A stretch of DNA of 45,892 nt. Origin: a virus. The notes beneath the pieces were generated by a model that did no database searches, was not told where the DNA came from, and saw only the letters and a list, made by a program, of their open reading frames with translations. The translations under genes were made by a program, and so were the position numbers. The DNA lies in IMG/VR virus record IMGVR_UViG_3300033153_001499, positions 1-45,892 of that record; one strand, 5' to 3'. Positions 1 to 45,892 of the stretch are shown in pieces; position 1 is the first letter of the stretch, and each line of letters begins with the position of its first letter.

Positions 1-4
1 AATT

Positions 5-610
5 ATGGCAACAATACCAAGTAATGAGCAGTTTGTAGGGATTAACGCCTCTCAAGACTTAACAGAGAGAAGTTCTGCTCAAACGAATAGTGCAAGAGAA
101 ATATATACCTATGCAGAACTAATGGCAGGAGCCACTGGAGCCACCGAACTAGAAAGTGGGACAGGTGGAATTTTTGCAGGAGTAAGCAAATTAGGAGCCA
201 CCTACAATATAGGGGGTGTTGAGTATGACTCTTATAACTTAAAGTGTATTGTGTCTCTAACTCCCGAAGCTACAGTTCATATTGTAACAATAGGGTCTAT
301 CGAAGTAGGCGCGGGAAACATATTTTTCATTAACAACCGATCTAATATTGAGTCTGTAGACTTTAATGGATTAGGAGGGTATACAAATAACCCATTAAAC
401 CTTGGAGCGATGGTTGATGATGCCACAGACACATCACGACCACTAGCAGGATTATTTTACGTTAATCAAGAAAACGTACCAACCTATCCTGTAGAGTTTA
501 ATGCGATGTATATTATAGCCGCAGATGCAGCAAATTTCGAGGCAGATGTGTATGTGGACATGGACTTTATCGCTCAAAAAGATACAACCGTAGAATTTAC
601 AATAGCTTAA
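5..610 (+). CDS. Putative virion appendage/tail protein
   Basis: A 201-aa protein that I do not recognise by family. It is rich in Ala, Gly, Thr and Asn with alternating beta-strand-like stretches and few Lys or Arg, as in phage fibre, decoration or adhesin subunits. It has no signal peptide or membrane segment. The N-terminus (MATIPSNEQFVGIN) looks like a short attachment segment before a beta-sandwich-like body. The ATG lies four bases from the window edge, so its upstream signals are not visible. It heads a closely spaced rightward series leading into the lysis genes, which suggests late structural expression. A role in host binding is inference from composition and context only. Confidence 0.5.
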   Translation: MATIPSNEQFVGINASQDLTERSSAQTNSAREIYTYAELMAGATGATELESGTGGIFAGVSKLGATYNIGGVEYDSYNLKCIVSLTPEATVHIVTIGSIEVGAGNIFFINNRSNIESVDFNGLGGYTNNPLNLGAMVDDATDTSRPLAGLFYVNQENVPTYPVEFNAMYIIAADAANFEADVYVDMDFIAQKDTTVEFTIA

Positions 611-619
611 AAATAAATA

Positions 620-1045
620 ATGGAAAGAATAATAACAGTAACAGACGATAAAGGAACGGTTCTTAGACCTATAGATGCAACTTTTGAAGTAGACTACAAG
701 TATTCGGGAGAAGCTGCACCTGAAAGAGTATTAGAAGGTGAAGTGAAAAGAGGGGGAGTAGTTGCGAACCCATTTCCTGAAGCTGACCCTACAAAAACTT
801 TGGAGTATTCAGAAATATCAATTACAGTTAAAGACAAACCAGGGGGATGGGATGCTTATTCATCAAAGTCTCGTAGATTTGCGGGGAGAATTCCTGTGAA
901 AGATTCTCCTAAAGAAGGCGTAGATATGCAATTACCATTTAAGGGTGTAATACCGACTACAAAACAAGAGAAAAGAGAAGCGTTACAAAATAGAAGAGAC
1001 GTTATTTTTAATGCTCTTGAAAAAATATACCCGCCCAAAAAATAG
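620..1045 (+). CDS. Hypothetical late protein, 141 aa
   Basis: No family recognised. The protein starts with a beta-rich segment (MERIITVTDDKGTVLRPID), contains many charged residues and ends in a helical, basic tail (KQEKREALQNRRDVIF, then a KIYPPKK terminus). It has no membrane segment or signal peptide. It starts 9 bases after the preceding stop and is followed 5 bases later by the next gene, so it is clearly part of the same transcript as the appendage gene before it. A small tail accessory or fibre-assembly protein would fit, but only the position supports that. Confidence 0.5.
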   Translation: MERIITVTDDKGTVLRPIDATFEVDYKYSGEAAPERVLEGEVKRGGVVANPFPEADPTKTLEYSEISITVKDKPGGWDAYSSKSRRFAGRIPVKDSPKEGVDMQLPFKGVIPTTKQEKREALQNRRDVIFNALEKIYPPKK

Positions 1046-1050
1046 AAACA

Positions 1051-1305
1051 ATGTTAAATAACTTAGTATATGCTATATGCAATATTGCAACAGATTTGCA
1101 AAACATTGATTTTTCACAAGTAGGGCAAAGTTCAGCTGGAACAATTAGAAGAAGTTTAGATGATACTCTTTTTGTAATTAAATACAATATAGAGCCTACA
1201 TTTATAAAGGACGGCACTGTTGTACCAAGTCAAACGTTAACACATGAAGAAGCACTTACCTTAATGAGTACCCCAGCCTGGGAAGAACCTATTCCTGAAC
1301 AATAA
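1051..1305 (+). CDS. Hypothetical protein, 84 aa
   Basis: Unrecognised small protein with a helical N-terminus (MLNNLVYAICNIATDLQNI) and an acidic, proline-containing C-terminus (TPAWEEPIPEQ). No signal peptide, lipobox or clear membrane helix is visible. It sits 5 bases after the preceding stop and 6 bases before the membrane-anchored coiled-coil gene that opens the lysis cassette. The C-terminal half has a helix-turn pattern (LTHEEALTLMSTPAW). No function can be assigned. Confidence 0.45.
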   Translation: MLNNLVYAICNIATDLQNIDFSQVGQSSAGTIRRSLDDTLFVIKYNIEPTFIKDGTVVPSQTLTHEEALTLMSTPAWEEPIPEQ

Positions 1306-1311
1306 AAGGAG

Positions 1312-1683
1312 ATGTCGCCCGATGAAATACATATAAACATTAAGGATGTTATATATATCATTGGATTTATTGTAACTTTATTAACAGCGTGGTTTAAATT
1401 AAAGCACGACAATGATAGGCAAACGGAAAAAATTAAAGAATTAAGTGTCCGGGCTGATCGTTATTACAACGAATGTAAAGAGGAATTTATGAACGCTAAA
1501 AACGGCAGAGTATCTATTCGTAGAGATATAGACACTAGAATGGAAAAATTAAACGAGGTTATTCAATCTAATAAAGACCTGGTTAATTCTGAAATGAAAG
1601 AAATGTCCACAGCTATTAATAAAGTTAAATCAGACACAGCAGAAATAAAAGGGATGATATCAACCCTTCTAAATAAAAAGTAA
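1312..1683 (+). CDS. Membrane-anchored coiled-coil protein, lysis-associated
   Basis: A 123-aa protein with one hydrophobic helix near the N-terminus (about residues 12-28, DVIYIIGFIVTLLTAWF) followed by a long charged, heptad-like coiled coil to the C-terminus (LNEVIQSNKDLVNSEMKEM and beyond). This topology recalls XhlA-like holin accessory proteins or membrane-bound spanin-type proteins. It precedes the lysin gene, whose ATG overlaps its stop (TAATG). An AGGAG lies directly against the ATG, too close to be a normal ribosome binding site. Membership in the lysis cassette is inferred from topology and neighbours; a tail chaperone or anti-receptor role cannot be excluded. Confidence 0.55.
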   Translation: MSPDEIHINIKDVIYIIGFIVTLLTAWFKLKHDNDRQTEKIKELSVRADRYYNECKEEFMNAKNGRVSIRRDIDTRMEKLNEVIQSNKDLVNSEMKEMSTAINKVKSDTAEIKGMISTLLNKK

Positions 1684-2285
1684 TGAAAGGCGTATCTACG
1701 TATGATGTTATTAGATCTTTAAAAAGACTTAATTATTCAGTATATGAGCATGACTCAAAACCTTACAACCTTAACATAGTAGGGATTAGAGCAACCAATC
1801 CAGTTGTTAACGACTTCAACGATTTAATGTGTGTTTTTTGGAAATTCAAAGGAAATTGGAATGCATACAAAATGGTTTGCACTACCTTACCAGGATTAAA
1901 ATATTTAGAAACACCTCTCAACCCGGCTGGATGTGCAATACTCGTACCCAACCAATATAAGGGGGTTTATTGTGTTGATAAACATAATGGGAAGTATGAC
2001 GCTTTATGTCAGCGACTGGGAGATGTTACAGTTTATCGAGATGATGACAAAGATCAAAATTATGACATGATAGACGTGTCAGAACAAACAGGAATGTTTG
2101 GAATAAATATTCATCAAGCTGATGATGAGTTTAGTATAGACCATGTAAATGGTTATTCAGCTGGTTGCCAAGTAATTCAAAATCCAAAGGAATATGAGAT
2201 TCATATGGATATTGTGAAAATGTCAGCCGAAGTATGGGGAAATAGTTTCACCTATACATTAATTAACGAAAAAGATTTATTATGA
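1683..2285 (+). CDS. L,D-transpeptidase-like peptidoglycan enzyme, candidate endolysin
   Basis: A 200-aa protein. Near the C-terminus it carries His144 (GINIHQ) and, 15 residues later, S159-A-G161-C162-Q, which matches the H...SxGC catalytic signature of YkuD-type L,D-transpeptidases, enzymes acting on peptide cross-links in peptidoglycan. The N-terminal 120 residues are not recognisable and may fold as the rest of the domain or a binding region. It has no signal peptide, as expected for a holin-dependent lysin. It lies between two small membrane-protein genes and its TGA overlaps the next ATG (ATGA). The endolysin role is inferred; the family could instead degrade the wall during entry. Confidence 0.6.
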   Translation: MKGVSTYDVIRSLKRLNYSVYEHDSKPYNLNIVGIRATNPVVNDFNDLMCVFWKFKGNWNAYKMVCTTLPGLKYLETPLNPAGCAILVPNQYKGVYCVDKHNGKYDALCQRLGDVTVYRDDDKDQNYDMIDVSEQTGMFGINIHQADDEFSIDHVNGYSAGCQVIQNPKEYEIHMDIVKMSAEVWGNSFTYTLINEKDLL

Positions 2286-2461
2286 AAAATAGGTTATTCT
2301 CAAACTACGTTACCACTATATTAGGTGTGTTGATTATTATTTTTTGCGGTGTTATGCTGTTTATGGAAAAAGCCACGCCTATGGACATGTCTGGCTGGCT
2401 TGCAGTTGGATTATTGTTTTTAAGATCAAAAGATTCTTTAATTGCACTTCCTAAAGAGTAG
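2282..2461 (+). CDS. Small membrane protein, holin candidate
   Basis: A 59-aa protein. The ATG overlaps the lysin stop codon (ATGA). A strong membrane helix spans about residues 11-28 (TTILGVLIIIFCGVMLFM), followed by a short acidic turn and a second weaker hydrophobic stretch (MSGWLAVGLLFL) before a short charged tail. Two-helix proteins of this size next to a lysin are typical class II-like or pinholin-type holins. It sits between the lysin and the spanin-like gene, and its last 20 bases are shared with the proposed TTG-started next gene. The holin assignment rests on size, topology and context, not on family recognition. Confidence 0.6.
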   Translation: MKNRLFSNYVTTILGVLIIIFCGVMLFMEKATPMDMSGWLAVGLLFLRSKDSLIALPKE

Positions 2462-2882
2462 CATATTAATTTTATTGTTAGTAGCCTGTTCACCTCAAAA
2501 AAGGATGAATAGGCTTATTAGCAAACATCCTGAATTACTCGAACAAGATACTTTAAATTTAATTTTACATGATACTGTAGTAATAGAATCAGTTTCACAC
2601 GATACTACTACTCAGCTTATTTATCATGACTCTACGATTATAGTTAATAATGAAAAAGTATTTGCTAAGTATTATTATGACACTATCACACGAGAGTTTC
2701 ATCATTACGTGGAATGCAAAGGAGATACAGTTACTATTATTAAAGAAATAGCTATTCCTTTTGAGAAAGTAGTTATCAAGGAATTAACTTGGTGGCAGAA
2801 ATATGGAAGCATTATTCTTATACTTTCTTTTTTATTTCTGTTTTTGCTCATCCTAAAGAGGTTTGGAAAATTATTATTATAA
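2442..2882 (+). CDS. Unimolecular spanin-like (u-spanin) lipoprotein
   Basis: A 146-aa protein with both ends membrane-linked: an N-terminal lipoprotein signal (MHFLKSSILILLLVAC, lipobox L13-V-A-C16) and a C-terminal membrane helix (about residues 122-140) after TWWQKYG, ending in a short basic tail. The central periplasmic part is beta-rich with repeated HDT/HDS patterns. An outer-membrane lipid anchor plus an inner-membrane C-terminal helix is the defining topology of phage u-spanins such as T1 gp11, which fuse the membranes in the last lysis step. The start is TTG at 2442 because no later ATG keeps the lipobox; it overlaps the holin candidate by 20 bases. Confidence 0.7.
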   Translation: MHFLKSSILILLLVACSPQKRMNRLISKHPELLEQDTLNLILHDTVVIESVSHDTTTQLIYHDSTIIVNNEKVFAKYYYDTITREFHHYVECKGDTVTIIKEIAIPFEKVVIKELTWWQKYGSIILILSFLFLFLLILKRFGKLLL

Positions 2883-2895
2883 ATTACTATCTTTG
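2862..2895 (+). promoter_or_regulatory. Bacteroidetes-type promoter for the basic-protein genes
   Basis: A TATCTTTG -7 box at 2888-2895 fits TAnnTTTG, with a TTTG -33-like element at 2862-2865 and a 22-base spacer. The -7 box ends 16 bases before the ATG at 2912 and lies just after the spanin stop codon. The same octamer recurs upstream of four other rightward genes. Confidence 0.65.
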
Positions 2896-2911
2896 TATAA
2901 ACACAATTATT

Positions 2912-3133
2912 ATGGCACATAAAAGAGATTTAAGCAGCCCGCTTGCGGCTACACCTGATTTTAATTTTTTAAAACCAGATCCAGACAAAAAAGCAGCTAG
3001 GCAAGCTAAGAAAAAGGCCAGGAAAAATGCTAGAGGTGCTCGTAAAGCTTTGAAAAGCTCTAAAAGACTAGAGGCTGGAAAAGGAAAAGGGGTTCAACCC
3101 GTACAGGAAAAATATTATCCTTTAAATGATTAA
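2912..3133 (+). CDS. Small basic protein A (73 aa)
   Basis: A Lys/Arg/Ala-rich protein of 73 aa. The ATG at 2912 is chosen because the reading frame extends upstream into the spanin gene but the promoter at 2888 places transcription start just before this ATG. The middle (KKAARQAKKKARKNARGARK) is strongly basic, like histone H1 or protamine-type DNA-binding tails; the C-terminus (VQEKYYPLND) is neutral. The next gene encodes a protein with the same AARQAK core. It may bind nucleic acid or be a virion-associated condensing protein. No defined family recognised. Confidence 0.6.
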   Translation: MAHKRDLSSPLAATPDFNFLKPDPDKKAARQAKKKARKNARGARKALKSSKRLEAGKGKGVQPVQEKYYPLND

Positions 3134-3135
3134 AA

Positions 3136-3447
3136 ATGAGAGAACCTAAATACAATAGTATAGGCTTTAAAGATTCTTTTATTGATCGTGAGGAGAGAAA
3201 AGCGGCTAGGCAAGCTAAAAGAAAGAAACGTAGAGAGGATTGGAAAAAGCGAAACGAACTCACTTCTTATGTAGTGGGTCAAAACGAACAAGGGAACGAT
3301 ATTATTAGAGTTACAACTAATAAGAGAAAGAAGAGGATGGAAAAACAAGCGGATCGCAACAAAAGACGTAATGAAAGAAAAGCTAACACAAAAAAATCCA
3401 AGGGGAAGAAAGTTAAACAAACAAGGAGAGTTAGAGCTCAATTTTAA
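3136..3447 (+). CDS. Small basic protein B (103 aa)
   Basis: A 103-aa, extremely basic protein with Lys/Arg clusters along its length (KAARQAKRKKRRED; NKRKKRMEKQADRNKRRNER; KGKKVKQTRR) and little hydrophobic content. It shares the AARQAK core with the protein encoded immediately upstream, so the two are probably paralogues or share a functional motif. It follows by 2 bases, in the same transcript. A nucleic-acid or polyanion-binding role is inferred from charge. It could alternatively be packaged in the virion as a DNA-condensing protein. Confidence 0.6.
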   Translation: MREPKYNSIGFKDSFIDREERKAARQAKRKKRREDWKKRNELTSYVVGQNEQGNDIIRVTTNKRKKRMEKQADRNKRRNERKANTKKSKGKKVKQTRRVRAQF

Positions 3448-3449
3448 TC

Positions 3450-3488
3450 ATGCCAAGTAAAGTGATATTTAAAAAGAAAAAGAAATGA
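3450..3488 (+). CDS. Possible 12-residue basic leader peptide
   Basis: A tiny reading frame, MPSKVIFKKKKK, that starts 2 bases after the basic protein B stop and ends in TGA overlapping the next ATG (ATGA at 3485-3488). The overlap would allow translational coupling to the beta-helix protein. It is too short to support from coding statistics; only the position and the stop-start overlap argue for it. Confidence 0.25.
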   Translation: MPSKVIFKKKKK

Positions 3489-5113
3489 CCAAGATTGCTT
3501 TATACCCAACTACTTTACCAGAACTAACTGATATGTTAATTGGTACTGACGTTAATAATAATAACGCAACCAAAAACTTTACTGTAGGAGATGTGGTAGA
3601 TTTAGCCACTGGCGGTGGAGGTGGACCAGGGATTTTTGGATCTACTTATTTTGTAGCTCCGGAAGGTGATGACGCCACAGGTACGGTGGGAACTTTGTCT
3701 AAACCATGGAAGACTATTTCAGCGGCCAGGGATCAAGCGGTAGAAGATGGTTTGCCTAGTTCTTTAATATTTGTGTATCCAGGTGAATATAATGAAGCGG
3801 AAATTCAATACCCTAATGGTCAGTTATATCTTTCACCAGGCGCTCTTATTGTTCCTCCTCCACAAATTAATGGTCAATTGACAGCCGGTGTAACAGCTAT
3901 AAATCAAGTATTAAAAAAGTTTAGATTCAATGGAAACTGGGCAGCTTATTTAGAAGTTGGCTCTAGGTTTATTGTTAATGAAGGTGGGTTAAATCAGATT
4001 CCATTTACTATAGTAACTGTAGAGGATGATGGGGCTGAAACCGTCATAGAAGTGTTGGAAGACATTCCATCTCCATTACTTTTAGGATACTTGCGAAATA
4101 CGGCTGCGGTTATAGCTTTAGGAGTAATTCCTTTAAATGCTCCCGCTACCAGTTCTTCGGAAAAGTTCTCAGTTTTTGGCGAAGGAGATATTAATGTATT
4201 AGAAAGTGTAGATAACAATTGGGCTGGAGGTATAGTGAGAAGCGAGGGGACTTCAGAATTTTATGGTGAAGCTGTAAGCTGGAGACAAGAACAAGGTGTA
4301 ATGTTAACCGCTTTAGATAGTTCTAAGTTAGTTTTTAATGGTAGTCTAATGGAGATATACGGTGCCGGTGGATATATTTGTACCGCCAGAGACACCTCTC
4401 AAACAACTTTTAATTTTGATAGAATTAAAAATTCAGGTAGTTGGACTTTTTACTGTAGAGGAGGTAATACACCAAGTTTCTCAGGAACATGTGTAGTTAC
4501 AGCTAATAGGATTACTCAAACAGGAGCTTTTCAAGTTTATGCAGTACAGGATATGGTGGATGGAGCTAACGTGGTTGTAAACTGTCCTATTGTGGAGTGT
4601 GAAAACTATATAGTAAACTTTAATGATATTTCAGGAGGCTCGTACATAGTTAATGGGAATTTATTTTCTACTACCGCAACAGGGAATGGATTAATAGGTC
4701 AAAATATGTCAGGAGGTAGTATTACTATCAACGGAAACATAACCACAGAAACTGGTCGGGCAATTCTAACCCTAGGCGGTATGACTGGGGGAGATATAAG
4801 ACTTAATGGAGAGTTGAGTTGTCCAAGCGGAAACGATATTGATTTAGTAGAGATAACCGGGACAGGAACTAATTACTATTTAGATGGATCTATAACAAAC
4901 ACTAATGGCGGAACCTGTGTTGGAATTACCAAAAAGGGAGGTAATTTAGTGATAGGAAATTTAAAGATTCTTTGTGACGGAGATAGCATTGACGCCACTA
5001 CACCACAAGATATTAATGTAATTCACAGCCTAGCAGCCAACACAGCTCTAGACGCTAACATTACAAATATAGTTACAGGTAGTAATGTAATAATTGATGC
5101 AAACGTAATATAA
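3485..5113 (+). CDS. Beta-helical tail appendage protein
   Basis: A 542-aa protein. The N-terminal ~45 residues (MTKIALYPTTLPELTDMLIG, then FTVGDVVDL) resemble the short attachment segments of phage fibre proteins. After a Gly-rich linker (ATGGGGGPG) comes TYFVAPEGDDATGTVGTLSK, the typical opening of right-handed parallel beta-helix proteins of the pectate-lyase fold (DUF1565-like). The rest repeats short coils of the form 'GGxxxxNGxxxxxTG', as expected for a beta-helix. No catalytic residues can be assigned with confidence, so it may bind or cleave host surface glycans. It belongs to the same transcript as the two basic proteins. Confidence 0.7.
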   Translation: MTKIALYPTTLPELTDMLIGTDVNNNNATKNFTVGDVVDLATGGGGGPGIFGSTYFVAPEGDDATGTVGTLSKPWKTISAARDQAVEDGLPSSLIFVYPGEYNEAEIQYPNGQLYLSPGALIVPPPQINGQLTAGVTAINQVLKKFRFNGNWAAYLEVGSRFIVNEGGLNQIPFTIVTVEDDGAETVIEVLEDIPSPLLLGYLRNTAAVIALGVIPLNAPATSSSEKFSVFGEGDINVLESVDNNWAGGIVRSEGTSEFYGEAVSWRQEQGVMLTALDSSKLVFNGSLMEIYGAGGYICTARDTSQTTFNFDRIKNSGSWTFYCRGGNTPSFSGTCVVTANRITQTGAFQVYAVQDMVDGANVVVNCPIVECENYIVNFNDISGGSYIVNGNLFSTTATGNGLIGQNMSGGSITINGNITTETGRAILTLGGMTGGDIRLNGELSCPSGNDIDLVEITGTGTNYYLDGSITNTNGGTCVGITKKGGNLVIGNLKILCDGDSIDATTPQDINVIHSLAANTALDANITNIVTGSNVIIDANVI

Positions 5114-5122
5114 ATATAAGCT

Positions 5123-5248
5123 ATGGCAAACCCGATTGAAACATCAAACCAAGAGGCTGACGAGATATATTTTAAATTGTTTGGATACTATCCTTCGGAT
5201 GTTCCTCCCAATCCTAATGTACCTACACCTCCAGAAGGTAGAAAATAA
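5123..5248 (+). CDS. Small hypothetical protein, 41 aa
   Basis: A 41-aa reading frame starting MANPIETSNQEADEIYFKLF and ending with a proline-rich tail (PPNPNVPTPPEGRK). It fills the gap between the beta-helix gene and the next coiled-coil gene, starts 9 bases after the preceding stop, and has acidic/helical then Pro-rich character like a real small protein. No family recognised. It may be an assembly or linker peptide. It fits the local frame and spacing well. Confidence 0.55.
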   Translation: MANPIETSNQEADEIYFKLFGYYPSDVPPNPNVPTPPEGRK

Positions 5249-5275
5249 ATTAATAATAAAATAAAATAAAATAAA
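5249..5275 (+). promoter_or_regulatory. A/T-only leader with tandem TAAAA units
   Basis: Between a stop codon and the ATG at 5276 there is only A and T, with four tandem TAAAA units directly before the ATG. No Shine-Dalgarno sequence is present. A-rich leaders of this sort are typical translation-enhancing 5' regions in Bacteroidetes. No -7 box is visible. Confidence 0.4.
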
Positions 5276-5533
5276 ATGTCAAAAAACAAACTAGATTCTT
5301 CGGAGTTAGAAAAACTTCGTACACTCAATAAACAAGTATTTGATTCTATGTCTAAATTAGGTGAAGTTGAATTTGCTATACACAACATGGAGGACAAAAA
5401 GAAGTCTTTACTTGAAGATCACAAAACAGCAAGAAGATATTTACAGGCAGAACAAAAAGCTTTAGCAGAAAAATACGGAGAAGGGCGTGTAGACCTGGAC
5501 ACTGGATCTGTTCAAGAAGATGTCAATAGTTAG
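5276..5533 (+). CDS. Small coiled-coil protein, 85 aa
   Basis: An 85-aa, mostly helical charged protein with heptad-like spacing (SSELEKLRTLNKQVFDSMSK; MEDKKKSLLEDHKTARRYLQ), ending in an acidic tail. It overlaps the next gene by 14 bases. No family recognised. It belongs to a run of small genes upstream of the terminase genes, a position where head-assembly or packaging accessory proteins occur. A coiled-coil assembly role is inference. Confidence 0.55.
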   Translation: MSKNKLDSSELEKLRTLNKQVFDSMSKLGEVEFAIHNMEDKKKSLLEDHKTARRYLQAEQKALAEKYGEGRVDLDTGSVQEDVNS

Positions 5534-5744
5534 AAAAATTTCTATAGGAAGTGATTACACTAACTCTATGAATTACGTTGTAGGTCAGCCTGTACTTCGC
5601 GTATACACAATTCATTTAATTAAAAAAAATCACTCTCAACAAGAAGTTGAAATATATATCGAGCATGAAAATGGAGAAATAACACTCTGGAAAAGCGTTA
5701 GTATGACTATGCCTTTTTTGATAGAGTATAATATTAATTTTTAA
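5520..5744 (+). CDS. Conserved-looking hypothetical, 74 aa
   Basis: A 74-aa beta-rich protein beginning MSIVRKISIGSDYTNSMNYV and ending MPFLIEYNINF. I recall similar small proteins (ISIG-x-DY...MxYxVGQ start, 'EYNINF' end) near the packaging genes of crAss-like phages, but cannot confirm this here. It starts within the end of the preceding coiled-coil gene and its stop overlaps the next ATG (TAATG), so it is translationally linked to both. No catalytic motif is visible and no function is assigned. Confidence 0.6.
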   Translation: MSIVRKISIGSDYTNSMNYVVGQPVLRVYTIHLIKKNHSQQEVEIYIEHENGEITLWKSVSMTMPFLIEYNINF

Positions 5745-6340
5745 TGAAGTCTCCTTATTGTTTTGTAGTATCTCCCGTAGACGGTGTTAAGTATAATATA
5801 TTTAGTCAATATGGTGATGGAAAATTAATTACCAGTACGTCTAAAGAAAATCACTTAGCTACTAATAGGTTTGGAATTGTTAAATCTATTCCTTTAAATT
5901 ATGGAGGGGATGTAGAAGTAGGCGATACAGTTGTAGTTCATCACAATGTGTTTAGAAAATACTACGACATGAAGGGTAGAGAGCGATCAGGTCCCTGTCA
6001 TTTTAAACATGATATATATATTGTAGAAGTAGATCAAGTGTATTTACACTTAAATAATAATGAATGGAAATGTCCTGAACCTTATTGCTTTTTAAAGCCA
6101 TTAGCAAAAGTTCATCAAGATTTATTATCTTTAGAAACAGAAGAAAAAGAAGTTGGAGAACTTGTATTTCTTAATACAGAGTTAATTCGTTTAGGTTTAA
6201 AAAAAGGGGATGTAGTATCTTTTTTACCTGATTCAGAGTATGAATTTACAATAGATGGAGAGAAGTTATACCGTATGAGGACACGGAACATAACTGTAAA
6301 TCTTACTCAATGGAAAGTCAGAAACTTAAAGAACGAATAA
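5744..6340 (+). CDS. Tandem GroES-fold-like (Cpn10-like) protein
   Basis: A 198-aa protein with two Cpn10-like halves. The first has G44-I-V-K followed by E58-VGDTVVVHH, matching the 'GxVxxVGxG...VKVGDxVLF' pattern. The second has K153-KGDVVSF then T169-IDGEKLYRMRTRNI, matching 'GDxVLFxxxxGTEVxxDGxxYLxxxExDIL'. The region between 70 and 100 (HHNVFRKYYDMKGRER) could be the mobile loop. Phage co-chaperonins such as T4 gp31 redirect host GroEL to fold capsid proteins, which would fit this place next to the packaging genes. The duplicated layout is unusual; OB- or beta-barrel assembly proteins are alternatives. Confidence 0.55.
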   Translation: MKSPYCFVVSPVDGVKYNIFSQYGDGKLITSTSKENHLATNRFGIVKSIPLNYGGDVEVGDTVVVHHNVFRKYYDMKGRERSGPCHFKHDIYIVEVDQVYLHLNNNEWKCPEPYCFLKPLAKVHQDLLSLETEEKEVGELVFLNTELIRLGLKKGDVVSFLPDSEYEFTIDGEKLYRMRTRNITVNLTQWKVRNLKNE

Positions 6341-6582
6341 TAAGCGCTGGTCGCGTGGCTGTAACTCAATTAATTGCAGTCGCAGAAGAGCGTATTATAT
6401 CGCCAGATCCTGAAGATGATTTGGCAGCAGATAGATTAAAGAATGCGGCAGCTACTAAAAAGCTCGCAATTTTTGATGCATTTGAAATATTGTCCAGAAT
6501 TGAAGACGAGCAAGCTATGTTAGAGGGTAGGACTTTACAGAAAAAAGTTTCAAGTGGTTTTGCTGAAAAAAGAGCGTCATGA
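6310..6582 (+). CDS. Putative terminase small subunit
   Basis: A 90-aa helical protein (MESQKLKERIISAGRVAVTQ; then ADRLKNAAATKKLAIFDAFE) that overlaps the preceding gene by 31 bases. Its TGA overlaps the large terminase ATG (ATGA), the usual coupling of TerS and TerL genes. TerS proteins of this phage group are short, helical and poorly conserved and recognise the packaging site. No HTH can be drawn with confidence, so the call depends on position, size and helical content. Confidence 0.55.
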   Translation: MESQKLKERIISAGRVAVTQLIAVAEERIISPDPEDDLAADRLKNAAATKKLAIFDAFEILSRIEDEQAMLEGRTLQKKVSSGFAEKRAS

Positions 6583-8798
6583 ATCTAGACTTATACACTA
6601 TAGAAACAAACCTTATACCCAAAACCGTTTTGGTAAATGGGAATAAGCACAAATCCTGGAAATATGGATATAACGAAAAGTATGATGTTGTTATAGTGTC
6701 TAAAGATGGAACATTAGGAGAGGTTTACAATATTCAGGGATTAAAAGTAGGCTTACCATTAGCTCCAAATGGTTTAAAAACCGGTGCAAATAAATGGGAG
6801 GTTCAAGATATTCCCGAAACATTAATAAAGATTAGAAGTATTTTTGAGTGGAACAAAAGAGATGAAGCTTTTAAAAATAAGTGGATTGAATATATTGAAG
6901 GTGAGTTTGATAAACGCGAGGATGGTTATTGGTTTGTAAACAACAACAAGCCTACATATATAACTGGAACTCATTATATGTATCTTCAATGGACTAAAAT
7001 AGATATTGGCAAGCCTGAGTTTAGGGAAGCTAATAGAATTTTTTATTTGTTCTGGGAAGCGTGTGTAGCTGACCACAGATCTTTCGGGATGTGCTATTTA
7101 AAAAATAGGCGTTCCGGTTTTTCATTTATGAGCTCATGTGAAGGAGTGAATACAGCTACTCAGAGTCGTAATTCGCGAATAGGTATACTTTCTAAAACAG
7201 GAACAGATGCTAAAAAAATGTTTACAGACAAGGTGGTTCCAATATCTAATAATTATCCTTTCTTTTTCAAACCCATACAAGATGGTATGGATAAGCCTAA
7301 AACAGAGTTAGGATATAGAGTCCCGGCCTCTAAAATAACAAGAAACAATTTAGATCATGTAGAGGAAGTTAGTTTAGATGGTTTAGATACAGTAATAGAT
7401 TGGAAAAACACCTCTGACAATAGTTATGATGGTGAAAAATTAAAGCGTTTAATTCACGATGAAAGCGGTAAGTGGGAAAGACCGGAAAACATAAAGAACA
7501 ACTGGCGAGTAACTAAAACCTGTTTGCGTCTAGGTCGTAAAATCGTAGGAAAATGTTTAATGGGTTCTACGTCTAATGCTTTAGATAAAGGGGGGCAAAA
7601 CTTTAAGGATTTGTATGAAGACGCTAAAGTTGAAACTAGGAATGCTAATGGTCAAACTAAAACGGGACTATACGCACTATTTATCCCTATGGAATGGAAT
7701 TTTGAGGGATATTTAGATGAGTATGGTATGCCTGTTTTTTACACACCTGAAACCCCCGTGAGAGGTATAGATGGGGAAATGATAAAGACGGGAGTTATTG
7801 ATTATTGGAATAATGAAGTAGAATCATTAAAAAATGATGCAGACGCTTTAAATGAGTTTTATCGTCAATTCCCTAGAACAGAAGAGCATGCGTTTAGAGA
7901 TGAGAGTAAGAATTCACTATTTAATTTGACTAAGATTTATCAACAAATGGATTACAATGATAATTTAGTTAAGTCTCATTATTTAACAAGAGGAAGATTT
8001 CATTGGAAAAATGGAGAAAAAGATACAGAAGTAATTTGGGAGCCCGACAATCACGGGAGATTTTTAGTTTCATGGCTTCCGCCAGCCCACTTACAAAACC
8101 GAATACAATTTAGGAGAGGCGTGAAGTATCCTGGTAATGAGCATATTGGGGCTTTTGGTTGTGATCCTTATGACATATCCGCGACAGTAGATGGAAGGGG
8201 GTCTAATGGTTCGCTGCATGGAAAAACAAGCTTTACTTTAGATGAGGCGCCTAGTGATGAGTTTTTTTTAGAATATGTAGCTCGACCTCAAACAGCGGAG
8301 ATATTTTTTGAAGAAGTGTTAATGGCTTGTGTGTTTTACGGAATGCCTGCCTTAATTGAGAATAACAAAACCCGACTATTATATCATTTTAAAAACAGAG
8401 GTTATAGGGGGTTTTCTATGAATAGGATAGATAAGAAATTTAATAAGCTATCTAACTCTGAAAAGGAATTAGGAGGAATGCCAAACTCTTCGGAAGATAT
8501 AAAACAAGCTCACGCTTCATCTATTGAGACTTATATTGAAAGGAGAGTAGGATTAGATTTGTCAGAAAGATATCGTGATCCAGACGAAATGGGCTCTATG
8601 TATTTTAATAGAACCTTAAAGGATTGGGCTAGATTTGACATTAACAAACGAACTAAATTTGATGCCTCTATTAGTTCAGGATTAGCCATTATGGCCACGC
8701 AAAAACATGTTTATACACCTCAACGGCAAGAGTCAAAAATAAGCATTAACTTTGCAAAGTATAAAAACACAGGAATGGTTAGTGAAATTATAAAGTAA
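6579..8798 (+). CDS. terL: Terminase large subunit
   Basis: A 739-aa packaging motor. The ATPase part has a divergent P-loop (K175-NRRSGFS, like the K-RR-G-S P-loop of crAss-type TerL) and Walker B (L291-IHDES, D294/E295). The C-terminal RNase H-like nuclease begins with GAFGCDPYD (first catalytic Asp, D529), followed by ALIENNKTR and a late SSEDIKQAH segment that would supply further metal ligands. The enzyme cuts concatemers and pumps DNA into the procapsid via the portal encoded 1 base downstream. Its length exceeds the common 500-600 aa and fits crAss-like terminases. Start ATG overlaps the upstream TerS stop. Confidence 0.9.
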   Translation: MNLDLYTIETNLIPKTVLVNGNKHKSWKYGYNEKYDVVIVSKDGTLGEVYNIQGLKVGLPLAPNGLKTGANKWEVQDIPETLIKIRSIFEWNKRDEAFKNKWIEYIEGEFDKREDGYWFVNNNKPTYITGTHYMYLQWTKIDIGKPEFREANRIFYLFWEACVADHRSFGMCYLKNRRSGFSFMSSCEGVNTATQSRNSRIGILSKTGTDAKKMFTDKVVPISNNYPFFFKPIQDGMDKPKTELGYRVPASKITRNNLDHVEEVSLDGLDTVIDWKNTSDNSYDGEKLKRLIHDESGKWERPENIKNNWRVTKTCLRLGRKIVGKCLMGSTSNALDKGGQNFKDLYEDAKVETRNANGQTKTGLYALFIPMEWNFEGYLDEYGMPVFYTPETPVRGIDGEMIKTGVIDYWNNEVESLKNDADALNEFYRQFPRTEEHAFRDESKNSLFNLTKIYQQMDYNDNLVKSHYLTRGRFHWKNGEKDTEVIWEPDNHGRFLVSWLPPAHLQNRIQFRRGVKYPGNEHIGAFGCDPYDISATVDGRGSNGSLHGKTSFTLDEAPSDEFFLEYVARPQTAEIFFEEVLMACVFYGMPALIENNKTRLLYHFKNRGYRGFSMNRIDKKFNKLSNSEKELGGMPNSSEDIKQAHASSIETYIERRVGLDLSERYRDPDEMGSMYFNRTLKDWARFDINKRTKFDASISSGLAIMATQKHVYTPQRQESKISINFAKYKNTGMVSEIIK

Positions 8799-8799
8799 A

Positions 8800-11226
8800 A
8801 TGAAGGAAATAAAAACAATTTTAAATCCAATTAACTTTCCAAATCAACTTGCAACAGATGCGGAAAAAGCAACTGAAGACTACGGGTTAAGAATAGGTCA
8901 AGCTATTCAGTATGAATGGTTTAAGAGAGATGGACAGTCGTGTAGGTATTGGAGTAGATGGATGGAGTTTAATAATAGACGGCTCTATGCTAGAGGAGAG
9001 CAAAGTATCGCTAAGTATAAAAAAGAATTCGCAGTTGATGGGGATATATCTTACTTAAATCTAGACTGGACTCCAGTTCCTATTATTCCTAAGTTTGTAG
9101 ATATTGTAGTTAACGGAATGAGTGACAGGCTTTTTACTGTTAAAGCTTTTGCTCAAGACGCTTTAGCTGCTGAAGCTAGAAATGCATATCAAGAAAACAT
9201 TGAAAAAGACATGGTTGCAAAACCATTGTTAATGCAAGCAGACGAACAATTAGGAGTGGATATTTTTAACACACCTAAAGAAGATTTACCCGAAAGCTCG
9301 GAAGAGCTACAGCTCCACATGCAACTTAATTATAAGCCAGCTATAGAAATTGCTGAAGAAGAGGGGTTGAGTACGATTTTTGAAATGAATCATTATGAGG
9401 ATATTCAAAAAAGAACCAATTATGATATGAGTGTCATAGGTATGGGTGTCAATAAGCATTCATTTTATCCAGGAACGGGTGTAAAAATTGATTATGTAGA
9501 CCCCGCTACTTTTGTGTGGAGCTACACAGAAGATCCTTTCTTTAAGGATTGTTTTTATTTTGGAGAAGTAAAGCAAGTTCCCTTAACTGAGTTATTGAAA
9601 ATAAAGCCTGATTTAACTAGAGATGAATTAAAAGAAATTCAAGAACTGGGGTCTGCGTGGTTTAATTATTATGGAATGATTAGACCTTACATGAATGATT
9701 TGTTTAATAAGGATGTGGTTACATTACTTTATTTTAATTACAAAACATTTACCAATGTAGTTCATAAGAAAAAGAAGAAAGAGAATGGTGGCGACAGGGT
9801 TATATTAAGAGATGAAGGATTTAATCCGCCAGAAGAAACGGAAAACTTCTCTAAAATTCACCAAAAAGATGAGGTGTGGTATGAAGGTATAATGGTAATG
9901 GGTAGTAGTTATTTACTTCAATGGGAAATAGCTGAAAACATGGTAAAACCTGATTCTGCCACTCAAAGAGTAAGACCAAACTATGTGTTGTGTGCTCCAA
10001 GAATGTATAAAGGAGCTATTGATTCTTTAGTTAAAAGAATGATACCATTTGCGGATTTGATTCAAATGACACACCTGAAACTACAACAAGTAATTTCTCG
10101 AGTGGTGCCAGATGGTATATTCATAGATGCTGATGGATTAAATGAAGTAGATTTAGGAACGGGCGCTGCTTACAATCCAGAAGACGCTCTTAAGTTGTAT
10201 TTTCAAACGGGTAGTGTTATTGGTAGAAGTTTTACTCAAGATGGAGAGTTTAATCATGGGAAAATTCCTATTCAAGAACTAGGAACAAGTAGTGGCCAAC
10301 AAAAAATGGCCGCTTTAATTGGTAACTACAATCATTATCTAAATATGATAAGGGACGTGACCGGACTTAATGAAGCTAGGGACGCCTCTACACCTGATCC
10401 TAATTCGTTAGTTGGTCTACAGAAATTAGCAGCCCTTAACTCAAACACTGCTACTAGGCATATATTGGACGCTAGTTTATTCATTACTAGGACATTAGCT
10501 GAAGATTTATCTTGTCGTATTTCTGATATATTAGAATACGCTTCATTTAGAAATCAATTTGCTAACCAGATAGGTAAAAATAATGTAGCAATCTTAGAAG
10601 ATATAAAAAATCTTTACCTACATGACTTTGGTATTTTCATTGAAGTGTCTCCAGATGAAGAACAAAAATCTCAACTTGAAGCTAACATCCAAATGGCTCT
10701 TAGTAGAGATCAGATAGATTTAGAAGATGCAATTGATATTAGGGAGGTTAAAAACCTAAAAGTAGCTAATCAGTTACTTAAGTTGAAAAGAAAAAGAAAA
10801 GAAGAAAGGGATCAAGCAAGAGAAAATGAGAAAATGCAAATGCAAGGAGAGGTTAATCAACAATCTGCTCAAGCTGCGGCATCTGCTAAAATGGAACAAA
10901 TTCAAGCTCAAGCTCAAGCTGATATTCAAGTTCAAGAAATGGAGGCTGCTTTTCAAATTAAAAAAATGCAAGGAGAGGCTCAATTGAAAAAAGATTTAAT
11001 GAAGGTAGAGTTTGAGTATAATATGCAACTAAGAAAGGTAGACTCAGACAACATTAAAGGGAGAGAAGAGATGAAAGAAAAGGCAAAAGATAAAAGAATA
11101 AGCTTAAACAACTCTGAACAATCTCAACTTATTGAACAAAGACAAAATAAAGGACAGCCTAAGAATTTTGAATCTAATGAAGATAGTTTAGATGGTTTTG
11201 ATTTTTCTGAATTTAATCCACGTTAA
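8800..11226 (+). CDS. Portal protein
   Basis: An 808-aa protein forming the dodecameric DNA entry ring. It lies immediately after TerL. A conserved-looking crown/stem section (about residues 515-560) reads VTGLNEARDASTPDPNSLVG then a helix with NSNTATRHI, a signature I associate with crAss-like portals. The C-terminal 170 residues are a long Gln/Ala/Lys-rich coiled coil with a repeated QAQAQ motif, ending in an acidic segment (SNEDSLDGFDF). The long helical tail could form the portal barrel that projects into the capsid. Large size (usually 500-700 aa in other phages) again fits the crAss-like group. Confidence 0.88.
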   Translation: MKEIKTILNPINFPNQLATDAEKATEDYGLRIGQAIQYEWFKRDGQSCRYWSRWMEFNNRRLYARGEQSIAKYKKEFAVDGDISYLNLDWTPVPIIPKFVDIVVNGMSDRLFTVKAFAQDALAAEARNAYQENIEKDMVAKPLLMQADEQLGVDIFNTPKEDLPESSEELQLHMQLNYKPAIEIAEEEGLSTIFEMNHYEDIQKRTNYDMSVIGMGVNKHSFYPGTGVKIDYVDPATFVWSYTEDPFFKDCFYFGEVKQVPLTELLKIKPDLTRDELKEIQELGSAWFNYYGMIRPYMNDLFNKDVVTLLYFNYKTFTNVVHKKKKKENGGDRVILRDEGFNPPEETENFSKIHQKDEVWYEGIMVMGSSYLLQWEIAENMVKPDSATQRVRPNYVLCAPRMYKGAIDSLVKRMIPFADLIQMTHLKLQQVISRVVPDGIFIDADGLNEVDLGTGAAYNPEDALKLYFQTGSVIGRSFTQDGEFNHGKIPIQELGTSSGQQKMAALIGNYNHYLNMIRDVTGLNEARDASTPDPNSLVGLQKLAALNSNTATRHILDASLFITRTLAEDLSCRISDILEYASFRNQFANQIGKNNVAILEDIKNLYLHDFGIFIEVSPDEEQKSQLEANIQMALSRDQIDLEDAIDIREVKNLKVANQLLKLKRKRKEERDQARENEKMQMQGEVNQQSAQAAASAKMEQIQAQAQADIQVQEMEAAFQIKKMQGEAQLKKDLMKVEFEYNMQLRKVDSDNIKGREEMKEKAKDKRISLNNSEQSQLIEQRQNKGQPKNFESNEDSLDGFDFSEFNPR

Positions 11227-11244
11227 TCTTAAAAAAAAGTTTAT

Positions 11245-11252
11245 TATCTTTG
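11245..11252 (+). promoter_or_regulatory. TATCTTTG promoter for the scaffold-capsid genes
   Basis: A TATCTTTG -7 box in a T-rich stretch between the portal stop (11224-11226) and the ATG at 11273, 20 bases before the start. No convincing TTG -33 element lies at the usual distance. The major capsid gene has no box of its own, so it is probably transcribed from here. Confidence 0.65.
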
Positions 11253-11272
11253 TATAACTTAAATATAATATA

Positions 11273-12349
11273 ATGGATAAAATACAAGTAAAAATAGTAG
11301 ATGACACTATAGAAGATAAAGGGGTTCAGCAAATTGAACAAGAGTTGGTAGATAAACACAACAAAGAAGTTGCTGAAGCTAATGAAGAATTAAAAGAAGA
11401 AAACCCTGAAACGGAGGGTATAAATGACGTTGACGTTCTTTCATATATTAAAAATAGATACGATAGAGATATCAAATCTATTGATGAGTTGTTTGACGCG
11501 AGACAACAAAATGAAGAGTTACCAGAAGATGTGGCTAGTTTTTTTCAATTTAAAAAAGAAACAGGTCGAGGAATGGAGGACTTTTTAAAAGCGCAACAAG
11601 ATGTAGAAGATATTTCAGATACTGATTTAATTTCTAATTATTGGAGCGACACTCAACCTCACTTAGACGGAGAAGATATAAAATTTGAATTTAATAATAA
11701 ATTTGGATTTAATCCGGATGAAGATGATGAGTCTTTTGTAAGGGAGAGAAAAATCGCTAGAAAAGCAGAACTTGCTAAAGCTAAGAAACACTTTAAAGAG
11801 CTTCAAGATAAATACAAAACACCTTTATTTGAGTCAAATACTGGTGAATTTACCTCGGAAGATCACAAAGAATTTCTAGCTTACAAGGAAGCTCAAAACC
11901 AAGCACGCACCCAGCAAGAAGAAAGAAGCCGGTATTTTACCGAAAAAACTAATGATGTTTTTAATGATGAGTTTGAAGGTTTCAACTTTACTATTAATGA
12001 CAACACTTTTTCATATAAACCGGGGGATGCTAATAAAATGCGTGAATCACAATCTGATTTACAAAATTTTATGAAGCAACATTTAACTGATGAAGGGTAT
12101 ATTGCAGACGCTAGAAAGTATCATAGAGCCTTAGCGGCAGCTATGAACCCAGATGCATTTGCAAGATATTTTTACGAGCAGGGTCAGTCGGATCAAGTTA
12201 CCGAATCAGCTAAAAGATCAAAAAACATTAACATGGGAGATGATTTAAGGCGATCACCACAAGGAAAAATTTCTAGTGGTTTCAAGGTAGCAAGTGTTCC
12301 TACTAGTCACGGTAATGGGCTACGAATAAGAAGTAAAAATAAAAACTAA
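11273..12349 (+). CDS. Putative scaffolding protein
   Basis: A 358-aa, very acidic, helical protein with coiled-coil-like stretches (QQIEQELVDKHNKEVAEANE; KKHFKELQDKYKTP) placed between portal and major capsid genes, the standard position of capsid scaffolds. The C-terminal ~40 residues turn basic (AKRSKNINMGDDLRRSP, then RIRSKNKN), which is typical of scaffolds whose basic C-terminus docks to the capsid shell, as in P22. No protease signature is visible. It is the first gene behind the promoter at 11245 and is followed by an A-rich leader and the major capsid gene 18 bases downstream. Confidence 0.7.
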   Translation: MDKIQVKIVDDTIEDKGVQQIEQELVDKHNKEVAEANEELKEENPETEGINDVDVLSYIKNRYDRDIKSIDELFDARQQNEELPEDVASFFQFKKETGRGMEDFLKAQQDVEDISDTDLISNYWSDTQPHLDGEDIKFEFNNKFGFNPDEDDESFVRERKIARKAELAKAKKHFKELQDKYKTPLFESNTGEFTSEDHKEFLAYKEAQNQARTQQEERSRYFTEKTNDVFNDEFEGFNFTINDNTFSYKPGDANKMRESQSDLQNFMKQHLTDEGYIADARKYHRALAAAMNPDAFARYFYEQGQSDQVTESAKRSKNINMGDDLRRSPQGKISSGFKVASVPTSHGNGLRIRSKNKN

Positions 12350-12367
12350 AATTTAAAATTTAAAATT
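12350..12367 (+). promoter_or_regulatory. A/T-only capsid leader with AAAATTT repeats
   Basis: The 18 bases before the major capsid ATG are all A or T and consist of reiterated AAATTTA units with no Shine-Dalgarno sequence. A-rich leaders of this kind support efficient initiation in Bacteroidetes and are fitting for the most abundant virion protein. Confidence 0.4.
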
Positions 12368-13789
12368 ATGGCATTAAATGTACCAGGGTTTCAATTAGAG
12401 CCCTCAGCGGAGAAAATCGCTACTGCCTCAAATTATATCACAGATTTTAATTTTATGAATCAGTATTTACCTGATACATACGAGAAAGAATTTGAGAGAT
12501 ATGGTAATAGAACGATTTCGTCCTTCCTTAGAATGGTTGGCGCTGAAATGCCTACTAACTCTGACCTTATTAAATGGGCGGAACAAGGTAGGTTACACAC
12601 CAAATATGAAGGTTGCACTTTTGGCGCGTTTGCGGCAGGGCAACAAACTTTTACTGTAGCAGGTGGTGCAAATTGCAACTTTAGAGTTGGACAAACAGTA
12701 ATGTTGTCTTCTGAGCAAGTAGCAAGTGAATCAGCAAAAGCACTAATCGTAACAGCAGCTTTAAATTCTTCAACTTTTACAGTGGCTTACTACGATGCTT
12801 TGGTAGCGAGTCCTTTTACAGGGGCTACATTAGGAGTTACTGCTTTCGTTTATGGTTCTGAGTTCCGACAAGGAACTGCCGGAATGGAAGATTCTTTAGA
12901 GGCTCAAGATGAGTTCTTTGACAACAAACCAATTATCATTAAGGACAAGTACATTGTATCTGGTTCTGACATGGCTCAAATTGGTTGGGTTGAAATTACA
13001 ACAGAGAACGGAGCAAACGGATATCTATGGTATTTGAAATCAGAACACGAAACTAGACTTCGTTATGATGATTATCTAGAAATGTCAATGATTGAAGGTA
13101 TCCCTGCTGAAGCGGGATCTGGAGCAGCAACTGCATTAAATGCAACGACAGCATATCCAGCTGGTTCGGTATTGGATGTAGGCGCGGGTACGCAAGGTCT
13201 TTTTGACGCTGTAGAACAACGTGGAAACGTATGGACTGGAGCTGGACCTGTTGCTTTAGCTGACTGGGATACAATTGTAGACCGTTTAGATAAGCAAGGA
13301 TCTATTCAAGAGAATGTAGTGTTTGTTAATAGAGATTTCGGTTTTGACATAGATGATATGTTAGCTGCTCAAAACTCTTATGGCGCAGGCGGTACTTCTT
13401 TTGGACTGTTTGATAATGATGAGGAAATGGCTCTTAATTTAGGTTTTACAGGGTTTAGAAGAGGTTACGACTTCTACAAAACTGACTGGAAATATCTAAA
13501 TGATATTACTTTAAGAGGTGGTCTTGTTGGTGGTAAAGTTAATGGAATTATGGTTCCAGCTGGCTCTACAACTGTATACGATCAAGTTTTAGGTAAAAAC
13601 GCTAAGAGACCATTCTTACACGTTAGATATAGAGCTTCAGAAACTGAAGACAGACGCTACAAAACTTGGTTGACTGGTTCTGCTGGTGGAGCAAGAACAA
13701 GCGATCTAGATGCGATGGAAGTTAACTTCCTATCTGAAAGAGCATTATGTACTTTAGGTGCAAATAACTTTGTGTTATTCAATGCTTAA
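12368..13789 (+). CDS. Major capsid protein
   Basis: A 473-aa protein in the major capsid position: after scaffold, before a strong terminator, with an A-rich leader. It has the mixed alpha/beta content of an HK97-fold shell protein and starts MALNVPGFQLEPSAEKIATA without a visible prohead-cleavage region. A beta-rich insert at about residues 77-155 (AGQQTFTVAGGANCNFRVGQ and on) looks like an added surface domain. The later part has long helical and loop segments (DNKPIIIKDKYIVSGSDMAQ; NVVFVNRDFGFDIDDMLAAQ). The family call is from gene order, size and composition, and is strong in context. Confidence 0.82.
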   Translation: MALNVPGFQLEPSAEKIATASNYITDFNFMNQYLPDTYEKEFERYGNRTISSFLRMVGAEMPTNSDLIKWAEQGRLHTKYEGCTFGAFAAGQQTFTVAGGANCNFRVGQTVMLSSEQVASESAKALIVTAALNSSTFTVAYYDALVASPFTGATLGVTAFVYGSEFRQGTAGMEDSLEAQDEFFDNKPIIIKDKYIVSGSDMAQIGWVEITTENGANGYLWYLKSEHETRLRYDDYLEMSMIEGIPAEAGSGAATALNATTAYPAGSVLDVGAGTQGLFDAVEQRGNVWTGAGPVALADWDTIVDRLDKQGSIQENVVFVNRDFGFDIDDMLAAQNSYGAGGTSFGLFDNDEEMALNLGFTGFRRGYDFYKTDWKYLNDITLRGGLVGGKVNGIMVPAGSTTVYDQVLGKNAKRPFLHVRYRASETEDRRYKTWLTGSAGGARTSDLDAMEVNFLSERALCTLGANNFVLFNA

Positions 13790-13809
13790 TTAGATTTCTA
13801 ATATAACCC

Positions 13810-13840
13810 AAAGCCCCATGTAATGTGGGGCTTTAATTTT
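13810..13840 (+). terminator. Intrinsic terminator after the capsid gene
   Basis: A perfect 9-bp inverted repeat (AAAGCCCCA 13810-13818 / TGGGGCTTT 13826-13834) with a 7-base loop, followed by AATTTT. The U-tract is interrupted, so it may be partly leaky; no new promoter is visible before the next gene at 13862, which suggests that read-through at a lowered level supplies the next gene. Confidence 0.75.
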
Positions 13841-13861
13841 AATACAATAAAATATAATATA

Positions 13862-14611
13862 ATGAAACCAAAAAAATTTACACCTCAAGATAGGATTTAT
13901 CGTCTTAAGACAAAACAAACTCCTTTAGCGCTATTAATCGACACAGGAAGCGCAAAAAAGAAACCCCTCATTGTGTGGGATGAAGAAAAACAAGAAAATA
14001 GAGCTATTCGTTACGCAGCTAATCAACGTACATGTTATGTAGATGAGCAAGATGGAAATGCTGTTTTATCACCTATTATTTTTGAAGATGGTTTTTTAAT
14101 GGTCCCTAAAACCAATCCAGTCTTACAACAGTTCTTGCAAATGCACCCAAGAAACAATTCATTGTTTGAAGAGGTTAATGAAGAAGCTAATGCTAGTGAG
14201 GAATTACACTATATGGATATGCAAGATGAGGCTAGGCAAATAGCTAAAGACTTGACTATAGATCAAACCGAAATGATTGCTAGAATTTTAATGGGAAGTG
14301 AAGTAGAAAACTTAAAAAGCTCAGAATTAAGGAGAGATGTTAGGTTGTACGCAACTCAAAATCCAGGAGAGTTTTTAGAACTTTTAGATGATCCAGACAT
14401 TAAATTAGAAAACGTAGTAGCTAAAGCATTAGATGGTAGATATATCGCTTATAGAAACAACAAAAGAGATATTCACTGGAACTTAAAAGAGAATAAAAAA
14501 AGACTCATAACGGTACCTAAAGATGTAGAGCCTAACAGAGCTTTAGTGTCTTATTTATTATCTGAAGAAGGGGAAGAAGCTTTAACTATACTTGAAAAAT
14601 TAGTTGAATAA
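13862..14611 (+). CDS. Accessory head protein, 249 aa
   Basis: A 249-aa protein. The ATG at 13862 (MKPKKFTPQDRIYRLK) is preferred over an upstream in-frame ATG at 13823, which lies inside the terminator hairpin. The protein has an N-terminal beta-rich section, a central acidic helical region (DEARQIAKDLTIDQTEMIAR) and a C-terminal helical segment. It sits directly after the capsid gene, where crAss-like phages carry auxiliary capsid or cargo proteins. No motif shows an enzymatic role. Expression is probably lower than that of the capsid gene because of the terminator between them. Confidence 0.5.
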   Translation: MKPKKFTPQDRIYRLKTKQTPLALLIDTGSAKKKPLIVWDEEKQENRAIRYAANQRTCYVDEQDGNAVLSPIIFEDGFLMVPKTNPVLQQFLQMHPRNNSLFEEVNEEANASEELHYMDMQDEARQIAKDLTIDQTEMIARILMGSEVENLKSSELRRDVRLYATQNPGEFLELLDDPDIKLENVVAKALDGRYIAYRNNKRDIHWNLKENKKRLITVPKDVEPNRALVSYLLSEEGEEALTILEKLVE

Positions 14612-14625
14612 TTTTGTTATCTTTG
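14592..14625 (+). promoter_or_regulatory. Bacteroidetes-type promoter, TTG-N23-TATCTTTG
   Basis: A TATCTTTG -7 box (14618-14625) with a TTG at 14592-14594 (23-base spacer, slightly long), overlapping the 3' end of the accessory head gene. It is 30 bases before the ATG at 14656. Confidence 0.65.
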
Positions 14626-14655
14626 TTAAATATTAATAACTAAAAACTTTTAAAA

Positions 14656-15159
14656 ATGTCTAATTATATTTCAATACCTGTTGCCGCATCACCAGCTTCT
14701 GGAACAACTTCAGGAACATCCGCTGATCAATTAGTTGATGCAGGGCAAGATTTTTTAACCTCAGTCACTGTAGGTGATGTAGTGTGGAACACCACTGATG
14801 AAACATCAGCTATTGTTACTAATGTAGTAGATGATGATACGCTAGATCTTTCTGATGATATTATAGTGAGTGGAAATACTTTTATCATATTATCTCCTAC
14901 CGAAGTGGCTTCTAGTCAACTTGTGAACGGTGAGTTAGTTGTTTTAGTGGTTGCGTCTAGCACTATTGAAACAGTTCTATCTCTAGGTACAGCAGCTAAC
15001 AACACTGTAACTATTGCACACGCTCCTAACGCAAACGCAGCGGAACTTATTCAGGACGCTATTTTAGCTCCTAAACAAAACACTAGACCTTACCAACCTA
15101 ATGCTTCAGTAGAAGGTGGTTCAGATGGTCTATTAGTTGAATCTATAGCTGTAAGTTAA
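14656..15159 (+). CDS. Putative capsid decoration or vertex protein
   Basis: A 167-aa, Thr/Ser/Val/Asp-rich beta protein. A small barrel-like module (TVGDVVWNTTDETSAIVTNV, then DTLDLSDDII) is of the 'GDxV...' type that also occurs inside the tail protein at 16979. No cysteines or membrane segments. It has its own promoter at 14618 and is closed by an intrinsic terminator at 15211, so it is an independent transcription unit of one gene, as expected for a protein needed in high copy. Head decoration or head-fibre assignment is inferred from position, size and composition. Confidence 0.5.
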   Translation: MSNYISIPVAASPASGTTSGTSADQLVDAGQDFLTSVTVGDVVWNTTDETSAIVTNVVDDDTLDLSDDIIVSGNTFIILSPTEVASSQLVNGELVVLVVASSTIETVLSLGTAANNTVTIAHAPNANAAELIQDAILAPKQNTRPYQPNASVEGGSDGLLVESIAVS

Positions 15160-15164
15160 TTGTT

Positions 15165-15188
15165 TGCCTGTATTTAATTAGGCATTTT
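15165..15188 (+). terminator. Possible weak terminator hairpin
   Basis: TGCCT (15165-15169) and AGGCA (15180-15184) flank a 10-base A/T-rich loop, followed by TTTT. It is weak (5 bp) and lies directly before the stronger hairpin at 15211; it may back up termination of the decoration gene. Confidence 0.3.
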
Positions 15189-15210
15189 GTAATGGCAATT
15201 CAAGAGAAGG

Positions 15211-15239
15211 GCACTCCAAAAAGAGTGCTCTTTTTTTTG
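15211..15239 (+). terminator. Intrinsic terminator abutting the next promoter
   Basis: GCACTC/GAGTGC stem (15211-15216 and 15223-15228, loop CAAAAA) followed by TC and eight T residues. It is a textbook rho-independent terminator and ends two bases before the TATCTTTG box of the next promoter. Confidence 0.85.
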
Positions 15240-15240
15240 T

Positions 15241-15248
15241 TATCTTTG
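15241..15248 (+). promoter_or_regulatory. TATCTTTG promoter for the neck and tail genes
   Basis: A TATCTTTG -7 box starting one base after the terminator's last G/T. No TTG -33 element can exist at the normal distance because the terminator hairpin occupies it. The next ATG is at 15265, leaving a leader of about 10 bases at most. Confidence 0.6.
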
Positions 15249-15264
15249 TAGGAAATGATTCCTA

Positions 15265-16062
15265 ATGATAAATGAAGTCCGTAATACAGTCCTAGCTCTT
15301 CTTAATAAAAACAACAATGGATACTTAACTCCAGAAGAGTTTAATTTATTAGCCAAGCAAGCTCAGTTAGAGATATATGAAGCATACTTCTATAACTATA
15401 ACGATTGGTTAAATAAACGTAACGCTAGAGTTTCTAATAGTGAATCAGCAGATATTGCTAGAGGATACATAGAAGTAATAGATGGTTTCAGAGAACCTAA
15501 TGTACAATTAACTAAAGGGCTTTTAGGTAACGGATACTTTGAACTACCTAATAACTGGTATACTGTAGATGATGTTTATTTAGACCCTACAGGATTAGGT
15601 GTTAATTTTGAATCTTTTGTTCAAGCTGATAGAGTGAGCGCTACTAAAGCTTCTAGACTGTTAAGGTCTAACCTAACTACTCCAACTGTTGAATACCCTA
15701 TTTATTTTATGGCTGAGGACACTAACAATCCCCAACCAGGAAACACCACTGAAAGTGGAATTAAATTTTATCCTATTTTCTTAAGCGATGGTGTAACACC
15801 AGTTGACACAGGAGATGTATATATAAACTATGTAAGATATCCTTTGGACCCTAAGTGGACTTATCAAAGTATAGGTGCGGATGGGGATCCTATTTTTGAT
15901 CCAAATCAACCTGATTATCAAGATTTTGAAATACCTCTTGCTGATTTCATAGGTTTGGTTATCAAGATTTTAGAATACTCAGGATTAGTTATTAGAGAGC
16001 AAGAAGTTATGGCTTTCGCTAACTCTGAGGATATGGAAATTACACAACAAGATAATAGCTAA
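15265..16062 (+). CDS. Neck/ring (head-tail adaptor) protein
   Basis: A 265-aa protein, first gene of the neck and tail transcript. The N-terminal helical region (MINEVRNTVLALLNKNNNGYL, trimmed to its first residues as MINEVRNTVLALLNK) and the long beta-rich middle fit the adaptor or 'ring' proteins that join portal and tail in podoviruses. A C-terminal helix (FIGLVIKILEYSGLVI) precedes an acidic tail. Its stop overlaps the next ATG (TAATGG), so the two are coupled. A mini-frame of 6 codons starts at the earlier ATG 15255 in another frame; I regard it as incidental. Confidence 0.55.
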   Translation: MINEVRNTVLALLNKNNNGYLTPEEFNLLAKQAQLEIYEAYFYNYNDWLNKRNARVSNSESADIARGYIEVIDGFREPNVQLTKGLLGNGYFELPNNWYTVDDVYLDPTGLGVNFESFVQADRVSATKASRLLRSNLTTPTVEYPIYFMAEDTNNPQPGNTTESGIKFYPIFLSDGVTPVDTGDVYINYVRYPLDPKWTYQSIGADGDPIFDPNQPDYQDFEIPLADFIGLVIKILEYSGLVIREQEVMAFANSEDMEITQQDNS

Positions 16063-16982
16063 TGGCATATATAACCGCATATCAATACTATACTAATGGA
16101 GGTGTAGCACCCACTAATGCAAATTGGGGGAGCTATCAGTACGTTTCACTTAAAGACATTGTAAACAATTTTATGTTAATGTACCAGGGTGATGACAAGC
16201 TTCTAAATAACGTAAGCAAACATTTAGTTTTATTTCACGCTAAACGAGGGATACAAGAATTAAATTATGATGCTTTAAGAAGTATTAAGGTTTTAGAATT
16301 AAGCGTCTGTCATGATTTGAAGTTTATTCTTCCTCCTGATTATGTTAATTATGTAAGAATATCTTTAGAAGTGGGTGGCATTTTATATCCACTGCATGAA
16401 AATTCCCAAGTTAATTACGCTACAGCTTATTTACAAGACAACAATTGTGAGGTTCTTTTTGATATTGATGGAGATGTGTTAGAGGCTGAAGAATCTGAAT
16501 TAGTCAAAGCTAGGATTGAAGGGGTGTCTTTACAGCAATACTTATTAGCTGGACCTTATTACGGTAGATGGGGCTGGTGTTTAGATGGTTGTTGGTATTT
16601 TGGATACGGAGTGGGCGGATATTTTGGATTAAATACAGCCGAAGCTAATGTTAACCCTTCTTTTAGAATAGATAAAGCTGGAGGAGTTATAAACTTTAGT
16701 TCCGGGGTTAGAGATAAATTAGTAGTCTTAGAATATATTTCAGACGGAATGGAAAATGGAGATAACGCTAGTGTCACTATTAATAAACTAGCTGAAGAAT
16801 TTTTGTATAGCTATATTAGATGGGCTATTTTAGACAATAAAATAGGCGTTCAAGAATATGTAGTGAGAAGGGCTAGGAAAGATAAATGGGCTACTTTAAG
16901 GAACGCAAAAATAAGATTGAGTAATATTCACCCTGGCAGATTATTAATGCCTTTACGAGCACGTGATAATTGGATTAAATGA
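16062..16982 (+). CDS. Tail tubular/adaptor protein (T7 gp11-like position)
   Basis: A 306-aa protein between the ring protein and the giant tail protein. FILPPDYVNYVRISL and the alternating helical-beta pattern match the tail tubular/adaptor proteins (T7 gp11 or crAss-like ring proteins) that attach to the portal. Near residue 165 it has an unusual aromatic, Gly-rich loop (GPYYGRWGWCLDGCWYFGYG), with two Cys that could pair. Downstream it returns to a regular helical fold (LAEEFLYSYIRWAIL) with a basic end. Its stop overlaps the giant gene's ATG (ATGA). The family is inferred from position, size and motif. Confidence 0.6.
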   Translation: MAYITAYQYYTNGGVAPTNANWGSYQYVSLKDIVNNFMLMYQGDDKLLNNVSKHLVLFHAKRGIQELNYDALRSIKVLELSVCHDLKFILPPDYVNYVRISLEVGGILYPLHENSQVNYATAYLQDNNCEVLFDIDGDVLEAEESELVKARIEGVSLQQYLLAGPYYGRWGWCLDGCWYFGYGVGGYFGLNTAEANVNPSFRIDKAGGVINFSSGVRDKLVVLEYISDGMENGDNASVTINKLAEEFLYSYIRWAILDNKIGVQEYVVRRARKDKWATLRNAKIRLSNIHPGRLLMPLRARDNWIK

Positions 16983-19900
16983 AATTAACTAGAGGATTTA
17001 TAGCCGGCATTATGAATAAAGACCTGGATGAGCGATTGCTCCCTCCTGGTCAATATAGAGATGCTTTAAATGTAGGAGTTTCAACGTCAGCAGAATCTGA
17101 CGTGGGAGCTATTGAAAACCAATTAGGCAACACTAACATGTCTAATTTAACGTTAGATCCTAGCGCTGTAACAATAGGAGCTGTATCTAACGATTCTGAT
17201 AAGAATATTTATTGGCTGGTTTCTTCAGACACCTTTGATTACGTTTTTAGATATAATGAAGATTTAAATCTAACAACCACGCTACTTCAAGACACTAAAG
17301 GGAGGTTATTAAATTTTGATTCCGCATACTTGGTAACAGGTATTAATATCATTAATGATTTATTATTTTGGACCGACAACTTAAACCCACCTAGAAAGCT
17401 AAATGTAACTAGAAACTATTTAGTAGACGGTTTTGAGGAAGACGACATCTCAGTAATTGTTAAACCTCCATTATTTGCTCCTATAATAAATATGGGAAGC
17501 ACGTTGCCTGTAGGTGGAGCAGGGAATATAACCGGTCAAGAAAACAACTTAGAAGAAACGTTTGTTGAGTTTTCTTATAGGTATAAGTACCTAGATAATG
17601 AGTATAGCGCCATGGCTCCTTTTTCCTCAGCCGCTTTTAATGCCTCTGTTTATCAATATGATTATGCTAATTGGTATTTAAAATCTATGACGAATGCCAA
17701 TAATTTGGTGAACATAACTTTTAGAGTAGGGGGTCCCCAAGTAAAAGAAATACAACTATTATTTAGAGAATCCCAAAGCACTAATGTATATGTAGTAGAG
17801 TCTTATGACTATAGCGCGCCATTTAATTGGGATTTCGGAGACAACGCGCAGGCGGGCGCCTACGCAGCCGCAGTAGCCTTAACTACTTCTTTCCCTGGAA
17901 ATGTGGCATTTACAACCCAACCGGGGTTTGGCTTTGGTTTATCAGGAGAAGGTATCCCAGATAGTTATGAAGTTGGTGACACTGTTTTCATTGATCAAGA
18001 TCCAGGTTTTACTCATGCTTCATACAATGGAGAACACATTATTGTAGAGATTATAGATAGGTATACTATTGTTATTGATGTATTATTCGCAGGCGCTACA
18101 CCTGTGGAGTCGGGTTCAGTAACCCTTGAAACAAAAACGATTGAATTTGTCAATAATAAAATATATACCGTTTTACCTTCAGATGAGTTGGGTAGGCTGT
18201 TTGATAACGTCCCATTAAAGGCTTTAGGTCAAGAATTGATAGGTAGTAGATTGGTGTATGGAAATTATGTGCAATTTTTTGATTTAGTGAATCAAAACAA
18301 TGAAGCTATAGCTTTAGATTTTGACCTATATTTAGAATCTAGAGCGGTAGGAGGTTTGCCGGAACGAACTTTTAGAAGCGATAGAGATTATGAAATAGGT
18401 ATTTGTTATTTAGATAGTTATGGCAGAATGACTACTGTATTAACTGCTCGCGAAAACAATCTTTATATTTCTCCCGATAACTCTAATTCAGTTAATGATA
18501 TTCAAGTATACATTAATAGTCCAGCTCCATCATTTGCTAGCCATTATAGATTATACATTAAACAAGCTAAAGGAGATTATCAAAACATTATACCTTCCTT
18601 TTTTGTACAAGAGGGTTTAAAAAGATGGTTTCAAATTGGCCCCGGAGATATAAATAAAGTAAAAAAAGGGGAATATCTTATTTGTAAACACACTCCAGAA
18701 GGACCCACTTTTAGTAATACTCAATATAAAGTTTTAGACATTGAGTCCAAGCCAAAGGATTTTTTAAACATACCTGGCACGCCTCAAACAGCGGGGGTTT
18801 ATTTTTGCATTAATGACCCTTCGGGCTTATTTAATACCGCTAGTTTAGATATTTACGCAACTACAAATAGTAGTGTTGGTGGACCGGTAGGATTTGCGAA
18901 TTTGGGTAATATTTTTTATAGTCAAATAGATAATCCCATATTTTACGGGCAATCTACCACGGCAGACCGCGTAAAAGTCGTTGCTGTCCCTGGAATTGCA
19001 GCTAGTACAGCTCATCAGTCAGCACAATACAAAGCCTTCAGAATTAAACTTACTGTAGTTAATGGGGCGACTAATGAATTTAAGTATGAATTTATGTCTC
19101 AGGAGGGAGCTTACTCCAACCCCTTAATGGTAGATACTTCGCTTAGTTCTTTCACACTAACAATGTCTAATAATCCAGCCGCCCCTAATATTTTTTATAA
19201 CATAACAGTAAATTCAGTAGGGGCAGTAATCTATGGTGATCCAGTTGCCGCGGTTGTGTGGCCAGATTTACCTAACTCTTATTTAACTAACGACTATTTT
19301 ATCATTAACGTACACTCGGAAGAGGCTAAATATACTCTTGATAATAACCTAAATGAAACCCAAGGGAGTGTCCCTGTGCCAGCCACCACCTTTTCCAATG
19401 TAGGATACCCTAAAGACAAGGTAATACAAGCGGGCGCGCAGATTACTTTTAAGTTAACACATCACAGGTCTACTGGAGAGAATTATGAGGATCCCGCCCA
19501 GGTGTTTATCTCTAGCAAAGAATATCTAAATTTAGAAGAATGGTTTTGGGAAGATCAAATTTATAGTGCGTTTAATAATCTAACTCCAGAGGGAACCTCC
19601 GGTGGATTTGGAGGGAATCAAAGCAATACAGGTGCAAGTTTAATAAGTTTTGCTCGAGCGTGGGCGACAGGTGTGAACTCAAGTGGAAACACTTATGATG
19701 TGTGGCAAAGTAACACTTCTGGACCCTTTAGTGGTTACGCTAATTGGAATGAACTTTTAGTATCTGAGGGAAGTATTTGCATGAGAATTGGGACTCCGAT
19801 AAGTGCTCTAAACGCTGGTACTGGAGTTGGTTGGTCTTTAACTGTTACTTTTGAAGTTATACAAACCCCAGGGTTGACAGTATTTGAAACCCTACCAGCT

Positions 19901-22834
19901 GATAATGTACCAGAAATTTACTTTGAAACCAATAAAACTTTTGCTATATCTAACGGTGTGCATGAGGGGAACCTCCAGAATCAAGTCTTAGGACAATCCC
20001 CAGCTAAAGTAAGCTTAAATCCAGGTGTACTTACAGGGGCGACCACAGAAGATAAAGAGAATAGCAACTTTAACGCATGGGTCTTTTCTAATGCCTTAGA
20101 AAGTTATCGAATTAAAGACGCTTGGAATGGCTATCAACTTAAATACAGCCCTAGAGCAAGTACCGTAATAGATGACTATGAAGAACAAAGGGCTGCTGAA
20201 GCTCTTACCTACAGTGGTATATATAGAGAAAACACAGGTGTTAATAATCTAAACGAGTTTAATCTTTCTATAGCTAACTTTCGATACTTAGATAAGTTCT
20301 TTGGGTCTATTCAAAAACTTCATGCTCGAGATACGGATGTAATTGTTTTTCAAGAGGATAAAATAACTAAAGTTTTATATGGTAAAAACTTATTAAATGA
20401 CGCTATAGGTGGTGGAGATATTGTTTCAATTCCCGAGGTTTTAGGTACGCAAATTCCTTTTGAAGGTGAATATGGGATAAGTAGTAATCCTGAAAGTTTT
20501 GATTATTGGGGGCCAGACATGTTTTGTACTGATGCAAAAAGAGGTAGTGTGTTGAGTATAAACTCACAAGGCATATACCCTATTTCATCTTCAGGAATGA
20601 TGGATTACTTTAAAGATGTTTTCATATCTTCTCCTAACACTCGAAAAATAGGAGGTGTTGATCCTTTTAAACAGTTTTATACTTTATTTGAAAGCGATAT
20701 AGAGTTTCCGTGTACTTTTAAATTATCGGTTGGTAAAGAGCGTCCTTGGGTTAATCCATTTGATTTATCTTGGAGATCTAGAAACGTATGTGTAACCATC
20801 AGTTCTAATGCGACTTGGGGTATTACTTTAGTGGATACAGGTGATGGTACCGCTTGGTGTCAAATAAATGGATTCCCGGGACCCACGTATTCCGGTCTAG
20901 GCAACGCACAAGTCTGTTTTAATTTTAATAACAATAACAGTGGAGCAACTAGGTCTCTCCAAATTATATTTCAAGGTTGTGATGAAAGTTATGTCTACAA
21001 CGTTAATCAATCAGCGTGGAGACCTATTGAGGTTGATAGTTGGGTGATTGGAAGTCCGATATTAAAACCTCTTAACCCTGTGTGTGTGGGAGATGACGGT
21101 GAGTATGTTTCAGATGTGGAATATGATTTTAGCTCTAACACTGGGGGTCCTATTGAATTCCCTTCCACTAGAATGAGAAATAAGCCTATTTCTTTTGTCA
21201 ATAGATATAAAGGTATCGCTGGTCAACAGTCTGTACCTACACCTGGTGACACTGTTACGTTAAAAGCTTATACAGCGCAAACCCTTAGTAAACAAGGGTT
21301 TAATATTGATTTTGGAAACACACTAAGATACTTGGTTTCAGATGTTCCATACACTGAAGAACAAGTAGAGGATTTATTAGCTCTTTCTACTGCCGCACCA
21401 TTAGTTCCAGGGGCTGGGTTTGTAGAAGGTAGTTTTACGTTTAATGTTCCCAATGATGAAGGGTTTTTATATTTAATTTGGGATTTTAGAAACATAAGAA
21501 ATCCAGGTGTAAGTATTGTGTCTCCTTCAGGTTCAGAAGGCACAACCTATCATAGTATAAACTACAATGACACGGTAGGTGTTTCTAGAATAAACTATAA
21601 TGCCAATGCTATAGCTAACAGGTTTAGGGTTAAATATGGAAACACAGAAGTATTTGATACTGGTTTTGTGGTAGGTGCTGGCTCTTTTAATATTCAGAAA
21701 AGTGTTAAAGAAATAGAGAGCGCTTGCTTGATTGTAGAAACTAGCGGTGTAGATGACGGATGGGACGTGGTTCCTGATCCAACCGCATTAACAAGTTTCT
21801 TAACCAATAACGCTGGCACTACTTTTCCACTTATATGTGCGGCTCCCGTCCCTGTGACTACTAGGTGGCACAACGGAATAAACCCTCTTCCTGTTTTAGG
21901 GGACACTATTTTTGAAAACCCTTTTGGTAGTTCAGTTTTACCTGGTGGTGACTTATATTGGAGAGTAGGGGTTGGTCCCGATGGAGATTATGTTTCATTT
22001 GGTGATGATGGAGTAGTGTTTATAGAAAATAATTGTGCTGCATGTACTGAGGTGGCGGTACCTGTTATAACGGTTCCTGATTTAAACCTCGAGTTAGGTC
22101 AAGAAATAAGTCTGCAACTTACAGCTACTAATAACCCTGAGTCATGGAATTTAGTTAGTTCTTGCGTTTCTTATTCCTTTTTAGGTGGAGAAACGGGTGG
22201 AATTTATGAATACACATCTTGTGAAGACGGTGTAATTAGAGAGGTTTCAGTTCCTCTTCAAGGAAGACAAGTTATATGCTCTTCGACTGTCCCTGTTTTA
22301 ATTGACGGTTCAGATTCTAGTTTTACTGTTGTAGATATTTGTGAGGCGGAGGTAATGCCTCCAACTTTACGATTAGATCAATTTAAAGGCGTGTTAAGCG
22401 GAACTATTACCGAAACAGGTGTTTATCCAATTGTTATAGAAGCTACTAATTGTTTTGGTACTAGTGCTCCTACTACGTTTGTTGTAGATGTGATTAATGC
22501 TAGCGCTTACCGTAGATTCAACATGAATACCAACAATCCTGAAACTAATGCCTTAGCCGCGTGTGGAGTTGCTGCAACTTACAGAATATACTACCATAGT
22601 GGATTAAGTCCTTATCCGGTAGTAAATGATTTTGTATACTTTAGATCGGACCGAACAGGTGAATATTTTCCATACAACGGTGGGTATTTATGGTATCTTA
22701 CAGATGGTGGTGAAGCTATAAGAATAGATAGCGTTGGACAAGTGGTAGATGTTAGCATTTGTGGCGTAACAAAAACCACAGAAGCTGGTGATGACAAAAC
22801 AACAGAAAATGATTTAGACAAAACAATAGAATAA
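16979..22834 (+). CDS. Giant tail/'stabilisation' protein (P22 gp10-like, muzzle-like) with BACON and Ig-like modules
   Basis: A 1951-aa protein. Residues ~1-1240 resemble the P22 gp10 / crAss-like stabilisation protein family that forms the tail hub: LLPPGQYRDALNV near the start, then FGSIQKLHARDTDVIVFQED and YGISSNPESFDYWGPD. A BACON-like domain (about 1271-1334; NATWGI...TAWCQING, W1280) and further beta modules follow. Two related modules (HNGINPLPVLGDTIF near 1632 and HSGLSPYPVVNDFVYF near 1871) flank an Ig-like stretch (PDLNLELGQEISLQL). The tail ends in a low-complexity DKTTENDLDKTIE. It lacks the usual 'GWTSF.SY.PE' end, which the gene at 23278 encodes. Confidence 0.75.
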   Translation: MKLTRGFIAGIMNKDLDERLLPPGQYRDALNVGVSTSAESDVGAIENQLGNTNMSNLTLDPSAVTIGAVSNDSDKNIYWLVSSDTFDYVFRYNEDLNLTTTLLQDTKGRLLNFDSAYLVTGINIINDLLFWTDNLNPPRKLNVTRNYLVDGFEEDDISVIVKPPLFAPIINMGSTLPVGGAGNITGQENNLEETFVEFSYRYKYLDNEYSAMAPFSSAAFNASVYQYDYANWYLKSMTNANNLVNITFRVGGPQVKEIQLLFRESQSTNVYVVESYDYSAPFNWDFGDNAQAGAYAAAVALTTSFPGNVAFTTQPGFGFGLSGEGIPDSYEVGDTVFIDQDPGFTHASYNGEHIIVEIIDRYTIVIDVLFAGATPVESGSVTLETKTIEFVNNKIYTVLPSDELGRLFDNVPLKALGQELIGSRLVYGNYVQFFDLVNQNNEAIALDFDLYLESRAVGGLPERTFRSDRDYEIGICYLDSYGRMTTVLTARENNLYISPDNSNSVNDIQVYINSPAPSFASHYRLYIKQAKGDYQNIIPSFFVQEGLKRWFQIGPGDINKVKKGEYLICKHTPEGPTFSNTQYKVLDIESKPKDFLNIPGTPQTAGVYFCINDPSGLFNTASLDIYATTNSSVGGPVGFANLGNIFYSQIDNPIFYGQSTTADRVKVVAVPGIAASTAHQSAQYKAFRIKLTVVNGATNEFKYEFMSQEGAYSNPLMVDTSLSSFTLTMSNNPAAPNIFYNITVNSVGAVIYGDPVAAVVWPDLPNSYLTNDYFIINVHSEEAKYTLDNNLNETQGSVPVPATTFSNVGYPKDKVIQAGAQITFKLTHHRSTGENYEDPAQVFISSKEYLNLEEWFWEDQIYSAFNNLTPEGTSGGFGGNQSNTGASLISFARAWATGVNSSGNTYDVWQSNTSGPFSGYANWNELLVSEGSICMRIGTPISALNAGTGVGWSLTVTFEVIQTPGLTVFETLPADNVPEIYFETNKTFAISNGVHEGNLQNQVLGQSPAKVSLNPGVLTGATTEDKENSNFNAWVFSNALESYRIKDAWNGYQLKYSPRASTVIDDYEEQRAAEALTYSGIYRENTGVNNLNEFNLSIANFRYLDKFFGSIQKLHARDTDVIVFQEDKITKVLYGKNLLNDAIGGGDIVSIPEVLGTQIPFEGEYGISSNPESFDYWGPDMFCTDAKRGSVLSINSQGIYPISSSGMMDYFKDVFISSPNTRKIGGVDPFKQFYTLFESDIEFPCTFKLSVGKERPWVNPFDLSWRSRNVCVTISSNATWGITLVDTGDGTAWCQINGFPGPTYSGLGNAQVCFNFNNNNSGATRSLQIIFQGCDESYVYNVNQSAWRPIEVDSWVIGSPILKPLNPVCVGDDGEYVSDVEYDFSSNTGGPIEFPSTRMRNKPISFVNRYKGIAGQQSVPTPGDTVTLKAYTAQTLSKQGFNIDFGNTLRYLVSDVPYTEEQVEDLLALSTAAPLVPGAGFVEGSFTFNVPNDEGFLYLIWDFRNIRNPGVSIVSPSGSEGTTYHSINYNDTVGVSRINYNANAIANRFRVKYGNTEVFDTGFVVGAGSFNIQKSVKEIESACLIVETSGVDDGWDVVPDPTALTSFLTNNAGTTFPLICAAPVPVTTRWHNGINPLPVLGDTIFENPFGSSVLPGGDLYWRVGVGPDGDYVSFGDDGVVFIENNCAACTEVAVPVITVPDLNLELGQEISLQLTATNNPESWNLVSSCVSYSFLGGETGGIYEYTSCEDGVIREVSVPLQGRQVICSSTVPVLIDGSDSSFTVVDICEAEVMPPTLRLDQFKGVLSGTITETGVYPIVIEATNCFGTSAPTTFVVDVINASAYRRFNMNTNNPETNALAACGVAATYRIYYHSGLSPYPVVNDFVYFRSDRTGEYFPYNGGYLWYLTDGGEAIRIDSVGQVVDVSICGVTKTTEAGDDKTTENDLDKTIE

Positions 22835-22852
22835 ATTTAATAACTTTACATT

Positions 22853-23278
22853 ATGGTTAAAATATCTCAATACACATCAATATCTACACTGGCTGATGAG
22901 GATTTATTTGACACTTCTCAATATGATCCCGTAGCCTTAGATTATAATACTAGGTCCATTTCTTATGAAGACATGATAGAGTCTATTAAAACGGATATAT
23001 ATACAAGTACGACCGTAGATGCGGCAGCGTCTCCAGGTGTAGGAAACAATAGAACTGTATTTTATTCAGCTACAGCTCCAGGGAGTATGAGTTTGCCTCT
23101 TCCTATTGCGGGTCGAATGATTACATTTGTAAGAATTGCTAATGGTGGTACAGCAGCCACTATCGCAACGACAGGTCCAGGGGTTTTAATTAATGGGGCT
23201 GCTCTTTTTGCGACTGATACTACATTGTATTCAATCCAAACCGCCCATTGTGACGGAACTAATTGGTTTATAGCATAA
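22853..23278 (+). CDS. Short tail fibre-like/collar protein
   Basis: A 141-aa protein. The first ~45 residues (MVKISQYTSISTLADEDLFD, then SYEDMIESIKTDI) are a fibre N-terminal attachment motif, comparable to the start of the protein at 3485. The remainder is a small beta module rich in Gly, Ala and Thr (AGRMITFVRIANGGTAATIA), ending CDGTNWFIA. It is probably a fibre or collar subunit attached to the tail hub. It lies between the giant hub gene and the detached hub module, and its TAA overlaps the next ATG (TAATG). A weak TAACTTTA sequence 5' of the ATG is not convincing as a promoter. Confidence 0.55.
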   Translation: MVKISQYTSISTLADEDLFDTSQYDPVALDYNTRSISYEDMIESIKTDIYTSTTVDAAASPGVGNNRTVFYSATAPGSMSLPLPIAGRMITFVRIANGGTAATIATTGPGVLINGAALFATDTTLYSIQTAHCDGTNWFIA

Positions 23279-24036
23279 TGGGAGATACGATAACATATTC
23301 GTCAACTGCTAACGGCACCGGTGGATGGACATCCAGGTGGTCTTATGAGCCAGAGTGGATGATAGGAATGAATAGTATTTTTTATTCGTTTAAAAACGGA
23401 AACATATACAAGCATTGGAACAACCCAAGTAGAAATCAATTCTATGGTGTTAATTACCCATCTACTGTAACGCCCATCTTTAACGACAATCCTATAGAGT
23501 CTAAAATGTTTTTAACGTTAGACTTGGAAGGAACAGACGCTTGGGACGTGGCGGTTACAACAGATTTAAGTGAAGGTTTTATTGATAAAGATTATTTCGT
23601 TAAAAAAGAAGGTGTTTATTACTCTAACATTAGACGATATTTTAACGATGACGACCTAAGTCAAACTTCAGCTCAAGGGATTGGTCAAGCTTCTAATGTT
23701 ACAGGTGCGGCTCCAGTTGTTATTGAATTCACTCAACCCATTAGTGGTTTATTGAGTGTAGGCGATATGGCTTATATTGGAGCAGCTGGAGGAATTACTC
23801 AAATAGGAGAGGTGTCTAGTTATGTGAATGGCGTTTTTCCTTTACCCTCTTCAATTACTATTAACTTCCCTGTTAATTTACCTGTAATTGGTGATTTTAT
23901 TATGTTCTTAAAGAATAGCGAAGTAGAATCTTACGGATCTCGCGGTTATTATGCTTCTGTCACATTAACCAATAACTTAACAACAGAATCAGAATTATTT
24001 GCGGTCAGCGCTGAAGTATTTAAAAGTTTCCCTTAA
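23278..24036 (+). CDS. Detached C-terminal module of the gp10-like tail hub
   Basis: A 252-aa protein. I choose ATG 23278, which overlaps the upstream stop. It begins GDTITYSSTANGTGGWTSRW then YEPEWMIGMNSIFYSFKNG and IYKHWNNPSRNQFYGVNYP. In the related phage tail proteins I remember, a 'KGWTSF.SY.PE......FYSFKNG.IY.H...RN.FYG' block follows directly after the region that ends here at about residue 1241 of the giant protein. It therefore seems to be the separated end of that hub, now its own gene. The final part (VGDMAYIGAAGGITQIGEV) is a further small beta domain. Confidence 0.6.
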   Translation: MGDTITYSSTANGTGGWTSRWSYEPEWMIGMNSIFYSFKNGNIYKHWNNPSRNQFYGVNYPSTVTPIFNDNPIESKMFLTLDLEGTDAWDVAVTTDLSEGFIDKDYFVKKEGVYYSNIRRYFNDDDLSQTSAQGIGQASNVTGAAPVVIEFTQPISGLLSVGDMAYIGAAGGITQIGEVSSYVNGVFPLPSSITINFPVNLPVIGDFIMFLKNSEVESYGSRGYYASVTLTNNLTTESELFAVSAEVFKSFP

Positions 24037-24041
24037 TTTAG

Positions 24042-24049
24042 TATCTTTG
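24042..24049 (+). promoter_or_regulatory. TATCTTTG promoter for the ejection-protein genes
   Basis: A TATCTTTG -7 box 5 bases after the preceding stop and 25 bases before the ATG at 24075. A TTTC at the -33 distance is a poor match to TTG. It would drive the three large genes up to 36128. Confidence 0.6.
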
Positions 24050-24074
24050 TAAAACACCATTTTAATTTACTATT

Positions 24075-24869
24075 ATGATAGGAACAGCTATGGCAATTGC
24101 TCAAGTGGGGATGTCAGCAGTAAAACTGATGAATGAAAAAAATGACCAAAGAGACTTGCGTATAAAATCCGCTAATTTAAAAAAAGAAGCTTACGCTTAT
24201 TTAGACTCATTAACTAATGAGTTTGCAGCTTTTCAAGCTAGCGATACTAAAGAGCGATTAGCTATGGACCAACAGGCTCAAAATGTAGCTAATGCTATGG
24301 AGGTGGCGTCTTCTACAGCTGAAGGAGCGGCACAACTTAGTAACTTGGTAAGAGCTCAAGATAGAACCAATCTAGAATTAATGGCTGGATTAGATGAAAA
24401 AGAAATGAATGCTCAACAAGTGAGAATGCAAGGGGCGGAAAATCTGCGAGACACTCAAGCTAAATATAGAATGGACTTCAACAAGCAAGAGCTTATAGGA
24501 ACTAATGAAGCGTTAGCTGCAAGTAAAGCGAATCAAGGTCAGTTAGAAGCTCAACTAATAGGTGGTATAGGTGATTTAGGGGGAGCAATAGTAGATGATT
24601 TTGTTGACCCCTTTGCTGGAACAGCTGGAGCTAAGTTAGGAGATGCAAAAGCTAAAGAAGCTAAAATCACCGATAAGATGGATAAGACCAATGAAAGGTA
24701 TAACAAAAAGGGGGCAGATTGGTCTGATAAGAAGGTTAAGCGAGTGGGCAATAGACAAGCTAGGAGAAATACACGTCTTTCACAAAACGCAAGAAACATT
24801 GAAACTCTACAAGATATAATTAAAAATCATGGTCTTGGTTATATGGTAGGTAAGGACGAGTTGGAATAA
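24075..24869 (+). CDS. Putative ejected internal virion protein (T7 gp14-like position)
   Basis: A 264-aa helical protein. It opens with a weakly hydrophobic helix (MIGTAMAIAQVGMSAVKLM) then long Ala/Gln/Glu-rich helices (EYAYLDSLTNEFAAFQASDT-like composition), a Gly-rich hydrophobic stretch (QLIGGIGDLGGAIVDDFVDP) and a very basic tail (KKVKRVGNRQARRNTRLSQN). This resembles small ejection proteins such as T7 gp14 that insert into the outer membrane at infection. It is the first of three genes of rising size (264, 666 and 3078 aa), parallel to T7 gp14-gp15-gp16. The basic tail would suit contact with packaged DNA. Confidence 0.55.
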   Translation: MIGTAMAIAQVGMSAVKLMNEKNDQRDLRIKSANLKKEAYAYLDSLTNEFAAFQASDTKERLAMDQQAQNVANAMEVASSTAEGAAQLSNLVRAQDRTNLELMAGLDEKEMNAQQVRMQGAENLRDTQAKYRMDFNKQELIGTNEALAASKANQGQLEAQLIGGIGDLGGAIVDDFVDPFAGTAGAKLGDAKAKEAKITDKMDKTNERYNKKGADWSDKKVKRVGNRQARRNTRLSQNARNIETLQDIIKNHGLGYMVGKDELE

Positions 24870-24879
24870 ATTAATTATT

Positions 24880-26880
24880 ATGGCAAACGGAAGAACAAGC
24901 GGAAGTTATTATGGTTACAAAGCTCCACAGGGAAATGTTCCTGACTATGCAGGGGCTTTTAGGTCTGCGCGTAAAAGTGTAACAGACGCATTAGATAGAA
25001 AGAGAGCTGTAAGAGAAAAAGCAGATAAAGAATATCAAGACTCCAAAAACGCCTTAAGTGAAGTTCAAAACGGAAAAGACAAAGAATTTAACGACCTTAT
25101 TGGTGAGGGGTTAAACAACACCAGGGACGCTCTTTTTGAAAAACAAAAGCTTTTATATGCAGGGAAAATAAAACCATACGATTGGACCGCTTATAATAAT
25201 AATTTAAAAAATAGTATGACCGCACTTAGTGAGGTATCTACTAATTACAATGAAGTATTTGCTAGTTTCTTAGAAAGGCAACAAATAGATCCTGAAACAG
25301 GTAGAGCCCCTGCGGGGATTCAAGAGGATTTCGCAGCTACTGAATTGGGTGAGTTTGCTGATTTTTCTCATAGAAAACTAATGGCAGACCCTAGTGGTAA
25401 CTTCTTTTTTGCTTATGAGAATGATGACGGTAGTATAGATCCAGATAAGTCGGTTAATGTAAATTATGTTAATAGATTACAAAACCACCAAACTAACGCA
25501 GTCGATTTACCTAGCGCAGTTGCTTCTTATACGGAGCAATTTGGAGACTTTAAAAAAGTTATAGATGATGAAAACATTCAAACAACTGAAGGGTTAAATG
25601 CTTTAGAAGGTGCTGGTTTCTTAAATGAAGCTTTAGAAAATTTATATGGCATGTACATAAATAGCCCAAGTAAATTGATGAGTGTGTTGGGAGATAATAG
25701 CGTGTATAGTGTAAGTGGCACAGCTGGAGATCAAGCTTATTTCACATATAAAACTACAGATTTAGTAGACCCTAAAGACCCTAGTAAGGGGTTTAAGGAC
25801 GATTCTAAACATAAAGGCAAGCCTTTAAATCAAGGTATTTTAATGGAGTTAAATCCCGCTGGAGATTGGGAACCTAAATTAAATGAAGATCAAGTCACAC
25901 AAGCTAAAAAGGTAATAAGGCAACAATTTTATTTATCTATGGGGATTAAAGAAACAGCCAAGCCTCAATATAGCAACGACAGTAACAACTTAAGCGTAAG
26001 TCAACAAACCGAATTAAAAAAAGCAAAAAACCTCTACAACAACGCTATGAGTATTGCGACAGGTGAGGTTGCTCAGTTAAACGGTGTTGAGTACAACAAT
26101 GGACGAATAGAAGGGGCGAGACCGCATAAAGGTGGTATTCAGTTTTATGTAGTTCAAAAAGATGGAAGTAAACAGCCTGTGGTAATAAAAAGACCACGTA
26201 ACGCAAAAGGTGAAAATTTAACCGAAAATGAATTAGCTACTAAATTTGCTAGAAAAGTAATAGCTCCTATTTTACAAAACACTGACCCAACAACAGTAGA
26301 TACAAGGTTTATGACTGGCTCTAAAAACTATAGCCAAAAATATAAAACAGATAACTATCTTAGGTATGATACGGACCCATGGGATTTAGAGTCTTATGGT
26401 CCATACATTGACTTAGATACAAGGGTAGGGAAAATTACTCCTCAAGCACCGGGAACTAAAGATAAGCAATCAGCTGGAACTACGATATATAGGATAATCC
26501 CTCAAACATCCTGGAAAGGAGCTGTTAAAACCTTATCTCAAGGTAATCCTAAAAATAAAGACGATCAATCTGGATATGCTTGGAATGACACCAATAAAAC
26601 TAAAGCGTTTTTAATGGAAGACATACAATCGTTAACCGAAAAAGCTATGGGAGATTTTATGGGTCAAAAACTCGCTAAGTCAGATGTGGTAGTGACTCCA
26701 CAAGGTAAAGATTCCGCGGTAGTAAGTATTACAGTTTTCAATGAATCTAATCCACTTCTCCCCCCTAAGAAAGTGCAGTATGTGTTTAAAAAAGGAAATG
26801 ACGAAACTATTTATAATGAAAACTTACAAGCTCTTAATAAAGCGGGGAGAGAGGTTTACAGATTACATTACGGAAAATAA
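24880..26880 (+). CDS. Putative ejected internal virion protein (T7 gp15-like position)
   Basis: A 666-aa protein, helical and charged in the first ~400 residues (SARKSVTDALDRKRAVREKA; coiled-coil-like), then beta-rich in the last part. It begins MANGRTSGSYYGYKAPQGN, a Gly/Ser/Tyr-rich flexible start. There is no signal peptide. The position after the gp14-like gene and before the 3078-aa gene, and the size, compare with the T7 internal core protein gp15. No lytic transglycosylase motif could be seen. The role as an injected conduit protein is inference from order, size and composition. It starts 10 bases after the preceding stop. Confidence 0.5.
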   Translation: MANGRTSGSYYGYKAPQGNVPDYAGAFRSARKSVTDALDRKRAVREKADKEYQDSKNALSEVQNGKDKEFNDLIGEGLNNTRDALFEKQKLLYAGKIKPYDWTAYNNNLKNSMTALSEVSTNYNEVFASFLERQQIDPETGRAPAGIQEDFAATELGEFADFSHRKLMADPSGNFFFAYENDDGSIDPDKSVNVNYVNRLQNHQTNAVDLPSAVASYTEQFGDFKKVIDDENIQTTEGLNALEGAGFLNEALENLYGMYINSPSKLMSVLGDNSVYSVSGTAGDQAYFTYKTTDLVDPKDPSKGFKDDSKHKGKPLNQGILMELNPAGDWEPKLNEDQVTQAKKVIRQQFYLSMGIKETAKPQYSNDSNNLSVSQQTELKKAKNLYNNAMSIATGEVAQLNGVEYNNGRIEGARPHKGGIQFYVVQKDGSKQPVVIKRPRNAKGENLTENELATKFARKVIAPILQNTDPTTVDTRFMTGSKNYSQKYKTDNYLRYDTDPWDLESYGPYIDLDTRVGKITPQAPGTKDKQSAGTTIYRIIPQTSWKGAVKTLSQGNPKNKDDQSGYAWNDTNKTKAFLMEDIQSLTEKAMGDFMGQKLAKSDVVVTPQGKDSAVVSITVFNESNPLLPPKKVQYVFKKGNDETIYNENLQALNKAGREVYRLHYGK

Positions 26881-26891
26881 CAAGAAATACA

Positions 26892-29800
26892 ATGAACGAT
26901 AAGACATTAGAATCATTATATAAAAAATTAGGCTTAGAAGCTAATAATGTAAGTTTTGAAGATTTTAAAGGAGCTTTAGAGGAGTACCCAGAATACAGGG
27001 ATAATATATTTACAGCGCTTGTAGACGCAAAAGAATATACTCAAGAAGAAAGGGGCGCATTTGATGACTTGTTAAAAAAAAAAGAAGAAACTTCGGAGTT
27101 GGTTGGAAATCAAGCTCCTACCACTACTACATTGGCTACCGATCAGTCGGCTCAGGAAGCTGTTTCGGCTTCTTCCGATTTAGAAAGTAGTCAAGAACCT
27201 CAAAACCCTCAAGATGTAATTCAAGATGAGCAAGAGGTAGTTCAAGCTCAAGACGATACGGAATTACAAATTCAACAAGAGAACACTCAAGAAAATACAC
27301 CTCCACCTGTTATGGCTAACGCTACGGTAGACCAGCCTGAGATTACTAGCGCCACACCTATAATAGAAAACCAAACAGACATGACTCCTCCGGCAGAAAT
27401 GCCAGATGAATTTGCGCCAATTAATGCAGATGATTTAATGACTAGTAAAAGCGAAACTGGTCTGTATCCACAAACGCAAGTAGGCTTTGAAGCGGGTAAT
27501 GAAGAAGATGGAAATTTAGCCAACAAAAAAATGGATTATACTTTTTATCAGATTCCTGTTTCTGAAATGGAGCCCGACCAGGCTTCAAGAGTGGTTAATT
27601 ATATGCAAGAAAATGGGCTAACTGAATTAGAGGCTAGAATAAAAAATCCTGACATCTTTATAAACCAAAAGCAATTAGACGCTTTAGAACAAGAGAGAGA
27701 AGAAACAAATGAATTTTTAGAAGAAGGGGTTGGGAATATAATAAACACTATAGGTGATGACATATACAACGATGGATTAGAAGTAACAGAAGGAGAAAAT
27801 ATACCATCGGATTGGAGTACAGAATTATATACTGCACCTAATGGATCTACCTATGACAATAAATTAGAATTTATTAACTCCCCAGAGGGTAGGCAATTGA
27901 TTATGGAAGAAAAAACTTCTATAGCTGGAGGTGATATAATGAATTTTGACATTAATCGTCACATTTTAGAAGATGCTTTTGTTTTCTCAGGAGCCGACCC
28001 AGAACAGTTCGGTTATTATAAAAACGAAGACGGTGAATGGGGTGGACCCAGAAGGATGTTTGACTATAGAGGTCTTACTCAAGAATCCTCTGGTCCTGGA
28101 TTACAGAATGTATTTGATTGGGGAAGTTTTATTAACCCCGAAACCAATAAACCTTACGACTTAACCAAGGTAAAAAGCTATGATGATTTATCCGTCTTGT
28201 GGGATAAGATGTCTCTACACATGAACGATGATCAAGCTCAACGCATAATGCAAGAGGCTTATAATCAAAGTATAAATAGTGTTAATAATAAAATTTATGA
28301 CTACGGTCAAAATTATTTAGATAGAGCCGACCAAGGGGTTTCTAGGTCTTATAAGCAATTAAGAAACGCTCAATACGACTTAAACTTAATAGTAAATAAT
28401 CTTGCATACTATGAAGGTTTAGATGATAAAATGAAATTTGCTTATGACTCTAAATACACAGAAGCAACAGGATTATCGTATGGCGCCTATTTAGCACAAC
28501 AATGGGATTTCCAGCAGGCTAATGTAGAAACAGCTTTATTAGAATATGAACAACAACGTTCCTCTTGGTATAGTGATGAAACTGAACTGATAGATTTAAA
28601 AACAGGTAAGTTAATCAACTACGCAGACGCGGATCAAGAAACTTTAGACTATCATCAAAACATAGATGAAAGTGCGTTAAAATTAGTTAGAAGAAAAGGA
28701 AATAACCAAGGGTTTTTAGACGAACACTTAAGACGTTCATATTATAATCTAATGGCAATTTCATCTACAATGCCTGATAATTTTGCCGAAGCTTGGTGGG
28801 AAGGAAATTCTTACTTTGATGTAGCTCAAGGAGCTTTATTAGAAGGAATGGTAGGGTTATCAGCAGAAGCTAATAAACTGTTTTTTGATGATGAAGAAAT
28901 GTATAACAACATTAAAGAGATAGGAAATAGCTTTTCTAAATGGGGAGGGACTGACAAGCAGACCCTTATCAATTCATCTATGTATGATAAAAACGAAGCC
29001 CCTGAATTAAGAGATATGAGGATGAAAAAGCTTTGGTATTTAGATGGTAACTCACCTTGGATAAATACCTTTAATGAGGCTTTATATGATTTTCAATCAG
29101 CTAATAGAGCTGTAGTGTTAAATGAAGATTACATTCAAAAGGCTAAATTAAACCCTGAGAATAAATTTAATATGTACACCAGGGACTTGTTTATGTCCTT
29201 TGATTATCCTGACACACCAGGGACTCCTGACGATCCAATGAGTTTTGGTAAATACGGACCAAAAGAGGCTGCCAATCATTGGTCTCAAGTTTTACAACAA
29301 AATGGAGTGCAAATATCAGATGAAGACATGGCTTTTATGGAACAAACTTTTGCAGAAAAGGGAATTCATATGAGTGCTCAAATGACTAATTTCCTATATA
29401 AATTTGCTTTAACTAGAGGTATGTTTAAAGGAGTAGTGGGAACCACGGGCGCTACAGCAGCAGCTCCTCAAGGAGTATATAGATGGGACGCTGTTACGGC
29501 AGGGTTGGCGGGCTTAGGTCAAAGTAAAGCGTATCAACAATCAGTGTTTCTTCTTTCATCTATGTTGCAAGAAGGGTTAATAATGGAGGCTTATCAAGAA
29601 GGTTTTGAAGGTGGAGAAGGAATGGGTTTTTTAGAGGGTGCCGCTCTCGCTGGAGGCTCTGGCGCAATGAATATGGCGTGGAAGGCTATTAATAAAATTC
29701 CATTTATGGCTAAAATGCCAGCTACCATGGAGAAATTTCTCAATAGTCAATCTCAAGTCGTAGGGGGTATGGGAGGTATGTACACTTCTGAACTAGTTCA

Positions 29801-32800
29801 CGAATTAGGTCATAATAAAGAGTGGGGAGAAATAGTAAATAATGTGTTTGCTGGTCCTGACAATAGCCCCGGAGAAAAAGCTTTGTTGCTTTATTTTATG
29901 ACCGCTGGTATTCAGTATTCTAAAACTGGGAAAGAAGATATTACACAGTTTAGAGATGCTATAAAAAAAGACATTCAAAACATATATAATCGAAGCTATA
30001 AAAGAGTGCCAGCTTCAATAGCGGCTAATTACAAAAAATTAGGAATACGTCCTGACGCAACTGACCAGGAAGTAGTAGACGCTTATTTAAAGGCTTCCGA
30101 AAAATATGAAGATAAAGGCGGTTACAGAGATCCTAATAAAATGGAAGAGTTTATGGAGCTTCATGAGGCTTACACCACTGTTAAAAACCATAGAGGACAA
30201 AAATCCAACATAGAACAAGGGTTGGGGGAAATAGCTAAACAAGAACAACAAGATAAATCTAATCAAGAGCGATATGATCATTTAGATGATTTAGCAATTA
30301 AAACTACAGATCCTAGAACTGTAATGTTGGGGATTCCAACCTCAACTGAAAATTTAACAACCCTACCTTCAGAACAAAGGATATTAGAAGAAATGCAACC
30401 CACGTTTAATGCGGAGGAAGCTAACTTTTGGGCTAACAAGAGTGAAGTAGAGATTAAAGATTCTTATGGTTATATAAATAATTTAGTAAAACAAGGCGAA
30501 GTTACATCACTTCAAGGAGAACACATGAAGCAACAAATTTCTAATGTTCGTGAAATGATGAAAGGATTAGAGGTGATTGAAAACCCTGAAGCCAAGGCAG
30601 AGGCTTATGATTTATCTAATGAATTAATTCAACAAGAAAGATTATTAAACCTATATCAATCATCAAAAGTGTCTCCATCTCAAAAAATCAAGCAAGTTGA
30701 AGCTAGAATAAAAGAGATTAATAGTCGATTAACCGAAATAGGAAATAACATTGAAGCACCCGCAAGTCCTATAGAAAAAGCGCAAAATGAATTCAACAGG
30801 CTTTTAGAAGAAAAAAGAATGATTGAAAGCCCAAGCTTTAGAAGTAGTAACTCTAAAGAATATGTAGAACAAATGTTGAGAGATATTAACGGTAAGATTA
30901 GTGCTCAAGAGGAAAAAATGATTAACGAGTTTGGTGGTCAGTTTTCTGGGGGAGGTTCTAATAGAGTTTACGTAGAAGAAGTAGGTCCTTCTAAGTCTAA
31001 AACCGAAACGGAAAAGGGAGATAGAATAAAAGTAGGAGAGCAAGAGGTTATTGAGGAAGTTCCTGAAAACTTAGAAAGAGAAAATCCAGAGCTGTTAGAC
31101 GCAGAGCAAAAATCATCTCGAGACCAAAAGATAGAGGAAATGCAAGCAGAGGGAGAACAAGCTAGGATTACTCAACTCAAAGATTACATAAAAGAATTAA
31201 AAGAAAAAGGTGGAGATGAAAAGCGCGTACAGGAATTAGAAAAAGAATTAAACGATTTAGAGTCGAAACAAGTTGAACCATTAAAAACTGAAAAAGATGC
31301 CGATAGTGAGCCAGAACCAATGGAAGTACCTAGCGAAGAACAAGCCGAAAGTGTTCAAGAGACTGAAGAGATACAACCCGATGACGCGACTCCAGGACCT
31401 TCCGAAGTCAGCGCCCAACCGAAAGCCGACAAGACGACCCCACCGAAACGTTACAAGGACCTAAGAGATTCTGAAAACACCTCTGGAGACCCTCAATTAG
31501 AAAGAGTATATGGCGAGATTGAAAGTGAAATTGCTGAAAAAGTTGAAGCTAGAGACAGAAGAGATAGATACGTGAAAGACAGGTCAGCTATGACTACTAA
31601 ACAACAAGAAGCTACAGACCGAAGGGTAAATGCGGAAACTAAAGAGGCTGCTTTAGAATACTTAATGAGGTCTAAATGGTATGAAAACGCCACAGACCTA
31701 CAAAGAGATGCCGCCTTTAAAGAGGTGAGTTATCGATTTGGAGCGCCTAAGAAGCGATTAAACGCTCAAGACAGAGCTAACCAAGCTGTAGGGAATAAAG
31801 GACGTCAGAAGTTCGTAGATGAGCTCCAAATGCTTAAAGATCAATTTAAGATAGCTAATAAGGCTGGGAAAGATGTTAGGTATATAGTAGACAATATTCG
31901 TAAATATGTAGATCGAAACTTCACTTCTAAAAAAGGAGGGGTAAAAATCAACTGGACTACCGGTGACGCTAAGAAGCTTTATAAAAAACTAACAGATGAA
32001 AGAGCTGTTCTAGAAAAAGCTTACACAAATAAAAACGGAGACAGGATTAAAAAGTCTATTGCTCGTTTAGAAGAAATAACGAAAGAGATAGACCAGCTTA
32101 TAGAAAACAAAACTCGCCCTACTTATGTAGCGTGGTTAAAAGAAAATACGGTAGTAGATAATTTAACTACTGAGTCTGGTAGTGCTCAAATCTCGGTGAA
32201 TAAAATTAAAGAACTAAGACAGTATGTGGATAATTTAAAAAAACCATTTGAGGAAATGACCACTACCGAACTAGAGCAAACTATTAGTGATGTTCAACAA
32301 ATTATAAAAGAAGGTAAAGACGCTAAAACATTAGAGAGAAGTCGTAAGCAAAAATCTCAAATGGAAAATAAGGGTAAAATAGCAAAAGAGTTATATGTTG
32401 AAGGGGAAGATTTTAGCCAAGATGTAAACACCTACGAGGAGGCTGAGGCATATTTAGGATCTCAGAAAACTGACCTTAAACAACCCTTGAAAACTTTAGA
32501 ATTAGACCAAGAAAAAACTTTTAAAAACGAACAAGGAGAAGAGGTGTCGTTAGAAAAAGGAATTAGCGACAAGCGATCAAAATTAAGAAAATTAAGAGAA
32601 GAGGCAGAAAATATTGAAGAGGAAGTAATTGCTGATGAGGTGGTTGCTGATGAGGTGGTTGCGGAAGAACCTGTCTCAGATGAGGTAATAGAATTAGAAC
32701 CAATAGACCCAACAGAAGCTGACTTTTCATCTTATGATGTTAAAAACGCTGAAGAGAATCCAGCATTGGAGCCCTATATTAATTCAGAGGTGGAATCATC

Positions 32801-35800
32801 TAGAGATATGTTAGGGGGTCCAAAAGCTATTCAAGAAACGGCAGAATTAGGAAAAAAATTAGATGCAGACAATGCTAATGTGGTGTTTAAGAGAGATTTA
32901 GGGATTGTAGGTGGTCGAAGAATATTTGAATTTGAAGTAGAAGGTACAGGAGAAAAATTCTTAATGTACAAATCTAAAGGAGAGGGAACTGGTCCTGAAT
33001 CAAAAGGAAAATGGGTTCCTTTAAAATACTTCGCTAAAGACGGTTGGTTTGTTAAAGGAAGAGTAGATAACGAGGGTAACTTAAGTATGGAGCCACTTAC
33101 TAACGAAAACAATCCGAAGTTTAATAAATACGGAAGTGAGACCTTTAAAGAGTTAGCCAAAAAACTAGAAGCTGACGCAGAAGCTGTAAAAAATGAAAAC
33201 ACTACCGAAACTAAAGAAGAGGTTGCAACAGAAGAAGTGGCGGAAACTAAGAGAACTAAAGAAGATGTACAAAAAGAAATCGAAGCTACTGAAAATGAAA
33301 TTGAACAATTAGAAGAGGTTTTAAATGAACTACCTACTCAAGCAGAATTAGACGCTGCTAGAGACAGGTTGATTAATGAAGCTAGAGATTCAGACGCTAT
33401 AGATAAAATTGAAAATGCATACGAAAAAGCTTCTAAACGTTTAAGACAGGAAGAGGCAAGTTCAAGTGTAACTTTTGATCCTAGGGACGGTTTTGTATTG
33501 GTTACAACGAAAGACGGAAAGACGTATCTCGTTAAAAGTAAATCAGACTTAAATAAAATTGACCCAGAGGAATTTGAGTCAGGAACTGGATATGTCAGTA
33601 AAGATGTTCAAATTAGTAGACAACAACAACAAGCTATTCAAGGTGAAGAATTAAAGGATAAACTAAAAAGCGAAGCGGAAAAAGCTGTTAAAAAGATAGC
33701 AAAACCTTTCCATGGAGCCTCTATTAAAACTATCAAAACTCTATTAGAAAGAGTGGGTCTAGGTAAGCCAGAACTAAAAGAAGCTACTGTTGATATTTAT
33801 GAAGACATTGTAGCGGCTAGAAGAAATATTCAAAAACTTGCTGATGAGTTAACCACATCGCTAAATGAAGTGAAAAAAGAAAACAAAATCACTGATAAGT
33901 TTTTATTGAAAGCTAAATCAAAAGATGGTAAATCAAGCACAAGAAATATTATAAAACACGAAACTCCAGAATCTTCTTATGAGATTACCAATGACACAGC
34001 CGTAGATTTATATATGCTTAAAATAGCGGAAGGTAAATACAGGTTAGAGCAAACAGGTGTAGATGTAGCTGAATTGGACTCCTATATGGACGCCAATCCA
34101 GAGCTAAAAAAATACGCAGAAGACATGTTAGACTGGTATGAGTCTACAAGACCTTATTTTAAAGATGTGTTTGAAGATGTAACAGGTAGAACTTTTGAGG
34201 ACTTCAATAGAAACCCTGACGGAGAAGAGTTGCGTTATATGCCTATTTGGGCAAAAGGCACAAGTGAGAGACCAGGGTCAGATCTTATAACAAGTGATAA
34301 TTTTACTTTAGGTATAAAAGGCGGTAAAGATCAAAACTATTCTAGCAGTGTAATGACTGATCGTTTTAAACAAAGAAATGATAGATGGGTAATGAGTAAA
34401 GACGGTAGATGGGAGCGCCCTGAAGGTCCATATCAAATGACAGGAGCTAACACAAAGGCATTAGATTACATTAAAGAGATGACTCATACTAATGAGATGT
34501 GGGATGTCAACCAAAAAATTAAAGGGCTAATTAACCCACAAACAGAAGGGAAATTAATTGACATGATGGGAGAAGAGAACTATAGATCTCTTAAGTCTCA
34601 ATTAGACGAAATAACGGGCGGAGAAAATAAATACCAAACTCAAGTTGAGTCTGTTATAAATAAAGTTAATAAAGCTGGTGTGGTATATAGACTAGCATTT
34701 AACACCTTGAATATAGCCAAACAAGCAACTACCGCCACTCATTGGCTTGGAGCTGGAATAAAAGACGGGGTATACCCTTGGGATATGGTGGCGCAGTCCG
34801 GATTAAGCGTTACTGACCTGGTTGGTAAAAACGGGAAAGAAAAGGTAAATTTCATTTGGGATATAATAACAGATCCTCAAATAAAAAATAGATGGAAAAA
34901 AACCGCTATAGACCCTGCCTTTGAAGAGTTTATTAATAAAGCGTCTACCACTAAAGAATGGAGCGTTACCCAAAAGAGAAGAATGTTAGGTAAACTTTTA
35001 ACTGACATAGGAATGAAGCCTACGCAAGTTGGGGATATGCTTGGAGTTTTAGGCGGAGGAATTCCTTACGCGTTAGCTTATAGGACGAAGTACATAAAAG
35101 ACGGATACTCTAAAGCTCAAGCTTCAGAAATGGCTCTAGGTAAAATGACTAAGCTAATGAACGAGTTACAGCAATCTCAAGAAGGTTACGCTACTACACC
35201 ACTACAAAGAAGTTTATTAGGTAGAACGTTTGTGACTCAATATAAGAGTTCTCAAATTCAAGCTGTAAACAAACAAATGCAAGTAATTCAAGAAATAAGA
35301 GATTCTAAAAACGCTACCACTAATGAGAAGGCTCAAATGGCATACGATTTTATTTATTGGAGCATGTTTAACGCTGGCTTTAGTGCTTTCGCAACAGGAT
35401 ACGCAGCGGATGTATTAGGTCTTAGTGATTCTGACGATAAAGGTGAAGAACGAACACAACACAACTTTATAGAAGGTATGATGAGTTCACAACTTCAAGG
35501 TATGGGTATGTTAGGGTTAGTAGCTGAATTTGGAATGAATGAATTTATTGGACAAGACTGGAAAAACAACAACCCAATGATTGACTTTATAAGTGATATT
35601 ACTGGAGCTGTCTATGAGGCAAGCACAACAGGTATTGGGGATATGACTGAAAAGGTGGAGAAAGGAGATTTACTAAAAAGTGTAATTGACTTAGAAATAA
35701 AAAATAAAATAATTGAAGCCGCTGAAAATGATGGATGGAGTACGGCTATTGATATGTATGACGATTATATGTTTTCTACACATGGAGATAAATTAGAAGG

Positions 35801-36128
35801 AGAAGGAGAAGTAAGTAAATTGTGGGCAGAAAAATTTGAAAAAGAACGAAACGCTTTAATTAAATTTAGTGAAAAAGAAAGCTTTATAAAAGCTATAACC
35901 CCCAATGGTTTAGCTAAGATTTTTGATGCAATTTCAGGGGATGCAGAATTGTTAGACCTTGTTATTAAGCGAGTTCAAGGATATGATGAAATAAAAGAAA
36001 AAGAGAAAAGAAGAGTAGATAAATTATTTGAACTAACTAAAGGTAAAAAATACATTGAAGACGAACCAAAGAAACAGACTGAGAAAGCGAACGTGTTGAA
36101 GTATGAAGACGAAAACTCGGCTTATTGA
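26892..36128 (+). CDS. Giant virion/polyvalent protein with HPD-less J-domain (3078 aa)
   Basis: A 3078-aa multidomain protein, probably ejected at infection (T7 gp16-like position). Residues ~1-60 are a small helical domain; ~60-180 a Gln/Glu/Pro linker; ~855-965 a Gly-rich, membrane-like stretch (GFLEGAALAGGSGAMNMAWK); H970-E-L-G-H974 is an HExxH motif. Residues ~1047-1099 form a J-domain lookalike (YKKLGIRPDATDQEVVDAYL, then KYEDKGG and ELHEAYTTV) without the HPD triad. Long charged coiled coils run to ~1940; a compact module follows (~1945-2100); ~2296-2850 resembles the large-polyvalent-protein domains of phages (GRTFVTQYKSSQIQAVNKQM). Its stop overlaps the convergent minus-strand gene by 7 bp. 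Confidence 0.7.
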   Translation: MNDKTLESLYKKLGLEANNVSFEDFKGALEEYPEYRDNIFTALVDAKEYTQEERGAFDDLLKKKEETSELVGNQAPTTTTLATDQSAQEAVSASSDLESSQEPQNPQDVIQDEQEVVQAQDDTELQIQQENTQENTPPPVMANATVDQPEITSATPIIENQTDMTPPAEMPDEFAPINADDLMTSKSETGLYPQTQVGFEAGNEEDGNLANKKMDYTFYQIPVSEMEPDQASRVVNYMQENGLTELEARIKNPDIFINQKQLDALEQEREETNEFLEEGVGNIINTIGDDIYNDGLEVTEGENIPSDWSTELYTAPNGSTYDNKLEFINSPEGRQLIMEEKTSIAGGDIMNFDINRHILEDAFVFSGADPEQFGYYKNEDGEWGGPRRMFDYRGLTQESSGPGLQNVFDWGSFINPETNKPYDLTKVKSYDDLSVLWDKMSLHMNDDQAQRIMQEAYNQSINSVNNKIYDYGQNYLDRADQGVSRSYKQLRNAQYDLNLIVNNLAYYEGLDDKMKFAYDSKYTEATGLSYGAYLAQQWDFQQANVETALLEYEQQRSSWYSDETELIDLKTGKLINYADADQETLDYHQNIDESALKLVRRKGNNQGFLDEHLRRSYYNLMAISSTMPDNFAEAWWEGNSYFDVAQGALLEGMVGLSAEANKLFFDDEEMYNNIKEIGNSFSKWGGTDKQTLINSSMYDKNEAPELRDMRMKKLWYLDGNSPWINTFNEALYDFQSANRAVVLNEDYIQKAKLNPENKFNMYTRDLFMSFDYPDTPGTPDDPMSFGKYGPKEAANHWSQVLQQNGVQISDEDMAFMEQTFAEKGIHMSAQMTNFLYKFALTRGMFKGVVGTTGATAAAPQGVYRWDAVTAGLAGLGQSKAYQQSVFLLSSMLQEGLIMEAYQEGFEGGEGMGFLEGAALAGGSGAMNMAWKAINKIPFMAKMPATMEKFLNSQSQVVGGMGGMYTSELVHELGHNKEWGEIVNNVFAGPDNSPGEKALLLYFMTAGIQYSKTGKEDITQFRDAIKKDIQNIYNRSYKRVPASIAANYKKLGIRPDATDQEVVDAYLKASEKYEDKGGYRDPNKMEEFMELHEAYTTVKNHRGQKSNIEQGLGEIAKQEQQDKSNQERYDHLDDLAIKTTDPRTVMLGIPTSTENLTTLPSEQRILEEMQPTFNAEEANFWANKSEVEIKDSYGYINNLVKQGEVTSLQGEHMKQQISNVREMMKGLEVIENPEAKAEAYDLSNELIQQERLLNLYQSSKVSPSQKIKQVEARIKEINSRLTEIGNNIEAPASPIEKAQNEFNRLLEEKRMIESPSFRSSNSKEYVEQMLRDINGKISAQEEKMINEFGGQFSGGGSNRVYVEEVGPSKSKTETEKGDRIKVGEQEVIEEVPENLERENPELLDAEQKSSRDQKIEEMQAEGEQARITQLKDYIKELKEKGGDEKRVQELEKELNDLESKQVEPLKTEKDADSEPEPMEVPSEEQAESVQETEEIQPDDATPGPSEVSAQPKADKTTPPKRYKDLRDSENTSGDPQLERVYGEIESEIAEKVEARDRRDRYVKDRSAMTTKQQEATDRRVNAETKEAALEYLMRSKWYENATDLQRDAAFKEVSYRFGAPKKRLNAQDRANQAVGNKGRQKFVDELQMLKDQFKIANKAGKDVRYIVDNIRKYVDRNFTSKKGGVKINWTTGDAKKLYKKLTDERAVLEKAYTNKNGDRIKKSIARLEEITKEIDQLIENKTRPTYVAWLKENTVVDNLTTESGSAQISVNKIKELRQYVDNLKKPFEEMTTTELEQTISDVQQIIKEGKDAKTLERSRKQKSQMENKGKIAKELYVEGEDFSQDVNTYEEAEAYLGSQKTDLKQPLKTLELDQEKTFKNEQGEEVSLEKGISDKRSKLRKLREEAENIEEEVIADEVVADEVVAEEPVSDEVIELEPIDPTEADFSSYDVKNAEENPALEPYINSEVESSRDMLGGPKAIQETAELGKKLDADNANVVFKRDLGIVGGRRIFEFEVEGTGEKFLMYKSKGEGTGPESKGKWVPLKYFAKDGWFVKGRVDNEGNLSMEPLTNENNPKFNKYGSETFKELAKKLEADAEAVKNENTTETKEEVATEEVAETKRTKEDVQKEIEATENEIEQLEEVLNELPTQAELDAARDRLINEARDSDAIDKIENAYEKASKRLRQEEASSSVTFDPRDGFVLVTTKDGKTYLVKSKSDLNKIDPEEFESGTGYVSKDVQISRQQQQAIQGEELKDKLKSEAEKAVKKIAKPFHGASIKTIKTLLERVGLGKPELKEATVDIYEDIVAARRNIQKLADELTTSLNEVKKENKITDKFLLKAKSKDGKSSTRNIIKHETPESSYEITNDTAVDLYMLKIAEGKYRLEQTGVDVAELDSYMDANPELKKYAEDMLDWYESTRPYFKDVFEDVTGRTFEDFNRNPDGEELRYMPIWAKGTSERPGSDLITSDNFTLGIKGGKDQNYSSSVMTDRFKQRNDRWVMSKDGRWERPEGPYQMTGANTKALDYIKEMTHTNEMWDVNQKIKGLINPQTEGKLIDMMGEENYRSLKSQLDEITGGENKYQTQVESVINKVNKAGVVYRLAFNTLNIAKQATTATHWLGAGIKDGVYPWDMVAQSGLSVTDLVGKNGKEKVNFIWDIITDPQIKNRWKKTAIDPAFEEFINKASTTKEWSVTQKRRMLGKLLTDIGMKPTQVGDMLGVLGGGIPYALAYRTKYIKDGYSKAQASEMALGKMTKLMNELQQSQEGYATTPLQRSLLGRTFVTQYKSSQIQAVNKQMQVIQEIRDSKNATTNEKAQMAYDFIYWSMFNAGFSAFATGYAADVLGLSDSDDKGEERTQHNFIEGMMSSQLQGMGMLGLVAEFGMNEFIGQDWKNNNPMIDFISDITGAVYEASTTGIGDMTEKVEKGDLLKSVIDLEIKNKIIEAAENDGWSTAIDMYDDYMFSTHGDKLEGEGEVSKLWAEKFEKERNALIKFSEKESFIKAITPNGLAKIFDAISGDAELLDLVIKRVQGYDEIKEKEKRRVDKLFELTKGKKYIEDEPKKQTEKANVLKYEDENSAY
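32631..32660 (+). repeat. Tandem 15-bp repeat in coding sequence
   Basis: Two exact adjacent copies of GCTGATGAGGTGGTT, encoding an ADEVV pair in an acidic linker of the giant protein. Likely a slippage-derived linker expansion between the coiled-coil and the following compact module. Confidence 0.8.
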
Positions 36129-36322
36129 TTTACTTTTTTAGGTTTGTCGTGAGATTTTAATACATCTTTAAGGGTTATAATTAAGGCGCCAACACTGTCG
36201 TGAAGCGCCTCAATATCTCTATCTACCAAGTCTTCGTAGATATCATCTGTTAAGCCGTTTATTTCCCTCATTAAAGAGTTTATATAAACAAGCCGCCTTA
36301 TGTCTTGTTGTGGGTCAGACAT
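36122..36322 (-). CDS. Small helical protein, 66 aa
   Basis: A 66-aa, mostly helical, charged protein (MSDPQQDIRRLVYINSLMRE, then DIEALHDSVGALIITLKDVL). It is the last gene of the leftward cluster, overlapping the preceding gene's stop by 8 bases, and its stop overlaps the convergent giant gene end. It has the look of a small regulatory or assembly subunit, but no family is recognised. A 6-bp inverted repeat (36184-36189/36205-36210) lies within it. Confidence 0.5.
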   Translation of the reverse strand: MSDPQQDIRRLVYINSLMREINGLTDDIYEDLVDRDIEALHDSVGALIITLKDVLKSHDKPKKVNQ

Positions 36323-36599
36323 CCGGGCAAGGATGATTTAGTATATTTTTTTCTTCCATAGTTATTTCATCCCACTTATATGTTGGGAGATTTCCGTAAT
36401 CATCTTCATTGGTGTAATAAGGCTCATTCTTAGTGTTAAAGAATAAGGGTATCCTTAAACTTAATTCTTCTTGAAGCATAAAAGACATATAAACTTCTCT
36501 GTAAGATACTTTATACATTTCCGCTATTTCTTCCAAGGTTTTACCTTTTACAATATGTAAATGAATACGATCTGCTTGATATTTTGTTAGTGAACCCAT
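36315..36599 (-). CDS. HTH-like small protein, 94 aa
   Basis: A 94-aa protein. The N-terminal half (LTKYQADRIHLHIVKGKTLE, then EIAEMYKVSYREVYMSFML) has the spacing of a helix-turn-helix of the sigma-70-region-4 or resolvase type: a helix, 'GKTLEEIAEMYKVSYREVY' and a recognition-type helix. The C-terminal half is polar and acidic. It overlaps both neighbouring genes by a few bases, so it belongs to the same transcript. It may be a DNA-binding regulator or a protein of DNA packaging; the binding function is inferred from the motif only. Confidence 0.5.
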   Translation of the reverse strand: MGSLTKYQADRIHLHIVKGKTLEEIAEMYKVSYREVYMSFMLQEELSLRIPLFFNTKNEPYYTNEDDYGNLPTYKWDEITMEEKNILNHPCPDV

Positions 36600-36907
36600 C
36601 TTAGTTGATTTTTCCGTAGTTTTACTTTCCTGTTTTCTAAAATTAAATCTAAATATCGATCACACGATATTGTCTCCATGAAATCTACTAAATATTCGTT
36701 TCCAGGTCGCAGTTCAAAATAAAATTCTATAAACACTGGTTCGTTAGTATCTTGCAAATGAAAGACATGTCCTAGAGACATAGGTTCAGTAAGTATGTTA
36801 TCCATTCGCTCTATCATTTGGATAATGTCTTCCCATTTTATATCTTCATAGGTTTGGAGTTGATCGATAAAATCTATTGATAATGTTATTTTAGGTATTT
36901 TTACCAT
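36587..36907 (-). CDS. Hypothetical protein, 106 aa
   Basis: A 106-aa acidic protein with a mixed helix-strand pattern (MVKIPKITLSIDFIDQLQTY; VFIEFYFELRPGNEYLVDFM) ending in a basic C-terminus (NRKVKLRKNQLRWVH). No cysteine motif, membrane helix or known domain is visible. It overlaps the VRR-NUC gene by 17 bases and the HTH-like gene by 13, so translation is likely coupled. It may be an accessory protein of the nuclease encoded just before it. Confidence 0.45.
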   Translation of the reverse strand: MVKIPKITLSIDFIDQLQTYEDIKWEDIIQMIERMDNILTEPMSLGHVFHLQDTNEPVFIEFYFELRPGNEYLVDFMETISCDRYLDLILENRKVKLRKNQLRWVH

Positions 36908-37139
36908 TGTATATTTCTGTTTTACATCCGTGTTTTTGGAGTTCTTTCAGCCTGTATTTTTGAAGCTTAGAAAGTCTTCCGGTTGGTTTTTTAATTTCTG
37001 AAAACAATACACCTGAATCTGGCGGTATCGCTATAAGGTCAGGTATACCGTGTTTGTTTGTGGTGATTAATTTAATGACATAATAGCCCTCAGCTTCTAG
37101 TTGCTTTATTCTCTTAGCTTGTATGTCTTGTTCTTTCAT
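36891..37139 (-). CDS. VRR-NUC domain nuclease
   Basis: An 82-aa protein with ATG chosen at 37139, one base after the PP-loop gene stop. VRR-NUC hallmarks of the PD-(D/E)XK superfamily are all here: P33-D34 (KHGIPDLIAIPP), E48-I-K50 (FSEIKKPTGRLSKLQ), then Q60-K-Y-R-L. VRR-NUC proteins in phages are small resolvase-like or structure-specific nucleases. An in-frame upstream ATG at 37187 would read through the PP-loop gene end and is less likely. It belongs to the leftward replication/recombination operon, so a role at branched DNA is a reasonable inference. Confidence 0.8.
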   Translation of the reverse strand: MKEQDIQAKRIKQLEAEGYYVIKLITTNKHGIPDLIAIPPDSGVLFSEIKKPTGRLSKLQKYRLKELQKHGCKTEIYNGKNT

Positions 37140-37140
37140 T

Positions 37141-38004
37141 TTATAATCCACAATAACCGCTATCACATTCTGTGAAGTCATCATCAAATAAAGACACTTG
37201 CTTTAAAGAGTCTTTAATCTGTTGATAAGACATGTCGGTTTTAAATAATCGTTTGCCTTTTCCGTATCCTACATCTTGTTCTTGTTTTACGAACCAATTG
37301 AATTTATTAGGATGTCTTTCGCTCATGTGTTTTAAAAGTACAGCATTTCTGTGAAAACACCCAACGCAATTGTTCATGTACGCAAATGTTACTGGTTTTC
37401 CTTTCCAGTATTTTTCTATATCATCTTTATATAATCCGTCCGTAATTAAAGGGAAGTTAGGTTTTTGATACTTCATTCTTTCCCACCTGTTAGGTCTAAT
37501 GGTCCCCTTAGACTTACCCACGATAAACTTGTCGTATATAAACCCATCATCTTCACATCTTTCTAGCATAGATTTAGCCCTATTCATTTCATTAGCTCTA
37601 AATCCTATTCTAACCTCTATAGGAGTTCGTATGTTTGCATACCAAAATACTTTAATAGGCTCTACTTTCATTAAGGAAGTGCAAAACCGTTGAACTTTGT
37701 TAGGTAGGTACTTATTTTTGCCTCGGGTAATAAGCTTATCAAAAGACAGTCCAGCCACCCAATTTATTTCCTGTCCTATATATTGTTCAAGTTCTAGTAT
37801 GGTTTGAATGATTACATCTTCTTCCAGGGTGCCAATAAATTCTTTTCCGATTTTATCTGATACCATTTGCCTAATCTTAGGATCAGGATATAAACAATCC
37901 TTATCATCCGTAGTTACTAGTGCGAATACGTTATAGTCAGCTGGATAATTGGCTGCTATATAAGCTGAGGTTTTACCTCCCGATATACTATTAAGCGTTA
38001 TCAT
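37141..38004 (-). CDS. PP-loop ATPase, PAPS reductase-like, with Cys-rich site
   Basis: A 287-aa protein. The PP-loop S8-GGKTS13 near the N-terminus is the SGGxxS motif of the adenine-nucleotide alpha-hydrolase superfamily (PAPS reductase, DndC, tRNA thiolases). C108 in RFCTSLMKVEP resembles the 'CT..LK..P' of PAPS-reductase-like proteins. C213-V-G-C216 (NNCVGCFHRN) plus C280 and C285 at the very end (ECDSGYCGL) could form a metal or Fe-S site. It overlaps the helix-hairpin-helix gene by 14 bases. Reduction of PAPS for sulfur supply, tRNA thiolation or DNA modification are all possible; which is not shown by the sequence. Confidence 0.7.
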   Translation of the reverse strand: MITLNSISGGKTSAYIAANYPADYNVFALVTTDDKDCLYPDPKIRQMVSDKIGKEFIGTLEEDVIIQTILELEQYIGQEINWVAGLSFDKLITRGKNKYLPNKVQRFCTSLMKVEPIKVFWYANIRTPIEVRIGFRANEMNRAKSMLERCEDDGFIYDKFIVGKSKGTIRPNRWERMKYQKPNFPLITDGLYKDDIEKYWKGKPVTFAYMNNCVGCFHRNAVLLKHMSERHPNKFNWFVKQEQDVGYGKGKRLFKTDMSYQQIKDSLKQVSLFDDDFTECDSGYCGL

Positions 38005-38371
38005 TTAATAATTTTTGTCTCAATTCTTTAAAATTAGTTGTTCTACTTAAATGTTTTTCGTGAGCTAAATCCCGATTAAGTTTTGCTAGTTGTAATTCTA
38101 ATGTGTTTACTCTTTCTTCTAATTCACCTTTCTGCTTATGTGATTCGTATAAATAGGGTATTACATCATGGAAGTATCTTAAATTAGTTAAATAGTTCCA
38201 GAGTTCAAAGGTTTTCTTTCCACATCCTTTAAATCTTCTCAGTTCTACATCTTTTAATTCGTGCATGTATACAACTCCCGACTTGTTTAAGATTTTTATT
38301 AACCGTGTTCCGGTTTTTCCCCTTAACGTGCCTAGTTTGATGTGTGTGTTTATCCATTCTTGTATTTCCAT
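37991..38371 (-). CDS. Helix-hairpin-helix/coiled-coil DNA-binding protein
   Basis: A 126-aa protein. The first ~65 residues (LGTLRGKTGTRLIKILNKSG, then FKGCGKKTFELWNYL) follow the pattern of the RNA polymerase alpha C-terminal-domain-like helix-hairpin-helix ('RT...L...GI.T..EL......IRGFGKKSLEE'). The 'GCGKKTF' part is the hairpin contacting DNA. The C-terminal part is a coiled coil (EELEERVNTLELQLAKLN-like). It is four bases downstream of the SF2 helicase gene, so it could guide the helicase or transcription complex to DNA. DNA binding is a good inference; specificity is unknown. Confidence 0.6.
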   Translation of the reverse strand: MEIQEWINTHIKLGTLRGKTGTRLIKILNKSGVVYMHELKDVELRRFKGCGKKTFELWNYLTNLRYFHDVIPYLYESHKQKGELEERVNTLELQLAKLNRDLAHEKHLSRTTNFKELRQKLLNDNA

Positions 38372-38375
38372 TTTA

Positions 38376-39611
38376 TTATATATTAAAATCGTTTCTAAAG
38401 TGTTTTAACGTATAGTCTTTTTTGCTATTTACAGCTTTATATATATTGTCCTCAATCCCATCTTCTGCAAAAATCCAATATATTTTATTGTGTGTTCTGT
38501 CTTTAGTTGTCATACGATCTCTACTTTGCCAATAGCTAGTGGCACTAAAGTCTATATTGTAATATACTAAATACTTAGCATTTCGTAAAGAAATACCTTC
38601 TCGTCCACTTACAATTTGAAGGGCAATATTTTTATCTCCTTCATTAAACTCTTCTATTTCGGTAGTTAAATCATCTCCAAACACTTCTTTCAAAGCCTCT
38701 AATTCTGCCTTGAATTTGTAAAATATTCCTATCTTTTTACCTTCAAATCTTTTTTTAATAAACAGTGCCTTGGATAAATCTAAAACCTGTTTTTTACCTG
38801 ACTCAAAAATAACAGTACCTGAAAACATTTGATGAAGCTTTCCCATCAACTTAACACCAGTGTCGGCTAAGATGATCTCATTTTCCCCCTCAATAACTTT
38901 ATCTCTTCGTAATGTACTACACAACTGATAAGTAGTAGAACTCATTGGAACGTGAAGTATCTCTTCATCTATATTAGATTTAAACCCCGCTTCTTTCTGA
39001 GTAAAGTTAATAGTGTAAGGCTTCATGTCTTTGATTATCTTAACCTCGACAGCTCTAGAGTAATCTGTTACCGTATGGGTTCCTAAATACTTTACCCTTT
39101 TGTTTACGTAATCATCAGCCCATCTATAAAAGTTCTTGTATTGCTTGAAGGGGTTATTGGGGTGTCCATAAACCTGGTGATACATTTGAGAAAAACTCTC
39201 TGGTGTAGGTGTTCCTGACATTAAAATTAATTTAGATTTCCATATAGCTAAATCATTCTTTAATTGTTTAGCCCGCTTAGATGGAGTAGCGAAAGCCCCT
39301 AGTGAGTGGGCTTCGTCTGCAATAATTACATCAGGATAAAATCCTAGTCCTATTTTATGGACACTTTCATAATTAATAACCTCTAATTCAAAGGAGGGTT
39401 TAAGTAATTTATAGTCTGACACAATACTACTAATAGCTTTTTTCTTAGTAATAAATAAGACTCGTTGAGCTTTAATCTTTTGGCAAATTCCTAGTGAGGT
39501 AAGGGTTTTGCCTGTTCTTACCTCCATCGCTAAATATAGCAATCCGTTTTTAAGTATAATATCTGTTCCTTGTTTTATAATTTCATTTTGGTAATCTCTA
39601 AACTTAATCAT
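38376..39611 (-). CDS. SF2 DNA helicase (DEAH-box, SNF2-like)
   Basis: A 411-aa superfamily 2 helicase. Motif I M29-EVRTGKT36, motif II D99-E-A-H102 (VIIADEAHSLG), motif III S132-GTPTP, and motif VI (SATSYWQSRDR) near the end of the second RecA-like lobe are all visible. A Q-like start (KFRDYQNEIIKQGTD) precedes motif I. Phage SF2 proteins of this size remodel replication or recombination intermediates. It overlaps the primase-helicase gene by 8 bases and precedes the HhH gene by 4. No nuclease domain is attached. Confidence 0.9.
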   Translation of the reverse strand: MIKFRDYQNEIIKQGTDIILKNGLLYLAMEVRTGKTLTSLGICQKIKAQRVLFITKKKAISSIVSDYKLLKPSFELEVINYESVHKIGLGFYPDVIIADEAHSLGAFATPSKRAKQLKNDLAIWKSKLILMSGTPTPESFSQMYHQVYGHPNNPFKQYKNFYRWADDYVNKRVKYLGTHTVTDYSRAVEVKIIKDMKPYTINFTQKEAGFKSNIDEEILHVPMSSTTYQLCSTLRRDKVIEGENEIILADTGVKLMGKLHQMFSGTVIFESGKKQVLDLSKALFIKKRFEGKKIGIFYKFKAELEALKEVFGDDLTTEIEEFNEGDKNIALQIVSGREGISLRNAKYLVYYNIDFSATSYWQSRDRMTTKDRTHNKIYWIFAEDGIEDNIYKAVNSKKDYTLKHFRNDFNI

Positions 39612-41982
39612 CTAAATTTAATTTTACTTGCTTTATTGGTTCTCTAAATATAAAATATATACCCTCTGTCCTTCTTCCTTCCCTAACCTTTTGACCAGTT
39701 AAGTAGTTTCCAGCTAATCTCATCCACTTGTTCCAAGCACTGTGAGACATCTTGTTGAAGTCAGGGTTCTGTAGTACAAACTCTAACCTTAATACATTAC
39801 TTATTATTTCTGTTTCATAAGGCACAAGGTGTTGGTTTTCGTATAAAAACTGTACAAACTCTCTGCATGTCTCAGCTTCAAACTTTCTATCTTTAAGGTT
39901 CTTGAATGGAGCTGTAATGAATCCAGTCTTTAAATAGTTTTTAAGGCAGTTAACCATATAGTTATCAAACTTACACCACTCATCATCTCCCCATTCTGAA
40001 AAGAATAGTCTTTTAAATTCATCATAAGGGGTGTATGTCTTAGAGTAATGAGCAAAAAATTCTAACTCCCACTTTCTTCTTTCGTATGAATTCCCCTTAC
40101 CTTTAATAGCGTAGTTTGTTGTGATCACTACTTTGGGGGAAGAATGAAATGGAATCTTAATAGCGTCTTTGTTTTTCTTTTCTAATGTTATTCCTTCTGT
40201 TATAACACTAAACAATCTTTCAAACTCAAAGTTCTTTTTAACATCATCAAACGTAAGTATTTGAGTGTCAGCAGATACTAATTGATATGCAAAGGATCTT
40301 TCAAAGTAAAAAGCCTTCCCATCTATAGTAACCATTTTCTTTAATTGGGCCACACCTTGAACGAAGAGACCTTTTCCAGTACCACCCTCGGGGTCGTCTG
40401 ATATCACCTCATCATTAATAATTATAGCTGGACAATACCCCATGTTCTTATAACCGTGAAGTAAAAATCCTATGGTGCTTTCTACAGCTTTTATACGTTG
40501 TGAATTGTCTTCGCTTATGTTGTGGATAAACTTCTTATAATCACAATCTGTATCATCACACACATAAAAGTTTCTATTTATTACCTGGTCTTTCCAAACA
40601 TATCCATCTAAGTCGTCATATTCAATCTCATCAATTCCGTTCTTGGTTATTCGAATGGCTACATTATCAAAATATATATAAGCTTCTTTTGCTGTGTCTT
40701 TCTTAAACGACACCTCACTATAATTTAAAAGCGATAAGAAATCTTCTTTAAAGTATCTAGTCTTGTCTGCGAAATGATTGTATATAGATAAGTCTTCAAG
40801 GTTAGCTAAGTAATTCAACACATAATCTTTCATCTTATCCTCAGTGGTGTTGTCTATACGGTTAGACTTTATATGTATGAAAACATAATTATTACTCCCC
40901 GGTGGTTGATATTTAAAGAATCCGTGATCTTGTAAAAACTCTTTAAACTTAAATGGTATAATTCTAACCACTCCCTTTTCTGACCTTACCCAAAAGTCTT
41001 TCTTCTCAATTGACTCTTCTTCTTTCTTAATTACTAAATCAACCTCTTCGCTCTCAAACCCAGAGTCTCTTAATTTAGAGCGAATTTCCTTTTTTGGTAC
41101 ACCACACTTTAGTTGGTACCTAACCTGGTCTACCGAGTTAGTGTCTTCAAAATACTTAGTATTAAAATTAGATGAGTTTTTATAAGCGCTATTAATGGTG
41201 GTATTCATTTCTTTCTGTGAAAACCCATTACCAATATACTCCCCCATCACATAGGTAGCAAAACTCTTATCAACACCGAAGTCGTTTAAGGCGGCAGCTA
41301 ATATGTATATGTTGTTATTTCTTTCCCCTTCAACCATGCCATACTTAGCCTCCCACCATTTTTTTAGTCGGGACACAATTACATCTTGTTCTTTTATTAT
41401 TAAAGTAGGAGGATCTATAGAATATTCATATTGCTCATAACTAACAGTCTCCATACTGGTATAGGTCTCACTGTCATTGTTGTAATATAAATTAGGGTCA
41501 TAACTTTCATAACACACCCTTGATATGTTTTTAGATGTGGGGTCAAACTCATCACAATGATAATAATCTTGTAAAGAGAGAAAATATTTTTTATGATTAT
41601 CAGGGTCTTCTGGAATAGCTACTAATACCTTTAATCCATTACCACTAGGAGAAGTAAATACAGCTCTAGTGTATTTATCTTTTTCTATTTCTAATCTTTT
41701 TTGTTTTAAGCTTTTTTTAGTTTTAAACCCATCAAAGTCTAAACAAATCAAACCGCTATGCTCGATAATTGCTTTATCCTCTCGCTTGTTAAATTTTCCT
41801 GAAAAACATATAGCTGGAAGCTGTTGCTTTAATAACGATCTTGACTCTTTATCTTTTTCTTTTCTAATATTTTCAACTAAATCTTGAGAATTACCTTCCT
41901 TTATTCTTAATAATATTACTTCCAAACTCCTATAAAAAGGAACAGAAGTATCACGAATACTCTTAAATATGGTTATAAGCAT
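39604..41982 (-). CDS. Primase-helicase (VirE-N/BT4734-like primase plus DUF5906/SF3-type helicase)
   Basis: A 792-aa replication protein. The N-terminal region (~50-160) is BT4734/VirE-N-like primase-polymerase: ICLDFDG (D82, D84) and S111-PSGNGLK. A PriCT-like helical segment follows (~215-275, EGERNNNIYILAAALNDFGV). The C-terminal helicase has a P-loop G533-GTGKG538, Walker B (QILTFDDV, D579/D580) and a sensor-type Asn (VVITTNYAIKG), as in the D5/NrS-1-type DUF5906 ATPase. It would prime and unwind at the origin, while a polymerase is not seen in this window. The gene follows the iteron-containing region. Confidence 0.85.
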   Translation of the reverse strand: MLITIFKSIRDTSVPFYRSLEVILLRIKEGNSQDLVENIRKEKDKESRSLLKQQLPAICFSGKFNKREDKAIIEHSGLICLDFDGFKTKKSLKQKRLEIEKDKYTRAVFTSPSGNGLKVLVAIPEDPDNHKKYFLSLQDYYHCDEFDPTSKNISRVCYESYDPNLYYNNDSETYTSMETVSYEQYEYSIDPPTLIIKEQDVIVSRLKKWWEAKYGMVEGERNNNIYILAAALNDFGVDKSFATYVMGEYIGNGFSQKEMNTTINSAYKNSSNFNTKYFEDTNSVDQVRYQLKCGVPKKEIRSKLRDSGFESEEVDLVIKKEEESIEKKDFWVRSEKGVVRIIPFKFKEFLQDHGFFKYQPPGSNNYVFIHIKSNRIDNTTEDKMKDYVLNYLANLEDLSIYNHFADKTRYFKEDFLSLLNYSEVSFKKDTAKEAYIYFDNVAIRITKNGIDEIEYDDLDGYVWKDQVINRNFYVCDDTDCDYKKFIHNISEDNSQRIKAVESTIGFLLHGYKNMGYCPAIIINDEVISDDPEGGTGKGLFVQGVAQLKKMVTIDGKAFYFERSFAYQLVSADTQILTFDDVKKNFEFERLFSVITEGITLEKKNKDAIKIPFHSSPKVVITTNYAIKGKGNSYERRKWELEFFAHYSKTYTPYDEFKRLFFSEWGDDEWCKFDNYMVNCLKNYLKTGFITAPFKNLKDRKFEAETCREFVQFLYENQHLVPYETEIISNVLRLEFVLQNPDFNKMSHSAWNKWMRLAGNYLTGQKVREGRRTEGIYFIFREPIKQVKLNLDD

Positions 41983-42160
41983 GTTACTTTTTAATGATTT
42001 ATGTTGGTTTTATGTTGGTTTTTTAGACCTAACTAACTAGTTCTTAGATACTTATGTTATAATGTTGGTTTTTACGCACACACACACAAGAAGTAAATAT
42101 AATATTAATAATAAATATTATTTGTATATGGCGAAAATTCTTAACATTTCAACATATAAA
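41983..42160. other. Candidate replication origin or control region with iterons
   Basis: An AT-rich intergenic stretch just upstream of the primase-helicase start. It holds three exact ATGTTGGTTTT copies (42001, 42012 and 42062; AAAACCAACAT on the minus strand), an AACTAGTT palindrome (42035-42042), a (CA)6 tract (42077-42088) and a highly A/T segment (about 42094-42125). This mix of repeats and easily melted DNA is typical of origins or of autoregulated replication promoters. No good -7 box on the minus strand could be found in it. Confidence 0.5.
42001..42073 (-). repeat. Three AAAACCAACAT iterons
   Basis: Direct repeats ATGTTGGTTTT at 42001-42011, 42012-42022 and 42062-42072 (plus-strand reading). 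The first two are exactly adjacent and the third is 50 bases away (about five helical turns). They may be binding sites for the primase-helicase or the DnaA-like protein. Confidence 0.65.
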
Positions 42161-42229
42161 AAAGAGAGAAGTATGACAGGCAAACAAAAGCTAACCCTGC
42201 GTGGACCTCGCGGCAACCACCTTCTCTCT
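42154..42229 (-). ncRNA. Structured three-way-junction RNA/terminator candidate
   Basis: On the minus strand, directly after the SSB-like gene, AGAGAGAAG (42229-42221) pairs with CTTCTCTCT (42171-42163), 9 bp perfect, followed by a U6 run. The 49 bases inside can form two arms: GUGG-UU-GCC-[GCGA]-GGU-CCAC, with a GNRA tetraloop and two-base bulge, and CAGG...CCUG around a UUUU-containing loop. Together these give a three-way junction closed by P1. The GC-rich arms stand out from the AT-rich surroundings. The closing helix plus U-tract can act as a terminator, and the arms could make it ligand- or protein-responsive. I recognise no known riboswitch or ribozyme family. Confidence 0.55.
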
Positions 42230-42249
42230 AATATATACATTCTATTTAT

Positions 42250-42549
42250 TTAGAACGGCAAATCCGCTGGATCCTCATCTTCAAAGCTTTCTTGTGCTTC
42301 ACCAACAGCGGGTTGTGGTTCAGGCGTAACTTCTTGTTTCTTAGGTTCCCAAGTGTTTAATTCACAATATAGCCCACCCTTTTTTGATAACTTAACAGTT
42401 ACTCTACACTTGCCATTAGGCTTCATGTGTTGTTTTAAAAAGACGATTGCATCTTCTACATTAAATTCGATATCACCTATAATAAATTCAGGTGCGTTTT
42501 CATTTTGGTAAAAATTAATACCGTTTGCAAAAATTTTCTCTGTACTCAT
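42250..42549 (-). CDS. Single-stranded DNA-binding-like protein
   Basis: A 99-aa protein with a beta-rich body (RVTVKLSKKGGLYCELNTWE) followed by a Pro/Glu linker and a highly acidic end, EDEDPADLPF (residues 90-99). The acidic DLPF tip is the partner-binding signature of bacterial and phage SSBs (compare DDDIPF). The gene follows the exonuclease gene (20 bases) in the recombination cluster. It would coat ssDNA made by the exonuclease or replication helicase and recruit partners through the tail. The OB-fold itself is not clear from sequence, so the family is not certain. Confidence 0.65.
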   Translation of the reverse strand: MSTEKIFANGINFYQNENAPEFIIGDIEFNVEDAIVFLKQHMKPNGKCRVTVKLSKKGGLYCELNTWEPKKQEVTPEPQPAVGEAQESFEDEDPADLPF

Positions 42550-42568
42550 AGTTTTACTTTTTTATTGT

Positions 42569-43303
42569 TTATAATATGCCAGACACATAATATTGTTCTA
42601 TGTCTTGCGTTTTGTTTTCTCCATAAAAGGCTTCATAATTAGCGGTGGCCATTCTTACTTTCTCTGCTCCAGCTTCAATAAACTCTGTAGAGCATTCAAA
42701 GAACCCCATCCGACACGTTTTCTTTTCTATTACTATAAATTGTAAAGGTTTACCAAAGATTGTTTGGTATATGTAAGCCTGGCTATCGTAATTGTATTTC
42801 CTAGCCGAATACCTAAACCCATCCAAATCTGATGTTGTTTTAATATCTACAATACTCTTGTCAAGTATCCTGTCAGCTTTAGCCTTCCACATATTTCCTT
42901 CAATCTCAGCGATCCCAGGGACTTCATTTTCCCCTGGCAACCCCCATATCATATCAGAAATCTCTAAATTTGATTTCAACGCTTTAACCATAGCTGTCAA
43001 TTCATCTACTTCTTTTTGAAGGAGAATCATTTCATCTGTATGATTTAGCATTTCTTCTTTATATATTTTAGTATTTCTACTAGAAGAATCACTAATAGGA
43101 TATGTACTTAGTTTAGCAGATTCTAAACAAGCGGTGTGTAGGTATCTACCTTTCAACATAGGAAGGGTAAACTTACTTTTCTTGAAAGAGTGTAGGTCGT
43201 ATAAAAGAGCCCCTATATCAGAATTTGATAAATAAGTTTTGCCAAATTCACCATAGTATTGTTCGTCATCTTTTAACTTAGTAAGAATTTGATTATTTGT
43301 CAT
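42569..43303 (-). CDS. PD-(D/E)XK exonuclease (RecE/ExoVIII-like, DUF3799-type)
   Basis: A 244-aa nuclease. It starts with YLSNSDIGALLYDLHSFKKS, then G52-RYLHTACLE, with H56 in the position of the conserved His of the exodeoxyribonuclease VIII-like family. The catalytic set is visible: A141-KADRILD (D144), I151-VDIKTT (D153, K155) and N171-YDSQAYIYQ (Q175, Y177). Such 5'-3' dsDNA exonucleases expose ssDNA for the annealing protein encoded just upstream (DUF1071). The two genes overlap by 11 bases, a typical SynExo pair. The SSB-like gene follows. Confidence 0.85.
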   Translation of the reverse strand: MTNNQILTKLKDDEQYYGEFGKTYLSNSDIGALLYDLHSFKKSKFTLPMLKGRYLHTACLESAKLSTYPISDSSSRNTKIYKEEMLNHTDEMILLQKEVDELTAMVKALKSNLEISDMIWGLPGENEVPGIAEIEGNMWKAKADRILDKSIVDIKTTSDLDGFRYSARKYNYDSQAYIYQTIFGKPLQFIVIEKKTCRMGFFECSTEFIEAGAEKVRMATANYEAFYGENKTQDIEQYYVSGIL

Positions 43304-44021
43304 CTTTACTCTCCTTTAGTTTTTTTAGTTCTACTCCCAGCTCCTTCTTTACAGCTGCGGAAATTCTGTACTTCAAACCCAATGTTTTAGCCACTTGAGT
43401 TAAAGATTGATCCTTATTGTTTGCTATGTAGGTCATTACTTTTTTCCAATTATTATCATCTTTACTTAAGTCAATTAACTCTCGTTTAACAGGCTTATTA
43501 GCTTTAGTAGGTTGAGGTGATGGAGCACTTGTTTTAAGCTTAGAACTACCATTAACACTTGCCCTTGGAGTTTCTCCTTCATCTATTATGTCATCGCCAG
43601 TATATAAACCTAGCCCCAATCCAAACAACGCTAAATTCTTAACTAAACACCGCATAATAGCTTTGTTTATATCAAACATTGAAGCTCCAGCTACCGCCTT
43701 CTCTCCATACCTGGTAGTGTATTTGTAAGGTTGAGCCTTCATAGCCTTGTGAGATCCATCCATAACCGGCAAGTGCATTCCTAGTGTTTCACCACATACA
43801 GTTACTGTAGTAGAAACCATGTACCCTAAGTGCTCATCATACAGATAAGGTTTTCCTTCATATTCAGTTACGTTGTACGTTGCGGTGGAGTCTCTTTGTT
43901 TTATTATCCCCCAAGCCTGAGACCAGGGCAAATAAGTAAGACCGTTTTTTTCTTCTACTTTTGTAGACACGTCAATTGTGGCTAACGTCTTAAACGTTAA
44001 CTTTTCTTCTTTTTTATCCAT
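43293..44021 (-). CDS. Sak3-type (DUF1071) ssDNA-annealing protein
   Basis: A 242-aa protein. Residues ~15-160 (TYLPWSQAWGIIKQRDSTAT; VTVCGETLGMHLPVMDGSHK; ASMFDINKAIMRCLVKNLAL; GLGLGLYTGDDI) fit DUF1071, the Rad52-like ssDNA-annealing domain called Sak3. After a Ser/Pro/Lys linker (~165-190) comes a helical C-terminus with a DNA-binding look (KVMTYIANNKDQSLTQVAKT). It would anneal ssDNA produced by the exonuclease encoded next to it. It starts 5 bases downstream of the DnaA-like gene, in the same transcript. Confidence 0.88.
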   Translation of the reverse strand: MDKKEEKLTFKTLATIDVSTKVEEKNGLTYLPWSQAWGIIKQRDSTATYNVTEYEGKPYLYDEHLGYMVSTTVTVCGETLGMHLPVMDGSHKAMKAQPYKYTTRYGEKAVAGASMFDINKAIMRCLVKNLALFGLGLGLYTGDDIIDEGETPRASVNGSSKLKTSAPSPQPTKANKPVKRELIDLSKDDNNWKKVMTYIANNKDQSLTQVAKTLGLKYRISAAVKKELGVELKKLKESKDDK

Positions 44022-44026
44022 AATTA

Positions 44027-44368
44027 TTATTTTATGATTTTGTTTTTACTAAGGATTTTATCTCCTTTTTTCTGTCCATACACTATGTTACCGTGAGTTA
44101 CTGTATAACCCCTAGTTTTCATGTAGCGTAATATATCAACAGGTTTACATCCATCTTTCTTGCATAGCGAATAAAAGATGAATCGAGACTCGGCAATATG
44201 AGTTTCTCGAGTTTTTGAAAACATTTCATTTTCAGTTACTCTACACATCTCACACACCTCAGACACTCTTTCGTCTAGTTTAGTGTAGTTTAGCATTTCG
44301 TGTTGAATTTTTAATTGTATTGTATTATAATCTTGCAGACATACTGCCATTTCTTTTGTTCTTCCCAT
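44027..44368 (-). CDS. DnaA domain IV-like DNA-binding protein
   Basis: A 113-aa protein. The segment from residue ~50 (MFSKTRETHIAESRFIFYSL, then CKPVDILRYMKTRGYTVTHG) resembles DnaA domain IV: 'SR.R.IVEARQIAMYL' followed by an HTH and a 'DHSTVLH'-like THGNIVYG signature. The ATG at 44368 (MGRTKEMAV) is chosen over an in-frame TTG at 44377, since a good promoter puts transcription start almost on it. It has no AAA+ domain. It may bind DnaA-box-like or iteron sites and regulate replication or transcription. It precedes the Sak3-type gene. Confidence 0.65.
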   Translation of the reverse strand: MGRTKEMAVCLQDYNTIQLKIQHEMLNYTKLDERVSEVCEMCRVTENEMFSKTRETHIAESRFIFYSLCKKDGCKPVDILRYMKTRGYTVTHGNIVYGQKKGDKILSKNKIIK

Positions 44369-44374
44369 AAAAAG

Positions 44375-44405
44375 CAAATATATAAATAATATGTTATATT
44401 AACAA
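44375..44405 (-). promoter_or_regulatory. Bacteroidetes-type promoter TTG-N20-TATATTTG
   Basis: On the minus strand, TTG (44405-44403) and TATATTTG (44382-44375) are separated by 20 bases, fitting the Bacteroidetes -33/-7 consensus. It lies in the only noncoding gap between the 62-aa and DnaA-like genes, 6 bases before the ATG at 44368. The resulting mRNA would be leaderless or nearly so. Confidence 0.7.
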
Positions 44406-44406
44406 G

Positions 44407-44595
44407 TTATTCAAATATTTTTTTAATCTTATTAAGAAGTTTTACATCATCTTTTGAATCTCTAATTAAAGTTCTAACTGATTCTAAAACCTTTAACATT
44501 CCTATAGCGTACATTTTTTGTGATTGCGATCCGTGATTTAATTTTTCCATCGCCAACTTACTTAAGTCTTCTATTTGGTGTTTTATTTCGCTCAT
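44407..44595 (-). CDS. Small helical protein, 62 aa
   Basis: A 62-aa, helix-forming, charged protein (MSEIKHQIEDLSKLAMEKLN; GMLKVLESVRTLIRDSKDD). It has no motif, membrane segment or cysteine pattern. It starts one base after the lipoprotein gene stop and is followed by the promoter of the DnaA-like gene, so it ends the upstream leftward cluster. It might be a small regulator, but no family is recognised. Confidence 0.5.
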   Translation of the reverse strand: MSEIKHQIEDLSKLAMEKLNHGSQSQKMYAIGMLKVLESVRTLIRDSKDDVKLLNKIKKIFE

Positions 44596-44596
44596 T

Positions 44597-44815
44597 TTAT
44601 TTTTTTCTTTTAGAGTAATAAGGACTATCGATTATATTTATTCTATTAATATTATATAGTTTCCCAACCTCTAGTGTATCTTTTGAAAGAATAACCTCTA
44701 CTTGTTTAGTTTTAGGGTTTTGTAAATGGTAGAGCTGAACATCCAGCTTACTAACTACTTCAAACTTAGAACACCCTAAAAGGGTTGCTAAAAAAATGGG
44801 GTAAAGGTTTTTCAT
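44597..44815 (-). CDS. Phage-encoded small lipoprotein
   Basis: A 72-aa protein with a lipoprotein signal (MKNLYPIFLATLLGC; lipobox L12-L-G-C15), lysine near the start, a hydrophobic core and Ser after the lipidated Cys. The mature part is ~57 residues, beta-like and basic at the end (SPYYSKRKK). It is not in the lysis cassette but in a group of early-type genes near replication. Small phage lipoproteins in that setting often act on the cell surface, for example in superinfection exclusion; this is inference. Its ATG overlaps the stop of the 22-aa frame (ATGA). Confidence 0.6.
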   Translation of the reverse strand: MKNLYPIFLATLLGCSKFEVVSKLDVQLYHLQNPKTKQVEVILSKDTLEVGKLYNINRINIIDSPYYSKRKK

Positions 44816-44880
44816 TCTATTCCGTATTTTATTTTTTTCTGCCCTGACGCTTTTAAAGATACACCTTTTTCATTTGTCAT
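44812..44880 (-). CDS. Nano-gene c, 22 aa
   Basis: A 22-aa frame, MTNEKGVSLKASGQKKIKYG then IE, that starts inside the end of the preceding 31-aa frame and stops with ATGA overlapping the lipoprotein start. The tight stop-start overlaps on both sides make it a likely translated small frame, perhaps acting mainly to couple translation. No function known. Confidence 0.45.
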   Translation of the reverse strand: MTNEKGVSLKASGQKKIKYGIE

Positions 44881-44965
44881 CTTTTTTCTTTTTCATTTTA
44901 TTTAAATACATATCGTCAAATTTATTTAACAATATCAGTAATATAAAATTAATATACCCTTTCAT
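44870..44965 (-). CDS. Nano-gene b, 31 aa
   Basis: A 31-aa frame: a short hydrophobic helix (GYINFILLILLN) then an acidic/basic tail (FDDMYLNKMKKKKDDK). The helix could sit in a membrane, with the Lys-rich tail inside. ATG overlaps the stop of the preceding 36-aa frame (ATGA) and its own stop overlaps the next frame's start. No family recognised. Confidence 0.45.
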   Translation of the reverse strand: MKGYINFILLILLNKFDDMYLNKMKKKKDDK

Positions 44966-45072
44966 CGTGTTTGAGATTTTATGTTACATATTCTGATGTA
45001 AAGCTCTACATTAAAAGAGCCTTCGTTATTTCTGGTCCACCAGCTAATTTGATCACTTAATTCTATCTTCAT
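44962..45072 (-). CDS. Nano-gene a, 36 aa
   Basis: A 36-aa frame (MKIELSDQISWWTRNNEGSF; NVELYIRICNIKSQTR) that starts 4 bases after the Api92-like stop and ends overlapping the start of the 31-aa frame (ATGA). Regular composition with two Trp and a normal Lys/Arg content supports a real small protein. No family recognised. Confidence 0.45.
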   Translation of the reverse strand: MKIELSDQISWWTRNNEGSFNVELYIRICNIKSQTR

Positions 45073-45076
45073 TTTA

Positions 45077-45742
45077 TTATGCTTGCATACGTTCTATTTC
45101 TTTTAAAGCTTCTTTTTTGGTAGTGCTTACAAATTCCTCTAGGCTCCATTCCATATACCATCCTTTTTTATATTCATCACCTAGCTTATGGTAATCCTCT
45201 ACTAAATAAACTAAAGTTCCCCAATCTGTATCTACACTCTTGCCCCATACTGGTAAGTCGTATTCTTCCATATTCATAAGCACTCCATTTATAGATTGCC
45301 ATACAGCTCCATATCCCTGCTCTTCTTCCCATTCAAAAGTGAATGTTGGGATATCTTGGGATAGTTTGCGAATTATTTCTTCACTAGGTGGAGACCAAGC
45401 GGAAGTAAAGTTGTATACTCCATCATCATACTGATTATCATAACAACCCCATTTAGTTCCCCATACTTTATTAGCCCAGTCATACCAATTAGAGGCACCG
45501 TATTTCTTAATTAGGTTTTTAACCCTTTTCTTGGTAGTTCGATACGTTTTGAAACTTCCATTATCTACAACAGGTTCTTTTTTATACTCTTCCTCACTCA
45601 CGATCGTAGGGGGAGAAGTAGTGTTTTCTATTTCTTTTGGCATAGGTGCGTAGTATTTACACAAACCTACTTTAGATATTTCTTCTAATTTATCAGCATA
45701 CTGTTCTTCAACTGATATTATGTTATAAACGTGATTAGGCAT
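45077..45742 (-). CDS. Api92-like (DUF1281/YubB-type) protein
   Basis: A 221-aa protein. MPNHVYNIISVEEQY at the start and the Trp/Gly-rich centre (GASNWYDWANKVWGTKWGCY, then FTSAWSPPSEEIIRKLS) are typical of the Api92/YubB family of ferredoxin-like-fold phage and plasmid proteins. A late WEEEQGYGAVWQS segment belongs to the same core. Such proteins are common in phages and plasmids; their function is not established. It lies 5 bases downstream of a gene cut by the window edge and starts the run of nano-genes. Confidence 0.65.
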   Translation of the reverse strand: MPNHVYNIISVEEQYADKLEEISKVGLCKYYAPMPKEIENTTSPPTIVSEEEYKKEPVVDNGSFKTYRTTKKRVKNLIKKYGASNWYDWANKVWGTKWGCYDNQYDDGVYNFTSAWSPPSEEIIRKLSQDIPTFTFEWEEEQGYGAVWQSINGVLMNMEEYDLPVWGKSVDTDWGTLVYLVEDYHKLGDEYKKGWYMEWSLEEFVSTTKKEALKEIERMQA

Positions 45743-45747
45743 ATTTT

Positions 45748-45892
45748 TTATTTTAAATCTTCTAGTTCTTCTATTATGTTTTCTACGTCTTCTTTTTCTA
45801 ATCTAGCGTTCCATTTATCGCTTAGTGTTGACGACTCGCTTAGTATCTCTTCTCCTTTAATGTACACAAACATATTTACTACTTTTTCGGCA
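45748..45892 (-). CDS. 3' end of an acidic protein, cut by the window edge
   Basis: The last 47 codons of a leftward gene: AEKVVNMFVYIKGEEILSES then an acidic helix (STLSDKWNARLEKEDVENII, EELEDLK) and TAA. The 5' part lies outside the window. It is in frame with no break, ends 5 bases before the Api92-like ATG, and has the composition of a small helical phage protein. An internal ATG near 45874 could also be its start. No family can be given. Confidence 0.5.
   Translation of the reverse strand, partial: AEKVVNMFVYIKGEEILSESSTLSDKWNARLEKEDVENIIEELEDLK

Follow-up and report, generated by a model that had tools for sequence, protein, structure and literature searches.

What kind of RNA occupies the gap between an SSB-like gene and a primase-helicase gene in an uncultivated virus, when it has the stem and U-tract of an intrinsic terminator and two further arms where a short loop would be expected? 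The preliminary description of the 45,892-nt stretch analysed here (the window, meaning the whole of this DNA at its full length) had placed a three-way-junction RNA at this site and offered four readings of it, namely a terminator into which regulatory arms had been inserted, a riboswitch-like switch of the primase-helicase, a small RNA and a replication primer RNA. The first of these is the best supported, and the element is likely the intrinsic terminator of a minus-strand exonuclease/Sak annealase/SSB-like transcript, with a conserved three-way-junction domain in its loop.

Layout and predicted folding of the element

All elements of the proposed three-way junction are present on the minus strand (Table 1), where the RNA reads AGAGAGAAG GUGG UU GCC GCGA GGU CCAC GCAGG GUUAGCUUUUGUUUG CCUGU CAUA CUUCUCUCU UUUUU. 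It lies 20 nt past the stop codon of the SSB-like gene and about 175 nt ahead of the start of the primase-helicase gene, both of which are transcribed from the minus strand, and it occurs once in the 45,892-base record, with no second copy found there. P1 consists of nine perfect pairs, four of them G-C, and continues into six U residues as described, the first U doubling as part of the last P1 pair. The P2 arm with its GNRA tetraloop was also found as described, while the CAGG/CCUG arm is present but one G.U pair longer than had been stated (GCAGG/CCUGU). The tetraloop is GCGA in the window and GUGA in every other member of the family, and the distal mini-hairpin of P3 takes the forms AAC-UUUU-GUU in L003 and L396 and GGC-UUUU-GUC in L002 (loci in related phages, see below), being predicted by folding in the window, L003 and L396, and by sequence only in L002.

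Table 1. Coordinates of the genes and RNA parts in the window
Feature	Position	Strand	Remarks
SSB-like gene	42250..42549	-	99 aa; acidic C-terminus DLPF; the three-way-junction RNA is its 3' UTR
Whole three-way-junction RNA with U-tract (probable decorated intrinsic terminator)	42158..42229	-	Fold z = -3.7; covariance-model members L002, L003, L004, L396, L425
P1 5' arm AGAGAGAAG	42221..42229	-	Pairs with 42163-42171; fold; outermost A-U pair not conserved
P2 arm	42201..42220	-	GUGG/CCAC outer stem, 5' UU bulge, GYC/GGY inner stem, GNRA tetraloop
P2 outer stem GUGG/CCAC	42217-42220 with 42201-42204	-	
P2 bulge UU	42215-42216	-	UW across the family
P2 inner stem and loop GCC-GCGA-GGU	42205-42214	-	
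P3 arm GCAGG/CCUGU with distal mini-hairpin AGC-UUUU-GUU	42176..42200	-	Two double-changed pairs; fold predictions
P3 stem GCAGG/CCUGU	42196-42200 with 42176-42180	-	
J31 linker CAUA	42172..42175	-	With the preceding GU forms GUCAUA, invariant in five close members
P1 3' arm CUUCUCUCU	42163..42171	-	Sequence, fold, covariation
U-tract after P1, predicted RNA 3' end	42158..42162	-	Kept in all members; with the last P1 position, U6 = 42158-42163
Primase-helicase gene, downstream	39604..41982	-	BT4734-like_N, DUF5906; PHROG primase/helicase

For a 101-nt region, the minimum free energy (MFE) fold is exactly this three-way junction (-30.8 kcal/mol, z = -3.7), and none of 200 shuffled sequences folded as well. 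The antisense strand folds worse (z = -2.67; alifold -26.3 sense vs. -17.8 antisense). A 9-bp stem followed by a T-run is by itself not far above chance, at about 0.3 occurrences per shuffled window (10 shuffles), a doubt that is removed by the conservation of the element in relatives. P1 is predicted to pair with a mean probability of 0.94 or higher throughout the family. The MFE program favors another interior fold for L002, the mean pair probability of the three-way junction being near 0.35 for P2 and P3, and in L004 one P2 pair is broken and the outer P2 stem is not predicted to form; hence, the inner fold probably needs tertiary or bound interactions, or else the energy model errs. For the window and L396, P2 and P3 are predicted to fold before the 3' arm of P1 has been transcribed. 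No conserved alternative (antiterminated) fold that opens P1 was seen in MFE, pair-probability or nascent folds, all of which were modeled ligand-free.

The SSB-like protein matched no Pfam or PHROG family, and its predicted structure was unreliable (pLDDT 56) and too poor for a fold search, so that the label rests on the DLPF tail and the gene neighborhood.

Relatives and compensatory changes

A primase scan of IMG/VR identified L002, L003, and L004 at 82-83% identity, the next relatives lying at 69% and below, and all three have the same RNA upstream of the primase gene. It sits between SSB-like and primase genes in L002 and L003, and also in L396, which was found with covariance model R2 in a scan with the neighboring helicase gene (E = 8.5e-20); the contig of L004 ends before the SSB gene. 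A diverged copy lies at the syntenic spot of L425, directly after its SSB-like gene, and was matched by R2 (E = 4e-4), from the building of which L425 had been left out. This copy folds unaided into a three-way junction (z = -3.3) and retains the P2 core UAGUCGUGAGA, with differing stems and a shorter P3. The RNA directly follows the SSB stop codon in the window, L002 and L425, and is found about 155 and 80 nt past it, behind another hairpin, in L003 and L396, respectively. In L003 (365-441) and L396 (199-267), the SSB stop is separated from the three-way junction by a second stem, GAGCUGRCU/AGUCAGCUC, which encloses a conserved UUGUUAGAUGGAYAGGGGU, is missing in the window and L002, and lies in a region that folds with z = -4.8 in L396.

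Covariation was assessed on five close members (the window, L002, L003, L004, and L396, with L003 and L004 nearly identical) and the diverged L425. RNAalifold returned the structure of the preliminary description unaided from the five close members, in which 99 of 100 base-pair cells are intact, the sole break being in L004. Compensatory double changes affect six of the 20 pairs (three in P1, one in the outer P2 stem and two in P3), while the inner P2 stem shows one-sided variation only; 20,000 random re-pairings of the same columns gave at most four double-changed pairs, with a mean of 0.5. The P1 changes fall in three of its eight conserved pairs, the outer P2 stem carries a G-C to A-U double change in L396, and the P2 arm of L425 shows C-G, U-A and A-U exchanges. 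Adding L425 raises the counts to 10 of 20 double-changed pairs and 119 of 120 paired cells (slid-partner controls that include L425: 48-64% paired, at most one double-changed pair), although these counts lean towards structure because the model guided the alignment. G.U pairs, whose counterparts on the opposite strand would be A-C mismatches, occupy 12 of the 100 cells, which points to the minus strand as the functional one. The element is non-coding, since differences in spacer length are not multiples of three and every reading frame is closed in at least one member. Conservation is higher in the RNA than in the rest of the gap (0.74, 0.69 and 0.85 vs. 0.59, 0.62 and 0.72).

Judged from this comparison, the shape of the RNA is kept by selection, with compensatory changes in all three helices, in agreement with the selection on RNA structure that had been proposed; a lack of compensatory changes in related phages, which the preliminary description had named as evidence against its view, was not encountered. 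The covariation support for an undescribed structured RNA is thus strong, despite the few sequences. The claim that the RNA belongs to no known family also held when compared with Rfam, as the covariance models of Rfam 15 gave no match in the window at the gathering threshold, chance matches only on the 281-nt region at E up to 10, and none on six loci at E up to 0.5, while self-cleaving three-way-junction ribozymes (hammerhead and others) gave no sense-strand match at E up to 10. An antisense match to the Hairpin ribozyme (E = 9) is not kept in L002 and was dismissed as chance. The element is an undescribed RNA motif, and the few phages in which it has been found to date are all uncultivated and probably infect Bacteroidetes, a host deduced from related primases in phages of Flavobacterium, Cellulophaga, Nonlabens and Bacteroides.

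In pattern searches, a 22-nt degenerate pattern recovered the contigs of L002, L003 and L004, as well as L153, which was rejected because the match lies inside protein-coding DNA. An exact P2-loop pattern in IMG/VR gave 70 stretches, none of which had the rest of the motif on inspection, and searches of viral and genome collections with gapped patterns turned up many stretches by chance, the best of which reached an R2 E of about 0.55. From a pattern based on L425 came ten stretches, and only L425's own contig scored with the model. Covariance model R3 matched none of 395 genomes from the class of G119 (under strict filters and with no positive control), and blastn against phage or plasmid records returned only short chance matches.

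Terminators at the corresponding site of other phages

Ordinary terminators occur at the same spot in relatives, with loops of typically 4-6 nt and about 120-210 nt upstream of the primase gene. Among 96 distinct post-SSB stretches, the loop was 9 nt or shorter in 51, 10-20 nt in nine and longer than 20 nt in 14, some of these long-loop picks, including that of L425, being spurious; 22 stretches gave no terminator under the criteria used. In a control on terminators elsewhere, many of the "other" matches were again post-SSB terminators. The covariance search matches plain terminators through P1 and the U-tract only, hence P1 and the U-tract would constitute the terminator and P2 and P3 an insert in its loop, and with some 50 more distant relatives having an ordinary short-loop terminator here, an operon terminator with an inserted domain is the best reading. 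The terminator character noted in the preliminary description is therefore well founded, since, as in an intrinsic terminator, a perfect stem is followed immediately by a U-tract on the coding strand, after the stop codon and downstream of the operon end, with the U-tract adjoining P1 in every member and plain terminators syntenic in relatives. In contrast to a typical G+C-rich stem with a short loop, P1 has four G-C pairs out of nine and its 49-nt loop is a conserved two-arm domain under sequence constraint, for which the inner arms would compensate. On the sequences compared, the RNA structure is conserved, belongs to the minus strand and is syntenic with plain terminators.

We infer from this that transcription terminates at the U-tract in vivo. 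As the RNA is made, P2, GNRA-capped and UW-bulged, and P3 would be the first to fold and would bridge the roughly 50 nt that lie between the two P1 strands, and P1 and the U-tract would then halt RNA polymerase. A phage terminator between an SSB-like gene and primase can, it appears, acquire a conserved domain of several helices where related phages retain a plain hairpin, which offers a clean natural comparison of what such an insert adds to a terminator. The insert was probably gained within the lineage, because the next primase relatives, L005 and L006 (about 65-69% identical), have unrelated decorated hairpins at this site.

Large post-SSB terminator inserts unrelated to the present one are found in L005 (3922-3990), L006 and L397, L414 (3275-3345) and L448, and that of L005 is also a predicted three-way junction (z = -3.9). 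The hexamer GUCAUA is common to the short post-SSB terminator loops of L019, L383, L362 and L350, and L384 has two tandem post-SSB hairpins, the extra one with UGUCAUA. Conserved terminator loops are unusual, and GUCAUA in plain loops would fit descent from such a terminator, short as the hexamer is. Upstream of the primase genes of L046, L070 and L071, a UUCG terminator is followed by conserved GACGCGRRTGTCGTTTTTSGTT...CTACTCTCTCTTTTACTTT, possibly a double or decorated terminator.

Possible roles of the inner domain

Sequence conservation in the inner domain exceeds the demands of termination, so that the domain probably binds something or sets 3'-end stability; with less confidence than termination itself, its nucleotides may be assigned to a tertiary fold or to a protein or ligand site that tunes read-through towards primase or shields the SSB mRNA at its 3' end. 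A regulated terminator is a tentative possibility, in which a ligand or protein (e.g., a phage replication protein) at an embedded putative aptamer or protein site would alter read-through from the SSB operon into the co-directional primase gene. Conservation inside the terminator extends past base pairing to nucleotides that play no part in termination (the UW bulge, GNRA, GUCAUA and C-UUUU-G), as in a terminator-embedded aptamer, and the HMP-PP (thiS) riboswitch, an aptamer with conserved nucleotides within an otherwise classic terminator hairpin, proves this design and is its best-known parallel (PMC6478431). However, the HMP-PP riboswitch is an extended hairpin with a pseudoknot at thiamin genes, whereas the phage RNA is a three-way junction in an SSB/primase context, with a tiny distribution and no alternative ON fold found. 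P1 is predicted to stay firmly paired in all members with no conserved pairing seen that would open it, a plain terminator serves the same gene pair in most relatives, and the primase gene is preceded by some 175 nt of gap that carries conserved, iteron-like repeats. These points, and the lack of the insert in the closest relatives outside the clade, speak against the riboswitch for the primase-helicase that had been suggested. A phage sensor in the terminator, by which a metabolite or a phage or host protein would permit or block read-through out of the recombination/SSB operon and into the primase-helicase gene and so time replication, is unlikely. Regulation, if present, would make the element a compact switch of phage transcription.

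The fold might instead act on the finished transcript, blocking 3' exonucleases or recruiting or repelling an RNase as a stabilizer or retroregulator of the SSB mRNA, which we consider possible at a similarly tentative level. It is compact, stable and GNRA-capped, and directly follows the SSB stop codon in three members, but a plain hairpin, as in most relatives, would already block exonucleases, and in L003 and L396 the RNA lies well past the stop and behind another hairpin. In phage lambda, the sib/tI retroregulator is a terminator-region structure directly downstream of the recombination gene int with a role in 3'-end stability, a likeness in position to the present RNA; the lambda system involves an RNase III step and a read-through extension, and the present RNA differs from it in structure. 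Structured 3'-UTR RNAs are also known from the L17 downstream element (RF01708), which shares the 3'-UTR position, GNRA loops and strand-specific G-U pairs but has another host, gene, sequence and structure (PMC2864571). The STAXI motif (RF01728), likewise a structured motif near SSB and other DNA-handling genes, consists of tandem pseudoknots in Enterobacteriales (PMC2864571), unlike the single nested three-way junction of the phage RNA, which matches neither Rfam family. On these comparisons, a function in 3'-end stability like that of lambda sib and an aptamer-like design seem about equally plausible.

That the insert has no partner at all, its arms serving only to keep the P1 strands near each other so that the terminator works despite 50 inserted nucleotides, is slightly less likely. 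The unrelated decorated terminators at the same site in L005, L006, L397, L414 and L448 indicate that decoration as such recurs with different sequences; however, sequence identity in the arms exceeds the needs of pairing, with GUCAUA invariant and the bulge and GNRA core still recognizable in L425. It is very improbable that the element has a promoter of its own and yields a free small RNA or a replication primer. In the window, a weak Bacteroidetes-like -33/-7 match does end at P1, and AT-rich, iteron-bearing DNA follows the U-tract, but this match is not kept in L002, L003, L396, and L425, the SSB stop codon is just 11-20 nt upstream in two members, with no conserved promoter between it and P1, and plain terminators are found in relatives that share the iteron layout. 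The independent small RNA is thus disfavored, and the proposed primer gained no positive support.

The window contains 13 copies of ACAAAAG, the complement of the conserved C-UUUU-GU loop, which on a brief look made no case for the loop as a base-pairing seed. The stretch between the U-tract and the primase gene (41983-42157, minus strand) is origin- or operator-like, with an inverted pair AATGTTGAAATGTTA just past the U-tract, an AT-rich tract and a conserved TGTGTGTGYGCGTAA, followed by direct AACAT repeats (CCAACATTATAACATAA, AACATAAAACCAACATAAA, GTAACATG). This layout is preserved in L002, L003 and L396, and further relatives have a similar one with other repeat words (L017 TTGTCACAAA, L019 CGACAYAAAA, L020 TTGTACAC). 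On a larger scale, the GC skew of the window flips sign at about 36000-37000 and the listed genes from ~37 kb on are mostly on the minus strand, which probably marks a change of transcription direction.
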